From positions 15,016-79,015 of the forward strand of contig NZ_JNZP01000028.1 in assembly GCF_000725545.1 (NCBI RefSeq): a stretch of 64,000 nt of DNA. The letters run 5' to 3'. Positions 1 to 64,000 of the stretch are shown here, one piece after another. Each line of letters begins with the position of its first letter. The stretch's first letter is position 1. Under the pieces are notes generated by a model that was not told where the DNA came from, did not search any database, and saw nothing but the letters and a program-made list of their open reading frames with translations. A program made the position numbers and the translations under genes. The stretch comes from Streptomyces exfoliatus (GTDB taxonomy: Bacteria; Actinomycetota; Actinomycetes; Streptomycetales; Streptomycetaceae).

Positions 1-965
1 CGGGCGCCGGGAGCGTGCTTGCGTACGTTGGTCAGCGTCTCCTGGACCGTACGGAACACGGCCCGCTCCACGGCCTCCGGGAACCGGTCCTCCAGGCCGT
101 CGGCGATGGCGCAGTCGACGGCGACCCCGCCGCTCTCGATCAGCCGGGGAATGTCGGAGAGGCGGGGCTGCGGGCTGAGCTGCTCGCTGTTCCCGCCCGC
201 CGCGCGCAGGACGCCCACCAGCTGGCGCAGTTCGACGAGGGTCCGGACGGACAGCTCGCGGATCGTGGCGGCGGCGTCGCGGGACACGGGGTCCCGGGCG
301 CCCACCTTGAGGGCGCCCGCCTGGAGGCTGATCAGGGACACCTGGTGGGCGACGACGTCGTGCATCTCGCGGGCCAGCCGGACCCGTTCGGTGGCGAGCA
401 CCCGCTCCGCGAGCAGCCGGTCCTCGCGGCCCCGGGATCGGGTGAGTTCCGCCAGGCGGGCCGCGAGTTCACGGCGGGTGGTGACGAAGAGGCCGAACAC
501 GACGGGCGCCCCGGCGCTCACGAACGCGTCGATGACCCGCAGCGCGAGCTCCCGGGACGGGGACGGCACCAGGTCGTCGGCGAGCGGGTACGGGACGAGG
601 TGGGCGACGGCGACCAGCGCCGCGCACAGCACCAGGAGCCGGCGGTCGGCACGCCGGCAGGCGACGGTGTACAGGGCGATGAGCGGGGCGAAGGCGGCGT
701 AACCGATGTAGAGCCCCGGCAGGGTGGCGAGCAGCACGGTCACCGGCAGGCGGCGGCGCAGCAGGAGGGCCGCGGCGGCGAACAGCGCCGACCCGAGTTC
801 GGGACCGGGCGGGACGCCGTTGACGAGCACCGCCTCGACACCGCACGCGAGGACCGGGGCGACCGTGGTCAGCGACGCGGGAAGCCAGGACGGAAGCCAG
901 GACGAAAACCAGGAAGGAAGCCACGCCGGAAGCCAGGACGGAAGCCACGCCGGAAGAGCGTTCAA
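1..965 (-). CDS. Sensor histidine kinase, two-component system (3' end cut by window edge)
   Basis: This is the sensor of a NarL/FixJ-type two-component system, predicted to sit in the membrane and phosphorylate the response regulator encoded just upstream. About 321 codons are visible; the end of the ATP-binding domain lies off the left edge. The N-terminal part has several hydrophobic segments (roughly residues 30-140). A dimerisation/phosphoacceptor helix follows with REMHDVVAH, the phosphoacceptor being His202 (HisKA_3 type), and then an N-box-like motif VQETLTNVRKHA. The start is taken as TTG at 965-963. It overlaps the regulator's TGA as TTGA and is preceded by GGAGGAG, so the two genes are translationally coupled. 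The extreme N-terminus is a run of LP[AS]W tetrapeptides encoded by imperfect 12-bp DNA repeats, which is odd for this family. Confidence 0.87.
   Translation of the reverse strand, partial: MNALPAWLPSWLPAWLPSWFSSWLPSWLPASLTTVAPVLACGVEAVLVNGVPPGPELGSALFAAAALLLRRRLPVTVLLATLPGLYIGYAAFAPLIALYTVACRRADRRLLVLCAALVAVAHLVPYPLADDLVPSPSRELALRVIDAFVSAGAPVVFGLFVTTRRELAARLAELTRSRGREDRLLAERVLATERVRLAREMHDVVAHQVSLISLQAGALKVGARDPVSRDAAATIRELSVRTLVELRQLVGVLRAAGGNSEQLSPQPRLSDIPRLIESGGVAVDCAIADGLEDRFPEAVERAVFRTVQETLTNVRKHAPGA
880..955 (-). repeat. 12-bp tandem repeats in the histidine kinase N-terminus
   Basis: About six imperfect copies of a 12-bp unit (coding sense CTTCCGGCGTGG or CTTCCGTCCTGG) lie at the very start of the kinase gene. 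They encode LPAW/LPSW tetrapeptides. One degenerate copy reads FSSW. Confidence 0.85.
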
Positions 966-1678
966 CCCGCTCCTCCGCAACCGAGGTTCGGTCGGCCGGG
1001 GTACGTAGGGCCGAGGTGCGCACGGCCGACGAGTCCGGCCCGGTCGGCGATGACCGCGGCCTGGACCCGGTTGACGCCGCCGAGCTTGGCGAGCACCACG
1101 CTGACGTGGTCCTTGACCGTGCTGCCGGCGAGCCCCAGACGCTCGGCCGCCTGCAGGTTCGAGAGCCCTTCGCCGAGCAGCGCGAGCACGTCCCGCTCGC
1201 GCGCCGTGAGCGACCGCACGGCCCGCACGGCCTGTTGGTCGCCGCCGGCGGACGCGGGGTCCGTGTAATGGTCGGCGACGGTACGGGTGACGCCGGGGCC
1301 CAGCACACTGCTCCCGCCGGCCAGCACGCGTACGGACCGGACCAGTTGCTCCGGCTCCGTGTCCTTCAGCAGGAACCCCGTGGCGCCGAGCCGCAGGGCT
1401 GGCCCGAGGTACTCGTCGGCGTCGAACGTGGTCAGCATCGCGACGGCGGGAAGCCGCCCCGCGAGCGCGGTCCGCAGTCCGCGCAGCACGGTCAGGCCGT
1501 CCTCGTCCGGCATCCGGATGTCGAGGAGCACCACGTCGGGCCGGTGGGCGACGACGGTGGGCACCGCCTGTCCTCCGCCGCAGTCCGCGACGACCTCGAT
1601 GTCGCCCGCGGAGCACAGGATGAGGCGCAGCACGGAACGGACGAGCTGTTCGTCGTCCACCACGACTACGCGGATCAC
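962..1678 (-). CDS. NarL/FixJ-family response regulator
   Basis: This is a 238-residue DNA-binding response regulator and the partner of the histidine kinase that follows it. The receiver domain (about residues 1-120) has the acidic pocket D8-D9, the phospho-acceptor Asp53 in VVLLDIRMPDEDG, the Thr switch in AMLTTFD and the conserved Lys in FLLKD. A LuxR-type helix-turn-helix follows at about residues 165-225 (LTARERDVLALLGEG, then STVKDHVSVVLAKLG). The start is GTG at 1678, with GGAGGAG five to six bases upstream. It is the first gene of the two-gene operon, and the kinase start overlaps its stop codon. The target is unknown. The adjacent GPP34 gene on the same strand may or may not belong to the regulon. 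Confidence 0.92.
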   Translation of the reverse strand: MIRVVVVDDEQLVRSVLRLILCSAGDIEVVADCGGGQAVPTVVAHRPDVVLLDIRMPDEDGLTVLRGLRTALAGRLPAVAMLTTFDADEYLGPALRLGATGFLLKDTEPEQLVRSVRVLAGGSSVLGPGVTRTVADHYTDPASAGGDQQAVRAVRSLTARERDVLALLGEGLSNLQAAERLGLAGSTVKDHVSVVLAKLGGVNRVQAAVIADRAGLVGRAHLGPTYPGRPNLGCGGAG

Positions 1679-1767
1679 GGTCTCTCCTCCGTCAGGACGT
1701 CCGTCTGACCGGTGCGACGCCCCGGTCACTCTAGGGAGCCCCGGATCGCCCGGCGGCGCCGGGCCGC

Positions 1768-2415
1768 TCACCCCGCGTGGGCGATCTCGACCGTCTCGCG
1801 GAGTTCCGGCAGGATCCCGCGCAGCACCTCGAAGGCCGGGCCGCCGCGCCCGGCGAGTGCCGCGAGCCGCTGCCGGTACGCCCAGGTGTCCGCCTCGCTG
1901 ACGACGGTGCGCAGGCCGCCCGCCGCGGCCAGCGTGATCAGAGCGGCATCGCGGTCGGGCAGCGCGTCGGCGGGCTCCTGGCCGCGGAGCGTCCTTACGG
2001 CCTGATGCCGCAGGGTGTCGCCCGCCTCGGTGAGGCGCAGGTTCACGGTCGTCACGGGGACGACGCCGCCGAGGCGATGGGTGTCGAGGCTCAGATGACC
2101 GGCCTCCGCGAGCTGTTCCCGCACGGCGGTGAGAGTGGGCTTCACGCCCTGGTTGATCCAGCCCTTCCAGGCCAGCGGCCGGGAGCCGGCGATCAACTCG
2201 GCCAGCTCGTCGAGCGCCGGCTCTCCCGTCGACGCCCCCGCGCCCACGGCGGGCCTGCCACCGGCGTCGACGATGAACCCGCGCAGCGCAAGCTCCGCCA
2301 GCGCCCCCGCCCGCACCACGTAGCCGATGGTGTCGGTGCTGGTGAGCTTCTGCGTGTCCGTGTTCCACGCGAGGAGGTACAGACGGGCCGGGAGTGAAAG
2401 CTGGTGCTGCGGCAT
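1768..2415 (-). CDS. GPP34 (GOLPH3-like) family phosphoprotein
   Basis: This 215-residue protein matches the bacterial GPP34 (Golgi phosphoprotein 3-like) family. It begins with SLPARLYLLAWN, continues with a G..V.AGALAELALRG segment typical of the fold, and ends with helical repeats. Eukaryotic members bind PI4P at membranes; the role in actinobacteria is poorly defined, and these genes are common and multicopy in Streptomyces. The start ATG at 2415 has AGGAGG six bases upstream. The gene stands alone, 89 bp from the two-component genes. No secretion signal or membrane segment is visible. Confidence 0.8.
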   Translation of the reverse strand: MPQHQLSLPARLYLLAWNTDTQKLTSTDTIGYVVRAGALAELALRGFIVDAGGRPAVGAGASTGEPALDELAELIAGSRPLAWKGWINQGVKPTLTAVREQLAEAGHLSLDTHRLGGVVPVTTVNLRLTEAGDTLRHQAVRTLRGQEPADALPDRDAALITLAAAGGLRTVVSEADTWAYRQRLAALAGRGGPAFEVLRGILPELRETVEIAHAG

Positions 2416-2923
2416 GGGAGCCCTCCTGGGGACGACGCGTGGTCGAGTCGCGTCACAGGAGCGAGCCTAGGCAGCGCCGCCGGGACCCCACATCACCTGC
2501 CCGAACGATTCGACCCCCGCCGCCCGGCGGGTTTGAGAACGTTGCGTTCACGACCGCCCGCGCATCCCGGGCCCACCCGCCCGCCCTGTCCCAGTTCCGG
2601 GGGCGTCCGCCACCGTCTGCCGAGGAAGCTGCGCCGCTGGTCAGGCGGCTGCACGATCGAAGGCGGAAGGTGGGGGACGCCCATGGACCGCACGCGAACT
2701 GAGACCTCGACCGAGACCGCAACGGCTTCGACGGGGCAGGTGATGCACGGCCATGCGGGCAGGGGCAAGAGGTGGAGCCAGCACCCACCCTCCGCAACCC
2801 GGTGCAGCCTCGCCATCCGGAGGTCGCTCGACGTCCAGGTGCAGTACAACCTTTCGCGACCTCGCCGTGTCGAACGGGTGGACGGGGAGCGCAGGGGTGC
2901 TTCCGGAGATCGAGGAGGTCCAC
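2416..2923. other. Non-coding stretch between GPP34 gene and secreted protein gene
   Basis: This 508-bp region lies between divergent genes and must hold both promoters. I see no ORF with a convincing ribosome site and no RNA gene. The last 20 bases carry the GAGGAGG ribosome-binding site of the downstream secreted protein. Confidence 0.5.
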
Positions 2924-4252
2924 GTGGCACGTGTGCGTACGGCCGTGGTGGCGGCGGCATTGGTCGCGGCGCTGGCGCCGGCGACGTTCGGGGGCTCGGC
3001 GGCCTTCGCCGCGTCCCCGGCGGCGACCGCCGCCGGCCCGACGGCGGCGGAGGTCGGGACGGTCGTCCAGGAGGGCGGTCGGCTGACCGTTCCGGCCGGC
3101 GAGGAAGGGCCGGTGACGCTGCGGTTCACGGCCACGCTGCCGGCGGGCGTCAAGGGGCCGGTGACCGCCTCCTTCCAACTGGACACCTGGCTGACCGAGG
3201 ACGAGCCGGGCAGTTCGCCGGTGAGCCAGGACGTGATCCGCTCCGTCTGCGCGGTCAACGGCGTCTCGTACGGGGAGTGCGCGTGGAACATGCCCTACTT
3301 CCCGCCCGTCCTGCATGATCCGCCCACCCGGCCCTCCCTCGACCTTCCCGCGGTGCCGGCCGCCGAGACCCTCACCTACACCGTCACCCTGGACGCCGAC
3401 CGGACCGCGACCGTCCTGGGCCACCCGAACGCCCTGGTCGCGCTGATGGACAGCACGGGCGCGACCGTGGCCCAGGGCACGCTCGGCCTCGACTTCGTCC
3501 CCGGGACGCCTCCGCCGGGGCAGCGCGGCGCCGTCCACGCGCGGGACAAGGACGGCGTGCTGTGGCGGTACGAGGGCACGGGCGACGTCTCCCGGCCGTT
3601 CGCGACGCGCAAGCGGGTCGGCGGCGGCTGGAACGCCTACACCGCCGTCGCCCCGCTCACCTCCGCCACGGCGGACGGCCGGGGCGGCCTCGTCGCCCGC
3701 GACCAGGCGGGGGTCCTCTGGTACTACGCGGGCACCGGCAAGCCCTCCGCGCCCTTCGCGCCGCGGCAGCGGGTGGGCGGCGGCTGGAACACCTACACGG
3801 CCCTCGTCGGCGTCGGTGACGGCAGTCTGGTCGCCCGGGACAGGGACGGCGTGATGTGGCGCTACAAGGCGGAGCACAACACGCTGTACGGACCGCGACA
3901 GCGGGTGGGCGGCGGCTGGAACACGTACACCGCCCTGACCATGTCGGGCGCCCACGACGGGGCCCTGGGCCGTGACAAGGACGGCGTGCTGTGGAAGTAC
4001 AACCGCTACGGCCCCTATCCCTCCCCGCCCTTCCAGCAGCGCCAGCGCGTCGGCGGCGGGTGGAACACGTACACGGCGATCGCGGGCACCGCCGAACTCG
4101 GACGTGACGATCGCCCCGATCTCGTCGCACGGGACAGGGACGGCAAGCTCTGGCTCTACCAGGGCGCGTACAAGCCCCTGTCCGGCCTCGTCCCCGGCTC
4201 CTCCCGCTCCCTCGTCGGCGGCGGCTGGAACACCTACGACCTGATCTTCTGA
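2924..4252 (+). CDS. Secreted protein with tandem beta-propeller-like repeats
   Basis: This is an exported protein of 442 residues. The start is GTG at 2924, supported by GAGGAGG five bases upstream; it begins directly with a short Arg-containing n-region and an Ala-rich hydrophobic core ending near AFA, a Sec signal peptide of about 30 residues. The first half (to about residue 200) is a non-repetitive beta-rich domain. The second half contains five repeats of about 45-50 residues, each with [AR]D.DG.[LM]W.Y.. and then RQRVGGGWNTYTA. This pattern is seen in tachylectin-2-like or VCBS/FG-GAP-like propeller blades of actinobacterial secreted proteins. I infer a ligand- or glycan-binding surface protein with no catalytic motif. 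A terminator-like hairpin follows at 4355-4383. Confidence 0.85.
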   Translation: MARVRTAVVAAALVAALAPATFGGSAAFAASPAATAAGPTAAEVGTVVQEGGRLTVPAGEEGPVTLRFTATLPAGVKGPVTASFQLDTWLTEDEPGSSPVSQDVIRSVCAVNGVSYGECAWNMPYFPPVLHDPPTRPSLDLPAVPAAETLTYTVTLDADRTATVLGHPNALVALMDSTGATVAQGTLGLDFVPGTPPPGQRGAVHARDKDGVLWRYEGTGDVSRPFATRKRVGGGWNAYTAVAPLTSATADGRGGLVARDQAGVLWYYAGTGKPSAPFAPRQRVGGGWNTYTALVGVGDGSLVARDRDGVMWRYKAEHNTLYGPRQRVGGGWNTYTALTMSGAHDGALGRDKDGVLWKYNRYGPYPSPPFQQRQRVGGGWNTYTAIAGTAELGRDDRPDLVARDRDGKLWLYQGAYKPLSGLVPGSSRSLVGGGWNTYDLIF

Positions 4253-4354
4253 GCGGTACGTCAAGGTAGGCCGCTCCCGTCGCATGCGCTTGGTCGAACT
4301 GAACGCGTTTGTCGCCCAGTTGCAGCCTCAGACCGATTGACCGACGAAGACGCA

Positions 4355-4383
4355 GAGGCCCCCCGGAGTTCACCGGGGGCCTC
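4355..4383 (+). terminator. Terminator hairpin after the secreted repeat protein
   Basis: An inverted repeat of 11-12 bp (GAGGCCCCCCGG / CCGGGGGCCTC) with a 6-nt loop lies about 100 bp past the stop codon. It has no long U run, as is usual in Streptomyces. Confidence 0.6.
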
Positions 4384-4546
4384 CCCCGTGGAAGTGGGGC
4401 GCTCCGAGTTGTCACGGGAGGCCATGCGGCGGATGGTCGACACGTGCCAGCCTCAGCGCCAGCGGGCTGCCCCACCCGCACCCGCTACTGAGACCACGGA
4501 CAGCCGGACGGCCCGCGCAAGGCTCCGCCGTCGCATTCGGCAAATC

Positions 4547-4618
4547 AAAAACCCCAGGTCACGGCGAGTGAGTCCTGGGGTAATTCCGAGCCGCCTTCGG
4601 GATTCGAACCCGAGACCT
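4547..4618 (-). repeat. Left direct repeat: displaced 3' end of tRNA-Thr plus its terminator (att-like)
   Basis: These 72 bp are identical to 6296-6367. They comprise the T-arm, variable loop and acceptor 3' strand of tRNA-Thr and its downstream terminator hairpin (CCCCAGG/CCTGGGG). Similarity continues, with a few mismatches, about 13 bp further into the anticodon-arm region (CGCAT.ACGAG). The 5' half of a tRNA is absent, so this is not a functional tRNA gene. It is the expected footprint of site-specific integration into the tRNA gene. Confidence 0.87.
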
Positions 4619-4792
4619 CCGCATGACGAGGCCCGCACGATCATCCTGGACGTGCCGAGCGGTGCCGCCGAATCCCGTTTCCGCTGATCCGAGGCTTGCA
4701 GCCCTAATCGGCCTGACGGCTGCCCCACTCCGGTGCCATCCAGTCCGCTCGCGCAGCCGCTCACGCAAACCGGGTCGCCTACAGGAGGGGGG

Positions 4793-5359
4793 TCAGACTC
4801 TGCCGAGGTCGACCTCCATTGCGAAGGGTGCCGAAACCTTGACGACGCCGGTGAACACTTCCCCGTCCCGGTAGGCCCTGGCAGCAGGGTCCAGAACGTA
4901 GGTGTACACGAGAGGGACGCCGGTAACGGCCTGCTCGACCCTCCAGTAGAAGGCGATACCGGCCTTGGCGTACTGGTCCGTCTTCACGATCCGGTCGGTG
5001 GTCTCCGATCCCGGTGAGACAACCTCCACGACCAGGAGCACGTGCTCAGGGCGGGTGGGCGTGATGTCGATCGTGTCGGCGCGGTACACAACGACATCCG
5101 GGCGCCGATTCGTGAGCGGGACGTCCTGGAGACGGACATCGAAGTCGGTATCGGCGTTCCAGTCAGGCCCCGCAGCCGCCTCCAAGGCATTCGCCAGGAT
5201 CCGAGCAAGCCGGTTGTGGCGCTTGGACGCACTGGGACTCAGGACGACCATCCCGTCCACGATCTCGATCCCCGCACACTGCTCCTCGGACCAGGAGTCG
5301 TACTGCTCCGCCGTGATCTGCTCGTGCATCCACGCAGGGGCTGCCATCTCGGCAGTCAT
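4793..5359 (-). CDS. Uma2-family (DUF820) nuclease-like protein
   Basis: This 188-residue protein belongs to the Uma2/DUF820 family, which has a PD-(D/E)XK restriction-endonuclease fold. Visible family landmarks are the N-terminal Y..W.EEQC.GIEI..G..V.SPS, the catalytic-type RRPDVVVY, VVEVVSPGSE with the D/E pair, and then D.IVKTDQYAKAGIAFYWRVE, with Lys-Tyr and YW typical of Uma2. The start ATG at 5359 is preceded by GGGAGG. Uma2 genes are abundant in Streptomyces and cyanobacteria, but their biological substrate is unknown. It lies inside the segment bounded by the tRNA-Thr direct repeats, so it may be cargo of a former integrative element. Confidence 0.85.
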   Translation of the reverse strand: MTAEMAAPAWMHEQITAEQYDSWSEEQCAGIEIVDGMVVLSPSASKRHNRLARILANALEAAAGPDWNADTDFDVRLQDVPLTNRRPDVVVYRADTIDITPTRPEHVLLVVEVVSPGSETTDRIVKTDQYAKAGIAFYWRVEQAVTGVPLVYTYVLDPAARAYRDGEVFTGVVKVSAPFAMEVDLGRV

Positions 5360-5641
5360 GACGCACCTCCCGGACACCATGCGGGCGGGCCCGATCCCGC
5401 TGAACTCAGCGTACTGTCTCAGCTCCCGCAGCACGTTGGACGCCAGAACAGCCGGCATGCGCGCTTCGGCCGTCCAGCAGGAGACAGCGGAGGGTGGGCC
5501 GTCCCCCGCTGCCGAGGGAGAGAGGGCGACTGCAGTCGACCTCCTCCGATTCCGATCACTGAGCAGCACGGTGGCGCACGATCGGTCTCCCTGGGGGGTC
5601 AGGTTTTCGCACGCATCCCATGCCGTGGTGCTGGGCCCCCG

Positions 5642-6175
5642 TCGCGCAGGACACTCCGCCTCGTCGACTACGACGGAATGTACGTGCCCGCGCTCAAGGG
5701 TCAGGGAGCAACGGAGAGCGGTCACCGCCACTACCAGTCCCCGACCCGCACCAGCTCGGAATTCGGCCCCTCGGCCCCACGATGGACCGTTTCTCGTCCT
5801 GGGTCATCTACCTCGCCCTGGTCTCGATCGCCACTGACCCCACGCCCAGGACAAGCTTCGCCAGGCCTCCATCAGGTCAAGGTTCCGGGCGTCGGCGAGG
5901 TACGGGCGCGCGCACTCGAAAGCTGGCGGGCCTCACTGGAGCAACGGGCCCGGCAGTCGGCTCCCACGGCTGTAAGCGCCCAGGAGCGGACCACGATCCG
6001 TCAGCAGTTCGCTGCCGAGAAGAAGCGCCACGAAGCGGAGATCACTCAGGCCAAGCTCACCGACGCCACCACAACCCACGACCTGATGGCCACCCGGCTC
6101 GCCATCGCGAGCACGGAGCACCGTCGTGCATTCAGCCTGCGCCGCTACCTCCGCTGTGTCGCGACGGGCCGCTGA
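5642..6175 (+). pseudogene. Decayed protein kinase / helix-hairpin-helix gene (COG4248 YegI-like) remnant
   Basis: Three pieces of one former protein are readable. From 5651 the frame gives LRLVDYDGMYVPAL..., a kinase DFG-like region followed by GHRHYQSP. It ends at an 8-bp tandem duplication (TCGGCCCC twice, 5763-5778) that shifts the frame. The next piece, MDRFSSWVIYLALVSIATDP, is in another frame (5782-5841). From 5882 the first frame resumes with VPGVGEVRARAL, a helix-hairpin-helix motif, then a charged coiled-coil segment and a natural stop at 6173-6175. The 5' kinase lobe and the part between kinase and HhH are missing. Proteins joining a kinase with HhH DNA-binding motifs (COG4248) are known. 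The family call is from recognition of these motifs; the frameshift is directly visible. Confidence 0.68.
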
Positions 6176-6295
6176 CCCGAGACGACCGGCGGGCGAGACC
6201 CGTGTCCACGGGTTCGCAGCCCCTTCGCTCACGCATGCTCACGCGCGAGGTCTCGGATCCCCGCTGCCGCATGTCCGCTCAGGCAGAAGGCATGA
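6176..6295. other. Short intergenic end of the tRNA-Thr island
   Basis: This stretch lies between the kinase-HhH remnant and the right direct repeat. I see no integrase, excisionase or other gene here. Confidence 0.5.
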
Positions 6296-6329
6296 AAAAA
6301 CCCCAGGTCACGGCGAGTGAGTCCTGGGG
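6295..6329 (-). terminator. Rho-independent terminator of tRNA-Thr
   Basis: On the minus strand the tRNA is followed by the CCCCAGG...CCTGGGG stem and a run of six T. The identical hairpin, with five T, is duplicated at 4547-4580. Confidence 0.85.
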
Positions 6330-6367
6330 TAATTCCGAGCCGCCTTCGGGATTCGAACCCGAGACCT
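6296..6367 (-). repeat. Right direct repeat of the tRNA-Thr island (att-like)
   Basis: This is the 72-bp perfect copy of 4547-4618. It includes the 3' part of the intact tRNA-Thr gene (T-arm, acceptor strand) and its terminator. Distance between the copies is about 1.75 kb. Confidence 0.87.
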
Positions 6368-6411
6368 ACGCATTACGAGTGCGTTGCTCTGGCCAGCTGA
6401 GCTAAGGCGGC
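6338..6411 (-). tRNA. tRNA-Thr (anticodon CGU)
   Basis: This is a complete 74-nt cloverleaf on the minus strand: acceptor GCCGCCT/AGGCGGC, D-arm GCTC...GAGC, anticodon stem ACGCA/TGCGT with loop CTCGTAA (anticodon CGT, decoding ACG), 5-nt variable loop, and T-arm TCGGG-TTCGAAT-CCCGA. No CCA is encoded. The gene is intact, although its 3' half is duplicated upstream at 4547, as expected when an integrating element restores the tRNA. Confidence 0.95.
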
Positions 6412-6450
6412 TTGCCGTGCAGACCCATGGTGGGTGCAGCAGCGCGGCCA

Positions 6451-6456
6451 AGTCTA
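6451..6456 (-). promoter_or_regulatory. Putative -10 box of tRNA-Thr promoter
   Basis: TAGACT on the minus strand lies about 40 bp upstream of the tRNA 5' end, in a locally AT-richer stretch. The -35 is not clear. Confidence 0.35.
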
Positions 6457-6496
6457 CACAGTTTCCAGGGGTGCTCCGACCACCCTCGGATCATGG

Positions 6497-8047
6497 CTAT
6501 GAGCAGCGCTTTCCGTCCTGCGGAGGCGTGCCTTCCAGGAGGTAGGTGTTGACGGCCGTGTCGACGCAGTCGCTTCCCCGGCCGTACGCCGTGTGGCCGT
6601 CGCCCTCGTACGTCAGGAGCGTGCCGGAGGAGAGCTGGCCGGCGAGGGACTGGGCCCACTTGTACGGGGTGGCCGGGTCGCGGGTGGTGCCGACGACCAG
6701 GATCGGGGCGGCGCCTTCGGCGGTGATGCGGTGCGGCCGGCCGGTGGCCGGGGTCGGCCAGGAGGTGCAGTTCAGGGCCGCCCACGCGAGGCCCTCGCCG
6801 AAGACCGGGGAGGCCTTCTCGAAGGACGGGACGGCCTTCTCGGCGTCGGCCGGGCCGGTGTAGGCCGGCGGCAGGTCCAGGCAGTTCACGGCGGCGTTGG
6901 CGAACATGAGGTTGGCGTACGTGCCGTCGGCCTCCCGCTCGTAGTAGCTGTCGGCCAGGGCGAGGAGGCCCGAGCCCTCGCCGCCGATCGCCCGGGTGAG
7001 GGCCTCGCGCAGCTGGGGCCAGGCGCCCTCGTCGTACATCGCGGCGATCACGCCGGTGGTGGCGAGGGACTCGCCGAGCGGGCGGCTCTCGCCGGTGGGG
7101 ACGGGCTCGGCGTCCACGTCGCGGAAGAACTTCTTCATGGCCTCGCCGGCCGCCGCGACCGACTCCGTGCCGAGCGGGCAGTCCGGCTTGCTCACGCAGT
7201 CCGCGGCGAAGGCCCGGAACGCGGTCTCGAAGCCGCCGGTCTGGTCGCGGTTGAGCTCGACCGCCGGCAGCGACGGGTCCATCGCCCCGTCGAGGACGAG
7301 GCGGCCGACCCTGCCGGGGAAGAGTTCGGCGTAGGTGGCGCCGAGGAACGTGCCGTACGAGGCCCCCACGTAGCTCAGCTTCTCGTCGCCGAGCACCGCC
7401 CGCAGGATGTCCATGTCACGGGCCGTCTCGACGGTGGAGACGTGCGGCAGGATCTTCCCCGAGCGCTTCTCGCAGCCGGCCGCGAACTCCTTGAAGGCGG
7501 CGCTGAGCGCGGCGGTCTCCTTGGCGTCGTCGGGGGTCTGGTCGACCTGCGTGTACGTGTCCATCTGCGGGCCCGTCAGGCACTCGACGGGCTCGCTGCG
7601 GGCGACTCCGCGGGGGTCGACGGCCACCATGTCGTAGCGGGCGCGGACGGGCGCCGGGTAGCCGATGCCCGCGTACCCCTGGAGGTAGCCGACGGCGGAG
7701 CCGCCGGGGCCGCCCGGATTGACCAGGAGCGAACCGAGCCGCTTGCCGGGGCCCGTCGCCCGGACCCGGGAGACGGCCAGCGCGATCTCACCGCCGTCCG
7801 GCTTCGCGTAGTCGAGCGGGGCGCGCAGGGTGGCGCACTGGAAGCCGGTGACTCCGCAGTCGCGCCACGTCAGCTTCTGGGCGTAGTACTTCCGCAGCGC
7901 CTCGGCGTCGGGTGAGCTCGACGGGGCCGAGCGGGCCGCTGTGGTGCGGGACGCCGCCGCGTCGCTTCCGCTCGTGCAGCCGGAGAGGATCAGCCCGGCG
8001 GCCGCGAGGGCCGTGGCGGACGTACGGAGCAAACGCCTGGAGTCCAT
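6497..8047 (-). CDS. Secreted S33-family tripeptidyl aminopeptidase (SlpD/SlpE/Tap-like lipoprotein)
   Basis: This 516-residue alpha/beta hydrolase resembles Streptomyces mycelium-associated tripeptidyl aminopeptidases (Tap, SlpD, SlpE). A lipoprotein signal peptide ends in the lipobox LILSGC. Downstream are the oxyanion region VNPGGPGGSA, DPRG, nucleophile Ser230 in GASYGT, Asp in GTTRDPATPY, and His in EGDGHTAYG. The C-terminal TAP domain is typical of the group. It probably removes N-terminal tripeptides from extracellular proteins while anchored to the membrane. The ATG has no clear ribosome site; TACGCT six bases upstream would fit a leaderless transcript. It follows holB on the same strand after about 85 bp. 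Confidence 0.88.
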   Translation of the reverse strand: MDSRRLLRTSATALAAAGLILSGCTSGSDAAASRTTAARSAPSSSPDAEALRKYYAQKLTWRDCGVTGFQCATLRAPLDYAKPDGGEIALAVSRVRATGPGKRLGSLLVNPGGPGGSAVGYLQGYAGIGYPAPVRARYDMVAVDPRGVARSEPVECLTGPQMDTYTQVDQTPDDAKETAALSAAFKEFAAGCEKRSGKILPHVSTVETARDMDILRAVLGDEKLSYVGASYGTFLGATYAELFPGRVGRLVLDGAMDPSLPAVELNRDQTGGFETAFRAFAADCVSKPDCPLGTESVAAAGEAMKKFFRDVDAEPVPTGESRPLGESLATTGVIAAMYDEGAWPQLREALTRAIGGEGSGLLALADSYYEREADGTYANLMFANAAVNCLDLPPAYTGPADAEKAVPSFEKASPVFGEGLAWAALNCTSWPTPATGRPHRITAEGAAPILVVGTTRDPATPYKWAQSLAGQLSSGTLLTYEGDGHTAYGRGSDCVDTAVNTYLLEGTPPQDGKRCS

Positions 8048-8132
8048 TGCCGGAGCGTATCCGGACCGGTACGGACCGTGTCCAATCGTGCTGTGTCCAC
8101 CAACCGCCCCGGCTCGGCCGTCCCGCTCCGGT

Positions 8133-9335
8133 TCAGCCGCGCAGCGCCAGCGTCATCGCCTCCACCGCGAGCAGCGGGGCCACGTTCCGGTCGAGGGCCA
8201 CGCGGCAGGCAAGGACCGCCTCGATCCGGCGGAGGGTGCGCTCCGGGGTGGTGTCCCGGGCGATCCGCTCCAGGGCGTCCCGTACGTCCGTGTTCGCCAG
8301 GGGCGCTCCTGAGCGCAGCTGGAGGACGAGGACGTCACGGTAGAAGCCGGTCAGTTCGGTGAGGGCGAGGTCCAGGCTGTCGATCTGCGTCCGCTTCTTG
8401 CGCCGCTTCTGGTCCGCCTCCAGGTCCTTCATCATGCCGGACGTGCCGCGGGGCAGCCGCTCGCCGGGGCCCACGCCGAGAGCCGCCTTCAGCTCCTCCG
8501 TCTCCCTGGCGTCGGACTCCTCCGCCACCTGGTCGGCGTCCTCCGTCGCCGTGTCGATCAGCTCCTGGGCGGCCTTGAGGCAGCCGCCGACGTCGTCGAC
8601 CCGCAGGGGCACCTTGAGGACGGCGGCCCTGCGCGCCCGGGCCCGGTCGTCGGTGGCGAGCCGCCGGGCGCGGTCGATGTGTCCCTGGGTGGCCCGGGCG
8701 GCGGCGTGGGCCGTCTCGGGGTCGATGCCGTCGCGCCGCACGAGTACGTCGGCGACCGCGTCCACCGGAGGCGTCCGGAGGTTGAGGTGGCGGCAGCGGG
8801 AGCGGATCGTGGGCAGCACGTCCTCGATCGAGGGCGCGCAGAGGAGCCAGACGGTACGGGGAGCGGGCTCCTCCACGGCCTTCAGGACCGCGTTGGCCGA
8901 CTTCTCGTTCAGCCGCTCGGCGTCGGCCACCAGGATCACCTGCCAGCGGCCGTTGGCCGGCGCGGTGTACGACTTGCGGACGGTGTCGCGCATGTCCTCG
9001 ACGCGCACCACGGCGCCGACGGCGGTGACCGTGGTGATGTCGGCGTGGGTGCCGACCAGCGCCGTGTGACAGCCGGTGCAGAAGCCGCAGCCCGGCGCCC
9101 CGCCGAGCGCCCGGTCGGGGCTCACGCACTGCAGCGCGGCGGCGAACGCCCGCGCGGCGGTCTCCACACCGGACCCCGGCGGACCGGTGAAGAGCCAGGC
9201 GTGGGTCATCTGGGAGGTGTCGGGTTCGGGCTCCCCCGCGGCATGGGCGGTGACGAACGCGTCGGCGTCCCGCGCGGCGGCGGCCAGCTGCTCCTCGACC
9301 CGTGTCTGTCCGACCAGGTCGTCCCATACGGCCAT
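8133..9335 (-). CDS. holB: DNA polymerase III subunit delta prime
   Basis: This is the clamp-loader delta-prime subunit, 400 residues. The AAA+ core starts near residue 1 (VWDDLVGQTRVEEQL). As expected for delta prime, the Walker A is degenerate (GPPGSGVET, Lys absent). A Cys4 zinc module follows (CVSP...CGFCTGCH), then EDMRDTVRKSYTAP, the DAERLNEKSANAVLKAVEEP segment and the SRC motif (IRSRCRH). A long charged insertion containing an acidic EESDARETEEL stretch and a basic KRRKKR stretch precedes the C-terminal collar domain. The start ATG at 9335 has GAGGAGGGG upstream. It follows tmk on the same strand (80 bp gap), an order shared with other Streptomyces. Confidence 0.92.
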   Translation of the reverse strand: MAVWDDLVGQTRVEEQLAAAARDADAFVTAHAAGEPEPDTSQMTHAWLFTGPPGSGVETAARAFAAALQCVSPDRALGGAPGCGFCTGCHTALVGTHADITTVTAVGAVVRVEDMRDTVRKSYTAPANGRWQVILVADAERLNEKSANAVLKAVEEPAPRTVWLLCAPSIEDVLPTIRSRCRHLNLRTPPVDAVADVLVRRDGIDPETAHAAARATQGHIDRARRLATDDRARARRAAVLKVPLRVDDVGGCLKAAQELIDTATEDADQVAEESDARETEELKAALGVGPGERLPRGTSGMMKDLEADQKRRKKRTQIDSLDLALTELTGFYRDVLVLQLRSGAPLANTDVRDALERIARDTTPERTLRRIEAVLACRVALDRNVAPLLAVEAMTLALRG

Positions 9336-9414
9336 GTCTGCCCCTCCTCAGGTACGCCTCCCATTGTGGGGCAGTCCTCTGACAACCCCCGCCGGACGGC
9401 CGCCCCGGCCGGGG

Positions 9415-12400
9415 TCAGCGGCGGCGGGGGCCCTCGTCCTCGTCGTCGTGCGGGCCGAACAGCTCGTCCGCGAGGGTCGGGAGATCGTCGAGTGGGGTCT
9501 CCTCGGCCCAGTCGGAGCGGCGGCGCGGCCGGCCGTTCTCGTCGAGCTGGGGCAGCTCACGGGTCCGGTCGTCGGCACCGAGCGACGCGTCCCGCGAAGC
9601 CCGTGCGTCCTGCGCGTCCCGGGTGTCCCGTGCGTCCCGGAAGATGCCCGGCGGGACCCGGTCGACGGGGTCGGACGGCGGGGTGTCCCGTACGAGAGGC
9701 AGCACGGAGGTCGTCTCGGCGTCCCGCACCGGCGGCAGGACCGCCGTCTCGTCATTGCCCCCGCGCTCCCGCTCCTCGCGGATCCGGGGCATCACGGACG
9801 TCTCGTCCTCCGGCTCGGCGATCTTCACGATCGGTGTGGCGACGGTGACCTCGTCGGGCGAGACGGTGGGCGCGTCCGACTCCCCGCCCGGCTTCGCGAG
9901 CCGCTTCCCCGCCCTGCTCCCGTCCTGCCGCACGGCCGTACGCGGGTCCCGCGGGTCCGGCTTCACGACGGGTGTCGCCTGGGTGACCTCGTTCGCGGAG
10001 AGCTCCACGGCGTCGGCCGCGGCCTTCTCGCGAGCGGCCTTCTCCTCCGCGGCGGACTTCGCCGCGGCCGCCTTCTCCTGCGCCTGCTTCTCCGCGGCCG
10101 CCCGCCGGCGCGCCTCCTTCGCCGCCTCGGCCCGCTGCGCGGCGGCCATCTCCGCCGCCGCCCGTTCGGCTGCCGCACGCTCCGCCGCGGCCTTCGCGGC
10201 GGCCTCGGCAGCGACCTTCGCCGCGGCCGCCCTGGCCGCGGTCTCCTCCGCCGCCTTCGCGGCGGCGGCGGCCTCGGCCATCCGGCGGGCCTCCTCGGCG
10301 CGGAGCAGGGCCTCCTCGGCCTTGCGCTGCTTCTCCAGGCGGCGTGCCTCCGCCTCGGCCCGCAGCCGGGCCTCTTCCTCGGCCTCCTTGCGGAGTCGCT
10401 CCTGCTCCTCCTGGCGGGCCTTCTCCTCCGCCGCGAGCCGCTTCCGCTCCTCCTCGGCGGCGGCCTCGGCCGCGATCCGGGCCTCCTCGGCCTGCCGCCG
10501 GGCCTCCTCCGCCTGCCGTTCGGCCTCCAGGCGGCGCGCCTCTTCCTCCTCGCGCCGCTTGCGCTCCTCCTCCTCGGCGCGGAGCTTGGCGAGCTGCGCC
10601 TGGCGCTCGCGCTCCAGGCGCTCCTCCTCGGCCTTGCGGGCGGCTTCCTCCTCCGCCCGGCGGCGCGCCTCCTCCTCGGCCTTCCTGCGGGCCTCCTCGA
10701 CGGCCTTCACCTCGGCCTCGGAGAGCGGCAGCATCCGGTCGAGCCGGTGGCGTACGACGGTGGTGACGGCCTCGGGCTCCTGGCCCGCGTCGACGACGAG
10801 GTAGCGGCTGGGGTCGGCGGCGGCGAGGGCGAGGAAACCGGCCCGTACGCGCGCGTGGAACTCCGGCGGCTCGGACTCCAGGCGGTCGGGCGCCTCGGTG
10901 AACCGTTCCCGCGCGGTCTCGGGGGCGACGTCGAGGACCACGGTCAGGTGCGGGACGAGGCCGTCGGTCGCCCAGCGCGAGATGCGGGCGATCTCCGTCG
11001 GGGACAGGTCGCGGCCCGCGCCCTGGTAGGCCACGGACGAGTCGATGTACCGGTCGGAGAGGACGACGGCGCCCCGCTCCAGGGCCGGCCGGACCAGGGA
11101 GTCGACGTGCTCGGCGCGGTCGGCCGCGTACAGCAGGGCCTCGGCGCGGTTCGAGAGCCCCGCCGAGGACACGTCGAGGAGGATCGAGCGGAGCCGCTTG
11201 CCGATCGGGGTGGCGCCGGGTTCGCGGGTGACGACGACCTCGTGGCCCTTGGCGCGGATCCACTCGGCGAGGGCCTGGACCTGGGTGGACTTGCCGGCGC
11301 CGTCGCCGCCCTCCAGGGCGATGAAGAAGCCGGTCCGCGAGGGCGCCTGCACCGGGTCGGAGCCGCGCAGCGCGTCGCGCAGGTCGCGGCGGAGCGGGAC
11401 GCCCGCCCGGTCGTCGGTCTTCGCGAGGACGAGCGCGGCGACGGGCAGCAGCAGGGCGCCGATCAGCGCGAGCGTGAAGGCGGCGCCGCCGTGCGCGAAG
11501 ACGAACTCGCCGGAGGCGAGGCGGTGCGGGCCGATCGCGGCGGCGAGCAGCGGGGCGGCGAGCGCGCCGATGCCCATGCCGACGCGGGCGGTGGCCTGGA
11601 GGTGCTCGGTCGTCCGGGCCCTGCGGGGCTCCTCGGACTCCTGGTCGACGAGGACGTGGCCGGTGTTCCCGGCGACTCCGGCCGCGTATCCGGCGAGGAC
11701 GGCGAGGAACAGCACGGTCGCCGTGTCCGGCACCAGGCCCATCGCGATGAGGGCGACGCCGGTGACGGCGGTGACGAGGGCGAGCAGGCGGCGCCGGGAC
11801 AGCACGGGCAGGACGGAGCCCGCGGTGCGGATGCCGACGGCGGTCGCGCCGCTGAGCGCCAGGATCAGGAGGGCGTACGTGACGGGGCCGCCGCCCAGGT
11901 CGTACGCGTGGAGCACGGAGACGGACGCGGCGGCGGCGATGGCCCCGGCGACCGTGGCGCAGGTGAGGACGAGCAGTGGGACGGCTCCGGTACGGCCCTT
12001 CTCGGCGGCGGGCCGGCGCAGGCCCTCCAGCGGCGAACGGGGCCGGGGCGTCTCTCCGCCCGGCAGCGCCATCGCGTACAGGACGGCGGTGGAGGCGGCG
12101 AAGAGGCCGGCGGCGACGTACGAGCCGAGGGCGGCCTGGTGCTGCGAGAACCAGTCGATCCCGAGGCCGAGCAGGTCGCCGACGAGGGTGGCGGCGAACA
12201 GCACGGCCGCGGCGGCGGGGACGGCGAGGAAGCCGGTGCGCAGGGAGAGCCGCCGCAGCGCGCCGAGGTGGTCGGGCAGCGGGCGTACGGCCCCGCCCTC
12301 GATCGGCGGGGCGGGCAGCAGCGCGGGCGCGGCGCCTTCGCGGCTGATCGTCCAGAGCCGTTCGGCGGCTCCGGTGACGAAGACGGTGCCGAGCAGGTAC

Positions 12401-12837
12401 CAGAGGGCGCTGCCGGGGGTCCAGTCGATCCACAGGGGTGCGACGACGAGCAGCGCGATCCGGACGCCGTCGGCGCCGATCATGGTCCAGCGCCGGTCGA
12501 GCGGGCCGCCGGGCCCGGTGAGCGCGGTCAGCGGGCCGAGGAGGACGGCTCCGAAGAGGACCGACGCGAGGAGGCGGGCGCCGACGACGGCGGCCACGGC
12601 GAACGCGGCGCCCCGCTCTCCCCCGCCGAGCGCGCCCTCGGACACGGCCGCCTGGAGGCCGAGGAGGACGAGGACGAGGAGGGCGAGGGCGTCACCGGTG
12701 CCGCCTGCGAGGTGGGCGCTCCACAGCCGGCGCAGCGGCTGATGGCGCAAGAGGGCGCGTACGGCACGCTCCCGTGAATCCGCGACGAGTGCGGCGTCGG
12801 AATCGCCGAGGCGGTCTGGCTGCTCTGCTCGCGTCAT
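9415..12837 (-). CDS. tmk: Thymidylate kinase fused to N-terminal MFS-like membrane domain and C-terminal coiled coil
   Basis: This is a 1,140-residue multidomain protein. Residues about 30-480 form a multi-spanning MFS-like membrane domain. Residues about 502-710 are a complete dTMP kinase: P-loop GGDGAGKST (about 510-518), TREPGATPIG, LLYAADRAEHV (LID/DR motif), and LSDRYIDSSVAYQGAGRDL. It phosphorylates dTMP to dTDP for DNA synthesis. Residues about 710-970 are a long Ala/Glu/Lys/Arg coiled coil. The tail repeats NEVTQATPVVK-, DEVTVATPIVK- and SV[ML]P-type short motifs and ends acidic. Streptomyces tmk proteins of this size are known, but the fusion is unusual outside the group. The ATG at 12837 lacks a ribosome site; TAGGGT sits six bases upstream, which suggests leaderless translation. 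It lies between topA and holB. Confidence 0.9.
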   Translation of the reverse strand: MTRAEQPDRLGDSDAALVADSRERAVRALLRHQPLRRLWSAHLAGGTGDALALLVLVLLGLQAAVSEGALGGGERGAAFAVAAVVGARLLASVLFGAVLLGPLTALTGPGGPLDRRWTMIGADGVRIALLVVAPLWIDWTPGSALWYLLGTVFVTGAAERLWTISREGAAPALLPAPPIEGGAVRPLPDHLGALRRLSLRTGFLAVPAAAAVLFAATLVGDLLGLGIDWFSQHQAALGSYVAAGLFAASTAVLYAMALPGGETPRPRSPLEGLRRPAAEKGRTGAVPLLVLTCATVAGAIAAAASVSVLHAYDLGGGPVTYALLILALSGATAVGIRTAGSVLPVLSRRRLLALVTAVTGVALIAMGLVPDTATVLFLAVLAGYAAGVAGNTGHVLVDQESEEPRRARTTEHLQATARVGMGIGALAAPLLAAAIGPHRLASGEFVFAHGGAAFTLALIGALLLPVAALVLAKTDDRAGVPLRRDLRDALRGSDPVQAPSRTGFFIALEGGDGAGKSTQVQALAEWIRAKGHEVVVTREPGATPIGKRLRSILLDVSSAGLSNRAEALLYAADRAEHVDSLVRPALERGAVVLSDRYIDSSVAYQGAGRDLSPTEIARISRWATDGLVPHLTVVLDVAPETARERFTEAPDRLESEPPEFHARVRAGFLALAAADPSRYLVVDAGQEPEAVTTVVRHRLDRMLPLSEAEVKAVEEARRKAEEEARRRAEEEAARKAEEERLERERQAQLAKLRAEEEERKRREEEEARRLEAERQAEEARRQAEEARIAAEAAAEEERKRLAAEEKARQEEQERLRKEAEEEARLRAEAEARRLEKQRKAEEALLRAEEARRMAEAAAAAKAAEETAARAAAAKVAAEAAAKAAAERAAAERAAAEMAAAQRAEAAKEARRRAAAEKQAQEKAAAAKSAAEEKAAREKAAADAVELSANEVTQATPVVKPDPRDPRTAVRQDGSRAGKRLAKPGGESDAPTVSPDEVTVATPIVKIAEPEDETSVMPRIREERERGGNDETAVLPPVRDAETTSVLPLVRDTPPSDPVDRVPPGIFRDARDTRDAQDARASRDASLGADDRTRELPQLDENGRPRRRSDWAEETPLDDLPTLADELFGPHDDEDEGPRRR

Positions 12838-12910
12838 CCGTCCACCCTATCCGGACGGCCTTGCTCCTCGCGGCCCGCGCCCGAACATCAGGACGAGCCT
12901 GTGACAGGGC

Positions 12911-12950
12911 GAAGGGTGGGGTGGAGGCACGCGCCTCCACCCCACCCTTC
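12911..12950 (-). terminator. Strong terminator between topA and tmk
   Basis: This is a perfect 18-bp inverted repeat (half begins GAAGGGTGGGG) with a 4-nt loop. It sits 40 bp past the topA stop and just upstream of tmk. It should separate the two transcripts. Confidence 0.8.
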
Positions 12951-12988
12951 ATGCCCTGCGAGGACCACTCCGGCTTCGCCCGCGAGGA

Positions 12989-15814
12989 CTACTCCGGCTT
13001 CGCCGCCGCCGTCTTCTTCGCGGCGGTCGTCTTCTTGGCCGTCGTCGTCTTCTTCGCCGCCGTCTTCTTGGCGGCGGTGGCGGTGGTCTTCTTCGCCGCC
13101 GTCTTGGTGGCCGTCTTCTTGGCCGGGGCCTTCTTCGCCGGGGCCTTCTTCGCCGGTCCCTTGGCGCGCTTCTCCGCGAGGAGCTCGTAACCGCGCTCCG
13201 GCGTGATCGTCTCCACGCTGTCGTCGGTGCGCAGGGTGGCGTTGGTCTCGCCGTCCGTCACGTACGGGCCGAAGCGCCCGTCCTTGACGACCACGGGCTT
13301 CTCGCTGACCGGGTCGGTGCCCAGCTCCTTCAGCGGCGGCTTGGCCGCGGCCCGGCCCCGCTGCTTCGGCTGGGCGTAGATCGCGAGCGCCTCTTCGAGG
13401 GTGATCGTGAAGAGCTGCTCCTCGTCGGTGAGCGACCGCGAGTCCGTGCCCTTCTTCAGGTACGGGCCGTAGCGGCCGTTCTGCGCGGTGATCTCGACGC
13501 CCTCGGCGTCCGCGCCGACGACCCTGGGCAGGGACATCAGCCGGAGCGCGTCCTCCAGGGTGACGGTGTCCAGGCTCATCGACTTGAAGAGGGAGGCCGT
13601 CCGCGGCTTGACCGCGTTCTTGCCGGTCTTCGGGGTGCCCTCGGGCAGGATCTCGGTGACGTACGGGCCATAGCGGCCGTCCTTCGCGACGATCTGGTGC
13701 CCGGTGGCCGGGTCGGCGCCCAGCTCGAAGTCGCCGCTCGGCTTGGCGAGCAGCTCCTCGGCGAGCTCGACGGTGAGCTCGTCGGGCGCGAGCTCGTCGG
13801 GGACGTCGGCGCGCTGGTGGCCCTCGGCCTCCTTCTCGCCGCGCTCCACGTACGGGCCGTAGCGGCCGACGCGCAGGACGATGTCGTTGCCGACGGGGAA
13901 GGAGGAGATCTCGCGCGCGTCGATGGCGCCGAGGTCGGTGACGAGCTCCTTGAGGCCGCCGAGGTGGTCGCCGTCGCCGTTCCCGGCGTCCGCCGCACCG
14001 CCCTCGCCCGTGCCCTGGCCCTCACCGAAGTAGAAACGCTTCAGCCACGGCACGGACTTGGCCTCGCCCCGCGCGATGCGGTCGAGGTCGTCCTCCATCC
14101 GGGCGGTGAAGTCGTAGTCGACGAGCCGCCCGAAGTGGGTCTCCAGGAGGTTGACGACGGCGAAGCTCAGGAAGGACGGCACGAGCGCCGTGCCCTTCTT
14201 GAAGACGTAGCCGCGGTCGAGGATGGTGCCGATGATCGACGCGTACGTCGACGGGCGGCCGATCTCGCGCTCTTCCAGCTCCTTGACCAGCGAGGCCTCG
14301 GTGTAGCGGGCCGGCGGCTTGGTCGCGTGGCCGTCCGAGGTGATCTCCTCGACGCTGAGCGCGTCGCCCTCGGCGACCTGCGGCAGACGCCGCTCGCGGT
14401 CGTCGAGCTCCGCGTTCGGGTCGTCGGCGCCTTCCACGTACGCCTTCATGAAGCCGTGGAAGGTGATCGTCTTGCCGGACGCGCTGAACTCGGCGTCGCG
14501 GCCGTCGGCGGCCCGGCCGCCGATCTTGACGGTGACCGAGTTGCCGGTCGCGTCCTTCATCTGGGAGGCGACGGTCCGCTTCCAGATCAGTTCGTACAGC
14601 CGGAACTGGTCGCCGGTCAGGCCGGTCTCCGCCGGGGTGCGGAAACGATCACCCGAGGGGCGGATCGCCTCGTGCGCCTCCTGCGCGTTCTTGACCTTGC
14701 CCGCGTAGACGCGGGGCTTCTCCGGCAGGTAGTCGGCGCCGTAGAGCTGCGTGACCTGCGCCCGCGCCGCCGCGACGGCGGTGTCGGAGAGGGTCGTGGA
14801 GTCCGTACGCATGTAGGTGATGAAGCCGTTCTCGTACAGCTTCTGCGCCACCTGCATGGTCGCCTTCGCACCGAAGCCCAGCTTGCGGCTCGCCTCCTGC
14901 TGGAGGGTGGTGGTCCGGAACGGGGCGTACGGGGAACGGCGGTACGGCTTCGACTCGACCGAGCGCACCGCGAACGCGGTGTCGGCGAGCGCGGCGGCGA
15001 GTGCCCGCGCGTTCGCCTCGTCCAGGTGGAGCACGCTCTCGCTCTTGAGCCGTCCGTCGGCACCGAAGTCACGGCCCTGCGCGACCCGCTTGCCGTCGAC
15101 CGAGGCGAGGCGCGCGACCAGCTGGGACGGGTCGGAGGCGTCACCGGAGCGGCCGGTGCCGAAGGTGCCGGTGAGGTCCCAGTACTCGGCGGAACGGAAG
15201 GCGATGCGCTCGCGCTCCCGCTCGACGACGAGCCGGGTGGCGACGGACTGCACACGGCCGGCGGACAGCCGCGGCATGACCTTCTTCCACAGGACCGGCG
15301 AGACCTCGTAGCCGTACAGCCGGTCGAGGATGCGACGGGTCTCCTGGGCGTCGACCATGCGCTGGTTCAGCTCGCGCGGGTTGGCGACGGCCTCGCGGAT
15401 CGCGTCCTTGGTGATCTCGTGGAAGACCATCCGGTGGACCGGGACCTTGGGCTTCAGGACTTCCTGGAGGTGCCACGCGATGGCCTCGCCCTCGCGGTCC
15501 TCATCGGTGGCGAGGTAGAGCTCGTCGGACTCCGCCAGGAGCTCCTTGAGCTTCCTGACCTGCGCCTTCTTGTCGGCGTTGACGACGTAGATGGGCTGGA
15601 AGTCGTGCTCGACATCGACTCCGAGCCGGCGGACCTCGCCCGTGTACTTCTCGGGCACCTCGGCGGCGCCGCTGGGGAGGTCGCGGATGTGCCCGACGCT
15701 CGCCTCGACGACGTAGCCGGGGCCGAGGTAGCCCTTGATCGTCTTCGCCTTGGCAGGCGACTCGACGATGACGAGTCGGCGGCCGCCGTGTGCGGCTTCG
15801 CTGGTCGGGGACAA
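12989..15814 (-). CDS. topA: DNA topoisomerase I
   Basis: This type IA topoisomerase relaxes negative supercoils; 941 residues. The TOPRIM domain is at the N-terminus (LVIVESPAKAKTIKGYLG and later TDEDREGEAIAWH). The active-site tyrosine is in FITYMRTDSTTLS. Instead of zinc fingers, the C-terminal half carries several topoisomerase C-repeats, each with a GRYGPY or GRFGPYV core. It ends in a Lys-Ala-rich tail of about 60 residues (AKKAPAKK-type repeats), a feature known to raise processivity in actinobacterial TopA. The start is TTG at 15814, the usual Streptomyces SPTSE N-terminus; upstream in-frame codons have no support. The stop is followed by the 12911-12950 hairpin. Streptomyces topA is known to respond to supercoiling. 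Confidence 0.95.
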   Translation of the reverse strand: MSPTSEAAHGGRRLVIVESPAKAKTIKGYLGPGYVVEASVGHIRDLPSGAAEVPEKYTGEVRRLGVDVEHDFQPIYVVNADKKAQVRKLKELLAESDELYLATDEDREGEAIAWHLQEVLKPKVPVHRMVFHEITKDAIREAVANPRELNQRMVDAQETRRILDRLYGYEVSPVLWKKVMPRLSAGRVQSVATRLVVERERERIAFRSAEYWDLTGTFGTGRSGDASDPSQLVARLASVDGKRVAQGRDFGADGRLKSESVLHLDEANARALAAALADTAFAVRSVESKPYRRSPYAPFRTTTLQQEASRKLGFGAKATMQVAQKLYENGFITYMRTDSTTLSDTAVAAARAQVTQLYGADYLPEKPRVYAGKVKNAQEAHEAIRPSGDRFRTPAETGLTGDQFRLYELIWKRTVASQMKDATGNSVTVKIGGRAADGRDAEFSASGKTITFHGFMKAYVEGADDPNAELDDRERRLPQVAEGDALSVEEITSDGHATKPPARYTEASLVKELEEREIGRPSTYASIIGTILDRGYVFKKGTALVPSFLSFAVVNLLETHFGRLVDYDFTARMEDDLDRIARGEAKSVPWLKRFYFGEGQGTGEGGAADAGNGDGDHLGGLKELVTDLGAIDAREISSFPVGNDIVLRVGRYGPYVERGEKEAEGHQRADVPDELAPDELTVELAEELLAKPSGDFELGADPATGHQIVAKDGRYGPYVTEILPEGTPKTGKNAVKPRTASLFKSMSLDTVTLEDALRLMSLPRVVGADAEGVEITAQNGRYGPYLKKGTDSRSLTDEEQLFTITLEEALAIYAQPKQRGRAAAKPPLKELGTDPVSEKPVVVKDGRFGPYVTDGETNATLRTDDSVETITPERGYELLAEKRAKGPAKKAPAKKAPAKKTATKTAAKKTTATAAKKTAAKKTTTAKKTTAAKKTAAAKPE

Positions 15815-16063
15815 CTTCGCTCTTCTCTCCGGATCGACACTCTCTGGCACGTACGGTGCTGGCACGCACGGCAGCGGCACGGACGGTGACGCTCCCGTCG
15901 CTGCGGAGTGTGACGGTACAACCCGCCCCCGTGTCAAACGGCGAAAGCCCGCAACGGCCACTCGAACGGTAACCCGAGTCCTGGCATTCCTGCCGCCCGG
16001 ACTCCCGGTCGGGCGGGGCGGGACCCCCGCGCCGGAGGTCGGGGAGAGAGATCGCGGGAGGGA

Positions 16064-16261
16064 TCAGAGCCTGGCGAAGCACCAGACGCCGAGGACGAGG
16101 GAGGCGGCGCCGAAGACGCTCGTCAGCGCGACGGCGGTACCGGGCGCGACCCCGTACACGACGGGCTCGCGGTGCAGCGTGCGCACGGTGGTCCACAGCA
16201 GCAGCGCGCCTCCGAACAGCGTGAACGCCGCTCCCGCGAAGATCGCCGGCCCGCTCTCCAT
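16064..16261 (-). CDS. Small two-TM membrane protein
   Basis: This is a 65-residue protein of unknown function with two hydrophobic helices (about residues 4-25 and 38-62) separated by a short loop containing HREPVVYGV. The ATG at 16261 was chosen because the protein then begins at the first membrane helix; a longer version from 16375 would add a basic, non-conserved-looking leader. It lies on the same strand as topA, 250 bp upstream of it. No function is assigned. Confidence 0.55.
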   Translation of the reverse strand: MESGPAIFAGAAFTLFGGALLLWTTVRTLHREPVVYGVAPGTAVALTSVFGAASLVLGVWCFARL

Positions 16262-16440
16262 GCCCGTACCCCGTTCCGTCCACGTGCGGTGTTCGCTTCC
16301 CGGAGCCGAGGCTGACACCTCCGGGAGTCGTGGGCGCGAATTCCGGGTGAACGACGCGGAGCGTTCCGTACGCATTCACGAAGATGGCCGGTAGTGACCC
16401 ACCCCTCACTTGCTCTTCCGTCACATCGGTCCGCGTCATG

Positions 16441-16496
16441 TCACATCGGGTCGGGTGGGATCGGGTCGGGTGGGATCGGGTCGGGTCGGGTCACAT
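16441..16496. repeat. Short tandem repeat (GGGATCGGGTCGGGT-type) bounded by TCACATCG
   Basis: Two and a half copies of a 15-bp unit (GGGATCGGGTCGGGT) are flanked by TCACATCG on both sides. The G-tract-rich strand could form quadruplex-like structure. The permease stop codon lies in the last TCACATCG. Confidence 0.75.
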
Positions 16497-17282
16497 CGTG
16501 TCGAGCGTGGCCCGGCGCCTGCTGCCCCGCTCGAAGAGCGCGAGCAGGGCGACGGCGACCAGCGCCCACCCGGCGCCCACCGCGAGCTCCGCCCCGAGCA
16601 GGACCCGGTCCAGTCCGGCACCCGCGGTCAGCCCGCGCGCCGCGTCCGCCGCGTGCGTGAGCGGCAGCAGCTCACCGGCGGCCCTCATCCACTGCGGCAG
16701 GGTCTCCCGGGGCACGGCGGCCCCGGTCAGGAGGAGCAGCCCCGAACTGGCCACGTTCGACACCAGGAACACGTCCCGGAAGCGGAGTCCGAGCGCGCCC
16801 AGGGCGAGCCCGAACGCCGAACAGGCACCCGCGGCGACGAGCAGCACCAGGGCGAGGCCGGGCAGGGCCCGGGTGGGCACGGGCAGCCCGAGGACGAGGG
16901 AAGCGGCGGCGAGCACGAAGGCGCTGACGAACAGCCCGTTGAGCACGTACGGGAGGGCGCGTCCGGCCCACAGCGGGACCCGGTGGCGGGGTGAGAGCAG
17001 GACGGCGCCGAGCGTGCCGTACCGGCGCTCGTTGGCGACGGCCATCGTGCCGCCGTACACGCAGGAGGCGGAAGCTGCGAGGACGGCGTTGCCGACAAGA
17101 TGGAAACGGTCGTCGGCGACGCCCAGTTCCCGTCCGAGGAAGACGAAGAAGAAGACCTGCAACAGCGGCCCGACCAGCAGGGTTCCGATGAACATCGGCG
17201 GGGTCGTCCAGTTGAACAGCGCCCGGTAGGAGATCGCCCCGCCGACGACGACGAGCCGCGCGGTGCCGAGGAAGCGGAACAT
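16491..17282 (-). CDS. ABC-2 type exporter permease (second)
   Basis: This is a 263-residue ABC-2 family membrane protein with six predicted helices. It is the second permease of a three-gene exporter operon (ATPase 18100-19104, first permease 17312-18103). The ABC-2 pattern is visible in the ERRYGTLGAVLLSP segment, which is followed by ARALPYVLNGLF. The start ATG at 17282 has a weak GAGAG upstream and lies 29 bp after the previous stop. It probably forms a heterodimeric channel with the first permease. The substrate is unknown; drug or lipid export is the usual role. Confidence 0.88.
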   Translation of the reverse strand: MFRFLGTARLVVVGGAISYRALFNWTTPPMFIGTLLVGPLLQVFFFVFLGRELGVADDRFHLVGNAVLAASASCVYGGTMAVANERRYGTLGAVLLSPRHRVPLWAGRALPYVLNGLFVSAFVLAAASLVLGLPVPTRALPGLALVLLVAAGACSAFGLALGALGLRFRDVFLVSNVASSGLLLLTGAAVPRETLPQWMRAAGELLPLTHAADAARGLTAGAGLDRVLLGAELAVGAGWALVAVALLALFERGSRRRATLDTM

Positions 17283-17311
17283 GGCTCTCTGGCCTTTCAG
17301 GAGGAGGGAAC

Positions 17312-18103
17312 TCACGTGAGGGCGAGGGTGGCCGCGGCCCGCGCCCGGCGCTCCACACGGCCGAGGACGAGAACGGCGGCCAGGGCGTATCCGGCCCCGA
17401 GCGCGACGGCGGCGAGCAGCGGCGCGACCACGTCCCCGCCGGAGGTCGCCGCGTGCACGGCCCGCGCGCCCCAGGTGGTGGGCAGCGCCCAGGAGACCGG
17501 GTGCGTCCAGGCGGGCAGCACGGTCACGGGCACGAGCAGCCCCGACAGCAGCCAGACGGGGGTGTCGAGCGGGTTCGCCAGCGCGTTCGCGTTGCGCAGC
17601 AGGACGAAGGTCGCGGCGAGCAGGAGGCCGGTCATGCCGAGCGCGAGCACGCACACCGGGACGGCGACCAGGAAGAGCAGCGGGTGCGCGAAGTCCAGCG
17701 GCACGTCGAAGAGCAGCACGCCCCACAGGACGGTCGCGCCCATCGCGTACGTGCCGATGACGGCGGTCGCGAGGGTGATCGGCAGCAGGACGAGCGCGAG
17801 CGGCGTCGGCGCGACGACCAGGGTCTCCAGGGTGCCGAGCCAGCGCTGGTTCTGCACCGCACCGCCCGAACCGAAGAGCACCGAGCCCCAGATGCCCATG
17901 AGTCCGGCCCCGACCGAGGCGGTGAGCAGCCGGTCCGGGTCTCCGGCTGCCCGGAACAGGTAGACGGCGAGGGTCGCGTACACGAGCGGGACGAGGACGG
18001 CGAAGGTGATCTCGAGCGGCGACCGCGACATGTACGAGACATGGGTGCGCACCCCGACGAGGACCAGCCGCGGTACGCGCTTCACGAGGGGGCCGGTGTT
18101 CAT
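17312..18103 (-). CDS. ABC-2 type exporter permease (first)
   Basis: This 263-residue membrane protein of the ABC-2 family contains the characteristic QNQRWLGTLETLVVAPTPL loop after the second helix, and a hydrophobic C-terminal half. Its ATG overlaps the TGA of the ATPase gene (ATGA), so the two are translationally coupled. It has the same length as the second permease but diverged sequence, which suggests an old duplication. Confidence 0.9.
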   Translation of the reverse strand: MNTGPLVKRVPRLVLVGVRTHVSYMSRSPLEITFAVLVPLVYATLAVYLFRAAGDPDRLLTASVGAGLMGIWGSVLFGSGGAVQNQRWLGTLETLVVAPTPLALVLLPITLATAVIGTYAMGATVLWGVLLFDVPLDFAHPLLFLVAVPVCVLALGMTGLLLAATFVLLRNANALANPLDTPVWLLSGLLVPVTVLPAWTHPVSWALPTTWGARAVHAATSGGDVVAPLLAAVALGAGYALAAVLVLGRVERRARAAATLALT

Positions 18104-19104
18104 GCCGGCACCACCTCCTGCGGGGTGCCGCCCGCCGCCTCCTCCACGATCGCGATGTACGCGTCCTCCAGGGACGGTTCACGGCTCGTGACCCGGCCGA
18201 TCCGTACGCCGTCGAGCGCGGCCAGGACCGGCCCGTGCAGCTCGGCGGCCCCGCGACCGGTCTGCACCGTGATGATCTGCAGCGCGCCCCGGTCCTCCGC
18301 GGCCACCCCCCGCACGCCCGGCACGCGCCGCAGCCGGTCGAGCCGCTCCTCGTCCACGCCGTAGGCCTCGACCTCCAGCACGTCCCGTTCCCGCACCAGG
18401 GACTTGAGGCTCTCGGGGGTGCCGAGGGCGCGGATCCGGCCGCCCGCGATGACGGCGATCCGGTCGCAGAGCTCGTCCGCCTCCGCCATGTAGTGGGTGG
18501 TGAGGAGGACGGTCGTGCCGGCCGCCGCCAGGTCGGCGACCGTGCGGCGCAGGTCGCGGGCGGCGACGGGGTCGACGCCGATGGACGGCTCGTCGAGGAA
18601 GAGGACGTCGGGGCAGTGGAGCAGACCGCGGGCGATGTGGAGGCGCTGCCGCATGCCGCGCGAATAGCCCTCGACCCGCTCCTTCTCCCGGCCCGACAGG
18701 CCCACCAGGTCGAGGAGTTCGGCGATGCGCCGCTTCTGCTCGCGGGCGCCGACCCCGTACAGCTCGGCGAAGTACCGGAGGTTGTCGAGCGCGGAGAGCC
18801 GGTCGTACAGGCCGCGGTCGCCGCCGAAGACGTACCCGATGCGACGGCGTACGGCGACGGGGTCGCGGGCCACGTCGTGGCCGAACACCCGGGCGGTGCC
18901 GGACGTCGGCAGGAGCAGGGTGTTGAGCATCTTGATGGTGGTCGTCTTGCCGGCGCCGTTGGGCCCCAGGAGGCCGAACAGCTCCCCCGGAGCCACCTCG
19001 AAGGTGACCCCGCGCACGGCCTCGGTCTCGGTGCGCCGGGACTTCGGCCACCCGGTCCTGCTGGTGTAGGTGCGGCGCAGCGCGTCCGCCTCGATTGCGA
19101 GCAT
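18100..19104 (-). CDS. ABC exporter ATP-binding protein
   Basis: This is a 334-residue ATPase of the DrrA/NatA-type drug or polymer export class. Motifs: Walker A GPNGAGKTT, a Q-loop position replaced by GYVFGGDRGLY, signature YSRGMRQRLHIARGLL, Walker B DVLFLDEP, D-loop and switch His in LLTTHYMAEAD. A C-terminal regulatory extension of about 90 residues follows. The Q-loop carries FGGD where most families have Gln. The start ATG at 19104 has no ribosome site, but TACCGT lies seven bases upstream, fitting a leaderless mRNA. A perfect palindrome at 19143-19164 lies just upstream and the ArsR-type gene precedes it, so repression by that regulator is likely. Confidence 0.92.
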   Translation of the reverse strand: MLAIEADALRRTYTSRTGWPKSRRTETEAVRGVTFEVAPGELFGLLGPNGAGKTTTIKMLNTLLLPTSGTARVFGHDVARDPVAVRRRIGYVFGGDRGLYDRLSALDNLRYFAELYGVGAREQKRRIAELLDLVGLSGREKERVEGYSRGMRQRLHIARGLLHCPDVLFLDEPSIGVDPVAARDLRRTVADLAAAGTTVLLTTHYMAEADELCDRIAVIAGGRIRALGTPESLKSLVRERDVLEVEAYGVDEERLDRLRRVPGVRGVAAEDRGALQIITVQTGRGAAELHGPVLAALDGVRIGRVTSREPSLEDAYIAIVEEAAGGTPQEVVPA

Positions 19105-19111
19105 GCGCCGG

Positions 19112-19117
19112 ACGGTA
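19112..19117 (-). promoter_or_regulatory. Putative -10 box of the ABC exporter operon (leaderless)
   Basis: TACCGT on the minus strand ends seven bases before the ATPase ATG, the spacing expected when transcription starts at the A of ATG. Confidence 0.45.
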
Positions 19118-19142
19118 GAAGCGGGGAGGGGGGCCGGGCCAT

Positions 19143-19164
19143 CGATTCGGGAGCTCCCGAATCG
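19143..19164. promoter_or_regulatory. Perfect 22-bp palindrome, likely ArsR-type operator
   Basis: The half-site CGATTCGGGAG is immediately followed by its exact reverse complement. It lies 39 bp before the ABC ATPase start and 20 bp after the regulator's stop. There is no loop and no T-run, so an operator is more likely than a terminator. Confidence 0.7.
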
Positions 19165-19184
19165 TCGTTCGCCCCCTCCGGCTC

Positions 19185-20189
19185 TCAGGCGACCGCGCGC
19201 AGCACGCCCTCCCCGGCCAGCAGCGCGAGCAGCGACCGGCCCGTGTCCGTGAGCTGGTAGTACACCGAGCGTCCGACGCGGTGCCGCGTGACGATGCCGG
19301 CCTCCGCGAGCACCGACAGGTGCTCGGAGACGGTGCTCGGCGCGAGGCCGAGCCGGTCGGCGAGCCCCGCCGTGGTGAGCGGCCCGCCCAGCTCGCGCAG
19401 GACCGCCGCGCGGCCCCGGCCGAGCATCAGGCCCAGCCTGTCCTCTGCGACGGGCTCGGGCGGTTCGCGCAGGGCGGCGGCGCCCCGGGCCTGGAAGCTG
19501 AGCGCGAACACCTCGGGGTCGTCGGTCGAGTACAGCCGGCAGCCCTCCGCGAAGACCAGCGGCACGAGCACGAGACGCCGCTCCCCGGGCGCGTACTCCG
19601 CGTCGATGTACTTGGTCAGTTCGAGTACCGGGGGCTGCCACCGCCCCCGCGTCTCCAGGCCCGCGAACAGCGCGTCGACGCCCTCCGTCGCGAACGTCCT
19701 GGCCCGGACGAGCACTTCGTCCTCGACGAGCCGCCGCATCGTCGGCCAGTACGGCTCGATCGCGCCCTCCCAGTAGGCCGCGTACGCGTCGGCGAGCGCC
19801 GCGCAGGCCGCCTCCGGGTCCTTCAGGTAGGGCCGCACGAAGGGCTCGTCGGACATGCCGGGGTAGCAGACGTCCACCTGGGCGCGGACGAACTCCGGGT
19901 CGGTGGCCCGCAGCGCGGCCAGCTCCTCGTGGACGTCGACCGTCCCGAACGGCCGGGGCAGCAGGAAGTCGGAGACCTCGAACCGCCCCTCGACGAACAG
20001 GTCCCACAGCGGGCGGAGCCGGTCGTCCTCCCGCCACACCTCGCGCGCCTGCCCGACCCACTCCTGGTACGGCCAGGAGGGGTGCCGGTGCGGCAGCGCG
20101 AGGTGCATCGAGCAGAACGCGTCCCGCAGCGGGCTGATCGCGATCCGGGTCGCCCCGAGCGAGTCCTCGTCCAGCTCGATCCGTATCAA
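19185..20189 (-). CDS. ArsR-family transcriptional regulator with long N-terminal domain (DUF5937-type)
   Basis: This 334-residue regulator has a C-terminal winged helix (about residues 255-325): ELGGPLTTAGLADRLGL, the recognition helix APSTVSEHLSVLAEAG, then the wing VGRSVYYQLT. The first about 240 residues form a DUF5937-like domain of unknown ligand. No CXC metal-site pattern is seen in the HTH, so metal sensing is unlikely. The start is TTG at 20189, overlapping the TGA of the methyltransferase gene (TTGA) with GAGGAG upstream. It probably represses the downstream ABC exporter operon through the palindrome at 19143-19164. Confidence 0.85.
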   Translation of the reverse strand: MIRIELDEDSLGATRIAISPLRDAFCSMHLALPHRHPSWPYQEWVGQAREVWREDDRLRPLWDLFVEGRFEVSDFLLPRPFGTVDVHEELAALRATDPEFVRAQVDVCYPGMSDEPFVRPYLKDPEAACAALADAYAAYWEGAIEPYWPTMRRLVEDEVLVRARTFATEGVDALFAGLETRGRWQPPVLELTKYIDAEYAPGERRLVLVPLVFAEGCRLYSTDDPEVFALSFQARGAAALREPPEPVAEDRLGLMLGRGRAAVLRELGGPLTTAGLADRLGLAPSTVSEHLSVLAEAGIVTRHRVGRSVYYQLTDTGRSLLALLAGEGVLRAVA

Positions 20190-21751
20190 GCGCCGCTCTC
20201 CTCGCCGTACTGCTCGCCGTACTCCCCGGCTCCGGCGGGAAGCAGGAAGCCCTCCTCGACGAGCAGCCGGATCGCCTGCGGGGTGCGGTCCCGCAGTATG
20301 ACCGGGTCCTCCCCCATCAGCTGCCCGATCGCGTCGAGGATGCGGCCCGCGCTGAGGGTGCCGTCGCACACCCCGGCGAAACCGGCGCCGACGTGGTCGA
20401 CCCTGGTGGCGCGGCGCATGCCACGGTTCTGCCGGAGCACGACGTGCTCGGGGTCCTCGGCGCCCGGAAGCCCGACCTGCTCCTGCACCACCTCGGGCGC
20501 GAGGGTGAACCGGTCGGCGAGCAGCGCGGCGTCGTCGTGTGCGCGCAGGTAGTCCTGGCGCTCGAAGTGGGCGCGGACGGTGGGGCCGAGGGGCTGCTCG
20601 ACGGGGTGCGGCCACTCCTCGACGAGGATCGACGGCTCGACCTCGCCGGACGCCACCGCCGCGTTCCGCCGGATCGTGATCCAGCCGAAGCCCACCGCGC
20701 GCGTCTTGCGGGACTCGAACTCGTCGAGCCAGCGCTCGTACGCCAGCCGGTAGGCCTCCGGGTCGCCGCGGTGGTCGCCGCTGTCCCGCAGCCACAGCTC
20801 CGCGTACTGGGTGATGTCCTGGACCTCGCGCTGCACGATCCAGGCGTCGCAGCCCGCGGGCACCCAGGACCGCAGCCGGTCCTGCCACTCCTCGCCCTCG
20901 ACGTGCTGCCAGTTGGCGAGGAACTGGGCGTATCCGCCGTCGTTGAGCCGCTCGCCCGCCTGCTGGACGAGCGTGCGGCACAGGTCGTCGCCGCCCATCC
21001 CGCCGTCCCGGTAGGTGAGCCGGGCGCCGGGCGAGATCACGAACGGCGGGTTGGAGACGATCAGGTCGTACGTGTCCCCGTCGACCGGCTCGAAGAGCGA
21101 GCCCGTGAGCAGCTCGGCCTCCCTGGCCCCGGACAGGGCGAGCGTCAGCCGGGTGAAGTCCAGGGCCCGCGGGTTGAGGTCGGTCGCGGTGACCAGGGTG
21201 GCGTGCTGGGCGGCGTGCAGCGCCTGGATGCCGGAGCCGGTGCCGAGGTCCAGCGCGGAGGCCACCGGCGCACGGACGGTGATGCCGGCGAGGGTGGTGG
21301 AGGCGCCGCCGACGCCGAGGACGACGCCCTCGGCCTTCTTGCCGATGCCCCCGGCACCGCCGACGGCGCAGCCCAGGTCGGAGACGATGAACCAGTCCTC
21401 GCCGTCCGGCCCGCCGTAGGGCCTGACGTCGACCGTCGCGGACACGGTGTCGCCCTCGCGGACCACCCAGCCGTCGGCGAGGGCCTCGGCGAGCGGCAGC
21501 GCGGCGGCGGCCCGGTCGTGCGCGACGGCCTGCTGGAGCAGGAAGAGCCGGACGAGGCTCTCCAGCGGGGAGCCGCCACGGGTGGCGCGCAGGGCGGGCA
21601 CGGTCTCGCTGCGCGCGAGCGCCGCGTAGGCCGGCGCGCCGAGCAGGTCGAGCAGGCCGTCGGCGGTGAAGTCGGCGGCGAGCAGGGCCTCGCGCAGACG
21701 GGCGGCGTGCGCGGGCACCGGGAGGCGGGGAGGCAGGCTGGTCGTACTCAC
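20186..21751 (-). CDS. SAM-dependent methyltransferase (N6-adenine/glutamine type fold)
   Basis: This is a 521-residue class I methyltransferase. An N-terminal helical domain (about residues 1-150) precedes the SAM-binding motif DLGTGSGIQAL. Acidic motif II follows (ATDLNPRALDF), then SNPPFVISP, the NPPF/Y motif of enzymes that methylate amide or exocyclic amine nitrogens. A C-terminal domain of about 200 residues is characteristic of this actinobacterial group. The substrate is not known; rRNA or protein glutamine are the usual targets of this motif. The start GTG at 21751 lacks a good ribosome site (CACAAT lies six bases upstream). It is the first gene of a coupled run with the ArsR gene. 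Confidence 0.85.
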   Translation of the reverse strand: MSTTSLPPRLPVPAHAARLREALLAADFTADGLLDLLGAPAYAALARSETVPALRATRGGSPLESLVRLFLLQQAVAHDRAAAALPLAEALADGWVVREGDTVSATVDVRPYGGPDGEDWFIVSDLGCAVGGAGGIGKKAEGVVLGVGGASTTLAGITVRAPVASALDLGTGSGIQALHAAQHATLVTATDLNPRALDFTRLTLALSGAREAELLTGSLFEPVDGDTYDLIVSNPPFVISPGARLTYRDGGMGGDDLCRTLVQQAGERLNDGGYAQFLANWQHVEGEEWQDRLRSWVPAGCDAWIVQREVQDITQYAELWLRDSGDHRGDPEAYRLAYERWLDEFESRKTRAVGFGWITIRRNAAVASGEVEPSILVEEWPHPVEQPLGPTVRAHFERQDYLRAHDDAALLADRFTLAPEVVQEQVGLPGAEDPEHVVLRQNRGMRRATRVDHVGAGFAGVCDGTLSAGRILDAIGQLMGEDPVILRDRTPQAIRLLVEEGFLLPAGAGEYGEQYGEESGA

Positions 21752-21830
21752 CGCCCCATTGTGACCGCCGCCACCGACATCGGGGCGCCCGACCCGGCCA
21801 CGGCGGGCGGCGGTCCGCGAAAGCCGGGGC

Positions 21831-22544
21831 CTACTCCTCGGTCTTCGTGCCCGAGGCCTTCGTGCTCGGCTTCGTGCTCGGCTTCGTGCTCGGCTTCGTG
21901 GAGGCCTCGCCCGTGGGCTCCGCGTCCGATCCCTTGTCCGAGTCCGAGGAGGTGGAGCCGGGCTGCGGCGAGGCGGAGCCGGAGGTCTTCGGCGGGACCG
22001 AGGCGGTGGGCTTCTGGCAGCCGGGCTGCTTCGCCATCGCCTGGCCCAGTTCGCCCTCCTCCAGCTTGGACAGGGCGTCCTGGTCCATCTTCTCGATCTT
22101 GGTCAGGCCGTCGGCGACGCTCTGGAGGCCGTCCGCGAACTTCTGCTGGTTCGTCGGGTCCAGCGCGTCGACCTGCTTCTTGAGCCCCTCGTACGCCACC
22201 GCGGTGGCGTTGAGCTCCCTGATCGCGTCCTGCTGGATCTTCTGACCGTTCTCGACGGGCGGGACCCCGGCGCTCTCGACGGCCTTGGCGAGCGCACGGT
22301 CGGCGTTGGCGATGTCCTGGAACGCCTTCGAGTCGGCGGCCTGGATCTCGGCGGGCTTGCTGTCGGCGGCCGTCGAGATGATGATCTGGTGGGCGTCGGC
22401 CCGCTTCTGGATCTGAGGCTTCGCCTGGTCGCAGAACGTCTTCGCCCAGTCACCCACCTTGTCGCCCTCGTCTTCGCTGCAACCGGACAGCGCGAGTACG
22501 AGCACCGCGCCGCCGGACAGTACGGCCGCAAGCTTCTTGTTCAC
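21831..22544 (-). CDS. Small secreted lipoprotein with Lys-Pro-Ser-Thr tail
   Basis: This is a 237-residue lipoprotein. The GTG start at 22544 gives a short KK n-region, a hydrophobic core and the lipobox LALSGC. The middle is helical (about residues 25-165) with heptad-like AD.K..EI patterns. The C-terminal 60 residues are low-complexity Ser/Thr/Pro/Gly with a tandem TKPS repeat encoded by 12-bp DNA repeats at about 21850-21900. No function is recognised. It lies between the H+-pyrophosphatase and the methyltransferase genes on the same strand, as a probable single-gene unit. Confidence 0.8.
   Translation of the reverse strand: MNKKLAAVLSGGAVLVLALSGCSEDEGDKVGDWAKTFCDQAKPQIQKRADAHQIIISTAADSKPAEIQAADSKAFQDIANADRALAKAVESAGVPPVENGQKIQQDAIRELNATAVAYEGLKKQVDALDPTNQQKFADGLQSVADGLTKIEKMDQDALSKLEEGELGQAMAKQPGCQKPTASVPPKTSGSASPQPGSTSSDSDKGSDAEPTGEASTKPSTKPSTKPSTKASGTKTEE
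21848..21905 (-). repeat. 12-bp repeats encoding TKPS units
   Basis: There are three to four near-identical copies of a 12-bp unit (plus strand CTCGGCTTCGTG) in the 3' end of the lipoprotein gene. Confidence 0.8.
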
Positions 22545-22705
22545 CGGATCGGTCCCTTCCAAGGCTCTCGGCCCCGGAACATACACGCCGAACGGGCTAC
22601 TTCCACCTTTCGTACGACTGATTCGACCCGGATTGCAGCCTTTTGAACCAAGGGAGAGACGTCACATCAGCCCCGTAAACATGCGGTAATGAGACGGACG
22701 ACACG

Positions 22706-25015
22706 TCAGGACACGGCCACGGAGCGCCTCTTGGAGACCCGCACGGCTCCGATGACGACGAACAGCGCGACCCCCGCGATCGCCGCCCGCAGTCCGGCGC
22801 TGGCATCGCCGCCGTAGCCGAACCGTACGACCGCCGGGGCGATGAGCAGCGCCACCAGGTTCATCACCTTCAGGAGCGGATTGATCGCCGGGCCCGCCGT
22901 GTCCTTGAACGGGTCGCCGACCGTGTCCCCGATGACGGTCGCCTCGTGCGCGTCGCTGCCCTTGCCGCCGTGGTTGCCGTCCTCGACCAGCTTCTTCGCG
23001 TTGTCCCAGGCACCACCGGAGTTGGCGAGGAAGACCGCCATCAGCGCGCCCGTGCCGATCGCCCCCGCGAGGTACGCGCCGAGCGGGCCGACCCCCAGCG
23101 CGAAGCCGACCGCGATCGGGGCCATCACCGCGAGCAGCCCGGGCGTGGCGAGTTCGCGCAGCGCGTCCTTGGTGCAGATGTCGACGACCCGTCCGTACTC
23201 CGGTTTCTCGGTGTAGTTCATGATCCCCGGGTGCTCGCGGAACTGCCTCCGCACCTCGTACACCACCGATCCCGCCGACCGGGACACCGCGTTGATCGCG
23301 AGCCCCGAGAAGAGGAAGACGACCGCCGCGCCGAGGATCAGACCGAAGAGGTTGTTGGGCTGCGAGATGTCCATCGAGAGCGTCACCGCGTCCGCCTTCG
23401 CGCCGACCTCGGCGACCGAGGTCGCGATGGCGTCCCGGTACGAGCCGAAGAGCGCCGCGGCCGCCAGGACGGCGGTGGCGATGGCGATGCCCTTGGTGAT
23501 GGCCTTCGTCGTGTTGCCGACGGCGTCCAGGTCGGTGAGGACCTGGGCCCCGGCGCCCTGGACGTCCCCCGACATCTCCGCGATGCCCTGGGCGTTGTCG
23601 GCGACCGGGCCGAAGGTGTCCATGGCGACGATCACTCCGACGGTGGTCAGCAGCCCCGTCCCGGCGAGCGCCACCGCGAACAGCGCCAGCATGATCGAGG
23701 ATCCGCCGAGCAGGAACGCCCCGTACACCGTGAGGCCGATCAGGAGGGCCGTGTAGACCGCGGACTCCATGCCGAGGGCCACGCCCGCGAGGACGACGGT
23801 CGCGGGGCCGGTGAGCGAGGACTTGCCGATGTCCCTGACCGGCCGTCGGCTGGTCTCCGTGAAGTAGCCGGTGAGCTGCTGGATCAGGGCGGCGAGGACG
23901 ATGCCGAGGGCGACGGCGACCAGCGCGAGGACGCGGGGATCGCCGGCGTGGTCCCGGATGCCCGGCTCGGTGACGCCCTGCAGTTCGGCGTACGAGGACG
24001 GGAGGTACACGAAGGCGGCGACGGCGACGCCGACGAGCGAGATCACCGCCGAGACGAGGAACCCGCGGTTGATCGCGGTCATCCCGCCGCGGTCGGCTCG
24101 CCGCGGGGAGACCGCGAAGATGCCGATCACCGCGGTGACCACGCCGATCGCCGGCACGATCAGCGGGAACGCGAGGCCGTGGTCGCCGAAGGCCGCCTTG
24201 CCGAGGATGAGCGCGGCGACCAGGGTCACGGCGTACGACTCGAAGAGGTCGGCCGCCATGCCCGCGCAGTCGCCGACGTTGTCGCCCACGTTGTCGGCGA
24301 TGGTGGCCGCGTTGCGCGGGTCGTCCTCCGGGATGCCCTGCTCGACCTTGCCGACCAGGTCGGCGCCGACGTCGGCGGCCTTGGTGAAGATGCCGCCGCC
24401 CACCCTCATGAACATGGCGATGAGCGCGGCACCGAGCCCGAATCCCTCCAGGACCTTGGGCGCGTCGGCCGCGTAGACGAGGACGACACAGGCGGCCCCG
24501 AGCAGCCCGAGGCCCACCGTGCACATGCCGACGACCCCGCCGGTGCGGAACGCGATCCGCATGGCCCGGTGGGCGACCTCGGTCAGGCTCTTCGCCGGCT
24601 CGCCCTCCGCCGGCGTGGCCTCCCTGGCCGCCGCGGCGACCCGCACGTTGGCCCGTACGGCGAGCCGCATGCCGATGTAGCCGGTGACCGCCGAGAAGAG
24701 CGCCCCGACCAGGAAGAACAGGGAGCGTCCCGCGCGCTGCGACCAGTTGTCCGCGGGCAGCAGCATCAGCAGGAAGAACACGGCGGCCGCGAAGACGGCG
24801 AGGGTCCGCAGCTGCCGCGCGAGGTAGGCGTTGGCCCCCTCCTGCACGGCTGCGGCGATCTCCCTCATCTTCTCGGTGCCCTCACCGGCGGCGAGCACCT
24901 GTCGGACGAGGAGCCGGGCGACGACCAGCGCGGCGAGGGCGACGGCGCCGACGACGATCACGATCGTCCGGTTCCCGCTCGTGAGCACCGCCGCGGCGAG
25001 AGAAGTGGGGTACAT
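22706..25015 (-). CDS. hppA: Membrane-bound proton-translocating pyrophosphatase (K+-independent)
   Basis: This integral membrane enzyme of 769 residues with about 16 helices couples PPi hydrolysis to H+ export. The PPi/Mg site is seen as DVGADLVGKVEQGIPEDDPRN, with the DNVGDNVGDCAGMAADLFE stretch after it. Downstream are GNTTKA and a C-terminal site with GD..GDPFKDTAGPAINP. The Lys in GNTTK marks the K+-independent subclass, as known for the S. coelicolor enzyme. Upstream on the minus strand is TATGAT (25024-25029), eight bases before ATG, so the mRNA probably has almost no leader. Confidence 0.95.
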   Translation of the reverse strand: MYPTSLAAAVLTSGNRTIVIVVGAVALAALVVARLLVRQVLAAGEGTEKMREIAAAVQEGANAYLARQLRTLAVFAAAVFFLLMLLPADNWSQRAGRSLFFLVGALFSAVTGYIGMRLAVRANVRVAAAAREATPAEGEPAKSLTEVAHRAMRIAFRTGGVVGMCTVGLGLLGAACVVLVYAADAPKVLEGFGLGAALIAMFMRVGGGIFTKAADVGADLVGKVEQGIPEDDPRNAATIADNVGDNVGDCAGMAADLFESYAVTLVAALILGKAAFGDHGLAFPLIVPAIGVVTAVIGIFAVSPRRADRGGMTAINRGFLVSAVISLVGVAVAAFVYLPSSYAELQGVTEPGIRDHAGDPRVLALVAVALGIVLAALIQQLTGYFTETSRRPVRDIGKSSLTGPATVVLAGVALGMESAVYTALLIGLTVYGAFLLGGSSIMLALFAVALAGTGLLTTVGVIVAMDTFGPVADNAQGIAEMSGDVQGAGAQVLTDLDAVGNTTKAITKGIAIATAVLAAAALFGSYRDAIATSVAEVGAKADAVTLSMDISQPNNLFGLILGAAVVFLFSGLAINAVSRSAGSVVYEVRRQFREHPGIMNYTEKPEYGRVVDICTKDALRELATPGLLAVMAPIAVGFALGVGPLGAYLAGAIGTGALMAVFLANSGGAWDNAKKLVEDGNHGGKGSDAHEATVIGDTVGDPFKDTAGPAINPLLKVMNLVALLIAPAVVRFGYGGDASAGLRAAIAGVALFVVIGAVRVSKRRSVAVS

Positions 25016-25023
25016 GGGGACGG

Positions 25024-25029
25024 ATCATA
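25024..25029 (-). promoter_or_regulatory. Putative -10 box of the H+-pyrophosphatase gene
   Basis: TATGAT on the minus strand lies eight bases before the ATG, in a region with no ribosome-binding site. Confidence 0.5.
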
Positions 25030-25099
25030 GGGAGACACACCGGGACATACGGGGATGCCGGAGGCCCACCCGCGCGGATGCACCAATCGCCGCCCGGGA

Positions 25100-25136
25100 A
25101 GAGGAAGAGGCCCCGCGATGCGGGGCCTCTTCCTCT
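25100..25136 (-). terminator. Terminator after the bldG/anti-sigma operon
   Basis: This is a perfect 17-bp inverted repeat (half starts AGAGGAAGAGG) with loop GAT. It lies 40 bp past the anti-sigma stop codon and isolates the operon from the pyrophosphatase gene. Confidence 0.85.
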
Positions 25137-25175
25137 ACAGGTACACGCTTACGCGTACGGGTACACGCCTACGGG

Positions 25176-25634
25176 TCAGGACAGAACGTCCGCCGAACTC
25201 ACCGGCCAGCTCATCCGGATCGTGCCGCCGAACTCGCCGGCACTCACCTCGACGTCGTCGACGAGCCCGCGGATCACCGCGAGACCCATCTCGTCCTCAC
25301 CGTCGGCGTCGTCGAAGTCCTCGGCCGGAGCCTCGGACCGCGCGCCGGGGACACCGGCGGCGTCGGCCGCCGCCACCCCCGCGCCCGGCACCTCGTCGCC
25401 GACCTCGATGGAGAACGTCTTCTCCTCCTCGGTCAGCACGACCCTGATGGGGGTCGTGACGCCGTTGCTGCGGTGCAGCCCGACCGCTCGGGAACAGGCC
25501 TCACCCACGGCGAGACGCACCTCGTCGAGGACCGCCTCGTCCACGCCGGCCCGGCGCGCCACCGCGGCCGCCACCAGGCGGGCCGTACGGACGTGCTCGG
25601 GCTGAGCGCTGAAGCGGAGTTCAACGGTGGCCAT
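25176..25634 (-). CDS. Anti-sigma factor / GHKL serine kinase, BldG partner (SCO3548-like)
   Basis: This is a 152-residue RsbW/SpoIIAB-like protein. The HATPase core is recognisable by EVRLAVGEACSRAV (N-box) and the late GLAVIRGLVDDVEV motif. Between them is an acidic, Ala/Gly/Pro-rich insertion (about residues 82-112) that breaks the usual ATP-lid spacing. It follows bldG by 15 bp with a GGGGG ribosome site before ATG 25634. In S. coelicolor the orthologous protein binds BldG, and co-transcription is known. The extended acidic linker makes real kinase activity uncertain. Confidence 0.88.
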   Translation of the reverse strand: MATVELRFSAQPEHVRTARLVAAAVARRAGVDEAVLDEVRLAVGEACSRAVGLHRSNGVTTPIRVVLTEEEKTFSIEVGDEVPGAGVAAADAAGVPGARSEAPAEDFDDADGEDEMGLAVIRGLVDDVEVSAGEFGGTIRMSWPVSSADVLS

Positions 25635-25649
25635 ACGAACCCCCTGGGC

Positions 25650-26003
25650 TCAGTCGACGGCGTTGACGGCCTCGTCGACCGAGGTGTGGATCGGGAACAC
25701 CTTGGTGAGACCCGTGATCCGGAAAATCTTGAGAATGCGCTCCTGGTTGCAGACCAGACGCAGCGAGCCCTCATGCGCGCGGACGCGCTTCAGACCACCG
25801 ACGAGCACACCGAGGCCCGTGGAATCCAGGAAGTCCACGCCCTCCATGTCGACAACCAGGTGGTAGCTGCCGTCGTTCACCAACTCGACCAACTGCTCGC
25901 GCAGCTTGGGCGCGGTATACACATCAATCTCGCCACCGACCTCGACGACCGTACGGTCACCACCAGCGCCGGACACATTGCGAGTCGACAGGGACAGGTC
26001 CAC
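25650..26003 (-). CDS. bldG: Anti-sigma factor antagonist BldG
   Basis: This is a STAS-domain anti-anti-sigma factor needed for aerial mycelium and antibiotic production in Streptomyces. It has 117 residues. The phosphorylatable serine is Ser61 in [14 protein letters not shown]. The sequence is nearly identical to S. coelicolor BldG but has a short Gly-Ala-rich insertion after residue 10 (SGAGGD), so the Ser is a few positions later than the usual Ser57. The start is GTG at 26003, with GGAGG four bases upstream. It is the first gene of the operon with its anti-sigma partner and divergent from the helicase gene. Confidence 0.97.
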
Positions 26004-26083
26004 GGATCCTCCAGCACCTTGCTATCGAACGATCGTCCCCCGGGGTCTCCCGGACGGAGTCAGGGAACTGATCGTCAGCCGCG

Positions 26084-28633
26084 ATGGCATTCAATCACTT
26101 ACCAGCAGCCATGCACGACGCCTTGGAAGCATTGTCCGTCATGGCAGTGACACACTCGGTGCCGATGGCCAAGAATCAGCGCCCCCGTCGTCCCGCCGGA
26201 GACATGGGCAACCGACCCTCCCCCGGCATGGTCCTCGACCGGCTCTCCTCGGGCGAGAGCCGGGCCGCGCGCATCACTCATACGGAGCACATGCCCGCCC
26301 GGGAGGGTCGTCATGCCGTCTGGCCGCACCGCATCCGCCCGGAGGTGATCGCGGCGATCGAGGCGGCCGGGATCGAGCACCCCTGGGCCCACCAGGCGCA
26401 GGCCGCCGAGCACGCCCTCGACGGCGAATCCGTCGTGATCTCCACCGGAACCGCCTCGGGCAAGTCGCTCGCCTACCTCGCCCCGGTCCTCAGCACCCTC
26501 CTGGACGGCTCCGAGGCCGCCAACGGGCGCGGCACCACCGCCCTGTACCTCGCGCCCACCAAGGCCCTCGCCGCCGACCAGCGACGCGCCGTGCGGGAAC
26601 TGGCCGCCCCGCTCGGCAACCGGATCCGCCCCGCCGTCTACGACGGCGACACCCCGGTCGAGGAACGCGAGTGGGTCCGCCAGTACGCGAACTACGTCCT
26701 CACCAACCCCGACATGCTGCACCGGGGCATCCTCCCGTCCCACCCCAGGTGGTCCTCCTTCCTTCGGTCCCTGCGCTACGTCGTGATCGACGAGTGCCAC
26801 ACCTACCGGGGCGTCTTCGGCTCCCACGTCGCCCAGGTGCTGCGGCGCCTGCGCAGGATCTGCGCCCGGTACGGCTCCGAGCCGGTCTTCCTCCTCGCCT
26901 CAGCCACCTCCGCCGACCCGGCCGTGGCCGCCGGCCGTCTCACGGGCCTGCAGGTCACCGAGGTCTCCGACGACGCCTCCCCGCGCGGCGAGCTGGTCTT
27001 CGCGCTGTGGGAGCCGCCGCTGACCGAGCTGCACGGCGAGCGCGGAGCGCCCGTACGCCGCACCGCCACGGCGGAGACGGCGGACCTGCTGACCGACCTG
27101 ACCCGCCAGGGCGTCCGCTCGGTCGCCTTCGTCCGCTCCCGGCGCGGCGCGGAGCTGATCTCGGTGATCGCCCAGGAGCGGCTCGCCGAGACCGACCGGT
27201 CCCTCGCCCGGCGTGTCGCCGCCTACCGGGGCGGCTACCTGCCCGAGGAGCGCCGCGCCCTGGAGCGGGCCCTGCACTCCGGCGAGCTCCTGGGCCTGGC
27301 CGCCACGACCGCCCTGGAGCTGGGCGTGGACGTCTCGGGCCTGGACGCGGTCCTGATCGCCGGTTACCCGGGCACCCGGGCGTCCCTGTGGCAGCAGGCG
27401 GGCCGCGCCGGCCGCTCGGGCGAGGGCGCCCTCGCGATCCTCGTCGCCCGCGACGACCCGCTGGACACCTTCCTGGTCCACCATCCGGAGGCGATCTTCG
27501 ACCAGCCGGTCGAGTCGACCGTCCTGGACCCCGACAACCCCTACGTGCTCGCCCCCCATCTGTGCGCCGCCGCCGCGGAGCTCCCGCTCACCGAACCGGA
27601 CCTGGCCCTCTTCGGCCCGGCCGTCCCCGACCTGCTGCCCCAGCTGGAGGGCGCCGGTCTGCTGCGCCGCCGCTCCACCGGCTGGTACTGGACCCGCCGC
27701 GAGCGGGCCGCCGACCTCACCGACATCCGGGGCGGCGGCGGCAGCCCCGTCCGGATCGTCGAGGCCGGCACCGGCCGCCTCCTCGGCACCGTCGACGAGG
27801 CCGCCTCCCACACCGCCGTCCACGAGGGCGCCGTCCACCTCCACCAGGGCCGCACCTACCTGGTGCGGGAGCTGGACCTCAAGGACTCCGTGGCCCTCGT
27901 GGAGGGGGCCGTCCCGCCGTACTCCACCACCGCCCGCGACACCACCTCCATCGCCGTACTCGACACCGACACCGAGATCCCCTGGGGAGCCGGCCGCCTC
28001 TGCTACGGCTCCGTCGAGGTCACCAACCAGGTGGTCTCCTTCCTGCGCCGTCGGCTGATCACGGGCGAGGTCCTCGGCGAGACGAAGCTCGACCTGCCGC
28101 CCCGCACCCTGCGCACCCGGGCGGTGTGGTGGACGGTCACCGAGGACCAGCTCGACGCCGCCCGGATCACCCCGGAGATCCTCGGAGGCGCCCTGCACGC
28201 GGCCGAACACGCCTCCATCGGCATGCTGCCCCTGTTCGCGACCTGCGACCGCTGGGACATCGGCGGCGTGTCCGTGCCGCTGCACCCCGACACCCTGCTG
28301 CCCACCGTCTTCGTGTACGACGGCCATCCGGGCGGCGCGGGATTCGCCGAGCGCGCCTTCCACACGGCTCGCGCCTGGCTGACCGCCACCCGGGAGGCCA
28401 TCGCCTCCTGCGAGTGCGAGGCGGGCTGCCCCTCCTGTATCCAGTCCCCGAAGTGCGGCAACGGCAACGATCCGCTCCACAAGCGGGGCGCCGTCCGCCT
28501 CCTCACGGAGATCCTCCGGGAGGCCCCGGCGGCCCCGGCGGCCCCGGAGCCCTCTGCGGCCCCGGAAGGCCCGGAGGGTCCCGCAGGCCCTGCCGCGGCC
28601 CCGCAGGGCCCCCAGGGCCCGCCCGCGACCTGA
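26084..28633 (+). CDS. DEAD/DECH-box helicase, MrfA/YprA-Hrq1 type
   Basis: This is an 849-residue superfamily 2 helicase. Motifs: Walker A TGTASGKS, Ia APTKALAADQ, TNPDMLHRG, Walker B DECH, SAT (motif III), a second RecA lobe with AYRGGYLPEERR, TTALELGVDVSGLDAV and QQAGRAGRSG (motif VI). The C-terminal DUF1998/MZB-like domain has four clustered cysteines (CECEAGCPSC...CGNG). Homologues act in DNA repair (B. subtilis MrfA/YprA for mitomycin lesions, yeast Hrq1). Actinobacterial copies define the 'helicase/secretion neighbourhood', next to Tad-like genes as here. It is divergent from bldG. Its Pro/Ala-rich 3' end overlaps the convergent TadE-like gene by 131 bp. Confidence 0.92.
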   Translation: MAFNHLPAAMHDALEALSVMAVTHSVPMAKNQRPRRPAGDMGNRPSPGMVLDRLSSGESRAARITHTEHMPAREGRHAVWPHRIRPEVIAAIEAAGIEHPWAHQAQAAEHALDGESVVISTGTASGKSLAYLAPVLSTLLDGSEAANGRGTTALYLAPTKALAADQRRAVRELAAPLGNRIRPAVYDGDTPVEEREWVRQYANYVLTNPDMLHRGILPSHPRWSSFLRSLRYVVIDECHTYRGVFGSHVAQVLRRLRRICARYGSEPVFLLASATSADPAVAAGRLTGLQVTEVSDDASPRGELVFALWEPPLTELHGERGAPVRRTATAETADLLTDLTRQGVRSVAFVRSRRGAELISVIAQERLAETDRSLARRVAAYRGGYLPEERRALERALHSGELLGLAATTALELGVDVSGLDAVLIAGYPGTRASLWQQAGRAGRSGEGALAILVARDDPLDTFLVHHPEAIFDQPVESTVLDPDNPYVLAPHLCAAAAELPLTEPDLALFGPAVPDLLPQLEGAGLLRRRSTGWYWTRRERAADLTDIRGGGGSPVRIVEAGTGRLLGTVDEAASHTAVHEGAVHLHQGRTYLVRELDLKDSVALVEGAVPPYSTTARDTTSIAVLDTDTEIPWGAGRLCYGSVEVTNQVVSFLRRRLITGEVLGETKLDLPPRTLRTRAVWWTVTEDQLDAARITPEILGGALHAAEHASIGMLPLFATCDRWDIGGVSVPLHPDTLLPTVFVYDGHPGGAGFAERAFHTARAWLTATREAIASCECEAGCPSCIQSPKCGNGNDPLHKRGAVRLLTEILREAPAAPAAPEPSAAPEGPEGPAGPAAAPQGPQGPPAT

Positions 28634-28964
28634 CCTCGGGCCGGTAGGGGCCGCGCGCCGCCCGGGCGGTCACCTCCGCGCGCTCGCCCCGCACCGCGCA
28701 CCGCACCAGCTCGGCACTCTGCGCGGCGGCCACCCGGGCGGCGACGGCGCACGCCTCGGCCTCGCCCCACAGCGCCCGGTCCGCGGCGGCCAGGGCCGCC
28801 ATGTCGGCGGCCCCGCCGGCCCGGTGCCGGGCCGCCACCGCCTGTCCGAGCATGAGCACCGCCCCGAACACCACGCACAGCGCACAGGCCGCGAACGCCG
28901 CCCACACGGTCGCCGCACCCCGGTCGGACCCCCGGCCTCCCGTGCCCGGAGCCGAGCCGGTCAC
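28503..28964 (-). CDS. Second TadE-like protein, helicase/secretion neighbourhood (Rv3654c-type)
   Basis: This is a 153-residue protein. An N-terminal pseudopilin-like stretch RGAATVWAAFAACALCVVFGAVLMLGQ gives one membrane helix after a GA-T-type cleavage context. An Ala-rich helix with two Cys (C59-like and later C) follows, as in actinobacterial TadE-like 'DECH neighbourhood' proteins. The start GTG overlaps the previous gene's TGA (GTGA). The final about 45 residues are collagen-like GPPGPPGPPG runs, made from the antisense of the helicase 3' end (131-bp overlap). The true protein may end in this low-complexity tail, which is odd but uninterrupted by stops. Confidence 0.78.
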   Translation of the reverse strand: MTGSAPGTGGRGSDRGAATVWAAFAACALCVVFGAVLMLGQAVAARHRAGGAADMAALAAADRALWGEAEACAVAARVAAAQSAELVRCAVRGERAEVTARAARGPYRPEVRSRAGPGGPAGPRQGLRDPPGLPGPQRAPGPPGPPGPPGGSP

Positions 28965-29347
28965 CACGCAGCTCCGGGCCCCGGACCTCCGCCGGCCGCG
29001 CCGTCGGCCACCGTGTCCTCCGCGAGGGCCGCCGCGTCCGCCCGCAACGTGACGCCCAGGCCCCGGGGACCGGGCGCCCTGGCCTCCACCGTCACCCGCC
29101 ACAGCTCCCCCGCCCGCGTCACCGACACCCGTGCTCCCTCGGGCGCGGCGGCCCGGGCGGCCGACTCGGCGGAGGACACCGGCTCGGAGCGGGCCGCCGC
29201 CCGTGCTCCGGCCCGTGCCGCGTCCACGCACCGGATCTGCGCGGCGGCCGCCGCCAGCGCCCAGAGCAGCGTCACCGTGAACAGGGCCAGGACGGGCAGC
29301 ACCATCGCCGCCTCCACGGTCACGAACCCCCGGTCAGAACGACGCAT
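28961..29347 (-). CDS. TadE-like pseudopilin (Rv3655c-type)
   Basis: This is a 128-residue TadE family protein with the N-terminal signature RGFVTVEAAMVLPVLALFTVTLLW. The G|F...E5-like arrangement resembles type IV pilin-like cleavage sites. The remainder is a periplasm-facing domain of about 90 residues. The ATG at 29347 overlaps the end of the DUF4244 gene by 14 bp and has GGAAGG upstream. TadE proteins are minor pseudopilins in Flp pili. In Streptomyces the assembly has not been characterised, to my knowledge. Confidence 0.88.
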   Translation of the reverse strand: MRRSDRGFVTVEAAMVLPVLALFTVTLLWALAAAAAQIRCVDAARAGARAAARSEPVSSAESAARAAAPEGARVSVTRAGELWRVTVEARAPGPRGLGVTLRADAAALAEDTVADGAAGGGPGPGAAW

Positions 29348-29564
29348 CGAGAGCCTTCCCGATCACCGACTCCAGCGCCCCCGAGACCGCCCCGCTCGTC
29401 ACGATCTTGTACAGAACCGCGGCGAACGCCGCCGCGGCGATCGTTCCCACCGCGTACTCGGACGTCGTCATCCCCGCGTCCCGGCGCGCCGCCGCCTTCC
29501 GCCGCGCCCACCATCCACACACCACCGCCGCCGCCCTGCCTGCCATGTCTCCCGTGCCTGCCAT
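29334..29564 (-). CDS. DUF4244 protein, probable Flp pilin-like subunit
   Basis: This is a 76-residue protein with a DUF4244 core: basic n-region RRKAAARRDAGMTTSEYAVGTIAAAAFAAVLYKIV. The DAGMTTSEYA motif, a short class III signal with E after the cleavage position, and one hydrophobic helix closely resemble Flp-type pilins. The start ATG at 29564 is chosen because GAGGAG is six bases upstream; an in-frame ATG at 29606 lacks one. It is probably the major pilin-like subunit of the operon. No prepilin peptidase gene is present here. Confidence 0.87.
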   Translation of the reverse strand: MAGTGDMAGRAAAVVCGWWARRKAAARRDAGMTTSEYAVGTIAAAAFAAVLYKIVTSGAVSGALESVIGKALDASF

Positions 29565-29667
29565 GCCGTGCTCCTCGTTCCGTCGTCGCCTGTCGCGTTT
29601 CGTCATGCCTCGTCCGTCCGTGCCCGGCCGTGTCCGCCGTGTCCGCCGTGTCCGCCGTGTTCGCCGT

Positions 29668-30435
29668 TCATCCGTCCAGGAGTCCCGTCGCGAGGCCGAT
29701 CACCACCGGGGCCACTCCCACCGCCAGGAAGGCGGGCAGGAAGCAGAGCCCCACGGGGGCGCTGATCAGGACCTGCGCCCGGCGCGCCCTGGCCTCCGCC
29801 GTACGGGCGCGGGCCGACCGCAGCGCCGCCGCGTGCCGGGCGACGGCCTCCGCCGCCGGCGCACCCGAGGAACCGGCCCGCTCCATGCAGCGGGCCAGCC
29901 CTGCGGCGCCCGGTGTCGCGCCGAACCTCCGCCACACCTCGGCCGGTTCACCGCCGAGCCGGAGTTCGGCCGCGGTGCGGGTCAGACGCTCACCCAGCGG
30001 CCCGCCGACGGAACGGCCGACGGCCTCCGCCGCCTCCCCCGGTCCGGCTCCCGCCGAGGCGCAGGCGGCCAGCAGGTCGGCCGCAAGCGGGAGATGCCGT
30101 GCCGCCTCCTCGTCGTCGATCGCCGAGGTGGCGGAACTCTTGGCCTCGCCTCGCCGCACCCCGGCTGCCACCAGAGCCCCGGCGAGCAGGCCGCCGAGCC
30201 CGCCGAACAGCGCCCAGCCGAGGCCGGCCGCCGCGAGTGGCGCCAGCCAGTGCCCCACCCACCGGGGCAGCCCCGCCCGGGACTTCACGGCCCGTGGCGC
30301 CGGTGCAGGGAACAGGCTTCTCACCCGCCGCCGCACGCCACGCGCCCGCCGGCCGTTCACCACCTCCCGGGCGGCCTGCGCGCAGCAGACCAGCGCCAGG
30401 ACCACGAGTACCGCCAGTTGAAAGGCCGCGATCAC
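29668..30435 (-). CDS. Type II/IV secretion inner-membrane protein TadC-like (T2SSF)
   Basis: This is a 255-residue membrane protein with N-terminal TM, a second hydrophobic hairpin near residues 70-100, the T2SSF helical domain (HLPLAADLLAACASAGAGP...) and two C-terminal helices. It is the TadC counterpart. The GTG start overlaps the tadB-like stop (GTGA) and has GGGGAG upstream. About 100 bp separate it from the DUF4244 gene. Confidence 0.87.
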   Translation of the reverse strand: MIAAFQLAVLVVLALVCCAQAAREVVNGRRARGVRRRVRSLFPAPAPRAVKSRAGLPRWVGHWLAPLAAAGLGWALFGGLGGLLAGALVAAGVRRGEAKSSATSAIDDEEAARHLPLAADLLAACASAGAGPGEAAEAVGRSVGGPLGERLTRTAAELRLGGEPAEVWRRFGATPGAAGLARCMERAGSSGAPAAEAVARHAAALRSARARTAEARARRAQVLISAPVGLCFLPAFLAVGVAPVVIGLATGLLDG

Positions 30436-31325
30436 GCCCGCTCCCCTCCTCGTACGATCCGTGCGGCCCACCACAGTCCGGCCGCCTCCAGCGCCCCGCC
30501 CACCGCCAGGCAGCCCAGGCCCGCCGGCGTGTGCAGCAGCACCCGCAGGGGGTCGGCGCCAAGGGCCGCGCCGAGGGCGACGCCCGCCACCGGGAGCAGC
30601 GCGAGAACCGCCACCGTCGCCCAGGCGCCGGCCAGTTCGGTCCGCAACCGCTCCCGCCGCTCGTGGTGCTCCCGCAGGGCCGCTTCCAGCCGGTCGAGCC
30701 CGGCGGCCAGGCCCGCGCCCCCGTCCACGGCCACCTGCCAGCAGGCCGCCATGCCCGCGAGCCCGCCGGCGCCGTCCTGGCCTGCCGCCCTGCGCAGCGC
30801 GTCCGGCACGTCCCCGCCGAACCGGGCCGCCGCCAGCACCGCCGCCTCCTCACCGCCCAGCGCTCCCGTCTCCCGGGCCGCGAAGGACAGTGCCTGGGCG
30901 GGCTGCCACCCGGCTCTCAGCTCCCCGACGACCGCCCCGCACAAGGCCACCACCCGCTCGCCCCTCGCCTCCCGTTCCCTCCGCCGCTCGACCGCCCTCC
31001 ATCGCCGCGCCACCAGCGGCACCGCGACCGCCCCCGCGACCAAGGGCAGCGGCGACGCGCCGAGCACCGCGACGGCCCCCGCCACCGGCAGACACAGCCA
31101 CGCCCGATGTCCGCGCACCACGGCCCACCACCGCGCGCCCACGGCCGGCCACCGGCCACCCCGGGCTCGGCGAGCGCCGGAGCCGTCGGACCCGCCGCCT
31201 ACGAGCACCGCCCGTGCCCTGTTCACCCCACGGCGCCGCTCGGCCGCCCACCCCAGCGCGAGGCCCGCGCAGAGCCCCGCCGCGCCGTGGGCCACGGCCT
31301 GGACCGGCAGCAGTTCCGTCGTCAC
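30432..31325 (-). CDS. Type II/IV secretion inner-membrane protein TadB-like (T2SSF)
   Basis: This is a 297-residue membrane protein with N-terminal helices, a charged cytoplasmic segment and a T2SSF domain (VVALCGAVVGELRAGWQPAQAL...), ending in paired helices. It is the TadB counterpart and forms the platform on which the TadA ATPase acts. The start GTG at 31325 overlaps the ATPase stop (GTGA). Confidence 0.88.
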   Translation of the reverse strand: MTTELLPVQAVAHGAAGLCAGLALGWAAERRRGVNRARAVLVGGGSDGSGARRARGGRWPAVGARWWAVVRGHRAWLCLPVAGAVAVLGASPLPLVAGAVAVPLVARRWRAVERRREREARGERVVALCGAVVGELRAGWQPAQALSFAARETGALGGEEAAVLAAARFGGDVPDALRRAAGQDGAGGLAGMAACWQVAVDGGAGLAAGLDRLEAALREHHERRERLRTELAGAWATVAVLALLPVAGVALGAALGADPLRVLLHTPAGLGCLAVGGALEAAGLWWAARIVRGGERA

Positions 31326-32500
31326 CACGAGCCCGCTCCGATCAGCGAGCCCAGCCGCTCCCAGCCACGCTCCCGCGCGAAACCGGACGCGCCCCACCGC
31401 AGCGCCGGAACCGTCCGCACGAGACCGTCCCGGTCCCGCTCCAGGACGTGCACCTCGGCGATCCGCCGCCGCCCGCCCCGGTCCCGCGCCAGGTGCAGCA
31501 CGACCGACAGACCGGCTGCCAACTGGCTGTGCAGGGCGGCCCGGTCGAGCCCCGCCGCCGTCCCCAGGGCCTCGAGTCGCGCCGGTACGTCCGCCGCGGT
31601 GTTGGCGTGGACAGTTCCAGAGCCGCCTTCATGACCTGTGTTGAGGGCGGCGAGCAGGTCCACCGCCTCGGGCCCTCTGACCTCTCCGACCACCAGCCGG
31701 TCGGGCCTCATCCGAAGCGCCTGCCGGACGAGGTCCCGCAGCGTGACGAGACCGGCGCCCTCCTGGTTCGCGGGCCGCGCCTCGAGACGCACGACATGCG
31801 GGTGGTCCGGCCGCAGCTCCGCCGAGTCCTCGGCGAGGACGATCCGCTCCCGCTCTCCCACCAGGCCGAGCAGCGAGGCGAGCAACGTGGTCTTGCCCGT
31901 CCCCGTGCCGCCGCTGACCAGGTACGACACCCGGGCGTCGATCAGGGCGCGCAGGATCGGGGCGCCGCCGGGCGGCACGGTGCCGGCCGCCGCGAGCTCC
32001 TCCAGGGTGAAGGCGCGGGGCCGCACCACCCGCAGCGACAGGCAGGTCGAGCCGACCGCCACCGGTGGCAGCACGGCATGCATCCGGGTGCCGTCGGGCA
32101 GCCGCGCGTCGACCCAGGGCCGGGCGTCGTCGAGCCTGCGTCCGGCCACCGCCGCGAGACGCTGGGCGAGCCTGCGTACGGCGGCGGCGTCGGAGAAGGA
32201 CACCGGGGCCCGTTCGAGACCGGCGCCCCGGTCCACCCACACCCGGTCGGGCGCCGAGACCAGGACGTCGGTGACGGCAGGGTCGGCGAGCAGCGGTTCC
32301 AGGGGGCCGGTGCCGATCAGTTCGCACCGCAACTCCTCCGCGGCGCCGAGCACTTCCGCGTCGCCGAGCAGCCGCCCCTGGGCACGCAGCGCCGCCGCCA
32401 CCCGGGCCGGGGTGGGATCGGACCCGCTGGCAGCGAGTCGCTGCCGCACGGCGTCGAGCAGCCCGGCACCGCCGCCGACGGCGCCTCCCGCCCCGGTCAC
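31322..32500 (-). CDS. Tad-like secretion ATPase (TadA/CpaF family)
   Basis: This is a 392-residue VirB11/CpaF-type hexameric ATPase. The N-terminal domain binds the platform. The core has Walker A SGGTGTGKTTLL, Asp box VLAEDSAEL, Walker B-like RPDRLVVGEVRGPEAVDLL and His box SGTVHANTAADVPARLEAL. It drives pseudopilus assembly. GTGA overlaps on both sides show tight coupling to the CpaE-like and TadB genes. Confidence 0.93.
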   Translation of the reverse strand: MTGAGGAVGGGAGLLDAVRQRLAASGSDPTPARVAAALRAQGRLLGDAEVLGAAEELRCELIGTGPLEPLLADPAVTDVLVSAPDRVWVDRGAGLERAPVSFSDAAAVRRLAQRLAAVAGRRLDDARPWVDARLPDGTRMHAVLPPVAVGSTCLSLRVVRPRAFTLEELAAAGTVPPGGAPILRALIDARVSYLVSGGTGTGKTTLLASLLGLVGERERIVLAEDSAELRPDHPHVVRLEARPANQEGAGLVTLRDLVRQALRMRPDRLVVGEVRGPEAVDLLAALNTGHEGGSGTVHANTAADVPARLEALGTAAGLDRAALHSQLAAGLSVVLHLARDRGGRRRIAEVHVLERDRDGLVRTVPALRWGASGFARERGWERLGSLIGAGSW

Positions 32501-33660
32501 ACCGCACCGCCGGAGCCGAGGGCCCGCGTCCAGAACGCGTCGCAGAACCGGCCGAGCGGCCCACGGGGCTCGGCGCCCGGCGGCAGCCCCGCGTCCTGGT
32601 CCTCCACGATCCCCGGGTCGTAGGGCAGTTCACCGGCCAGTGGCAACCGCAGGGCGTCGGCCACCCATCGTTCGTCGAGTCCCGCCGCGTACGGGCCACG
32701 GACCACGGCCCGCAGGTCGCGCACGCCCACGGAGAGCGTCGAGGCGACCCGGTGGGCCGCCGCGACGGCCCTCAACTCGCCGGGAACGACGAGCAGTCCG
32801 AGGTCGAGCTGCGCCTGCGCCTCCGCGGCCGCTGCGTCGGTTCCGCGCGGCAGGTCGACGACCACGACTCCGCCCCGGCGGCGAGCCGCGGCCAGCACGG
32901 ACCGCACGGCCTCGGGCGGCACCGCGTCCACGGGCTCCCTGCCCCAGCTGAGCACCCGGACTCCCCGCACGGACGGCAGGGACTCCTCCAGGGCGCCGCC
33001 GGCCAGCCGGCCCTTCGAGGCCGCGAAGTCGGGCCAGCGCCTGCCCTCCTCGCGCTCGCCGCCGAGCAGCACATCGAGTCCGCCGCCCAGCGGATCGCCG
33101 TCGACGAGCAGGGTGCGCCGCCCGGTCCGCGCGGCGGCGAGCGCGAGCCCGCAGGCCAGGGTGGAGGCGCCGGCGCCCCCGCGCCCGCCGACGACCCCGA
33201 CGGTCAGCGCCTGCCGGCCCACGCCTTCGGCCGCGTCGGCGATGCGGTCGACGAGGACGGCCTCGGCGTCGGGCAGCCTGAGCACGCCCTCGGCGCCGAT
33301 CTCGACGGCCAGTCGCCACACCGCCGGATCGTCGTGGTCACGGCCGACGAGAACGGTCCCGGGGCGGCGCACCGCTCCCCGGCAGAGGGCCGCGACATCG
33401 TCGCCGACCAGGACGAGGGGCGGATCGGTCCAGCTCGCCCGCCGCTCCGGCACCCGGTGGTGCACTTCGGGCTCGACTCCGGCAGCGGCGCACAGCCGCA
33501 GGAGGTCGTCGAGCAGCCCCAGATCCTCGGTGACGATCAGCGGCCCGGCGCGGCGCGGCTCGTCGGCCCCCTGCGCCTCCGGTCCGCCCTGCGCCTCCGC
33601 TCTGCCCGGCGCCGAAGCCGACGCCGCCGCCCCGGTCCTGGATGTCCTGAACGTCTCCAT
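32497..33660 (-). CDS. CpaE-like ParA/MinD-family ATPase (Ssd, septum-site determining-type)
   Basis: This is a 387-residue protein. An N-terminal receiver-like domain (about 40-150, no obvious phospho-Asp site) is followed by a ParA/MinD domain with a degenerate deviant Walker A: GGRGGAGASTLA, where the usual signature-Lys and P-loop Lys are Arg and Ala. Walker A' is LLVDGDPLGGGLD. Loss of the P-loop lysine matches the actinobacterial CpaE/Ssd group. It is the first gene of the Tad-like operon. The start ATG at 33660 has GAGAGGG upstream. In mycobacteria the orthologue Rv3660c affects septum placement; here the role is inferred as localising the Tad machine. Confidence 0.88.
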   Translation of the reverse strand: METFRTSRTGAAASASAPGRAEAQGGPEAQGADEPRRAGPLIVTEDLGLLDDLLRLCAAAGVEPEVHHRVPERRASWTDPPLVLVGDDVAALCRGAVRRPGTVLVGRDHDDPAVWRLAVEIGAEGVLRLPDAEAVLVDRIADAAEGVGRQALTVGVVGGRGGAGASTLACGLALAAARTGRRTLLVDGDPLGGGLDVLLGGEREEGRRWPDFAASKGRLAGGALEESLPSVRGVRVLSWGREPVDAVPPEAVRSVLAAARRRGGVVVVDLPRGTDAAAAEAQAQLDLGLLVVPGELRAVAAAHRVASTLSVGVRDLRAVVRGPYAAGLDERWVADALRLPLAGELPYDPGIVEDQDAGLPPGAEPRGPLGRFCDAFWTRALGSGGAV

Positions 33661-33905
33661 GGCACACGCCCTCTCGTGATTCCCGCCGACCGCGAACTTC
33701 GCGACAGGAATCACCGTGGGGCCGTACCGGAAATCTTGGGGATGTCACCGAAAAACTGTGGATATCCGAAGCCCTGTGAATATCTTCGTCACCTCTCCGG
33801 GGACTGCCCGGAACGCAGCCCGCCGGTTACCGTGAGTGATGAATCGAGGGTCGGGCCGAGCTCAGGCCGGATCACGGCCGACGGCCGAAAGGAAGGGAGT
33901 GGACG

Positions 33906-34037
33906 ATGTCCCACAGCGCCGAAACGGCTCCGGACATGCGACGACCCCCGCCGGGGGGGAGAGCGGGGGTCGTCTTTCCGGCCGACTCGGGGGGGGAGGA
34001 GCCGGGCCGGGTTAGCACGGTCGCGAACGATCCGTGA
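33906..34037 (+). CDS. Possible 43-residue small protein or leader ORF
   Basis: The ATG at 33906 has AAGGGAG eight bases upstream and an open frame to TGA at 34035. The product would be rich in Gly, Pro and Arg with no recognised domain. A hairpin (33941-33973) with 11-bp arms and CTTT after it sits inside the frame. This may mean an attenuator-like leader or no coding at all. Confidence 0.25.
   Translation: MSHSAETAPDMRRPPPGGRAGVVFPADSGGEEPGRVSTVANDP
33941..33973 (+). terminator. Terminator/attenuator-like hairpin upstream of the HAD gene
   Basis: Arms ACGACCCCCGC and GCGGGGGTCGT are separated by 11 nt and followed by CTTTCC. Confidence 0.5.
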
Positions 34038-34108
34038 CTTCCATGGTGTACCCGAGAGCCTTCTCAGGCAAACCCACACGCCCCAGCGTACGCCGAATGG
34101 CCGCCACC

Positions 34109-34114
34109 TATGCT
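34109..34114 (+). promoter_or_regulatory. -10 box TATGCT of a leaderless HAD gene
   Basis: TATGCT ends seven bases before GTG 34122. This spacing recurs in front of several genes of the window and sets the start of this gene. Confidence 0.5.
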
Positions 34115-34121
34115 CAGCCTT

Positions 34122-34976
34122 GTGGAAAACCACTCCTTGCCGCGCACAGCCGCCTTCTTTGACCTGGACAAGACGGTCATTGCGAAGTCCTCGACGCTGA
34201 CCTTCAGCAAGTCCTTCTACCGGGGCGGACTGATCAGCCGCCGCGCCGCCCTGCGGACGGCGTACATCCAGTTCGTCTTCCTGGCGGGCGGGGCCGATCA
34301 CGATCAGATGGAGCGGATGCGCGAATATCTTTCCGCGCTCTGCAAAGGCTGGAACGTCGCCCAGGTGAAGGAGCTCGTCGCCGAGACCCTTCACGACCTG
34401 ATCGACCCGATCATCTACGACGAGGCTGCCTCGCTCATCGAGGAGCACCACGCCGCGGGCCGCGACGTCGTGATCGTCTCGACCTCGGGCGCCGAGGTCG
34501 TCGAGCCGATCGGCGAGATGCTCGGGGCCGACCGGGTCGTCGCCACCAGGATGGTGGTCGGCGAGGACGGCTGCTTCACCGGGGAGGTGGAGTACTACGC
34601 CTACGGCCCGACGAAGGCCGAGGCGGTCCGCGACCTCGCGGCGTCGGAGGGCTACGACCTCTCACGCTGCTTCGCGTACAGCGATTCGGCGACCGACATC
34701 CCCATGCTGGAGGCCGTCGGCCATCCGTACGCGGTCAATCCCGACCGGGCGCTGCGCCGGGAGGCCGTGGCCCGGGAATGGCCGGTTCTCGCCTTCGAGA
34801 AGCCGGTGCGGCTGAAGCAGCGGCTTCCCGCGTTCCGGATGCCGCCCCGCCCCACGCTCGTCGCGGCGGCGGCCGTCGGCGCGGCGGCCCTGGGCGCCGG
34901 ACTGGTCTGGTACGCCTCGCGCCGGCGACAGGCGGCCCGGGCCCCTCGACCGGCCGAGGCCTTTGCCCGGATTTGA
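34122..34976 (+). CDS. HAD-IB family phosphatase (SerB-like), membrane-tailed
   Basis: This is a 284-residue HAD hydrolase with motif I FFDLDKTVIAK, motif II region VIVSTSG, Lys in GPTKAEAV and motif III YSDSATDIPMLEAVG. The cap matches the IB subclass, like phosphoserine phosphatase and the M. tuberculosis neighbour Rv3661. A C-terminal hydrophobic helix (about residues 245-262) followed by Arg residues suggests a membrane anchor. GTG at 34122 is preferred over ATG 34110, because TATGCT seven bases before fits a leaderless transcript and no ribosome site exists. S. coelicolor's copy was once annotated as morphological-differentiation associated. Substrate unknown. Confidence 0.85.
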   Translation: MENHSLPRTAAFFDLDKTVIAKSSTLTFSKSFYRGGLISRRAALRTAYIQFVFLAGGADHDQMERMREYLSALCKGWNVAQVKELVAETLHDLIDPIIYDEAASLIEEHHAAGRDVVIVSTSGAEVVEPIGEMLGADRVVATRMVVGEDGCFTGEVEYYAYGPTKAEAVRDLAASEGYDLSRCFAYSDSATDIPMLEAVGHPYAVNPDRALRREAVAREWPVLAFEKPVRLKQRLPAFRMPPRPTLVAAAAVGAAALGAGLVWYASRRRQAARAPRPAEAFARI

Positions 34977-35230
34977 ATGAGAAGCAAAGAAGCGGAGCCA
35001 GCACTTTCGCTTCCACTCGGACAGGAGTAGAAAGGAATCAGGCCCGCGAGACCGAGGACATCCGAGAGGATCACCTGTTGAGCATGAAGGCCCCACGGAC
35101 CTAGCACAGAAACCAAGCACCCACGCGACGTCGACCCGTCGATTACGGGCCAGCCGCACCAGGCCAAGGGCAAAGCACCCGGCCTGATGGGCACATATCG
35201 AGGACGCATGGTAACTGGGTGGACGTGCCA
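34977..35230. other. Intergenic, no gene recognised
   Basis: This AT-richer stretch follows the HAD gene. I see no RNA gene and no convincing ORF. The transcript probably ends at the hairpin 35231-35258. Confidence 0.45.
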
Positions 35231-35258
35231 GCGGCGGTACCAGAACTGGTACCGCCGC
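35231..35258. terminator. Bidirectional terminator hairpin
   Basis: A perfect 13-bp inverted repeat (GCGGCGGTACCAG and complement) with loop AA lies between the convergent HAD and Fic-like genes. Confidence 0.75.
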
Positions 35259-35266
35259 AACCCATT

Positions 35267-36115
35267 TCAGGCCGCGCCGCGCTGAAGCGCCTCACAGACG
35301 GCCGTCGACTCACGGGCACCGAGTTCGACCGCGCGCCCGCAGTGCGCGATCCAGCCGCCCACGCCCTCCGGGGTCCCCGAGAGGTACCCCTCGAAGGCCG
35401 CGAGGTACGCCGCCCGCCCCTGCTCCGCGTGGCCGACCTCCGCCGGGCAGACCGCCTTGGGGTCGAGGCCGCTCCCGACCAGCGCGATCCGCTCCGCCGC
35501 CCGCGCGACCAGACCGTTGTACGAGGTGAAGGGGCGCAGCGCGAGCAGCTCGCCGTGGACCACGGCGGCCGTCACGAGCGCCGGAGCCTCGCTGCCCGCG
35601 ACGATCAGCTCCGCGAGCCCTTCGAGCCGTCCCGCGACCTCGTCGGGCGACGGCAGCGGGGACGTGACGAGCGGTTCGTCGACCGTCTCGCCGTCCAGCC
35701 GCGGGCGCCCCACGGAGTCACCGGCCGCGCCCCCGCCGGATGCGCCCGAGCCCGGGTCGCCGGCCGCGACCAGGTGGAGGCGGGCGAGCACCCGCAGCGG
35801 CGACTGGCGCCAGATGGAGAGCAGCTGCCCGGCCTCGGCGCCGAGCCGCAGGGCGGCCCCGACCGTGCGGGCCTCGGGGTCCGCGCCGAAGTCGGTGCGG
35901 CGGCGGACCTCTTCCAGGGCCCAGTCGGCGCCGGAGAGGGCGGCCGAGCCGCGCGCTCCGCGCAGGGCCGCCTCGGAGGAGATCTCGTTGCTGCGGCGCC
36001 GCATCACACGGTGGCCGTAGACCCGGTCGACGGCCTTGCGTACGGAGTCCACCGCGTCGGCGACGCCCGGCAGGGAGCCGAGGGCGGCCAAGGGGTCAGA
36101 GGCGTGCGTACTCAT
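35267..36115 (-). CDS. Degenerate Fic-domain protein (annotated elsewhere as oxidoreductase)
   Basis: This is a 282-residue protein. The C-terminal half resembles a Fic domain: the helix HGELLALRPFTSYNGLVAR aligns with the Fic core HPFx[DE]GNGRxxR, keeping P, F, N, G and the last R. The catalytic His is Arg, and the phosphate-binding Gly and Arg positions are Tyr and Leu. Normal AMP-transfer is therefore unlikely. The N-terminal half is helical with no motif I recognise. The start ATG 36115 was chosen for SthASDPLA-type N-terminus; no ribosome site is visible (TAGCCT lies eight bases upstream). It is conserved at this position in Streptomyces, and Rv3662c occupies the same place in M. tuberculosis. 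Confidence 0.7.
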   Translation of the reverse strand: MSTHASDPLAALGSLPGVADAVDSVRKAVDRVYGHRVMRRRSNEISSEAALRGARGSAALSGADWALEEVRRRTDFGADPEARTVGAALRLGAEAGQLLSIWRQSPLRVLARLHLVAAGDPGSGASGGGAAGDSVGRPRLDGETVDEPLVTSPLPSPDEVAGRLEGLAELIVAGSEAPALVTAAVVHGELLALRPFTSYNGLVARAAERIALVGSGLDPKAVCPAEVGHAEQGRAAYLAAFEGYLSGTPEGVGGWIAHCGRAVELGARESTAVCEALQRGAA

Positions 36116-36217
36116 AGGTAGGGAGGCTACGCGCCCCGGCGCTCCGCCCCACGATGGAGTGGTCTTCTTCACGCACCTTGACCACGGGCCGCGTTCATGC
36201 CGCTACCCTAGGTGAAC

Positions 36218-37207
36218 ATGAAGATCGCTTTCGTGGGGAAGGGCGGCAGCGGCAAGACCACGCTGTCCTCGCTCTTCATCCGCCACCTCGCCGCCAACGA
36301 AGCCCCGGTCGTGGCCATCGACGCCGACATCAACCAGCACCTGGGCGCCGCGCTCGGCCTGCCGGACGCGGAGGCCGCCGCGCTGCCCGCGATGGGCGCG
36401 CACCTCCCGCTCATCAAGGAGTACCTGCGGGGCACGAATCCGCGGATCGTCTCCGCCGAGACGATGATCAAGACGACGCCGCCCGGGGAGGGTTCGCGGC
36501 TGCTGCGGGTCCGCGAGGAGAACCCGGTCTACGAGGCCTGCGCGCGACCGGTCCGGCTCGACGACGGCGACATCCGCCTGATGGCGACCGGTCCCTTCAC
36601 GGAGTCGGACCTCGGGGTCTCCTGCTACCACTCGAAGGTCGGCGCGGTGGAGCTCTGCCTCAACCACCTGGTCGACGGCCCGGACGAGTACGTGGTCGTC
36701 GACATGACCGCGGGCTCGGACTCCTTCGCCTCCGGCCTCTTCACCCGCTTCGACATGACCTTCCTGGTCGCCGAGCCGACCCGCAAGGGCGTCTCGGTCT
36801 ACCGCCAGTACAAGGAGTACGCGCGGGACTTCGGCGTCGCGCTCAAGGTCGTCGGCAACAAGGTGCAGGGCGAGGACGATCTCGACTTCCTGCGTGCGGA
36901 GGTCGGCGACGACCTGCTCGTGACGGTCGGCCACTCGGACTGGGTCCGCGCCATGGAGAAGGGCCGACCGCCCCGCTTCGAGCACCTGGAGGTGGAGAAC
37001 CGGATGTCGCTCCAGGCCCTCCAGGACGCGGCGGACGACTCGTACCCCGACCGCGACTGGGACCGCTACACGCGCCAGATGGTCCACTTCCACCTGCGCA
37101 ACGCGGAGAGCTGGGGCAACGCCAAGACGGGAGCGGATCTGGCGGCGCAGGTCGACCCCGAGTTCGTGCTCGGCGATCCGATGGCCGCCGCACCCGGCCT
37201 CGGCTGA
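36218..37207 (+). CDS. CooC-like / ParA-type ATP-binding protein
   Basis: This is a 329-residue P-loop ATPase of the SIMIBI class. The deviant Walker A GKGGSGKTTLSS has the signature Lys; IDADINQHLG is switch I-like, and VVVDMTAGSD is Walker B. It resembles CooC-type nickel-insertion ATPases and other maturation factors, but no CXC metal motif is clear, so the client is unknown. TACCCT eight bases before ATG 36218 fits a leaderless start; GTG 36212 is a less favoured alternative. It is monocistronic and divergent from the Fic-like gene. Confidence 0.8.
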   Translation: MKIAFVGKGGSGKTTLSSLFIRHLAANEAPVVAIDADINQHLGAALGLPDAEAAALPAMGAHLPLIKEYLRGTNPRIVSAETMIKTTPPGEGSRLLRVREENPVYEACARPVRLDDGDIRLMATGPFTESDLGVSCYHSKVGAVELCLNHLVDGPDEYVVVDMTAGSDSFASGLFTRFDMTFLVAEPTRKGVSVYRQYKEYARDFGVALKVVGNKVQGEDDLDFLRAEVGDDLLVTVGHSDWVRAMEKGRPPRFEHLEVENRMSLQALQDAADDSYPDRDWDRYTRQMVHFHLRNAESWGNAKTGADLAAQVDPEFVLGDPMAAAPGLG

Positions 37208-37226
37208 CGGCCGCACCGCCCACGAA

Positions 37227-37258
37227 GGGGGCCGACCTGCCGGCGCAGGTCGGCCCCC
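37227..37258. terminator. Bidirectional terminator
   Basis: A perfect 14-bp inverted repeat (GGGGGCCGACCTGC) with loop CGGC lies between convergent genes. Confidence 0.85.
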
Positions 37259-37283
37259 GGGATCGTGCGGCGGTGCGAAGGGA

Positions 37284-38588
37284 TCAGGGCCGTTCGGCCT
37301 GCTTGGCGCCCGCTGCGGGGACGGCCGACGGGGCCGCGAGGAAGCCCGCCCAGCCTCCCGGCGGGGCCTCGCCGACCTTCAGGGTGCGCATCTTGGCGAT
37401 GGCGTCGGGATCCTGGGCGTCGAGCCAGTCGGCGAGCTGGCGGAAGGACACGCACTTGACGTCCTTCTGCACGCACACCGTGGCGATGGTCTCCTCGATG
37501 GCGCGCATGTACGTGCCGCCGTTCCAGGACTCGAAGTGGTTGCCGATGACGAGCGGCGCGCGGTTGCCCCGGTAGGAGCGCTCGAAGGCCTGCACCAGGC
37601 CGTCCCGCATCTGGTCACCCCAGTACCGGTGCTGGGACGGGTCGCCCTGGGTGGTGCCGGGCGACTGGTTGACCAGGAAGTTGTAGTCCATGGCCAGCGT
37701 CTGGAAGGCGCGGCCCGGGACGGGCACGAGGTGCATCGACAGGTCCCAGAGGCCCGTGTCCTTCTTGGGCCAGATCTGGTCGTTGACGCCGCTCGTGTCG
37801 TAGCGGAAGCCCATCTGCGCCGCCGCCCGCACGAAGTTCTTCCGGCCTTCGAGGCAGGGGGTGCGGGCGCCGACGAGTTCCTTCTCGTAGTCGAAGGGCA
37901 GCGGCTGCTCCGCCCGCAGGCCCGCGTTGGTCTTCCAGTTCTTGACGAAGGACTTGGCCTGGTCGATCTCGCTCTTCCAGTCCTCGACCGACCAGTTGCC
38001 GACGCCGCTCTCCTTCCCGCAGAAGTGCCCGTTGAAGTGGGTGCCGATCTCGTTGCCCTCCAGCCAGGCGGCACGCAGTTCGCGGACGGTGGCGCGGATG
38101 CCCTCGGTGTCGTTGAAGCCGATGTCGGAGCGCCCGGCCCTGTGCTGCGGCGGCTGGTAGAGCTTCCGCTTCTCCTCGGGCAGCAGGTACACGCCGCTGA
38201 GGAAGTACGTCATGGCGGCGTCGTACTTCTTGCCGACGGAGCGGAAGTGCGAGAAGAGCTTCTGGCTGTCCTCGCCGGCGCCGTCCCACGAGAAGACGAC
38301 GAACTGCGGCGGGGTCTCGCCCGGCTTGAGGCGCTGCCAGACGGGCTGGCGGGGCTGGGCGCCGGTGAAGGCCGTGGAGCCGTCGCCGATCAGTTGGACC
38401 GCGTTCGGCGGGGCCGCTGCCGGCCCCTTCTTGGCGCCCGCGCCGCCCGGCGCCCCCTTCGTGGCGTCGCCGTCGGAGCCCGAGCAGCCGGCGAGGCCGG
38501 TGATCAGGGCGACGGCGAGGGCACCGGCGGCGAGCGTCTTCCTGGGGACTGCCTTGTGGACTGCGGTCCTTCTCCCGGCGGCTGGCAT
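37284..38588 (-). CDS. Polysaccharide deacetylase-like lipoprotein
   Basis: This is a 434-residue secreted lipoprotein. The signal peptide ends with lipobox LAGC (after AVALITGLAGC). After a linker, a NodB/CE4-like domain begins at FVVFSWDGAGED, with the metal-binding-type EIGTHFNGHF (HxxxH) and GFRYDTSG. Asp in FSWDG stands at the catalytic-base position; Arg/Trp motif positions are partly different, so activity is not certain. It may act on peptidoglycan or another wall glycan. The start ATG 38588 has AGGTGGG upstream. It is convergent with the CooC-like gene. Confidence 0.78.
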   Translation of the reverse strand: MPAAGRRTAVHKAVPRKTLAAGALAVALITGLAGCSGSDGDATKGAPGGAGAKKGPAAAPPNAVQLIGDGSTAFTGAQPRQPVWQRLKPGETPPQFVVFSWDGAGEDSQKLFSHFRSVGKKYDAAMTYFLSGVYLLPEEKRKLYQPPQHRAGRSDIGFNDTEGIRATVRELRAAWLEGNEIGTHFNGHFCGKESGVGNWSVEDWKSEIDQAKSFVKNWKTNAGLRAEQPLPFDYEKELVGARTPCLEGRKNFVRAAAQMGFRYDTSGVNDQIWPKKDTGLWDLSMHLVPVPGRAFQTLAMDYNFLVNQSPGTTQGDPSQHRYWGDQMRDGLVQAFERSYRGNRAPLVIGNHFESWNGGTYMRAIEETIATVCVQKDVKCVSFRQLADWLDAQDPDAIAKMRTLKVGEAPPGGWAGFLAAPSAVPAAGAKQAERP

Positions 38589-38895
38589 CCGCCCACCTCT
38601 CCTCAGAGCACGTTCCGTACGAGCCGCGTCAACGTCGCACCACTCGCCCTGGGGAGATGAAACGACAAGCGGCAATCCGTTCGCCTATCACCGGAACCGG
38701 TGAATCATTGCCCTGTTTGCCCCGAAAATAATGCCGGAGACTTTACTCTCCATTACGATCCATTTACCGAGCGTTGATCCTCGCCCTGGGCGGGGTCCCG
38801 CCGGAATCCCGCCGCTGCACGCCGTGACCCACGGCCGCGAGCCCCCCAGTTCGTCCCGCACGAACCGCGACCGCGCTGCCCCGGAGGAGACGGGA
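38589..38895. promoter_or_regulatory. Divergent promoter region with a TCACCGG-AA-CCGGTGA palindrome
   Basis: This 307-bp region lies between the deacetylase and SulP-carbonic anhydrase genes. At 38688-38703 there is a perfect 7-bp arm palindrome, TCACCGGAACCGGTGA, in an AT-rich setting, suitable as an operator. The ribosome site GGAGGAG for the SulP gene is at its right end. Confidence 0.5.
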
Positions 38896-41277
38896 ATGAC
38901 CCTCTGCACCCCTGACCGCATCACCAACCGGCCCGAAGTCCAGCGGCCCCACAGCCCGCCGGACGGACCCCGCCGCTTCCGCATCCACGGCGCCGACCTG
39001 TCCGCCTCGGTCGCCGTCTTCCTGATCGCCCTGCCGCTCTCGCTCGGCATCGCGCTCGCCACCGGAGCCCCGCTCCAGGCCGGTCTGGTCGCCGCCGCCG
39101 TCGGCGGCATCGTCGCCGGGCGCTTCGGAGGCGCCCCTCTCCAGGTGAGCGGCCCCGCCGCCGGCCTCACCGTCGTGACCGCCGAGCTCATCCAGCGGTA
39201 CGGCTGGCGCACCACCTGCGCGATCACCGTCCTCGCCGGACTCACCCAACTCGCCCTTTCCGCACTCCGCGTGGCCCGCTCGGCGCTCGCCGTCTCCCCC
39301 GCGATCGTGCACGGCATGGTGGCCGGCATCGGCGTCACCATCGCCCTCGCCCAGCTCCACATCGTGCTCGGCGGCACTCCGCAGAGCTCCGCCGTGGACA
39401 ACGTCCTGGGCCTGCCCGCCCAGCTGGCGGACATCCACCCGGCCGCCCTCGCCCTCAGCGCCCTCACCGTGGCCGTGCTGCTGTGCTGGCCCCGGCTGCC
39501 GGGCCGCGCCGGACGGTTCGCCCGGAAGCTTCCCGCCGCGCTCGTCGCGGTGGCCGGGGCCACGGCGGTGGCGACCTTCGCCGGGATCGCCGTACCCCGC
39601 GTCGACCTGCCGTCCTGGAGCAGCCACGCGCTGCCCGGCCTGCCCGAGGGCCCGGTGCTCGGCATCGCGGCCGGGGTGCTGACGATCACGCTGGTGACCA
39701 GTGTGCAGTCGCTGCTGTCCGCCGTGGCGGTCGACAAGCTGGTCGCCGCCCGGCCGGACGGCGGGCAGGGTGTTCCGCGTGCCGCTCTCGACCGTGAACT
39801 CGCCGGTCAGGGCGCGGCCAACGTGGTCTCCGGGGCGCTCGGCGGGCTGCCGGTCGCCGGTGTCGCGGTCCGCAGCGTCGCCAACGTGTCGGCGGGCGCG
39901 AAGACCCGCGCCTCCACGATGCTGCACGGCCTGTGGATCGTGCTCGCGGCCCTGCTGCTCGTCCCCCTGCTCGATCTGATCCCGCTGCCCGCGCTCGCCG
40001 CGCTGGTCATGGTGGTCGGCATCCAGATGGTCAGCATCACCCACATCCGTACCGTCACCCAGCACCGTGAGGTCGTCGTCTACGCGGTGACGGTGGCCGG
40101 CGTCGTCCTCGTCGGCATCCTGGAGGGCGTCGCCCTCGGCATCGCCGTGGCCGTCGCGGTCGCCCTGCACCGGCTCGCCCGCACCCGGATCACCCGCGAC
40201 GACAAGGACGGGCGCCACCTGCTGCGCGTGCGGGGCCAGCTGACCTTCCTCGCCGTCCCCCGGCTGAGCCGCGCCCTGCACCAACTGCCGTACGGCTCCG
40301 ACGTGGTGGTCGAGCTCGACGGGTCCTTCATGGACCACGCGGCGTACGAGACGCTGAGCGACTGGACCGCCGGGCACCTCGCCCACGGCGGGACGGTCGA
40401 GACGACAGGACCGTCCGGCACCCGGATCGCCGAGCCGGCCCCCGCCACCGCGTCGGCCGCCGATGCGCACACCTGCTGCCGGCCCTGGACGCCGTGGCAC
40501 AACCACCAGTGCGGGGTGCAGCCGGCCGACCGGCCGGACGCGCCCGACGAGTCGACGGAGCCGGCCGAGCCCCGGCGCGCGACGGGGCTGCATCTGGCCA
40601 GCGGCATCGGCCAGTTCCAGCGGAACACGGCCCCGCTCGTACGGGACGAGCTGGCGCGGCTCGCCCGGGAGGGCCAGACGCCTTCACAGCTGTTCCTGAC
40701 CTGTGCCGACTCCCGGCTGGTCACCAGCATGATCACGTCGAGCGGTCCCGGTGACCTGTTCACCGTGCGCAACGTCGGCAATCTCGTCCCCCTCCCCGGC
40801 GAGGAGAGCGGCGACGACTCGGTGGCGGCGGCGATCGAGTACGCGGTGGAGGTGCTGCGGGTCGCGTCGATCACCGTCTGCGGCCACTCCGGCTGCGGCG
40901 CGATGCAGGCTCTCCTGAACAGCGGTCCCGACGACCCGCCGACTCCGCTCCGCCGCTGGCTGCGCCACGGGCGGCCCAGCCTGGAGCGGATGGTGAGCCG
41001 GAGACACGCCTGGGCCCGGATCTCCGGACGCCTTCCGGCCGACGCGGTCGAGCAGCTCTGCCTGACGAACGTGGTCCAGCAGCTGGATCACCTGCGGGCG
41101 TACGAGCCGGTGGCGCGGCGGCTCTCCGAGGGCACGCTCACGCTGCACGGCATGTACTTCCACGTGGGCGAGGCGCAGGCGTACCTGCTCTCGGGGACGG
41201 ACGAGGTGCACAGCTACGACGACGTGTTCACCCAGGTCATGCCGACGGGCCCGCGGGAGACGGCCCGCGCGTCCTGA
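38896..41277 (+). CDS. SulP-family anion transporter fused to beta-carbonic anhydrase
   Basis: This is a 793-residue fusion. Residues about 25-420 form a SulP/SLC26-type transporter (11-14 helices, SGPAAGLTVV motif). A short STAS-like region follows (LLRVRGQLTFL...VVVELDGSFMDHAAYETL), then a linker and a beta-carbonic anhydrase (about 560-780). Zinc ligands are Cys603, His664 and Cys667; CADSR (Asp605-Arg607) and GHSGCGAM are intact. It probably imports bicarbonate or another anion and interconverts HCO3- and CO2 at the membrane. Such fusions are known in a few bacteria. ATG 38896 is supported by GGAGGAG six bases upstream; upstream in-frame codons are not. Confidence 0.93.
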   Translation: MTLCTPDRITNRPEVQRPHSPPDGPRRFRIHGADLSASVAVFLIALPLSLGIALATGAPLQAGLVAAAVGGIVAGRFGGAPLQVSGPAAGLTVVTAELIQRYGWRTTCAITVLAGLTQLALSALRVARSALAVSPAIVHGMVAGIGVTIALAQLHIVLGGTPQSSAVDNVLGLPAQLADIHPAALALSALTVAVLLCWPRLPGRAGRFARKLPAALVAVAGATAVATFAGIAVPRVDLPSWSSHALPGLPEGPVLGIAAGVLTITLVTSVQSLLSAVAVDKLVAARPDGGQGVPRAALDRELAGQGAANVVSGALGGLPVAGVAVRSVANVSAGAKTRASTMLHGLWIVLAALLLVPLLDLIPLPALAALVMVVGIQMVSITHIRTVTQHREVVVYAVTVAGVVLVGILEGVALGIAVAVAVALHRLARTRITRDDKDGRHLLRVRGQLTFLAVPRLSRALHQLPYGSDVVVELDGSFMDHAAYETLSDWTAGHLAHGGTVETTGPSGTRIAEPAPATASAADAHTCCRPWTPWHNHQCGVQPADRPDAPDESTEPAEPRRATGLHLASGIGQFQRNTAPLVRDELARLAREGQTPSQLFLTCADSRLVTSMITSSGPGDLFTVRNVGNLVPLPGEESGDDSVAAAIEYAVEVLRVASITVCGHSGCGAMQALLNSGPDDPPTPLRRWLRHGRPSLERMVSRRHAWARISGRLPADAVEQLCLTNVVQQLDHLRAYEPVARRLSEGTLTLHGMYFHVGEAQAYLLSGTDEVHSYDDVFTQVMPTGPRETARAS

Positions 41278-41379
41278 CCGCACGGGCGCTCCGGACGCTT
41301 CACCTCCGGCCGCGCCCGCGGCCGCGGCCGGAACCCGCGTGCCCTGAACCTTCCGCTTCCCCCGTCCGTGAGACTGTGT

Positions 41380-41413
41380 GGCCCCTTCTCCCACCGCTCG
41401 GGAAGAAGGGGCC
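41380..41413 (+). terminator. Terminator after SulP-CA
   Basis: The inverted repeat GGCCCCTTCT / AGAAGGGGCC has 14 nt between arms. It lies 100 bp past the stop. Confidence 0.7.
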
Positions 41414-41540
41414 CCCGCACGCCATTCGCCCAACAGGTCTAAACCAATTGTCCGGAGGCTCTTGTCACCCGGGCATCTGACTGATGAGCTATGACGCGGG
41501 ACACATACGCACAGAGGACGCCCTGGGAAAGGGAGATGTC

Positions 41541-43496
41541 GTGAGCAACGAAAGCCTGGCCAATCTGCTTCGGGAAGAGCGTCGATTTTCGCCGCCCGCC
41601 GAGCTGGCCGCGCACGCCAACGTGACGGCGGAGGCGTACGAGCAGGCCAAGGCGGACAGGCTGGGCTTCTGGGCCGAGCAGGCCAAGCGCCTGACCTGGG
41701 CCACCGAGCCGACCGAGACGCTCGACTGGTCGAACCCGCCGTTCGCCAAGTGGTTCGCCGACGGCGAGCTGAACGTGGCGTACAACTGCGTCGACCGCCA
41801 CGTCGAGGCCGGCCACGGCGACCGGGTCGCCATCCACTTCGAGGGCGAGCCGGGCGACAGCCGCGCGATCACGTACGCCGAGCTCAAGGACGAGGTCTCC
41901 AAGGCGGCCAACGCCCTGACCGAGCTGGGCGTCCGCAAGGGCGACCGGGTCGCCGTCTACCTGCCGATGATCCCCGAGGCCGCCATCACGATGCTGGCCT
42001 GCGCCCGCGTCGGCGCCGCCCACTCGGTGGTCTTCGGCGGCTTCTCGGCCGACGCCGTCGCCTCCCGTATCCAGGACGCCGACGCCAAGCTGGTCGTCAC
42101 GGCCGACGGCGGCTACCGCCGGGGCAAGCCGAGCGCCCTCAAGCCCGCCATCGACGAGGCCGTCGCCAAGTGTCCGCAGGTCGAGCACGTCCTCGTGGTC
42201 CGCCGTACGGGCCAGGAGACCGCCTTCACCGAGGGCCGCGACGTGTGGTGGGACGACATCGTCGCCCGCCAGTCCGCCGAGCACACCCCGGAGGCCTTCG
42301 AGGCGGAGCACCCGCTCTTCATCCTCTACACCTCGGGCACCACGGGGAAGCCGAAGGGCATCCTGCACACCTCCGGCGGCTACCTCACCCAGGCCGCGTA
42401 CACCCACCACGCCGTCTTCGACCTCAAGCCGGAGACCGACGTCTACTGGTGCACCGCCGACATCGGCTGGGTCACCGGGCACTCGTACATCGTCTACGGC
42501 CCGCTGGCCAACGGCGCGACGCAGGTCATGTACGAGGGCACCCCGGACACCCCGCACCAGGGCCGGTTCTGGGAGATCGTGCAGAAGTACGGCGTCACGA
42601 TCCTCTACACGGCGCCGACCGCGATCCGCACGTTCATGAAGTGGGGAGACGACATCCCCGCGAAGTTCGACCTCTCCAGCCTCCGCGTCCTCGGCTCGGT
42701 CGGCGAGCCGATCAACCCCGAGGCCTGGGTCTGGTACCGCGAGCACATCGGCGCAGGGAAGACCCCGATCGTGGACACGTGGTGGCAGACCGAGACCGGC
42801 GCGATGATGATCTCGCCGCTGCCGGGCGTCACCGAGACCAAGCCGGGCTCCGCCCAGCGTCCGCTGCCGGGCATCGCGGCCACCGTCGTCGACGACGAGG
42901 CCAACGAGGTGCCGAACGGCGGCGGCGGCTACCTGGTCCTCACCGAGCCGTGGCCGTCGATGCTCCGCACCATCTGGGGCGACGACCAGCGCTACATCGA
43001 CACGTACTGGTCCCGCTTCGAGGGCAAGTACTTCGCCGGTGACGGCGCCAAGAAGGACGAGGACGGCGACATCTGGCTGCTCGGCCGGGTCGACGACGTC
43101 ATGCTCGTCTCCGGGCACAACATCTCGACCACCGAGGTCGAGTCGGCCCTCGTCTCCCACCCGTCCGTCGCCGAGGCGGCCGTCGTCGGCGCCGCCGACG
43201 AGACGACCGGTCAGGCGATCGTCGCCTTCGTCATCCTGCGCGGTACGGCGAGCCAGGACGAGGGCCTGGTCGCCGAGCTGCGCAACCACGTCGGCGCGAC
43301 CCTCGGCCCGATCGCCAAGCCGAAGCGGGTCCTGCCGGTGGCGGAGCTGCCGAAGACCCGCTCGGGCAAGATCATGCGCCGTCTGCTGCGCGACGTCGCC
43401 GAGAACCGTGAGCTGGGTGACGTCACCACGCTGACCGACTCCTCGGTCATGTCGCTCATCCAGACCCAGCTGCCGGCCGCCTCCAGCGAGGACTGA
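41541..43496 (+). CDS. acsA: Acetyl-CoA synthetase
   Basis: This AMP-forming ligase converts acetate, ATP and CoA to acetyl-CoA. It is 651 residues, full length for the family. Motifs: P-loop-like YTSGTTGKPKG, DTWWQTETG, motif A5 GRVDDVMLVSGHNISTTEVE, and the regulatory C-terminal lysine Lys610 in TRSGKIMRRLLRD, the acetylation site of Acs enzymes. The start is GTG at 41541 with GGGAG upstream; alternative upstream codons lack support. M. tuberculosis acs (Rv3667) lies in the same order relative to ephE/marP. Terminator-like hairpins bound the gene. Confidence 0.96.
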   Translation: MSNESLANLLREERRFSPPAELAAHANVTAEAYEQAKADRLGFWAEQAKRLTWATEPTETLDWSNPPFAKWFADGELNVAYNCVDRHVEAGHGDRVAIHFEGEPGDSRAITYAELKDEVSKAANALTELGVRKGDRVAVYLPMIPEAAITMLACARVGAAHSVVFGGFSADAVASRIQDADAKLVVTADGGYRRGKPSALKPAIDEAVAKCPQVEHVLVVRRTGQETAFTEGRDVWWDDIVARQSAEHTPEAFEAEHPLFILYTSGTTGKPKGILHTSGGYLTQAAYTHHAVFDLKPETDVYWCTADIGWVTGHSYIVYGPLANGATQVMYEGTPDTPHQGRFWEIVQKYGVTILYTAPTAIRTFMKWGDDIPAKFDLSSLRVLGSVGEPINPEAWVWYREHIGAGKTPIVDTWWQTETGAMMISPLPGVTETKPGSAQRPLPGIAATVVDDEANEVPNGGGGYLVLTEPWPSMLRTIWGDDQRYIDTYWSRFEGKYFAGDGAKKDEDGDIWLLGRVDDVMLVSGHNISTTEVESALVSHPSVAEAAVVGAADETTGQAIVAFVILRGTASQDEGLVAELRNHVGATLGPIAKPKRVLPVAELPKTRSGKIMRRLLRDVAENRELGDVTTLTDSSVMSLIQTQLPAASSED

Positions 43497-43533
43497 GCCC
43501 CACCCGTACGAGCGCCCGGCCCGTACCCCGCGC

Positions 43534-43564
43534 ACGCCCGCCCCGAGTCCATGGGGGCGGGCGT
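43534..43564 (+). terminator. Terminator after acsA
   Basis: A perfect 11-bp inverted repeat (ACGCCCGCCCC) with a 9-nt loop lies 38 bp past the stop. Confidence 0.8.
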
Positions 43565-43749
43565 TCGCGTCTCGCCACAGCCGACGGGACGAACAAGGCA
43601 AAGCTCCCTAAAGTGAATCCCGCCGGACGTCGCCCGCGCTCGTTAGGTAAAGTAAAGACCGCGTCAGTGACGCGACAAGAGAACCTAGGTGCGCCGGGAA
43701 GTCTGGTCGGCAATGTGATTCGTCCTGCCCGCCCGACCGGAGGATCCCC

Positions 43750-45162
43750 GTGGCCGCCCCCGCACCGACCGACGACCGCAAGCACGACGACCGCAGGTTC
43801 CTCGGCCGTCTCTCCCTCCCCGAGCGGCGCTATCTCGCCGACGCCCTGCGCACCGAGACCCTCGGCGGCGTACTGCTCCTCGTCGCCGCCGTCGCCGCCC
43901 TCGTCTGGGCCAACACGCTGAGCGGCAGCTACGAGGCGGTCAGCGACTTCCACATCGGCCCCGCCGCCCTCGGTCTCGACCTGTCGATCCAGCACTGGGC
44001 CGCCGACGGCCTCCTCGCGATCTTCTTCTTCGTCGCCGGCATCGAACTCAAGCGCGAGCTCGTCGCGGGCGAGCTGCGCGACCCCAGGGCCGCCGCGCTC
44101 CCCGTCGTCGCCGCCCTCTGCGGCATGGCCGCGCCCGCCCTCGTCTACGTCCTGGTCAACGCCCTCGGCAACGGCTCGATGGACGGCTGGGCCGTGCCCA
44201 CCGCGACCGACATCGCCTTCGCGCTCGCCGTCCTCGCCGTCATCGGCACCTCGCTGCCGTCCGCGCTGCGCGCCTTCCTGCTCACCCTGGCCGTCGTCGA
44301 CGACCTCTTCGCGATCCTGATCATCGCGATCTTCTTCACCAGCGACCTGAACTTCGCCGCGCTCGGCGGCGCCGTCGCGGGCCTCGTCCTCTTCTGGCTG
44401 CTGCTCCGCAAGGGCGTGCGGGGCTGGTACGTGTACGTGCCGCTGGCCCTGGTCATCTGGGCGCTGATGTACAACAGCGGCGTCCACGCCACGATCGCCG
44501 GCGTCTCCATGGGCCTGATGCTGCGCTGCACCACCCGGGACGGCGAGCAGCACTCCCCCGGCGAGCACATCGAGCACCTCGTGCGCCCGATCTCGGCCGG
44601 CCTCGCCGTACCGCTGTTCGCGCTCTTCTCGGCGGGCGTCAGCGTCTCCGGCGGCGCGATCGGGAACGTCTTCACCCAGCCGGTCACCCTGGGCGTGGTC
44701 CTCGGCCTGGTCGTCGGCAAGGCCGTCGGCATCTTCGGCGGCACCTGGCTGGCCGCCCGCTTCACCCGGGCCGAGCTCAATCCCGACCTGGCCTGGCCGG
44801 ACGTGTTCGCCGTGGCCTCCCTCGCCGGAATCGGCTTCACGGTCTCGCTCCTCATCGGCGAACTCGCCTTCGCCGGGGATGCCGCCCTCACCGACGAGGT
44901 GAAGGCCGCCGTCCTGATGGGCTCCCTGATCGCGGCCGTCCTCGCCTCCGTCCTGCTGAAGCTGCGGGTCCGCAGGTACCAGTCGCTCGTCGCCGCAGAG
45001 GAGCGCGACGACGACGAGGACGGCATCCCCGACATCTACGAGGAGGACAACCCGGCGTACCACCTGAGGATGGCCGAGATCCACGAACGGAAGGCCGCCG
45101 AACACAGGGAGCGCGCCCAACTGGCGGGGGCACCGCGCGATGAGGCCGACCGTCCGGCATGA
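43750..45162 (+). CDS. nhaA: Na+/H+ antiporter NhaA
   Basis: This is a 470-residue, 12-helix antiporter that uses the proton gradient to expel sodium. The essential aspartate pair is in LAVVDDLFAILIIA, and PTATDIAFALAVL is the pH-sensor/ligand stretch. FFFVAGIELKRELVAGEL is the N-terminal signature. The C-terminal cytosolic tail is unusually long and charged (acidic DDDEDGIPDIYEED, then a Glu/Arg helix). The GTG start at 43750 has GGAGGA upstream. It is the first gene of a short run with the holin-like and hydrolase genes. Confidence 0.93.
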   Translation: MAAPAPTDDRKHDDRRFLGRLSLPERRYLADALRTETLGGVLLLVAAVAALVWANTLSGSYEAVSDFHIGPAALGLDLSIQHWAADGLLAIFFFVAGIELKRELVAGELRDPRAAALPVVAALCGMAAPALVYVLVNALGNGSMDGWAVPTATDIAFALAVLAVIGTSLPSALRAFLLTLAVVDDLFAILIIAIFFTSDLNFAALGGAVAGLVLFWLLLRKGVRGWYVYVPLALVIWALMYNSGVHATIAGVSMGLMLRCTTRDGEQHSPGEHIEHLVRPISAGLAVPLFALFSAGVSVSGGAIGNVFTQPVTLGVVLGLVVGKAVGIFGGTWLAARFTRAELNPDLAWPDVFAVASLAGIGFTVSLLIGELAFAGDAALTDEVKAAVLMGSLIAAVLASVLLKLRVRRYQSLVAAEERDDDEDGIPDIYEEDNPAYHLRMAEIHERKAAEHRERAQLAGAPRDEADRPA

Positions 45163-45198
45163 TCTGAGTCGGACCGCAGAAGAGAAGAGGGAGCACCG

Positions 45199-45684
45199 AT
45201 GAGCGACCCGTTCGACGGAACCGAGCGCAGCCTCGGCCAGTTGGTCGCCTCGGCGACCGCCGAGATGTCCGCGCTGGTGCACGATGAGATCGCCCTGGCC
45301 AAGGCCGAGCTGCGGCAGGACGTCAAGCGTGGCGGGATCGGCAGCATCCTGGGTGTCGGCGCCCTGGTGGTACTGCTGTTCTCGCTGCCGATGCTGAGCT
45401 TCGCGCTCGCGTACGCGATCAACACCTGGACCGGCGGCCACAACGGCAACGGAGGCTGGAACCTCGTCTGGTGCTTCCTCCTGTCGTTCGCCTTCAACGT
45501 GCTGGTGGCGGGCCTCCTCGGGGCGATCGCCGTCGCCAAGTTCAAGAAGGTGAAGCCGCCGGAGAGGTCCATCGCCTCTGCGAAGCAGACCGCGGCGATC
45601 ATGCAGAACGCGAAGCCGCACCCCCGTCCGGCCCAGCGCCCGGCCCTTGAGAAGGCCGAGTCTGTGGCACGCTCGTCCGTATGA
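45199..45684 (+). CDS. Phage holin-superfamily III protein (Holin-X, DUF1469-like)
   Basis: This 161-residue membrane protein has an N-terminal amphipathic helix (SLGQLVASATAEMSALVHDEIALAKAEL), two transmembrane helices and a basic tail. It matches the actinobacterial Holin-X family; despite the name, there is no sign of a phage nearby. M. tuberculosis Rv3669 lies at the same place. GAGGGAG precedes ATG 45199. Its TGA overlaps the next gene's ATG. Confidence 0.85.
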   Translation: MSDPFDGTERSLGQLVASATAEMSALVHDEIALAKAELRQDVKRGGIGSILGVGALVVLLFSLPMLSFALAYAINTWTGGHNGNGGWNLVWCFLLSFAFNVLVAGLLGAIAVAKFKKVKPPERSIASAKQTAAIMQNAKPHPRPAQRPALEKAESVARSSV

Positions 45685-46622
45685 CCCTTCCCGAGAGCAA
45701 CGGCAACGGCGGGCCCGTACGGCTCGACGGGCCCTGGACCCATCGCGACGTGGCCGCCAACGGCGCGCGTTTCCACATCGCCGAGATGGGCGACGGGCCG
45801 CTGGTGCTGCTGCTGCACGGTTTCCCGCAGTTCTGGTGGACCTGGCGCCACCAGCTGCCCGCGCTCGCCGACGCGGGGTTCCGGGCGGTCGCGATGGACC
45901 TGCGCGGGGTGGGCGGCAGCGACCGCACCCCCCGGGGTTACGACCCCGCCAACCTCGCCCTCGACATCACCGGCGTCGTGCGCTCGCTCGGCGAGCCGGA
46001 CGCGGCGCTCGTCGGGCACGGCCTCGGCGGATACCTCGCCTGGACGGCGGCCGTGATGCGGCCCAAGCTGGTGCGCCGGCTCGCGGTCTCCTCGATGCCG
46101 CACCCGCGCCGCTGGCGCTCGGCGATGCTCTCCGACTTCGCCCAGTCGCGGGCCGGCTCGCACGTCTGGGGCTTCCAGCGGCCGTGGCTGCCGGAGCGTC
46201 AGCTCGTCGCGGACGACGCGGCGCTCGTCGGTGAGCTGATCCGGGACTGGTCGGGACCGCAGCCCCGGCGCGACGCGGACGACGAGGCGATCGAGGTGTA
46301 CCGGCGGGCGATGCTGATCCCGTCGACGGCGCACTGCTCGATCGAGCCGTACCGCTGGATGGTGCGCTCCCTGGCCCGCCCGGACGGCATCCAGTTCAAC
46401 CGGCGCATGAAGCGGCCGGTGCGGGTGCCGACGCTCCATCTGCACGGCTCCCTCGACCCGGTGATGCGGACCAGGAGCGCGGCGGGGTCGGGCGAGTACG
46501 TGGAGGCGCCGTACCGCTGGCGGCTCTTCGACGGACTCGGTCACTTCCCGCACGAGGAGGACCCGGTGGCCTTCTCCACGGAGCTGGTCAACTGGCTGAA
46601 GGACCCCGAGCCCGACCGCTGA
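45681..46622 (+). CDS. Alpha/beta hydrolase (EphE position) lacking the nucleophile
   Basis: This is a 313-residue protein with an alpha/beta-hydrolase fold close to epoxide hydrolases: HGFPQFWWTWRHQ oxyanion region, MDLRGVGGSD, and LVGHGLGGYLAW at the nucleophile elbow. The elbow has Gly114 where the family has Ser or Asp. The acid candidate in HGSLDPVMR and the His in GLGHFPHEED are kept. In M. tuberculosis ephE (Rv3670) lies here, next to marP. Either another residue does the work or it is a non-catalytic binding protein. The ATG is coupled to the holin gene by ATGA overlap. Confidence 0.85.
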   Translation: MTLPESNGNGGPVRLDGPWTHRDVAANGARFHIAEMGDGPLVLLLHGFPQFWWTWRHQLPALADAGFRAVAMDLRGVGGSDRTPRGYDPANLALDITGVVRSLGEPDAALVGHGLGGYLAWTAAVMRPKLVRRLAVSSMPHPRRWRSAMLSDFAQSRAGSHVWGFQRPWLPERQLVADDAALVGELIRDWSGPQPRRDADDEAIEVYRRAMLIPSTAHCSIEPYRWMVRSLARPDGIQFNRRMKRPVRVPTLHLHGSLDPVMRTRSAAGSGEYVEAPYRWRLFDGLGHFPHEEDPVAFSTELVNWLKDPEPDR

Positions 46623-46741
46623 CGGGCCCTCTCCCGCAGGGGCGTACAGACTTCCTTCGAACGGCCATGTGCCCCGCGCATACTCCAATTGGCGGGCCCT
46701 CAGGCGGTTACCGACCTTGGGCCACGGGCAGACGTCGAGGT

Positions 46742-46939
46742 ATGGGCTGGACGCACGACTACGGTGACACGACAGCACGCAACCGCCGCTCGGCCGCCGC
46801 GCCGAGTTCCCGCGAGGGGGGTGGCCCGCCGGACGCCGGCGGCGCGCACACCGTGCAGGACGTGGGGATCTCCCGCATCCTGCGCCGCCGGGCCCGCTGG
46901 GTCTCGGCCAGACTCCGGCATCCCCGCGACACCGCCTAG
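46742..46939 (+). CDS. Small basic protein of unknown function
   Basis: This is a 65-residue candidate: MGWTHDYGDTT, then an Arg/Ala/Gly-rich middle and a basic C-terminus ISRILRRRARWVSARLRHP. GAGG lies only two bases before ATG 46742, so initiation may be weak. A 14-bp perfect hairpin starts right after its TAG, which supports a real transcript end. No domain recognised. Confidence 0.4.
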   Translation: MGWTHDYGDTTARNRRSAAAPSSREGGGPPDAGGAHTVQDVGISRILRRRARWVSARLRHPRDTA

Positions 46940-46979
46940 TCGGCCCCGGGCCCGCCCCGGAGGGTGGGCCCGGGGCCGA
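46940..46979. terminator. Terminator between convergent hydrolase-side and marP genes
   Basis: The perfect 14-bp inverted repeat TCGGCCCCGGGCCC with 12-nt loop directly follows the small ORF and faces the marP end. Confidence 0.85.
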
Positions 46980-46991
46980 CCGGGCGGGGAC

Positions 46992-48191
46992 CTACAGAGC
47001 GCAGGCCTGGCTGTCGACCTGCTGGTCGGCGGTCCGGCCGCGCTCGATGTCCTCGCGGATCTCGTCGACCGTCAGGGCGTAGCCGGTGTTCGGGTCGTCG
47101 AGGGAGCGGGCGAAGATCACGCCGTACACCTCGCCGTCCTCGGTGAGGAGCGGGCCGCCTGAGTTGCCCTGCCGCACCGTCGTGTACAGCGAGTACACGT
47201 CCCTGCGCACATCGCCACGGCGGTAGATGTCGGGTCCGTCGGCGTTGATACGGCCCCGCACGCGCGCCGAGCGCACGTCGTACGAGCCGTTCTCCGGGAA
47301 CCCGGCGACGATCGCGTTGTCGCCGCTGCGGGCGTCGTCCTCGGTGAAGCGCAGCGGGGTGGCCTTCAGGTCCGGCACGTCCAGGACGGCGATGTCGCGC
47401 TGCCAGTCGTAGAGGACGACCTTGGCGTCGTACGTCTTGCCCTCGCCCCCTATCTGGACGGTCGGCTCGTCGACTCCGCCGACCACATGGGCGTTGGTCA
47501 TGACCCGGCGCTCCGCGAAGACGAAGCCGGTCCCTTCGAGGACCTTGCCGCAGCTCTGCGCCGTGCCGACGACCTTGACGATGGAGCGCTGGGCGCGGGC
47601 GGCGACGGGGCTGCCGACGAGCGCCGGGTCCGGGGGCAGGACCTCGGTGATGGGTTCGTTCACGAAGGGGTCGAAGACCTGCGGGAAGCCGTTGCGGGCC
47701 AGTGTCGAGCTGAAGTCGTCGAACCAGCCGGAGACCTGATCCGGCATCACCTCCTCGACGCCTCGCAGCACCATCGAGTCCTTCACCCGCTTGCTCAGGG
47801 CGGTCAGCGAGGAGCCGCCGAGGGCCGAGCCGATGAGCCAGGCCACGAGCAGCATCGCGACGACGTTGACCAGGGCGCCGCCGGTGGCGTCCAGGGCGCG
47901 CACGGGTGACCAGGTGATGTGGCGGCGCAGCTTGTTGCCGAGGTGGGTGGTGAAGGCCTGGCCGACGGAGGCGCAGACGATGACCACCATCACGAAGACG
48001 ACCGTCGCCGTGGTGGAGACCTCGCTGCTGTCGGTCAGCTGGTCCCAGAGGACCGGAAGCAGCAGAACGGCGACGAGGCCGCCGCCGAGGAAGCCGATCA
48101 CGGACAGGATGCCGACCACGAATCCCTGGCGGTAACCGATGATCGCGAACCACACGGCGGCGAGCAGCAACAAGATGTCCAGCACGTTCAC
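46992..48191 (-). CDS. marP: MarP-family periplasmic serine protease
   Basis: This is a 399-residue membrane-anchored trypsin-like protease. The N-terminus is a CvpA-type four-helix domain (VNVLDILLLLAAVWFAIIGYRQG...). The extracytoplasmic domain has the catalytic triad His in TNAHVVGG, Asp in DWQRDIAVLDV and Ser in RQGNSGGPLL. Two Cys (in AQSCGKV and the C-terminal SQAC) can form the disulfide known in M. tuberculosis MarP (Rv3671c), which is needed for acid resistance. The start GTG 48191 is preferred: GAGG is nine bases upstream. TTG 48197 is the alternative. Confidence 0.93.
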   Translation of the reverse strand: MNVLDILLLLAAVWFAIIGYRQGFVVGILSVIGFLGGGLVAVLLLPVLWDQLTDSSEVSTTATVVFVMVVIVCASVGQAFTTHLGNKLRRHITWSPVRALDATGGALVNVVAMLLVAWLIGSALGGSSLTALSKRVKDSMVLRGVEEVMPDQVSGWFDDFSSTLARNGFPQVFDPFVNEPITEVLPPDPALVGSPVAARAQRSIVKVVGTAQSCGKVLEGTGFVFAERRVMTNAHVVGGVDEPTVQIGGEGKTYDAKVVLYDWQRDIAVLDVPDLKATPLRFTEDDARSGDNAIVAGFPENGSYDVRSARVRGRINADGPDIYRRGDVRRDVYSLYTTVRQGNSGGPLLTEDGEVYGVIFARSLDDPNTGYALTVDEIREDIERGRTADQQVDSQACAL

Positions 48192-48238
48192 CGTCAATTG
48201 CCTCGCAGATTCGTTTCCGGTCGCCGGGGTTCAGCCTG

Positions 48239-48943
48239 TCATGAGCGCCAGTCGAGCGGGACCTGCTTGGACCGGTCCCAGGGGCGCTCCCAGCCGGAGA
48301 AGTGCAGCAGGCGGTCGATCACCCCGGCCGTGAAACCCCAGACCAGAGCCGATGCGACGAGGAACGCGGGGCCCTGGTGGCCGCTCGGGTGGATCGCCGT
48401 GGCGCGGTTGGCGGGATCCGTGAGATCCGCCACGGGGACGCTGAAGACCCGGGCGGTCTCTCCGGGGTCGACGACCCCGACCGGGCTGGGGGCGCGCCAC
48501 CAGCCGAGGACCGGGGTGACGACGAAGCCGCTGACGGGGATGTAGAGCCGGGGCAGCACGCCGAAGAGCTGGACGCCCGCCGGGTCGAGGCCGGTCTCCT
48601 CCTGGGCCTCGCGCAGGGCGGCCCGCAGCAGGCCGCCGTCGGCCGGGTCGCCGTCCTCGGGGTCGAGGGCGCCGCCGGGGAAGGAGGGCTGTCCGGCGTG
48701 CGAGCGCAGGCTGCCGGCGCGCTCCATGAGCAGCAGCTCGGGGCCGCGCTCCCCCTCGCCGAAGAGGACGAGGACGGCGGACTGGCGTCCGGCGCCGCTC
48801 GCGGGCGGCAGGAAGCGGCTCAGCTGCTCGGGCTCGACCGTGCGGGCGGCCCGGTCGACGGGCCCGAGCCAGTCGGGCAGCCCGTCGCGGCTGACCAGCC
48901 CGCCGGTGCCGGGCTCGTGGATCTCTTCGTCAGTGCGCGTCAT
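48239..48943 (-). CDS. NUDIX hydrolase, CoA pyrophosphatase type
   Basis: This is a 234-residue NUDIX enzyme. The CoA-specific signature LRSHAGQPSFPGGALDPED precedes the NUDIX box, with the core LREAQEETGLDPAGV. It likely cleaves CoA and related dinucleotides. The ATG at 48943 has GGGGG upstream; the GTG two codons earlier is weaker. It lies between marP and nth, as Rv3672c does in M. tuberculosis. Confidence 0.9.
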   Translation of the reverse strand: MTRTDEEIHEPGTGGLVSRDGLPDWLGPVDRAARTVEPEQLSRFLPPASGAGRQSAVLVLFGEGERGPELLLMERAGSLRSHAGQPSFPGGALDPEDGDPADGGLLRAALREAQEETGLDPAGVQLFGVLPRLYIPVSGFVVTPVLGWWRAPSPVGVVDPGETARVFSVPVADLTDPANRATAIHPSGHQGPAFLVASALVWGFTAGVIDRLLHFSGWERPWDRSKQVPLDWRS

Positions 48944-49021
48944 AGGCACCCCCGTTGTTGCACAACGCCATCGGTGGACGGGTTCGTTCCCGGGGCCGTC
49001 GGGGCCGTCCGGGGGCCGGGC

Positions 49022-49915
49022 TCAGTCGCCCGCGCCGAGGGGCGGCGCAGGGAGGCCGGGGTAGCCGGGCGGCGGGTTGAGCCGCTGGCCGGGGAAGCCG
49101 CCCTTCTCGTACTTGAGCAGCTTCCTCGCCTTCTCGGGGTCGGTCTCGCCTTCTCCGTACGAGGGGCATAGGTGGGTGATCGGGCAGGCGCCGCAGGCGG
49201 GCTTGCGGGCGTGGCAGATCCGGCGGCCGTGGAAGATCACCCGGTGCGAGAGCATCGTCCACTCGCTCTTCGGGAAGATCTCGGCGATCTCCGCCTCGAT
49301 CTTCACCGGGTCATCCTGCTCGGTCCACTTCCAGCGCCGGACCAGTCGCATGAAGTGGGTGTCCACGGTGATGCCGGGGACCCCGAAGGCGTTGCCGAGG
49401 ACGACGAAGGCGGTCTTGCGGCCGACGCCGGGCAGCTTGACGAGGTCGTCCAGGCGGCCGGGGACCTCGCCCCCGAAGTCGTCCCTGAGGACGGCGGCGA
49501 GACCCATGATCGACTTGGTCTTGGCGCGGAAGAAGCCGGTGGGGCGGATGAGCTCCTCGACCTCCTCGGGCACGGCGGCGGCGAGGTCCTCCGGCGTGGG
49601 GTACCTGGCGAAGAGGGCAGGGGTGGTCTGGTTGACCCGCAGGTCGGTGGTCTGGGCGGAGAGGACCGTGGCGACGAGCAGCTCGAAGGGATTGCGGAAG
49701 TCGAGCTCGGGGTGGGCGTACGGATAGACCTCGGCCAGTTCGCGGTTGATCTTGCGGGCCCTGCGGACCATCGCGAGCCGCGATTCGGGCTTCACCGCCT
49801 TCCGATTCGCGGCTTTCACCCGTTTCGACACGCCGTGTTCGCCCACGGCGGAATTACCTTCGGCCGACACTCTTTCAGCCCCCTTGGCCTGCGCTCTCAC
49901 CGGCGAGTTGGACAC
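49022..49915 (-). CDS. nth: Endonuclease III (DNA glycosylase/AP lyase)
   Basis: This bifunctional base-excision enzyme removes oxidised pyrimidines; 297 residues. HhH motif [17 protein letters not shown] holds the catalytic Lys; the catalytic Asp is in [11 protein letters not shown]. The iron-sulphur cluster Cys pattern C-x6-C-x2-C-x5-C is at [17 protein letters not shown]. An extra basic N-terminus (about 45 residues) and a Pro-rich C-terminus extend the usual about 210-residue length. GTG 49915 has TAGGCT six bases upstream, suggesting a leaderless mRNA. It is divergent from crp. Confidence 0.95.
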
Positions 49916-49921
49916 CCGACC

Positions 49922-49927
49922 AGCCTA
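49922..49927 (-). promoter_or_regulatory. -10 box TAGGCT of nth (leaderless)
   Basis: TAGGCT on the minus strand ends six bases before GTG 49915. The same hexamer precedes two other genes here (54566 and 57933). Confidence 0.5.
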
Positions 49928-49983
49928 GGGGCCGACACCGACATCCGCCCCGGGCGTGGCCGATCAGCCCCCAATCGGGCCCC

Positions 49984-50013
49984 TGACGTACGGACCGGCG
50001 GCTCCGTACGTCA
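49984..50013. promoter_or_regulatory. Inverted repeat in the nth-crp divergent region
   Basis: Arms TGACGTACGGA and TCCGTACGTCA (11 bp, perfect) with an 8-nt spacer lie between the divergent nth and crp promoters, just before the Crp-like site. It could be an operator or stem-loop. Confidence 0.6.
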
Positions 50014-50021
50014 AACTTGTT

Positions 50022-50035
50022 GTGATTGATCGCAC
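50022..50035 (+). promoter_or_regulatory. Crp-like binding site upstream of crp
   Basis: GTGATTGATCGCAC has the GTG-N8-CAC form of the Streptomyces Crp consensus (one consensus position differs) and the TGTGA-N6 half of the enterobacterial CRP site. Its place upstream of crp suggests autoregulation. Confidence 0.5.
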
Positions 50036-50100
50036 TGTTTTGTACGTCCGGCATCATGGGACGCAGGTCCCTGAGCAGGTCGACAGTATGGAGAGAACTC

Positions 50101-50775
50101 GTGGACGACGTTCTGCGGCGCGCCCCGCTCTTCGCGGCGCTCGATGACGAGCAGGCTGCCGAGCTGCGCGCCTCGATGAGTGAGGCGACGCTCGCCCGTG
50201 GCGACGCTCTCTTCCACGAGGGCGACCCCGGCGACCGCCTGTACGTGGTCACCGAGGGCAAGGTGAAGCTGCACCGCACTTCCCCCGACGGCCGCGAGAA
50301 CATGCTGGCCGTCCTCGGCCCCGGCGAGCTGATCGGCGAGCTGTCGCTGTTCGACCCGGGCCCGCGCACCGCGACCGCTACCGCGCTGACCGAGGTGAAG
50401 CTGCTCGGCCTGGGCCACGGCGACCTCCAGCCCTGGCTGAACGCCCGCCCGGAGGTGGCCACCGCGCTGCTCCGCGCGGTCGCCCGCCGCCTCCGCAAGA
50501 CCAACGACCAGATGTCCGACCTGGTCTTCTCCGACGTCCCGGGCCGTGTCGCCCGCGCGCTCCTCGACCTGTCGCGCCGCTTCGGCGTGCAGTCCGAGGA
50601 GGGCATCCACGTCGTGCACGACCTCACCCAGGAGGAGCTGGCCCAGCTGGTCGGCGCCTCCCGCGAGACGGTCAACAAGGCGCTCGCCGACTTCGCCCAG
50701 CGCGGCTGGCTGCGTCTGGAGGCCCGCGCCGTGATCCTCCTCGACGTGGAGCGCCTCGCGAAGCGCTCGCGGTAG
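50101..50775 (+). CDS. crp: cAMP receptor protein family regulator Crp
   Basis: This is a global regulator of germination, antibiotic production and central metabolism in Streptomyces; 224 residues, the usual length. The N-terminal cNMP domain runs to about residue 120: GDALFHEGDPGDRLYVVTEG, and the phosphate-binding cassette GPGELIGELSLFDPGPRTATATA. The dimer helix and C-terminal winged helix (LTQEELAQLVGASRETVNKALADFAQRGWL) follow. GTG 50101 with GGAGAG upstream gives the standard VDDVLRRAPLF start. A Crp-like site lies 66 bp upstream. Confidence 0.96.
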   Translation: MDDVLRRAPLFAALDDEQAAELRASMSEATLARGDALFHEGDPGDRLYVVTEGKVKLHRTSPDGRENMLAVLGPGELIGELSLFDPGPRTATATALTEVKLLGLGHGDLQPWLNARPEVATALLRAVARRLRKTNDQMSDLVFSDVPGRVARALLDLSRRFGVQSEEGIHVVHDLTQEELAQLVGASRETVNKALADFAQRGWLRLEARAVILLDVERLAKRSR

Positions 50776-50800
50776 CCACCGCCGTACGACGCCGTACGTG

Positions 50801-50836
50801 AAAGGCCGCCCCGGTCCGACGACCGGGGCGGCCTTT
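50801..50836. terminator. Bidirectional terminator between crp and SPFH gene
   Basis: A perfect 16-bp inverted repeat (AAAGGCCGCCCCGGTC) with loop CGAC lies between convergent genes. Confidence 0.9.
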
Positions 50837-50858
50837 CGCGTATGCGCTGACCAGCGAG

Positions 50859-51743
50859 TCAGCGCTTGGAACCGTCCACGATCACCGGGGCCGAGGAACC
50901 GTTCGCGCAGGGCACGGTGTAGATCGGGTTCTGCGCCGCGGCCTCCTTGAACGCGTCGATGCACTGGTTCATCAGGACCCTGTCCGTCAGCGACTCGTTG
51001 AGGATCTTGTTGGCGCGGGCGATGCCCTCCGCCTCGATCCGGCGCCGGTCGGACTCGGCCTTGGCGGTGCGGGCGGCCTCAAGGGCACGCTCGGTGGCCT
51101 GCTGCTGCTGGATCTTGCGGTCGATCTGGTCCTGCAGCGCCTTGGACGGCTTCACGTTGCGCAGGTTGACCGTGGTCACGTCGATGCCGCGCGGGGCGAG
51201 CCGCTCCTTGACCAGCTCGCCGATCTCGGCGTTGATCTTCTCGCGAGCCGAGCTGTAGCCCTCTTCGCTGGTGTGGCGGGCGAAGACGTTGCGGATGATC
51301 TCCCGGCTGTCCGGGAAGACCAGCCGCTGCTGGATGGCGGCCTCGCTGCCGGCGAGCCGGTACAGCTCCACGGCCTTGGTCGGCGCGACGGCCCACTTCA
51401 CCGTCACCTCGACCTCCATCACGCCGCCCTGCGAGGAACGCACCTCGACGACGTCCCGGTCGGAGAGGTTGAGGTCCACGGGGCGGGTGGAGAAGGTGGT
51501 GACCGTCGTGAACGGCGAGATCACGTTCACGCCGGGCGTCATGGGCGTACCCACCTTGCCGAAGGTCACGGGCACGCCGACCTCGTACGCGCCGACGACG
51601 TGGATGATGCTGGTGACGCCCGCGAGGAGGGCGGCGATGAGCGCGCCCAGCGCGCCGAGGCGCAAGGGAGAGCGGTCCGTGGACCGCCCCACGGCGAAGA
51701 GCACGCCCGCCGCGATGAGCAGGATGATGGCCAGGACGAACAC
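50859..51743 (-). CDS. SPFH/Band 7 (prohibitin-like) membrane protein
   Basis: This is a 294-residue SPFH protein with two N-terminal membrane helices (about residues 1-20 and 35-55), then the Band 7 domain (YEVGVPVTFGKVGTPMTPGVNVISPF...) and a Gln/Glu/Ala-rich coiled coil (DQIDRKIQQQQATERALEAARTAKAE). Such proteins form membrane microdomain scaffolds. GTG at 51743 is chosen for GGGGGGA at suitable distance; upstream in-frame codons are possible. The C-terminal Cys-containing tail PCANGSSAPV is small. Confidence 0.85.
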   Translation of the reverse strand: MFVLAIILLIAAGVLFAVGRSTDRSPLRLGALGALIAALLAGVTSIIHVVGAYEVGVPVTFGKVGTPMTPGVNVISPFTTVTTFSTRPVDLNLSDRDVVEVRSSQGGVMEVEVTVKWAVAPTKAVELYRLAGSEAAIQQRLVFPDSREIIRNVFARHTSEEGYSSAREKINAEIGELVKERLAPRGIDVTTVNLRNVKPSKALQDQIDRKIQQQQATERALEAARTAKAESDRRRIEAEGIARANKILNESLTDRVLMNQCIDAFKEAAAQNPIYTVPCANGSSAPVIVDGSKR

Positions 51744-51889
51744 GAGAATCCCCCCGATGAAACGACTACTGATACTGCCGATGTAAAGGGACCGTAAAGC
51801 ATGGCGTGTCCCCTGGACCATGCCGGGTCCCGGCAGAACCACCCAGGGCGTCACTGCCGCCCCATGAGCCCCTCCCCCGGGCGCGGCCG

Positions 51890-52720
51890 TCAGATCAGGC
51901 CACGCTCCCGCAGGTACTCCAGCTGTGCCCGTACGGACAGCTCGGCGGCGGGCCACAGCGAGCGGTCCACGTCCGCGTACACATGGGCGACGACCTCCGC
52001 CGCCGTCCGGTGGCCGCTCACGACCGCCGCCTCCACCTGAGCGAGCCTGCTCGCCCTGTGCGCGAGATAGAACTCCAGGACCCCCTGGGCGTCCTCCAGG
52101 ACCGGCCCGTGCCCCGGCAGGACCGTGTGCACCCCGTCGTCGACCGTGAGCGACCGCAGCCGGCGCAGCGAGTCCAGGTAGTCACCCAGCCGCCCGTCCG
52201 GATGCGCCACGATCGTCGTCCCGCGCCCCAGGACGGTGTCCCCCGAGAGCACCGCCCGGTCGGCCGGCAGATGGAACGAGAGCGAGTCCGAGGTGTGGCC
52301 GGGCGTCGGGACGACCCGCAGCTCGAGACCGCCGACCGACACCACGTCCCCGGCGCCGAGTCCCTCGTCGCCGAGCCGCAGCGCCGGGTCGAGGGCCCGT
52401 ACGGCCGTCCCGGTCAGCTCGGCGAAGCGGCCCGCGCCCTCGGCGTGGTCCGGGTGGCCGTGGGTCAGCAAGGTGAGCGCGACCCGCTTGCCGAGCTTCT
52501 CCGCGGTCTCGATCACCCGGCCCAGATGGCCCTCGTCGAGCGGGCCCGGGTCGACCACGACGGCGAGTTCCGAGCCGGGCTCGGAGAGGAGCCAGGTGTT
52601 GGTGCCGTCGAGGGTCATCGCGGACGGGTTCGGCGCGAGGACGTTCACGGCGCGGGCGGTCGCCGGCCCGGAGACCACGACTCCGCGCGGCTGTCCCGGC
52701 AGGGCGGCGGCGTCGCTCAT
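51890..52720 (-). CDS. Metallo-beta-lactamase-fold hydrolase (LACTB2-like)
   Basis: This is a 276-residue MBL-fold enzyme with the metal site LTHGHPDHAEG, later His in VVPTPGHTSDSLSFH, Asp in LSGDTVLG and His in VLPGHGPV. A C-terminal helical domain follows. Family members include LACTB2-like nucleases and glyoxalase II-like hydrolases; the substrate is not known. M. tuberculosis Rv3677c lies at the same place next to crp. The ATG overlaps the NUDIX stop (ATGA) with GGGAGG upstream. Confidence 0.87.
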   Translation of the reverse strand: MSDAAALPGQPRGVVVSGPATARAVNVLAPNPSAMTLDGTNTWLLSEPGSELAVVVDPGPLDEGHLGRVIETAEKLGKRVALTLLTHGHPDHAEGAGRFAELTGTAVRALDPALRLGDEGLGAGDVVSVGGLELRVVPTPGHTSDSLSFHLPADRAVLSGDTVLGRGTTIVAHPDGRLGDYLDSLRRLRSLTVDDGVHTVLPGHGPVLEDAQGVLEFYLAHRASRLAQVEAAVVSGHRTAAEVVAHVYADVDRSLWPAAELSVRAQLEYLRERGLI

Positions 52721-53709
52721 CGCTCGCCTCCCGCTGATCCCACCGATCCCGCCGGACCTGCCGCACTCGCTGAATCCGCCGGACCCACCGGACCTGCCGC
52801 ACTCGCCGAACCCGCCGGACCCACCGGCCCTGCCGCACTCGCCGAACCCGCCGATCCCGCCGGGATGATCTTGGTGAACTCCTCGTGTCCCGGCCAGCTC
52901 AGGACCAGCTCGTCGCCCTCCAGACGCGCCTGTGCGAGCACCGGCGTCAGATCCTGCTCCGCGGCCCCCGCGAGCGCCTCGGCCGCCGTCCCGTACCCCT
53001 CCAGGGCCCGCAGGGTCGAGATCGTCGGCGGCATCATCGTCAGCTCGCCCCGGTCGTAGCCGGCGGCGGCCTCCGCCGGACGGATCCAGACGGTGCGGTC
53101 GGCCTCCGTGGAGGCGTTCCTGGTGCGCTGCCCGGCCGGCAGCGCGGCCACGAAGAACCAGGTGTCGTACCGGCGCTGCTCGAACTCCGGCGTGATCCAG
53201 CGGGCCCACGCGCCGAGCAGGTCGGAGCGGAGCACGAGCCCCCGCCGGTCGAGGAAGTCGGCGAAGGAAAGCTCCCGGGCGACCAGCGCCTCCCGGTCCC
53301 GCTCCCAGTCATCGCCGGTCGTGTCGCCGACCACGGTGTCCTCGGTCGGCCCTGCGAGCAGCACGCCCGCCTCCTCGTACGTCTCTCGTACGGCGGCGCA
53401 GACCACGGCCTGGGCCTGCGCGGGGTCGTCGAGGCCGAGGCGGGCCGCCCAGGTCTCCCGCGAGGGCCCCGCCCAGCGCACCGGATGCTCGTCGCGCGGG
53501 TCGACACCACCGCCGGGGTAGGCGTACGCGCCGCCCGCGAAGGCCATGGAGGTACGGCGGCGCAGCATGTGGACGTCGGGCCCGGCGGCCGCGTCCCGCA
53601 GGAGCAGGACGGTCGCGGCGCGCCGGGGGGCCACCGGGACGAGCTCACCGGCGGCGAGGGCGCGGATGCGGTCGGGCCACTCGGGCGGGTACCACTGACC
53701 ATTCGACAT
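52717..53709 (-). CDS. NUDIX hydrolase with repetitive Gly-Ala-Ser-Pro tail
   Basis: This is a 330-residue NUDIX protein. The catalytic box is split by an insertion: AYPGGGVDPRD ... AAVRETYEEAGVLL. The substrate is undefined (nucleotide or CoA derivative). The last about 45 residues are three copies of a 12-residue repeat (GSASAAGPVGPA) encoded by a 36-bp minisatellite at about 52745-52862. It is coupled to the MBL-fold gene downstream. The start ATG at 53709 is followed by SNGQWYPPEWP. Confidence 0.87.
   Translation of the reverse strand: MSNGQWYPPEWPDRIRALAAGELVPVAPRRAATVLLLRDAAAGPDVHMLRRRTSMAFAGGAYAYPGGGVDPRDEHPVRWAGPSRETWAARLGLDDPAQAQAVVCAAVRETYEEAGVLLAGPTEDTVVGDTTGDDWERDREALVARELSFADFLDRRGLVLRSDLLGAWARWITPEFEQRRYDTWFFVAALPAGQRTRNASTEADRTVWIRPAEAAAGYDRGELTMMPPTISTLRALEGYGTAAEALAGAAEQDLTPVLAQARLEGDELVLSWPGHEEFTKIIPAGSAGSASAAGPVGPAGSASAAGPVGPADSASAAGPAGSVGSAGGER
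52745..52862 (-). repeat. 36-bp minisatellite in NUDIX gene 3' end
   Basis: About three copies of a 36-bp unit (plus strand contains CCGCCGGACCCACCGG and CTGCCGCACTCGCCGAA) encode GSASAAGPVGPA-like residues. Confidence 0.85.
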
Positions 53710-53742
53710 GGCCGGATGCTATGCGCAAGCACCGGAATGCAC

Positions 53743-53786
53743 GAGAGCCGATCCCCTCACGCGGTACGCGCGGGGAACCGGCTCTC
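53743..53786 (-). terminator. Terminator-like hairpin after ridA-type gene
   Basis: An imperfect inverted repeat (GAGAGCCG.TCCCC / GGGGA.CCGGCTCTC) lies between the RidA-like stop and the NUDIX start. Confidence 0.5.
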
Positions 53787-53817
53787 GACGTACGGCGAAG
53801 AGGCCGCCGCGAGGAGG

Positions 53818-54288
53818 TCAGGCCTCGGCCAGCTCCACCTGGACCTCGACCTCGACCGGGGCGTCGAGCGGCAGCACGGCCACGCCGACGGCGCTGCGCG
53901 CGTGCACGCCCTTGTCGCCGAGGACGGCGCCGAGGAGCTCGCTGGCGCCGTTGATGACGCCCGGCTGCCCGGTGAAGTCGGGGGCGGAGGCGACGAAGCC
54001 GACGACCTTCACGACCCGCTTGATCCGGTCCAGGTCACCGGCGACCGACTTCACGGCCGCGAGCGCGTTCAGCGCGCAGGTGGCCGCGAGCTGCTTGGCC
54101 TCCTCCGCGGTGACCTCGCCGCCGACCTTGCCGCTCAGCTGGAGCTTGCCGTCCACCATCGGGAGCTGGCCCGAGGTGTAGACGTACGCGCCCGACTGCA
54201 CGGCCGGCTGGTAGGCGGCCAGCGGCGGCACGACCGCCGGCAGGGTCAGGCCCAGCTCGGCGAGCTTCGCCTCGACGGCCCCGCTCAC
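53818..54288 (-). CDS. RidA/YjgF/YER057c-family protein
   Basis: This is a 156-residue RidA-superfamily protein. The family body is visible: YVYTSGQLPMVDGKLQLSGKVGGEVTAEEAKQLAATCALNALAAV and the C-terminal HARSAVGVAVLPLDAPVEVEVQVEL. The conserved Arg that binds carboxylates in enamine deaminases is present as HARSAVG. It probably hydrolyses reactive enamine/imine intermediates or has a related role. The GTG start overlaps the DUF4177 stop (GTGA). Rv3678c holds the same position in M. tuberculosis. Confidence 0.85.
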   Translation of the reverse strand: MSGAVEAKLAELGLTLPAVVPPLAAYQPAVQSGAYVYTSGQLPMVDGKLQLSGKVGGEVTAEEAKQLAATCALNALAAVKSVAGDLDRIKRVVKVVGFVASAPDFTGQPGVINGASELLGAVLGDKGVHARSAVGVAVLPLDAPVEVEVQVELAEA

Positions 54289-54443
54289 GACTTGGCCCGC
54301 TTCAGGTAGGCCACGAGCTGCTCGGGGTTGTTCGGCCCGGGTACGACCTGGACGAGCTCCCAGCCGTCCTCGCCCCAGGTGTCCAGAATCTGCTTGGTCG
54401 CGTGCACCAGAAGCGGCACCGTGACGTACTCCCACTTGGTCAT
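54285..54443 (-). CDS. DUF4177 small protein
   Basis: This is a 52-residue protein, MTKWEYVTVPLLVHATKQILD...GEDGWELVQVVP. The WEY and GWELV residues define DUF4177. Its function is unknown. It is coupled to the RidA-like gene. TACAGT lies seven bases before the ATG on the minus strand, so it is probably leaderless. Confidence 0.85.
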   Translation of the reverse strand: MTKWEYVTVPLLVHATKQILDTWGEDGWELVQVVPGPNNPEQLVAYLKRAKS

Positions 54444-54450
54444 GGAGGCG

Positions 54451-54456
54451 ACTGTA
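54451..54456 (-). promoter_or_regulatory. Putative -10 box of the DUF4177-ridA operon
   Basis: TACAGT on the minus strand is seven bases before the ATG. No ribosome site exists, so this is probably a leaderless start. Confidence 0.45.
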
Positions 54457-54565
54457 TCCGCTGCCGCGGGGGTGCCCTTCGAGGCGGCCCCCCGCCGCCG
54501 CCCCGAAGCTCCCCCTAGGGGGCTTCTCCGGGGCAGCCTCCTGATTGGGCGCCGCCGCCAGTGGT

Positions 54566-54571
54566 TAGGCT
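54566..54571 (+). promoter_or_regulatory. -10 box TAGGCT of the ArsA-like operon (leaderless)
   Basis: TAGGCT ends seven bases before GTG 54579. It fixes this start against GTG 54561. Confidence 0.55.
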
Positions 54572-54578
54572 CGACTAC

Positions 54579-55544
54579 GTGAGCAGGCTTCAGGTCGTCA
54601 GCGGCAAGGGTGGTACCGGTAAGACGACGGTCGCCGCCGCCCTCGCGCTCGCCCTCGCGACGGAGGGCAAGCGCACCCTCCTCGTCGAGGTCGAAGGCAG
54701 GCAGGGCATCGCACAGCTCTTCGAGACGGAAGCGCTTCCCTACGAGGAACGCAAGATCGCCGTCGCCCCGGGCGGCGGGGAGGTGTACGCGCTGGCGATC
54801 GACGCCGAGCGCGCGCTCCTCGACTACCTCCAGATGTTCTACAAACTGGGCGGTGCGGGGCGCGCCCTGAAGAAGCTGGGCGCGATCGACTTCGCGACGA
54901 CGATAGCGCCGGGCGTACGGGACGTCCTGCTGACCGGCAAGGCCTGTGAGGCGGTCCGGCGGCGCGAGAAGCACGGCGGGCACACCTACGACCACGTGGT
55001 CATGGACGCGCCGCCGACCGGCCGCATCACCCGCTTCCTCAACGTGAACGACGAGGTGGCGGGCCTGGCCAGGATCGGTCCGATACACAACCAGGCGCAG
55101 GCCGTCATGCGGGTCCTCAAGTCCCCCGAGACGGCCGTCCATCTGGTGACCCTCCTGGAGGAGATGCCGGTCCAGGAGACGGCGGACGGCATCGCGGAGC
55201 TGCGGGAGGCCGAACTGCCGGTGGGGCGGGTGGTGGTGAACATGGTCAGGCCGCACGTCCTCGACGAGGCGGCGGTACGGGCCGCCTCCGGCGACCACCG
55301 GGAGGCCATCGCCAGGACGCTGGCGTCCGCGGGCGTCACGGGCGCCACGAGGCTGGTCGAGCCGCTGCTCGACCAGGCCGCCGAGCACGCCCGGCGGGTG
55401 GAGCTGGAGCGGGCGCAGCGCGCGGTCCTGGACGGTGTCGGCGTCCCCTCGTTCGAGCTTCCCTTCCTGGGGGACGGGGCGGACATCGCTGGGCTCTACC
55501 GACTGGCGAAGGAACTGCGGAGGCAAGGGGTGGGCGACGCGTGA
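54579..55544 (+). CDS. ArsA/Get3-like anion-transporting ATPase, first of pair (Rv3679-type)
   Basis: This is a 321-residue SIMIBI ATPase with deviant Walker A VSGKGGTGKTTVAA and Walker B VVMDAPPTG. Its N-terminal P-loop starts only a few residues from the start, so it is soluble. The pair with the next gene corresponds to Rv3679-Rv3680, next to whiB4 and ponA2 in M. tuberculosis, where the proteins act together in stress and envelope metabolism. The start is GTG 54579. The next start overlaps the TGA (GTGA). Confidence 0.9.
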   Translation: MSRLQVVSGKGGTGKTTVAAALALALATEGKRTLLVEVEGRQGIAQLFETEALPYEERKIAVAPGGGEVYALAIDAERALLDYLQMFYKLGGAGRALKKLGAIDFATTIAPGVRDVLLTGKACEAVRRREKHGGHTYDHVVMDAPPTGRITRFLNVNDEVAGLARIGPIHNQAQAVMRVLKSPETAVHLVTLLEEMPVQETADGIAELREAELPVGRVVVNMVRPHVLDEAAVRAASGDHREAIARTLASAGVTGATRLVEPLLDQAAEHARRVELERAQRAVLDGVGVPSFELPFLGDGADIAGLYRLAKELRRQGVGDA

Positions 55545-56992
55545 CGGAGAAGGCGACGGACGAGCGCGGCACGGCTCCCGGTCCGGACGAGCGCGACACG
55601 ACTTCCGATCCGAGCGGGCGCGACACGGCACCCGGTTCGAGCGGGCGCGACACGGCAGCCGATTCGAGCGGGCCTGACGCGGAGCCCGGTTCGAGCGGGC
55701 TCGACGCCGTGCCTGTCCTCCGGCTCGACCCGCTGATCGACGACCTGGGCACCCGCATCATCGTCTGCTGCGGTGCCGGCGGGGTCGGCAAGACGACGAC
55801 GGCCGCGGCCCTCGGCGTGCGGGCGGCGGAGCGCGGCCGGCGTGTCGTCGTCCTCACCATCGACCCGGCCCGCCGCCTCGCCCAGTCGATGGGGATCGAC
55901 TCCCTCGACAACACCCCGCGGAAGGTCACGGGCATCAAGGGCTCCGACGGCGGCGAACTGCACGCCATGATGCTGGACATGAAGCGGACCTTCGACGAGA
56001 TCGTCGAGGCGCACGCGGACCCCGAGCGGGCGCGGGCGATCCTGGAGAACCCCTTCTACCAGTCCCTCTCGGCAGGATTCGCCGGTACGCAGGAGTACAT
56101 GGCGATGGAGAAGCTGGGGCAGCTCCGGGCGCGCGACGAGTGGGACCTGATCGTCGTGGACACCCCGCCGTCGCGGTCCGCCCTGGACTTCCTGGACGCG
56201 CCGAAGCGGCTCGGGTCCTTCCTCGACGGCACGTTCATCAAGCTGCTGATGGCGCCGGCGAAGGTGGGCGGCCGGGCCGGGATGAAGTTCCTCAACGTCG
56301 GCATGTCGATGATGACCGGGACCCTCGGAAAACTGCTCGGGGGTCAGTTCCTCAAGGACGTGCAGACGTTCGTCGCGGCGATGGACACGATGTTCGGCGG
56401 TTTCCGTACCCGCGCGGACGCCACGTACCGGCTGCTCCAGGCCCCGGGCACGGCGTTCCTCGTGGTGGCCACGCCCGAGCGCGACGCGCTGCGCGAGGCG
56501 GCGTACTTCGTGGAGCGGTTGGCCGCCGAGGGGATGCCCCTCGCGGGTCTCGTCCTCAACCGGGTGCACGGCAGTGGTGCCGCCCGACTGTCGGCCGAGC
56601 GGGCGCGGGCGGCTGCGGAAAATCTTGACGAGGGGCGCATTGTGGATCAGAGGGGCGGGAAGACTGGTCGCAGTGGCTCCCCGACCACGGAGTCCGAGCC
56701 GTCCGATCTCGCCACCGCCGCCGCAACTCCCGTACCCGAGGCTGCCCCCACAGCCGAACCGGCACAGGAAACAGACGTAGACGTACGACATCTCACCGCG
56801 GGCCTCCTGCACCTGCATGCCGAGCGCATGCGGGTGCTCGCGCGTGAGCAGCGCACACGTGACCGCTTCACGGCGCTCCACCCCGAGGTGGCGGTGACCG
56901 AGGTGGCGGCCCTGCCCGGCGATGTGCACGACCTCGCCGGGCTGCGGGCCATCGGTGACCGGCTCACGACCGGAGGAAGACCTTCGGCCTGA
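55541..56992 (+). CDS. ArsA/Get3-like ATPase, second of pair (Rv3680-type), with repeat-containing N-terminus
   Basis: This is a 483-residue ATPase. Residues 9-53 are five degenerate 9-residue repeats (R-D-T-A-P-G-S-S-G type) ahead of the catalytic domain, not seen in the mycobacterial protein as far as I recall. Then VCCGAGGVGKTTTAAALG (Walker A), TIDPARRLAQSMG, VVDTPPSRSALDFLDAP (Walker B) and a helical domain with Met-rich MKFLNVGMSMMTG. A Pro/Ala/Glu linker separates the C-terminal helical part. It is translationally coupled to the first ATPase. Confidence 0.9.
   Translation: MTEKATDERGTAPGPDERDTTSDPSGRDTAPGSSGRDTAADSSGPDAEPGSSGLDAVPVLRLDPLIDDLGTRIIVCCGAGGVGKTTTAAALGVRAAERGRRVVVLTIDPARRLAQSMGIDSLDNTPRKVTGIKGSDGGELHAMMLDMKRTFDEIVEAHADPERARAILENPFYQSLSAGFAGTQEYMAMEKLGQLRARDEWDLIVVDTPPSRSALDFLDAPKRLGSFLDGTFIKLLMAPAKVGGRAGMKFLNVGMSMMTGTLGKLLGGQFLKDVQTFVAAMDTMFGGFRTRADATYRLLQAPGTAFLVVATPERDALREAAYFVERLAAEGMPLAGLVLNRVHGSGAARLSAERARAAAENLDEGRIVDQRGGKTGRSGSPTTESEPSDLATAAATPVPEAAPTAEPAQETDVDVRHLTAGLLHLHAERMRVLAREQRTRDRFTALHPEVAVTEVAALPGDVHDLAGLRAIGDRLTTGGRPSA
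55565..55699 (+). repeat. 27-bp tandem repeats in the second ArsA-like gene
   Basis: There are five imperfect 27-bp units (contain GAGCGGGCGCGACACGG) encoding 9-residue repeats. Confidence 0.8.
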
Positions 56993-57075
56993 CCGGGGGT
57001 CCAGCGCCTGTCCGGCCCTGACCCTTCGCCCTGTTCCGCCGGGGCGCCCATGACACCCCCTGGCCCCGGGACGCC

Positions 57076-57420
57076 CTAGCTCACGGCGGCATACGCCTCG
57101 TACGTCGCGTCGTCCTCGATCGACGCGGGCAGCAGGCCCGCTCCCCGCTCGTACTCCGTGCGCGCGGTCTCCAGCAGCCGGCGCCACGAGGTGACGGTCG
57201 GCCTGCGGCGCAGCAGTGCGCGACGCTCGCGCTCCGTCATGCCGCCCCACACACCGAACTCCACGCGGTTGTCGAGGGCGTCGGCGAGGCACTCGGTCCG
57301 CACCGGGCATCCGGTGCACACCGCCTTTGCCCTGTTCTGTGCCGCTCCCTGCACGAAAAGTTCATCCGGATCGGTAGTGCGGCAGGCCGCCTGCGCACTC
57401 CAGTCAGCTACCCAGCCCAT
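57076..57420 (-). CDS. wblA: WhiB-like iron-sulphur regulator WblA
   Basis: This is a 114-residue WhiB-family protein. The four cluster cysteines are C13, C35, C38 and C44 (C-x21-C-x2-C-x5-C), followed by EFGVWGGMTERERR, the beta-turn G-V/I-W-G-G motif, and a basic DNA-binding RRRPTVTSWRR. In Streptomyces WblA promotes sporulation and represses antibiotic clusters. ATG at 57420 gives the standard MGWV N-terminus; an upstream in-frame ATG (57477) is less likely. M. tuberculosis whiB4 lies in the same place. Confidence 0.96.
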   Translation of the reverse strand: MGWVADWSAQAACRTTDPDELFVQGAAQNRAKAVCTGCPVRTECLADALDNRVEFGVWGGMTERERRALLRRRPTVTSWRRLLETARTEYERGAGLLPASIEDDATYEAYAAVS

Positions 57421-57945
57421 ACCGGCGCCGTCCTCTCCCGAATCGAGGCTCCCCCACGGCGGCAGCGGCATATTCACCGCTGCCAGTTGGGACGTTACGG
57501 AAGGTAGACACAGCGCAACACCCCCTTCGGGCCCAATCTTGGATGGCCCGAACGGACTATGCGTACGCGTCAGATCACCCAGGGGAGTGAGCGAAGGACA
57601 TGCGTGTGATAGCGGACATAGCGCTCAGACATGCCCGTCCTCGGCGCGGCCACTTCGGGCACCGCGTGACACATGAGCTGGATTCGGACACGAGGTTCCC
57701 GTGTTTCGGGGTCACGGGAACGTGCGCCGCTGTCACACCCGGGCCGTGATGCGGGACCACACTGCTGTGACAGTTGGGAGCAGCTTAGGCCAAGGCATAT
57801 ACGCCTGTCCGGCGAATGAGAACGTCGGCGCCCGGGCGGCGCGGCCACGCCCCGGCGGCCCCTGGATGTCACGGTCTGGTACGCGAACGCTCCGAGAAGC
57901 CCCCGCTCTGCGGTACGCACAGAACTTCGGATTAGGCTGCCCCCC
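57421..57945. promoter_or_regulatory. wblA upstream region and PBP promoter
   Basis: This 525-bp divergent intergenic region is long for this window. It must contain the developmental promoter(s) of wblA. I find TGTGACAG (57767-57774) and the inverse TGTCACA nearby (57731-57737) as short candidate half-sites, but no clear operator. At 57933-57938 TAGGCT serves the PBP gene. Confidence 0.5.
57933..57938 (+). promoter_or_regulatory. -10 box TAGGCT of the PBP gene (leaderless)
   Basis: TAGGCT ends seven bases before ATG 57946; no ribosome-binding site is present. Confidence 0.55.
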
Positions 57946-60183
57946 ATGGCAAAGAAGCGCTCGGGCGGTGGTCTGACCGGGACCCAGCAGGCCGCCAAGT
58001 TCCTCGGTGTCAGTGTGCTCGCCGGAGCCGTGCTGGCAGGCATCGCCCTGCCCGCGGCCGGCGCACTCGGGCTGGCCGCGAAGGGCACGGTGGAGGGTTT
58101 CGACGAGATCCCCTCCAACCTGAAGACCCCACCGCTGAGTCAGCGCACCACGATCCTCGACTCCGAGGGCGGGCTTCTCGCCACGGTGTACTCGCGGGAC
58201 CGGAAGGTCGTGCCGCTGGACAAGATCTCCCCGTACATGCAGAAGGCGATCGTCGCGATCGAGGACGGGCGCTTCTACGAGCACGGGGCGATCGACCTCA
58301 AGGGCGTGCTGCGCGCGATCAACCGCAACGCGCAGGAGGGCGGGGTCGCGCAGGGCGCGTCGACGCTCACCCAGCAGTACGTGAAGAACGTCTTCGTCGA
58401 GGAGGCGGGTGACGACCCCGAGAAGGTCGCGCAGGCCACCCAGCAGACCATCGGCCGCAAGGTCCGCGAGCTGAAGTTCGCGATCCAGGTCGAGGAGGAG
58501 CTGGGCAAGCACAAGATCCTGGAGAACTACCTCAACATCACGTTCTTCGGGCAGCAGGCCTACGGCATCGAGGCCGCCTCGCAGCGGTACTTCTCGAAGC
58601 ACGCCGCCGACCTGAACCTGGGCGAGGCCGCGATGATGGCCGGCCTGGTCCAGTCGCCGAGCCGCTACGACCCCATCAACGACATCCAGGAAGCCACCAA
58701 GCGCCGCAACGTCGTCCTCCAGCGGATGGCCGACGTCGGGGACGTCAGTCAGGCCGAGGCGGACAAGGCGAAGGCGGCCCCGCTCAAGCTGAAGGTCAAG
58801 ACCCCGAAGAACGGCTGCATCACCGCCGTCGACGGCGCCGGCTTCTTCTGCGACTACGTCCGCAAGACGATCCTCACGGACCCGATCTTCGGCAAGACGT
58901 CCGAAGAGCGCCAGAAGCTGTGGAACCTGGGCGGTCTCACCGTCAGGACCACGCTCGACCCGAAGGCGCAGGCGGCGACCAACGAGGCCGCCGTGGCCAA
59001 GGTGAACAAGGACGACGGGGTCGCGACCGCCGTCGTCCAGGTCCAGCCGGGCACCGGCAAGATCCTGTCGATGAGCCAGTCCCGCCCGTACGGCCTGGAC
59101 CAGAAGCAGCACCAGACCACGCTCAACCTCGCCGTCGGCAGCAAGATGGGCGGCACCACGTACGGCTTCCCGGTCGGCTCGACCTTCAAGCCGATCACGG
59201 CCGCCGCCGCCCTGGAGAAGGGGCTGAGCCCGGCGCAGAGCTTCGACACGCCGTGGAAGATCGCCATGCAGGAGAGCGATTTCACGCGCTGCGACGGCAG
59301 GCCGGCGGGCAACCAGGAGTGGCCGGTCCAGAACGAGCTCGAGTCGGAGAAGGGGGCGTACGACATGACGAGCGCCCTCGGCAAGTCCATCAACACCTAC
59401 TTCGCCAAGCTGGAGCAGATGGCCGGCCTCTGCGAGACGCTGACGATGGCGAAGAAGGTGGGCTACGAGCGCGAGCTGGGCAAGCCCATCAGGCAGAGCC
59501 CCTCCGCCACGCTCGGCAGCCTGGAGAGCACCCCGCTCGACATGGCCTCCGTCTACGCGACCTTCGCCAACCGCGGCATGTACTGCACCCCGGTCGCGAT
59601 CGAGTCGGTCAAGGCCGCCAACGGCGACAAGCTCAACGTGCCGCAGACCAAGTGCACGCGCGCGATGAGCGACCGGACCGCCGACACCATCAACCAGATG
59701 CTGAAGGGCGTCGTCGAGGACGGCACCGGTACCCGAGCCGGTCTGAGCGACCGGGACAACGCGGGCAAGACCGGTACCACCGAGGGCCGCAAGGACGCCT
59801 GGTTCGTGGGCTACACGCCGAACCTGTCGACCGCCGTCTGGGTCGGTGACGACGTCGGCAAGCGCGACGAGATGTTCGGCATCACCATCGGCGGCGTCTA
59901 CTACGACAAGGTCTGCGGTGGCTGCCTCCCCGGTCCCATCTGGAGGATCGCGATGACGGGCGCCCTGGACCCCTCCGAGAGGCCGCAGTTCAACCCCGTC
60001 TCCGTACCGAGGGCCGAGAAGCCCAAGGACCCGGAGGAGGGCGACGAGGGCCCGAACAAACCCCGCAAGCCGGGTGGCGACAAGCCGGGCGACACCGACC
60101 CGACCAACCCGTTCCCCGGGATCACGATCCCGCCGGAGATGCTGACCGGCGGAAACGGAAACGGCCGCGGCGGAAACCGCTGA
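57946..60183 (+). CDS. Bifunctional penicillin-binding protein (class A, PonA2-like)
   Basis: This is a 745-residue peptidoglycan synthase. An N-terminal TM helix (about 17-42) is followed by a GT51 transglycosylase with catalytic Glu106 in VAIEDGRFYEHGAID and QGASTLTQQYVKN. The transpeptidase domain has Ser412-x-x-Lys415 in GSTFKP, SIN in GKSINTYF, and KTGT (Lys608). The C-terminus is a Pro/Asp-rich unstructured tail; no PASTA domain is seen. It is the neighbour of wblA as in other Streptomyces and of whiB4/ponA2 in mycobacteria. Leaderless start. Confidence 0.95.
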   Translation: MAKKRSGGGLTGTQQAAKFLGVSVLAGAVLAGIALPAAGALGLAAKGTVEGFDEIPSNLKTPPLSQRTTILDSEGGLLATVYSRDRKVVPLDKISPYMQKAIVAIEDGRFYEHGAIDLKGVLRAINRNAQEGGVAQGASTLTQQYVKNVFVEEAGDDPEKVAQATQQTIGRKVRELKFAIQVEEELGKHKILENYLNITFFGQQAYGIEAASQRYFSKHAADLNLGEAAMMAGLVQSPSRYDPINDIQEATKRRNVVLQRMADVGDVSQAEADKAKAAPLKLKVKTPKNGCITAVDGAGFFCDYVRKTILTDPIFGKTSEERQKLWNLGGLTVRTTLDPKAQAATNEAAVAKVNKDDGVATAVVQVQPGTGKILSMSQSRPYGLDQKQHQTTLNLAVGSKMGGTTYGFPVGSTFKPITAAAALEKGLSPAQSFDTPWKIAMQESDFTRCDGRPAGNQEWPVQNELESEKGAYDMTSALGKSINTYFAKLEQMAGLCETLTMAKKVGYERELGKPIRQSPSATLGSLESTPLDMASVYATFANRGMYCTPVAIESVKAANGDKLNVPQTKCTRAMSDRTADTINQMLKGVVEDGTGTRAGLSDRDNAGKTGTTEGRKDAWFVGYTPNLSTAVWVGDDVGKRDEMFGITIGGVYYDKVCGGCLPGPIWRIAMTGALDPSERPQFNPVSVPRAEKPKDPEEGDEGPNKPRKPGGDKPGDTDPTNPFPGITIPPEMLTGGNGNGRGGNR

Positions 60184-60205
60184 CGCCACGGGCCGTAGCC
60201 GCAGA

Positions 60206-60253
60206 GGTATGAGGAAGGGCGCCCCACCGTGGTGGGGCGCCCTTCCTCATACC
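60206..60253. terminator. Very strong bidirectional terminator
   Basis: A perfect 23-bp inverted repeat (half starts GGTATGAGGAAGGGC) with a 2-nt loop lies between the convergent PBP and YqeY-like genes. It is the longest perfect hairpin in the window. Confidence 0.93.
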
Positions 60254-60305
60254 AGCTCAGCGCCGACACGCACCGACTCGCGGACGTACCGGCTTCGCGC
60301 CCGGA

Positions 60306-60770
60306 TCAGCCCGCGAGCAGCTTCTTCACCGAGGCCGCGACCCGGCCGCCTTCGGCCTGGCCGGCCACCTTCGGGTTCACGATCTTCATGACGGCGCCCA
60401 TGGCACGCGGGCCCTCGGCGCCCGCCGCCTTCGCCTCCTCGACGGCCGCCGCGACGATCCCGTCGAGCTCCTCGTCGCTGAGCTGCTTCGGGAGGTACGC
60501 GTCGAGGAGCACGCCCTCGGCCCGCTCCCGCTCGGCGGACTCGGCGCGACCGCCCTGGGCGAAGGCGTCCGCGGCCTCGCGGCGCTTCTTCGCCTCCTTG
60601 GCGATCACCTTCTGCACCTCGTCGTCGGAGAGTTCGCGCTTGGTCTTGCCCGCGACCTCCTGCTTGGAGATCTCGGTGATGGTCAGCCGCAGAGTCGAGG
60701 AGCGCAGTTCGTCGCGCTCCCGGATCGCGGCGTTGAGGTCGGCCTGGAGCTTCGCCTTCAGCGTGGTCAT
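60306..60770 (-). CDS. GatB/YqeY-domain protein
   Basis: This is a 154-residue protein of the YqeY family (the GatB C-terminal tRNA-binding-like domain): MTTLKAKLQADLNAAIRERDELRSSTLRL, then LPKQLSDEELDGIV and MGAVMKIVNPKVAGQAEGG. Its role is likely tRNA-related but not well defined. ATG at 60770 lacks a ribosome site; CACACT lies seven bases before. Confidence 0.9.
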   Translation of the reverse strand: MTTLKAKLQADLNAAIRERDELRSSTLRLTITEISKQEVAGKTKRELSDDEVQKVIAKEAKKRREAADAFAQGGRAESAERERAEGVLLDAYLPKQLSDEELDGIVAAAVEEAKAAGAEGPRAMGAVMKIVNPKVAGQAEGGRVAASVKKLLAG

Positions 60771-60844
60771 GAGGTCAAGTGTGTCAGGTGAGCAGCCGCA
60801 CCCGCCCGCGCATTTACGCTCCACGGGTCTGCGACGATGGGGGG

Positions 60845-61783
60845 ATGCGCGCACGGTACGGGCTCCCCCTGAAGATCACGGCAGGCCTCACGGCGACGGC
60901 CGCCGCCGGAATCGTCTACGCGGCCGGTTACGAGGCCCGCTCGTTCCGGCTCCGCCGCGTGACGGTGCCGGTGCTCCCTCCCGGCATGAGCGACCTGCGG
61001 GTCCTCCAGGTCTCCGACATCCACATGGTGAGCGGTCAGCGCAAGAAGCGCGCCTGGCTCCAGTCCCTCGCGGGGCTCCGCCCGGACTTCGTCGTCAACA
61101 CCGGTGACAACCTGTCCGATCCGGAGGCGGTGCCGGAGGTGCTCGACGCGCTCGGCCCGCTGATGGAGTTCCCCGGGGTGTACGTCTTCGGGTCCAACGA
61201 CTACTACGGGCCCAAGCTGCGCAACCCCGCCCGCTACCTCCTGGAGAAGGCGCAGGGCCGCCACGGCCTCAACGGCAACAAGCCCGCAGTCGGCGCCGTC
61301 CACAATCCCTGGGAGGGGATGCGGGACGCCTTCGACGCGGCGGGCTGGGTCAACCTCACCAACACCCGCGGCCGGCTCCGACTGCCGCACGCGGAGCTGG
61401 CGTTCACCGGTCTCGACGACCCGCACATCAAGCGCGACCGGTACGAGCGGGTGGCCGGCGGCCCCGACGCGACGGCGGACTTCACGCTTGCCGTGGTCCA
61501 CGCCCCGTACCTGCGCTCGCTCGACGCCTTCACGGCCGACGGGTACGAGCTGATCCTCGCCGGGCACACCCACGGCGGGCAGCTCTGCATTCCCTTCTAC
61601 GGGGCGCTGGTCACCAACTGCGACCTGGACACCGACCGGGTGAAGGGGCTCTCCACCCACACGGTCGGCGACCGGACCTCCTACCTGCACGTCTCGGCGG
61701 GCTGCGGCACCAACCGGTACACCCCGGTCCGCTTCGCCTGCCCGCCCGAGGTCACCCTGCTCACCCTGACGGCCCGCGCCTGA
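60845..61783 (+). CDS. Metallophosphoesterase, membrane-anchored (Rv3683-type)
   Basis: This is a 312-residue calcineurin-like phosphoesterase. N-terminal signal-anchor (about 8-28). Metal motifs: LQVSDIHMV, VVNTGDN, FGSNDYYG, HAPYLRSLDAF and LAGHTHGGQL. Metal-dependent phosphodiesterase activity is expected, at the outer face of the membrane; substrate unknown. The start ATG 60845 follows GATGGGGGG. M. tuberculosis Rv3683 is adjacent to ponA2 in the same way. Confidence 0.9.
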   Translation: MRARYGLPLKITAGLTATAAAGIVYAAGYEARSFRLRRVTVPVLPPGMSDLRVLQVSDIHMVSGQRKKRAWLQSLAGLRPDFVVNTGDNLSDPEAVPEVLDALGPLMEFPGVYVFGSNDYYGPKLRNPARYLLEKAQGRHGLNGNKPAVGAVHNPWEGMRDAFDAAGWVNLTNTRGRLRLPHAELAFTGLDDPHIKRDRYERVAGGPDATADFTLAVVHAPYLRSLDAFTADGYELILAGHTHGGQLCIPFYGALVTNCDLDTDRVKGLSTHTVGDRTSYLHVSAGCGTNRYTPVRFACPPEVTLLTLTARA

Positions 61784-61800
61784 GCCCCTACGGTGAGGGC

Positions 61801-62538
61801 ATGCTCACGCCACGCTCGGCGGCCGTGCCGGCCTCCGCCGTCATGCCCGCCGCCCCGCCGCGCCCGTACGCGGCGGCCTTCCGGGGCCTGATCGCCCTGT
61901 CCGCTGCGACGGGGCTCGTGATCGAGTGCGTGTACGGGAACGTTCTCGTCGTCCTGAGCTTCTTCACCGTCTGGTCCAACATGCTGGTCGCCGTCGCCCT
62001 CGGCTGGGGCGCCGTCCGCGCCTGGACCCGCCGCCCGCCGCTCCCCGCCCTGTGGACCGGCGGCGTCCTGCTCTGCATCACGGTGGTCGGCCTCGTCTTC
62101 CACCTGGTCCTGGACAACGAGGCGAGCGAGTTCGACCAGGCCGCCGAGATCGCCCGCCTGACCGGCGCGAAGGCGGTGGCCAACCAGCTCCTCCACACCG
62201 TCACCCCGATCGGCACGGCCCTCGACTTCCTGCTGCTCACCCTGCCGGGAGCGCTGAGGTGGCGCCACGCGGCCCAGTGGCTCGCGCTCCCCGGCCTCTA
62301 CCTGACCTTCGCGCTCACCCGCGGCGCCCTGCTCTCCCCCGGCGCCCCGACCCGCTACACGTACCCCTTCCTGGACGTCGCCGCGCTCGGCTACGCCGCC
62401 GTCCTCACGAACGCCGTCGTCCTCGGCGCGGCCTTCTACGCCCTGGGCCTCGCGCTGGTCGGCCTCGACCGCGTCCGACCAGCGCCGCGACGCCCCGGAA
62501 ACCGGATTTCGTCTCAGCGCGCGCGTGGGCTAAAGTAA
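61801..62538 (+). CDS. Pr6Pr-family integral membrane protein
   Basis: This is a 245-residue protein with six predicted helices. The FFTVWSNMLVAV and HLVLDNEASEF...ANQLLHTVTPIGTALDFLL segments match the Pr6Pr family of FAR-17a/AIG1-like hydrolase-fold membrane proteins. The conserved Asn (FFTVWSN) and His in LLHTVTP are kept, as in the proposed active site. GAGGG and TACGGT both precede ATG 61801. Confidence 0.83.
   Translation: MLTPRSAAVPASAVMPAAPPRPYAAAFRGLIALSAATGLVIECVYGNVLVVLSFFTVWSNMLVAVALGWGAVRAWTRRPPLPALWTGGVLLCITVVGLVFHLVLDNEASEFDQAAEIARLTGAKAVANQLLHTVTPIGTALDFLLLTLPGALRWRHAAQWLALPGLYLTFALTRGALLSPGAPTRYTYPFLDVAALGYAAVLTNAVVLGAAFYALGLALVGLDRVRPAPRRPGNRISSQRARGLK
62531..62536 (+). promoter_or_regulatory. 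Putative -10 box of tRNA-Pro
   Basis: TAAAGT lies 41 bp upstream of the tRNA 5' end, overlapping the end of the Pr6Pr gene. The -35 element is not obvious. Confidence 0.35.
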
Positions 62539-62576
62539 TCGATGTCGCCGCGACGAGAACAACAGAGCAGCGACAT

Positions 62577-62650
62577 CGGGGTGTAGCGCAGCTTGGCAGC
62601 GCGCTTCGTTCGGGACGAAGAGGTCGTGGGTTCAAATCCCGCCACCCCGA
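62577..62650 (+). tRNA. tRNA-Pro (anticodon CGG)
   Basis: This is a 74-nt tRNA: acceptor CGGGGTG/CACCCCG, D-arm GCGC...GCGC, anticodon stem CTTCG/CGAAG with loop TTCGGGA (anticodon CGG, decoding CCG), T-arm GTGGG-TTCAAAT-CCCGC. The discriminator is A and no CCA is encoded. The gene is complete. Confidence 0.95.
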
Positions 62651-62659
62651 CAGCCGTAA

Positions 62660-62715
62660 GACCAGTTCAGGGGCCTGATCCATTCAGTGGATCAGGCCCC
62701 TGAGTGGTTTCCGGG
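62660..62715 (+). repeat. Direct repeat A (tRNA-Pro terminator region)
   Basis: GACCAGTTCAGGGGCCTGATCC, a variable loop, and GTGGTTTCCGGG at the end. The same plan is seen at 63676-63732 with a few mismatches. Copies are about 1.0 kb apart. Confidence 0.75.
62668..62702 (+). terminator. tRNA-Pro terminator
   Basis: A perfect 15-bp inverted repeat (CAGGGGCCTGATCCA) with a 5-nt loop lies 18 bp past the tRNA, then GTGGTTT. Confidence 0.85.
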
Positions 62716-62760
62716 AGCTTTTCGGCAGGCCCGGGGCACCGCGGCGGGCGGCGGGTGGTG

Positions 62761-63048
62761 TCACGAGGCGAGGATCCGGCTCTTCTGCGCCGCGAACTCC
62801 TCCTCGGTCAGGACGCCTTGTTCCTTCAGCTGTCCGAGTTCCTTGAGCTGGGAGATCTTGGCGCTCATGTCGTCGACCGGTGCGGCGGGCGCCGGCGCCG
62901 GGGGAGGTGCCGGCGCAGGCTGTTCCGGTGCCACCGGTTCCTGTTGGGCCCAGCGGCCCGCCTGGCGCCGTGAGACCCGGTTGGAGACCGCGGTCGCCGT
63001 CCCGGCCACCACGGCGGTGCGTGCCACACCTCGAAGAAGTCCTGGCAT
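62761..63048 (-). CDS. SHOCT-domain small protein
   Basis: This is a 95-residue protein with an N-terminal basic helix, a Pro/Ala-rich linker and a C-terminal SHOCT domain (ISQLKELGQLKEQGVLTEEEFAAQKSRIL). Function unknown; SHOCT modules are oligomerising or nucleic-acid-associated. ATG 63048 has AGGAG upstream. It is the second gene of a pair with DUF6325. Confidence 0.87.
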   Translation of the reverse strand: MPGLLRGVARTAVVAGTATAVSNRVSRRQAGRWAQQEPVAPEQPAPAPPPAPAPAAPVDDMSAKISQLKELGQLKEQGVLTEEEFAAQKSRILAS

Positions 63049-63078
63049 GTCGGTGCTCCTTGCTTGTCCTCAGGGGCG

Positions 63079-63540
63079 TCAGGCGGCGGGCCCGTCACCC
63101 TCTGTCGCCTCCGCGGCTTCGAGCGAGGCCAGGAGGGCTTGTACGGGGATGCGTCCGCCCGCCACGAGTTGCGCACCGCCGCGCCGCAGCGCCCGCGCGA
63201 GGGGAGCGGCCCAGAGGTTCTCGTACACCAGGATTCCGGCCGCGTTACCGGGTTCGAGCGCCCTCCCCGCCTCCTCGATGTCGTCCTGGCCCAGAAGCCC
63301 GGACGAGGCGCCCTCGAACACGGACAGGTCGAGCCGGCCGTCACCGTCCAGATCCGCCAGCTCCAGACCGACGACGCTTCCGTCGACGTCCTTTCGGACG
63401 AACAGGAGGTCGAGAACGCGGATGACGCCTCGGTCCACCAGATCGAGAAGGAGGGGGAAGCCCTCACCCGTCATGCGGTTGCCCGGGAACTCGATGACCA
63501 GGAAGTCCACCGGTCCCATGTCTTCCAGAACGTCGCTCAT
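63079..63540 (-). CDS. DUF6325-family protein
   Basis: This 153-residue protein, MSDVLEDMGPVDFLVIEFPGN, then LVDRGVIRVLDLLFVRKD and WAAPLARALRRGGAQLVAGGRIP, matches DUF6325 of actinobacteria, a family often located next to SHOCT-domain genes. No catalytic motif; role unknown. ATG 63540 has GGAG upstream. 30 bp separates it from the SHOCT gene. Confidence 0.8.
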   Translation of the reverse strand: MSDVLEDMGPVDFLVIEFPGNRMTGEGFPLLLDLVDRGVIRVLDLLFVRKDVDGSVVGLELADLDGDGRLDLSVFEGASSGLLGQDDIEEAGRALEPGNAAGILVYENLWAAPLARALRRGGAQLVAGGRIPVQALLASLEAAEATEGDGPAA

Positions 63541-63675
63541 GGCCACTCCGTACACGCCGCTCGCAGGACTTGGCCACGCCCGTTTCATCCCTGCCGCATT
63601 CCGCGGGGGATGGTCGGACGGAGCTCTTGGTCCATTGCAGCACTGGCCGGAACGCTCCGCATGTTCACCCTTCCC

Positions 63676-63732
63676 GACCAGGTCAGGGGCCTGATCCGCG
63701 TGTGCGGGTCAGGCCTCTGCGTGGTTTCCGGG
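63676..63732 (+). repeat. Direct repeat B (second copy of tRNA-Pro terminator region)
   Basis: It matches repeat A through GACCAG.TCAGGGGCCTGATCC and GTGGTTTCCGGG. Stem mismatches relative to copy A still allow G-U pairing (63684-63719), so the hairpin is kept. Confidence 0.75.
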
Positions 63733-63762
63733 TTCGCTCACCAAGCGCCCCACTCCCTCGCC

Positions 63763-64000
63763 TCAGGCGTCGGTCGACGGTCCGGACGACTCGGCTGCGC
63801 GGCGGTATTCGGCGTTGATGCGCTGGGCCTCTTCGAGCTGGTCCTCGAGGATGATGATGCGGCAGGCGGCTTCGATGGGGGTGCCCTGGTCGACGAGTTC
63901 CCGGGCGCGGGCGGCGATGCGCAGCTGGTAGCGGGAGTAGCGGCGGTGGCCGCCCTCCGAGCGCAGCGGGGTGATCAGGCGGGCTTCGCCGATGGCACGG
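63763..64000 (-). CDS. MerR/HspR-like regulator, C-terminal part only
   Basis: Only the last 78 codons are in the window; the N-terminus lies past the right edge. Visible residues IGEARLITPLRSEGGHRRYSRYQL match the second half of a MerR-type HTH with the wing GGHRRYS. RELVDQGTPIEAACRIIILEDQLEEAQRINAEYRRA is the dimerisation coiled coil. No metal-binding Cys is seen in the visible part. The stop is TGA 63763-63765. Confidence 0.75.
   Translation of the reverse strand, partial: RAIGEARLITPLRSEGGHRRYSRYQLRIAARARELVDQGTPIEAACRIIILEDQLEEAQRINAEYRRAAESSGPSTDA

Follow-up and report, generated by a model that had tools for sequence, protein, structure and literature searches.

Anatomy of the tRNA-Thr locus

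The window (the whole 64-kb stretch of DNA analysed here) contains an intact tRNA-Thr(CGT) gene whose 3′ part, together with a terminator-like hairpin, occurs a second time at a spacing of 1749 bp. Positions 4547-4618 and 6296-6367 form a direct repeat of 72 bp with complete identity, exactly where the first-pass annotation had placed it, and it is the sole exact direct repeat of at least 40 bp within the window. When extended to 4630 and 6379, the repeat reaches 84 bp with 2 mismatches; as a query against its own genome, this 84-bp sequence gives 2 matches at E ≤ 0.001, both at the tRNA-Thr locus. The copy inside the tRNA gene is called copy A and the other one copy B. Two integrase-bearing elements are used for comparison in the list below: that of Streptomyces sp. 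Je 1-79 (L059, equated with G328 because the integrases are 100% identical) and that of S. aureus NRRL B-2808, a Streptomyces (L005).

2595-6274, no strand: DNA lacking at the empty site of S. griseoluteus (L003), by flank alignment; about 3.7 kb
2897-4252, forward strand: tachylectin-like (below the Pfam cut-off), phiSA1p31-related gene, from ORF and Pfam analysis
4257-4337, forward strand: excisionase C-terminal remnant, 85% at the amino acid level to residues 41-67 of the L005 Xis-like protein
4394-4540, forward strand: integrase C-terminal remnant, 84% at the amino acid level to residues 415-467 of the L005 integrase
4547-4630, reverse strand: att copy B, the internal att site separating two elements, from repeat comparison
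4631-4768, reverse strand: distal arm of the inner element, 80.6% to the L059/G328 distal end and 75% to that of G042
4747-4766, reverse strand: distal arm pair of GCG[TC]GAGC repeats, from repeat search
4793-5329, reverse strand: Uma2 gene (PF05685), 178 aa from MHEQ; longer starts are possible to 5458 or beyond
5651-5841, forward strand: kinase-domain remnant, residues ~187-247 of a 752-aa kinase-like protein
5861-6172, forward strand: C-terminal remnant of the same 752-aa kinase-like protein, residues ~601-752
6217-6295, reverse strand: integrase-proximal end of the inner element, homologous to the L059 stretch from terminator to integrase stop; 84.6% over window 6217-6443
6227-6244, reverse strand: proximal arm pair, two GCGTGAGC repeats, from repeat search
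6296-6379, reverse strand: att copy A, the tRNA 3′ part from the anticodon loop plus the terminator-like hairpin; 72 bp of it (6296-6367) equal copy B
6337-6411, reverse strand: intact tRNA-Thr(CGT) gene, the attachment target (ARAGORN; Rfam RF00005, 69.7 bits)

Similarity between the two copies reaches as far as the anticodon loop and ends on its first base (6379 and 4630), and the copies displayed from other loci start there too, within one base, in 10 cases out of 12, the exceptions (G141 and L055) being shorter or more diverged. The loop reads CTCGTCA in copy B and CTCGTAA in copy A; we take the anticodon loop to be the likely crossover region, and the copy B mismatch falls inside it. The same C for A (copy B positions 4624-4630) is also seen in G015, G257, L082 and in one copy each of G141 and G007, the outer copies that carry it bordering small units (G015, G257, L082) as well as larger settings, and this loop variant could mark locked sites. 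A sub-threshold Rfam match to plastid ycf2 opposite the tRNA was taken as chance.

The stretch between the copies contains little. Its Uma2 gene scores 69.8 bits against PF05685 (cut-off 27) and keeps an intact reading frame for a predicted nuclease; its homologue in G046 matches PADLOC PDC-S03. The other recognisable gene is represented by two pieces of the kinase-like protein, which in other genomes has as neighbours a VWA-type protein and one without Pfam match. Within this triad the kinase falls just below the Pfam cut-off, the VWA match is also below it and the third protein gives nothing; judging by the sequences, it is presumably a TerY-P triad. No integrase was found between the copies by a six-frame profile search, and there is no PF00589 match on contig C28; short remnants can, however, go unnoticed by this profile, as did the one of 53 residues outside copy B. 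Among the ORFs scanned between the copies, Uma2 alone matched, besides the kinase pieces, and no relaxase or transfer gene appeared. Integrase, replication and tra genes, by which an AICE is recognised, were not seen in 4631-6295. The earlier description of the content as Uma2 plus a decayed gene and no recombinase thus holds between the copies, but integrase and excisionase remnants lie just outside copy B (4257-4540).

Both ends of the inner stretch match both ends of the integrase-bearing L059/G328 element, although the proximal match outside the att repeat spans only about 80 bp, and the ends of G042 match likewise (82% over 56 bp and 75% over 139 bp). In G328 the distal arm, the att site and a 41-bp trace of L005 type follow each other in the same order as in the window. 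Two GCGTGAGC-type 9-mers (at most 1 mismatch) within 15 bp of each other occur only at the two ends of the inner unit, the pattern having been composed after inspection of the sequence; single GCTCACGCA sites are not above expectation in the window. Among four proteins of the L059 element that were scanned, there are an integrase, a DUF3631 protein and a relaxase, and none is FtsK-like. Classification of that element as an AICE was consequently dropped, and it is nearer to an IME or ICE. The inner stretch thus retains attL and attR, with two att copies and arms on both sides, and its ends are those of an integrase- and relaxase-bearing element, as in a CIME derived from an ICE or IME; ends in common could also reflect a shared integrase rather than descent.

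On the other side of copy B, the integrase and excisionase remnants adjoin the att site from outside, and of the element to which they belonged only these C-terminal pieces were found. Window 4253-4394 and 4396-4630 match the L005 element at 82-83%, and between these two matches 1,250 bp of L005 are missing, nearly all of it int. In L005 itself, an AICE-like element with genes for integrase, Xis, DUF3631, primase-polymerase (PrimPol) and an FtsK-type protein lies directly at the tRNA.

The empty site and related units at tRNA-Thr

Through the neighbouring protein encoded at 8133-9335 we fetched 80 loci, 79 filed as Streptomyces and 1 as Microtetraspora, and the tRNA was located in 78 of them. 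In 21 of these 78, the 6 kb downstream of the tRNA include an integrase, and a second partial copy is present within the retrieved stretch in three (L055, L070, L082). An empty site with one copy and contiguous flanks, as the first-pass annotation had anticipated for a relative, is found in S. griseoluteus (L003), whose adjacent hydrolase gene is 98.0% identical to that of the window. Its sequence aligns with the window from 6275 upward and from 2594 downward, about 14 bp fitting both sides. The extra DNA consequently starts near 2595 and not at 4547, and copy B, which had been regarded as the edge of the island, is an internal att site. Neither the 84-bp query of the own genome nor the empty-site alignment revealed a third att copy at the outer border; the far end of the outer element has therefore been lost, and to count the tachylectin-like gene, which was not found in the 80 fetched loci, as cargo of that element is a guess. 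L005 was ruled out as an empty site because an integrase gene directly follows its tRNA, and the left flank was ruled out as chromosome by its integrase and Xis homology.

Elements with a near-identical core were found elsewhere at the same site, as had been proposed. Their distribution also bears on the suggestion that perfect identity of the repeats indicates a recent event or continuing excision: the same 72-mer is present in 9 other loci of the 108 compared, so that identity carries no age signal, and one of these nine, L059, has a hydrolase that is only 83.3% identical.

Several relatives of the inner unit gave no match to the integrase profile (G046, G209, G257, G025, G375 and G290), a result that Pfam confirmed on contig C12 of G209 and contig C16 of G257. 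In G046 the unit lies behind a first one and consists of an att site, a window-like end, JetA-D (Wadjet type II), Uma2, a window-like far end and another att site. G209 has two units in tandem, the outer with JetABCD-like genes and Uma2, as judged by homology to G046; G257 has a Uma2 unit of 1.9 kb; in G025, a unit with genes of AbiE type and Wadjet genes precedes a relic that matches the one in the window; and G375 and G290 have further, broken relatives. Over the Wadjet units, G046 shares 92.6% identity with G209, against 88.8% in the hydrolase, and 85.1% with G025, against 76.7% in the hydrolase, whereas Uma2 plus the far end, at 84.5-86.9% among G046, G209 and G257, stays below the hydrolase (88.8-89.4%), this yardstick being one gene and a weak one. 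The relic shared by the window and G025 is 89.2% identical over 437 bp and the hydrolase 83.9%. Spread by descent alone was rejected, since the relic outscores the hydrolase and the closer S. griseoluteus is without it, but the yardstick cuts both ways. In a tree of Uma2 proteins, five att-linked ones separate from 24 others at a 100/99 branch; the 24 come from the best 30 matches, the broken G290 sequence was omitted and the bootstrap had not fully settled. Across 10 pairs of island copies, Uma2 dN/dS is 0.037-0.186.

Other loci contain further arrangements of this kind. L114 2236-12698 is a tRNA-Thr(CGT) unit with AbiEi/AbiEii-type and Wadjet type II genes (PADLOC) and no detected integrase. 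In L190 (G057), 11 kb contain three partial att copies along with two pieces of about 30 bp; an interrupted L005-type integrase and a Uma2 unit are also present. The first element of G046 (L115/L116) measures 36 kb and by eye is presumably a prophage; its integrase and that of L059 share 59% identity over 428 aa.

How widespread are such sites? Partial att copies are present in 91 of 392 genomes of the genus and the reversed control gave 0, with a pattern that excludes the whole tRNA and misses copies with A before the loop. By row count the copies number 134, with no more than 5 in any one genome, whether at the tRNA or elsewhere, and 9 of the 134 have a non-A base at the position of the C in copy B. 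One partial copy, in G104, lies about 1.5 Mb from its tRNA match. Of the stretches that neighbouring copies delimit, 35 were selected below 20 kb, a choice that favours small units; one of them has three copies, giving 36 intervals. A tyrosine integrase went undetected by profile in 28 of these 36 intervals, and 3 of the 8 with a match have truncated genes. The profile, built from 19 sequences, recovered all 5 of the integrases from the own genome on which it was tried, which is a mild control because the L059 integrase had served to find them. The 27 no-match stretches encode 146 predicted proteins of at least 90 aa, of which 128 were compared with Pfam (13 long proteins and 5 near-copies were left out, hence nothing from L247 and L255); integrase is absent from the 25 families listed out of 168, and one or two could be hidden among the rest. 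Applied to the same set of 128, PADLOC matched 134 families at E ≤ 1e-10, and each of the 25 listed had at most 2 members; with families so thin, those cargoes cannot be called defence. The labels VapC-like, Rhs-like and HolB-like are our assumption from sequence inspection. For longer elements, 13 tRNA-side stretches showed a long integrase match near the tRNA-side end in 6, fragments in 1 and none in 6. The G079 array has five partial att copies and the tRNA in about 214 kb (L252, L253, L271-L274, L287-L292); from C1:4253102 to the tRNA at 4467319, a search with two families, PF00589 and PF07508, gave no match within the array; the genome is 78% complete.

Clustering of 44 units yielded one far-end family of 24 and another of 13. 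The smaller includes the window, G046, G209 and G257 together with the full-integrase elements L262 and L269. Its members have a distal repeat pair of similar spacing in 9 cases, one repeat in 3 and none in 1, and a proximal pair in 4, one repeat in 5 and none in 4. In the family of 24, 22 units are without integrase match and 2 have a truncated one; the arm repeat is GGTGGACA- or GGTGGCCA-like, and its type agrees at both ends in all 12 classified units. A first, badly registered covariation test gave p 0.24, and the anchored one counted 7 A/A, 5 C/C and 0 mixed (Fisher p 0.0013); of the 17 units, 5 were left unclassified, and some are related to each other. Such agreement is the behaviour expected of integrase arm sites. 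No full integrase was found for the GGTGGACA/GGTGGCCA-arm family, whose units (L236, L239, L241, L242, L244, L245, L247, L249, L252-L254, L257 and others) have varied cargo, including biosynthetic-type genes and very long proteins that look Rhs-like by eye.

Reading of the locus and its alternatives

The repeat pair, as its sequence context indicates, is the attachment footprint of a tyrosine recombinase: a direct repeat of the tRNA 3′ part, a whole tRNA and a single-copy empty site are all present, as expected of integration into a tRNA. The edge at the anticodon loop and the integrase-bearing elements with the same ends bear out what had been proposed on this point, and the earlier alternative of a deletion remnant or a non-autonomous element is likewise supported. 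Taken together, the locus is very probably an accretion array in which two decayed elements are stacked at tRNA-Thr(CGU), the inner one resembling a CIME. An AICE-like element of L005 type would have integrated first into this tRNA, leaving the integrase and Xis ends that survive beside copy B. An element with L059-type ends would then have entered the same tRNA, rebuilding it and displacing the first element outward, and copy B would thereby have become a shared internal att site. The inner element keeps both att sites and both paired-repeat arms, with Uma2 intact and the kinase-type cargo gene deleted in part. The order of events, like any past mobilisation in trans or in cis, is what we infer from the arrangement. 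The inner cassette could be moved solely by an integrase supplied from elsewhere and is probably now stuck; it may also be an ordinary decayed element that never moved without its own integrase.

The strongest alternative, though an unlikely one, is that the inner stretch still works as a non-autonomous cassette, with a helper integrase acting in trans to excise and insert it. Retention of both att sites and both arm pairs, the intact Uma2 frame with low dN/dS among the island copies, the related islands of several species, which have long open cargo genes and no detected integrase, and the occurrence of the same units in more than one genome all speak in its favour. Against it, copy B has the anticodon-loop mismatch, the cargo is partly decayed, the comparison with the hydrolase gene is mixed and no close helper was found in the own genome, where matches to the L059 and L005 integrases are 32-37% identical, the exceptions above this range being the remnant in the window and one fragment of 78 aa with 54% identity. 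That fragment, which resembles the L059 integrase, lies elsewhere in the genome (G000:C23:6412-6645, L149).

It is improbable that only one element integrated into the tRNA and was worn down by deletions inside it, with ordinary chromosome to the left of copy B. Both ends do match one element type, and decayed Streptomyces AICEs with truncated integrases between two direct repeats are described in the excerpted text of PMC9513070, but remnants of a different integrase type adjoin copy B outside and homology to the empty site of S. griseoluteus is not regained until window 2594. That the second copy is a duplication of the tRNA segment by homologous or illegitimate recombination, without any site-specific recombinase, is barely credible: repeats alone could arise in this way and no integrase lies inside, but the anticodon-loop edge is common to most other displayed copies, other units have similar arms on both sides and integrase-bearing elements have the same kinds of ends.

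Starting from the accretion array, we tentatively suggest a broader reading, which we hold to be possible rather than probable. The tRNA-Thr(CGU) gene might anchor tandem arrays of integrase-less cassettes, the newest beside the tRNA, with matched arms read by trans-acting integrases of conjugative elements or prophages, so that defence and other cargo would be exchanged in an integron-like manner; the island of the window might then be a worn member of one of the arm families. Should this tRNA commonly host arm-matched cassettes without integrase, Wadjet and other defence systems could spread while carrying no mobility gene themselves. Screens that require int, rep or tra genes overlook such cassettes, and the att copies offer a simple handle for finding them and for testing the pairing of integrases with arms.

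Comparison with known systems

Elements of this kind, their accretion and their decay are already known in Streptomyces and elsewhere (PMC4891641 and, in excerpt, PMC5704250, PMC9513070, PMC8369830 and PMC3146451), and among the open-licence papers listed in our searches none came nearer to arrays of integrase-less cassettes at a tRNA of Streptomyces. In Dehalococcoides, too, islands are stacked in tandem at a single RNA gene, ssrA, where, according to the excerpt of PMC3146451, 15 islands without integration module are reported; these use serine recombinases at ssrA, whereas in the window tyrosine integrases act at tRNA-Thr. With the pSE211-type integrases (PMC3218068, in excerpt) the locus has in common an actinobacterial tyrosine integrase that enters tRNA-Thr, a likeness drawn from description and not from sequence.

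Closer parallels come from Streptomyces itself. XSAM1, a 42-kb CIME beside pSAM2 in S. ambofaciens, also represents a CIME next to an AICE (PMC4891641), but it is another element and much larger, and in the window both elements are decayed. The excerpt of PMC9513070 reports AICEs, DAICEs and an ICE at Streptomyces tRNA-Thr, the ICE with direct repeats of 93 nt; tRNA-Thr site, direct repeats, accretion and decay to cargo plus truncated integrase are shared with the window as far as the description of site and repeats goes, whereas the inner element is without traB, the AICE/DAICE marker of that paper. The terms CIME (cis-mobilizable element) and accretion are used here as defined in the excerpted part of PMC5704250. 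As described there, a CIME keeps attL and attR, has lost integration and transfer genes and stacks at the tRNA 3′ end, all of which apply to the inner element. The window differs in that no intact partner is present at the site and mobilisation is at most putative, and in that other units with different cargo share the ends and the Uma2 gene of the window unit.
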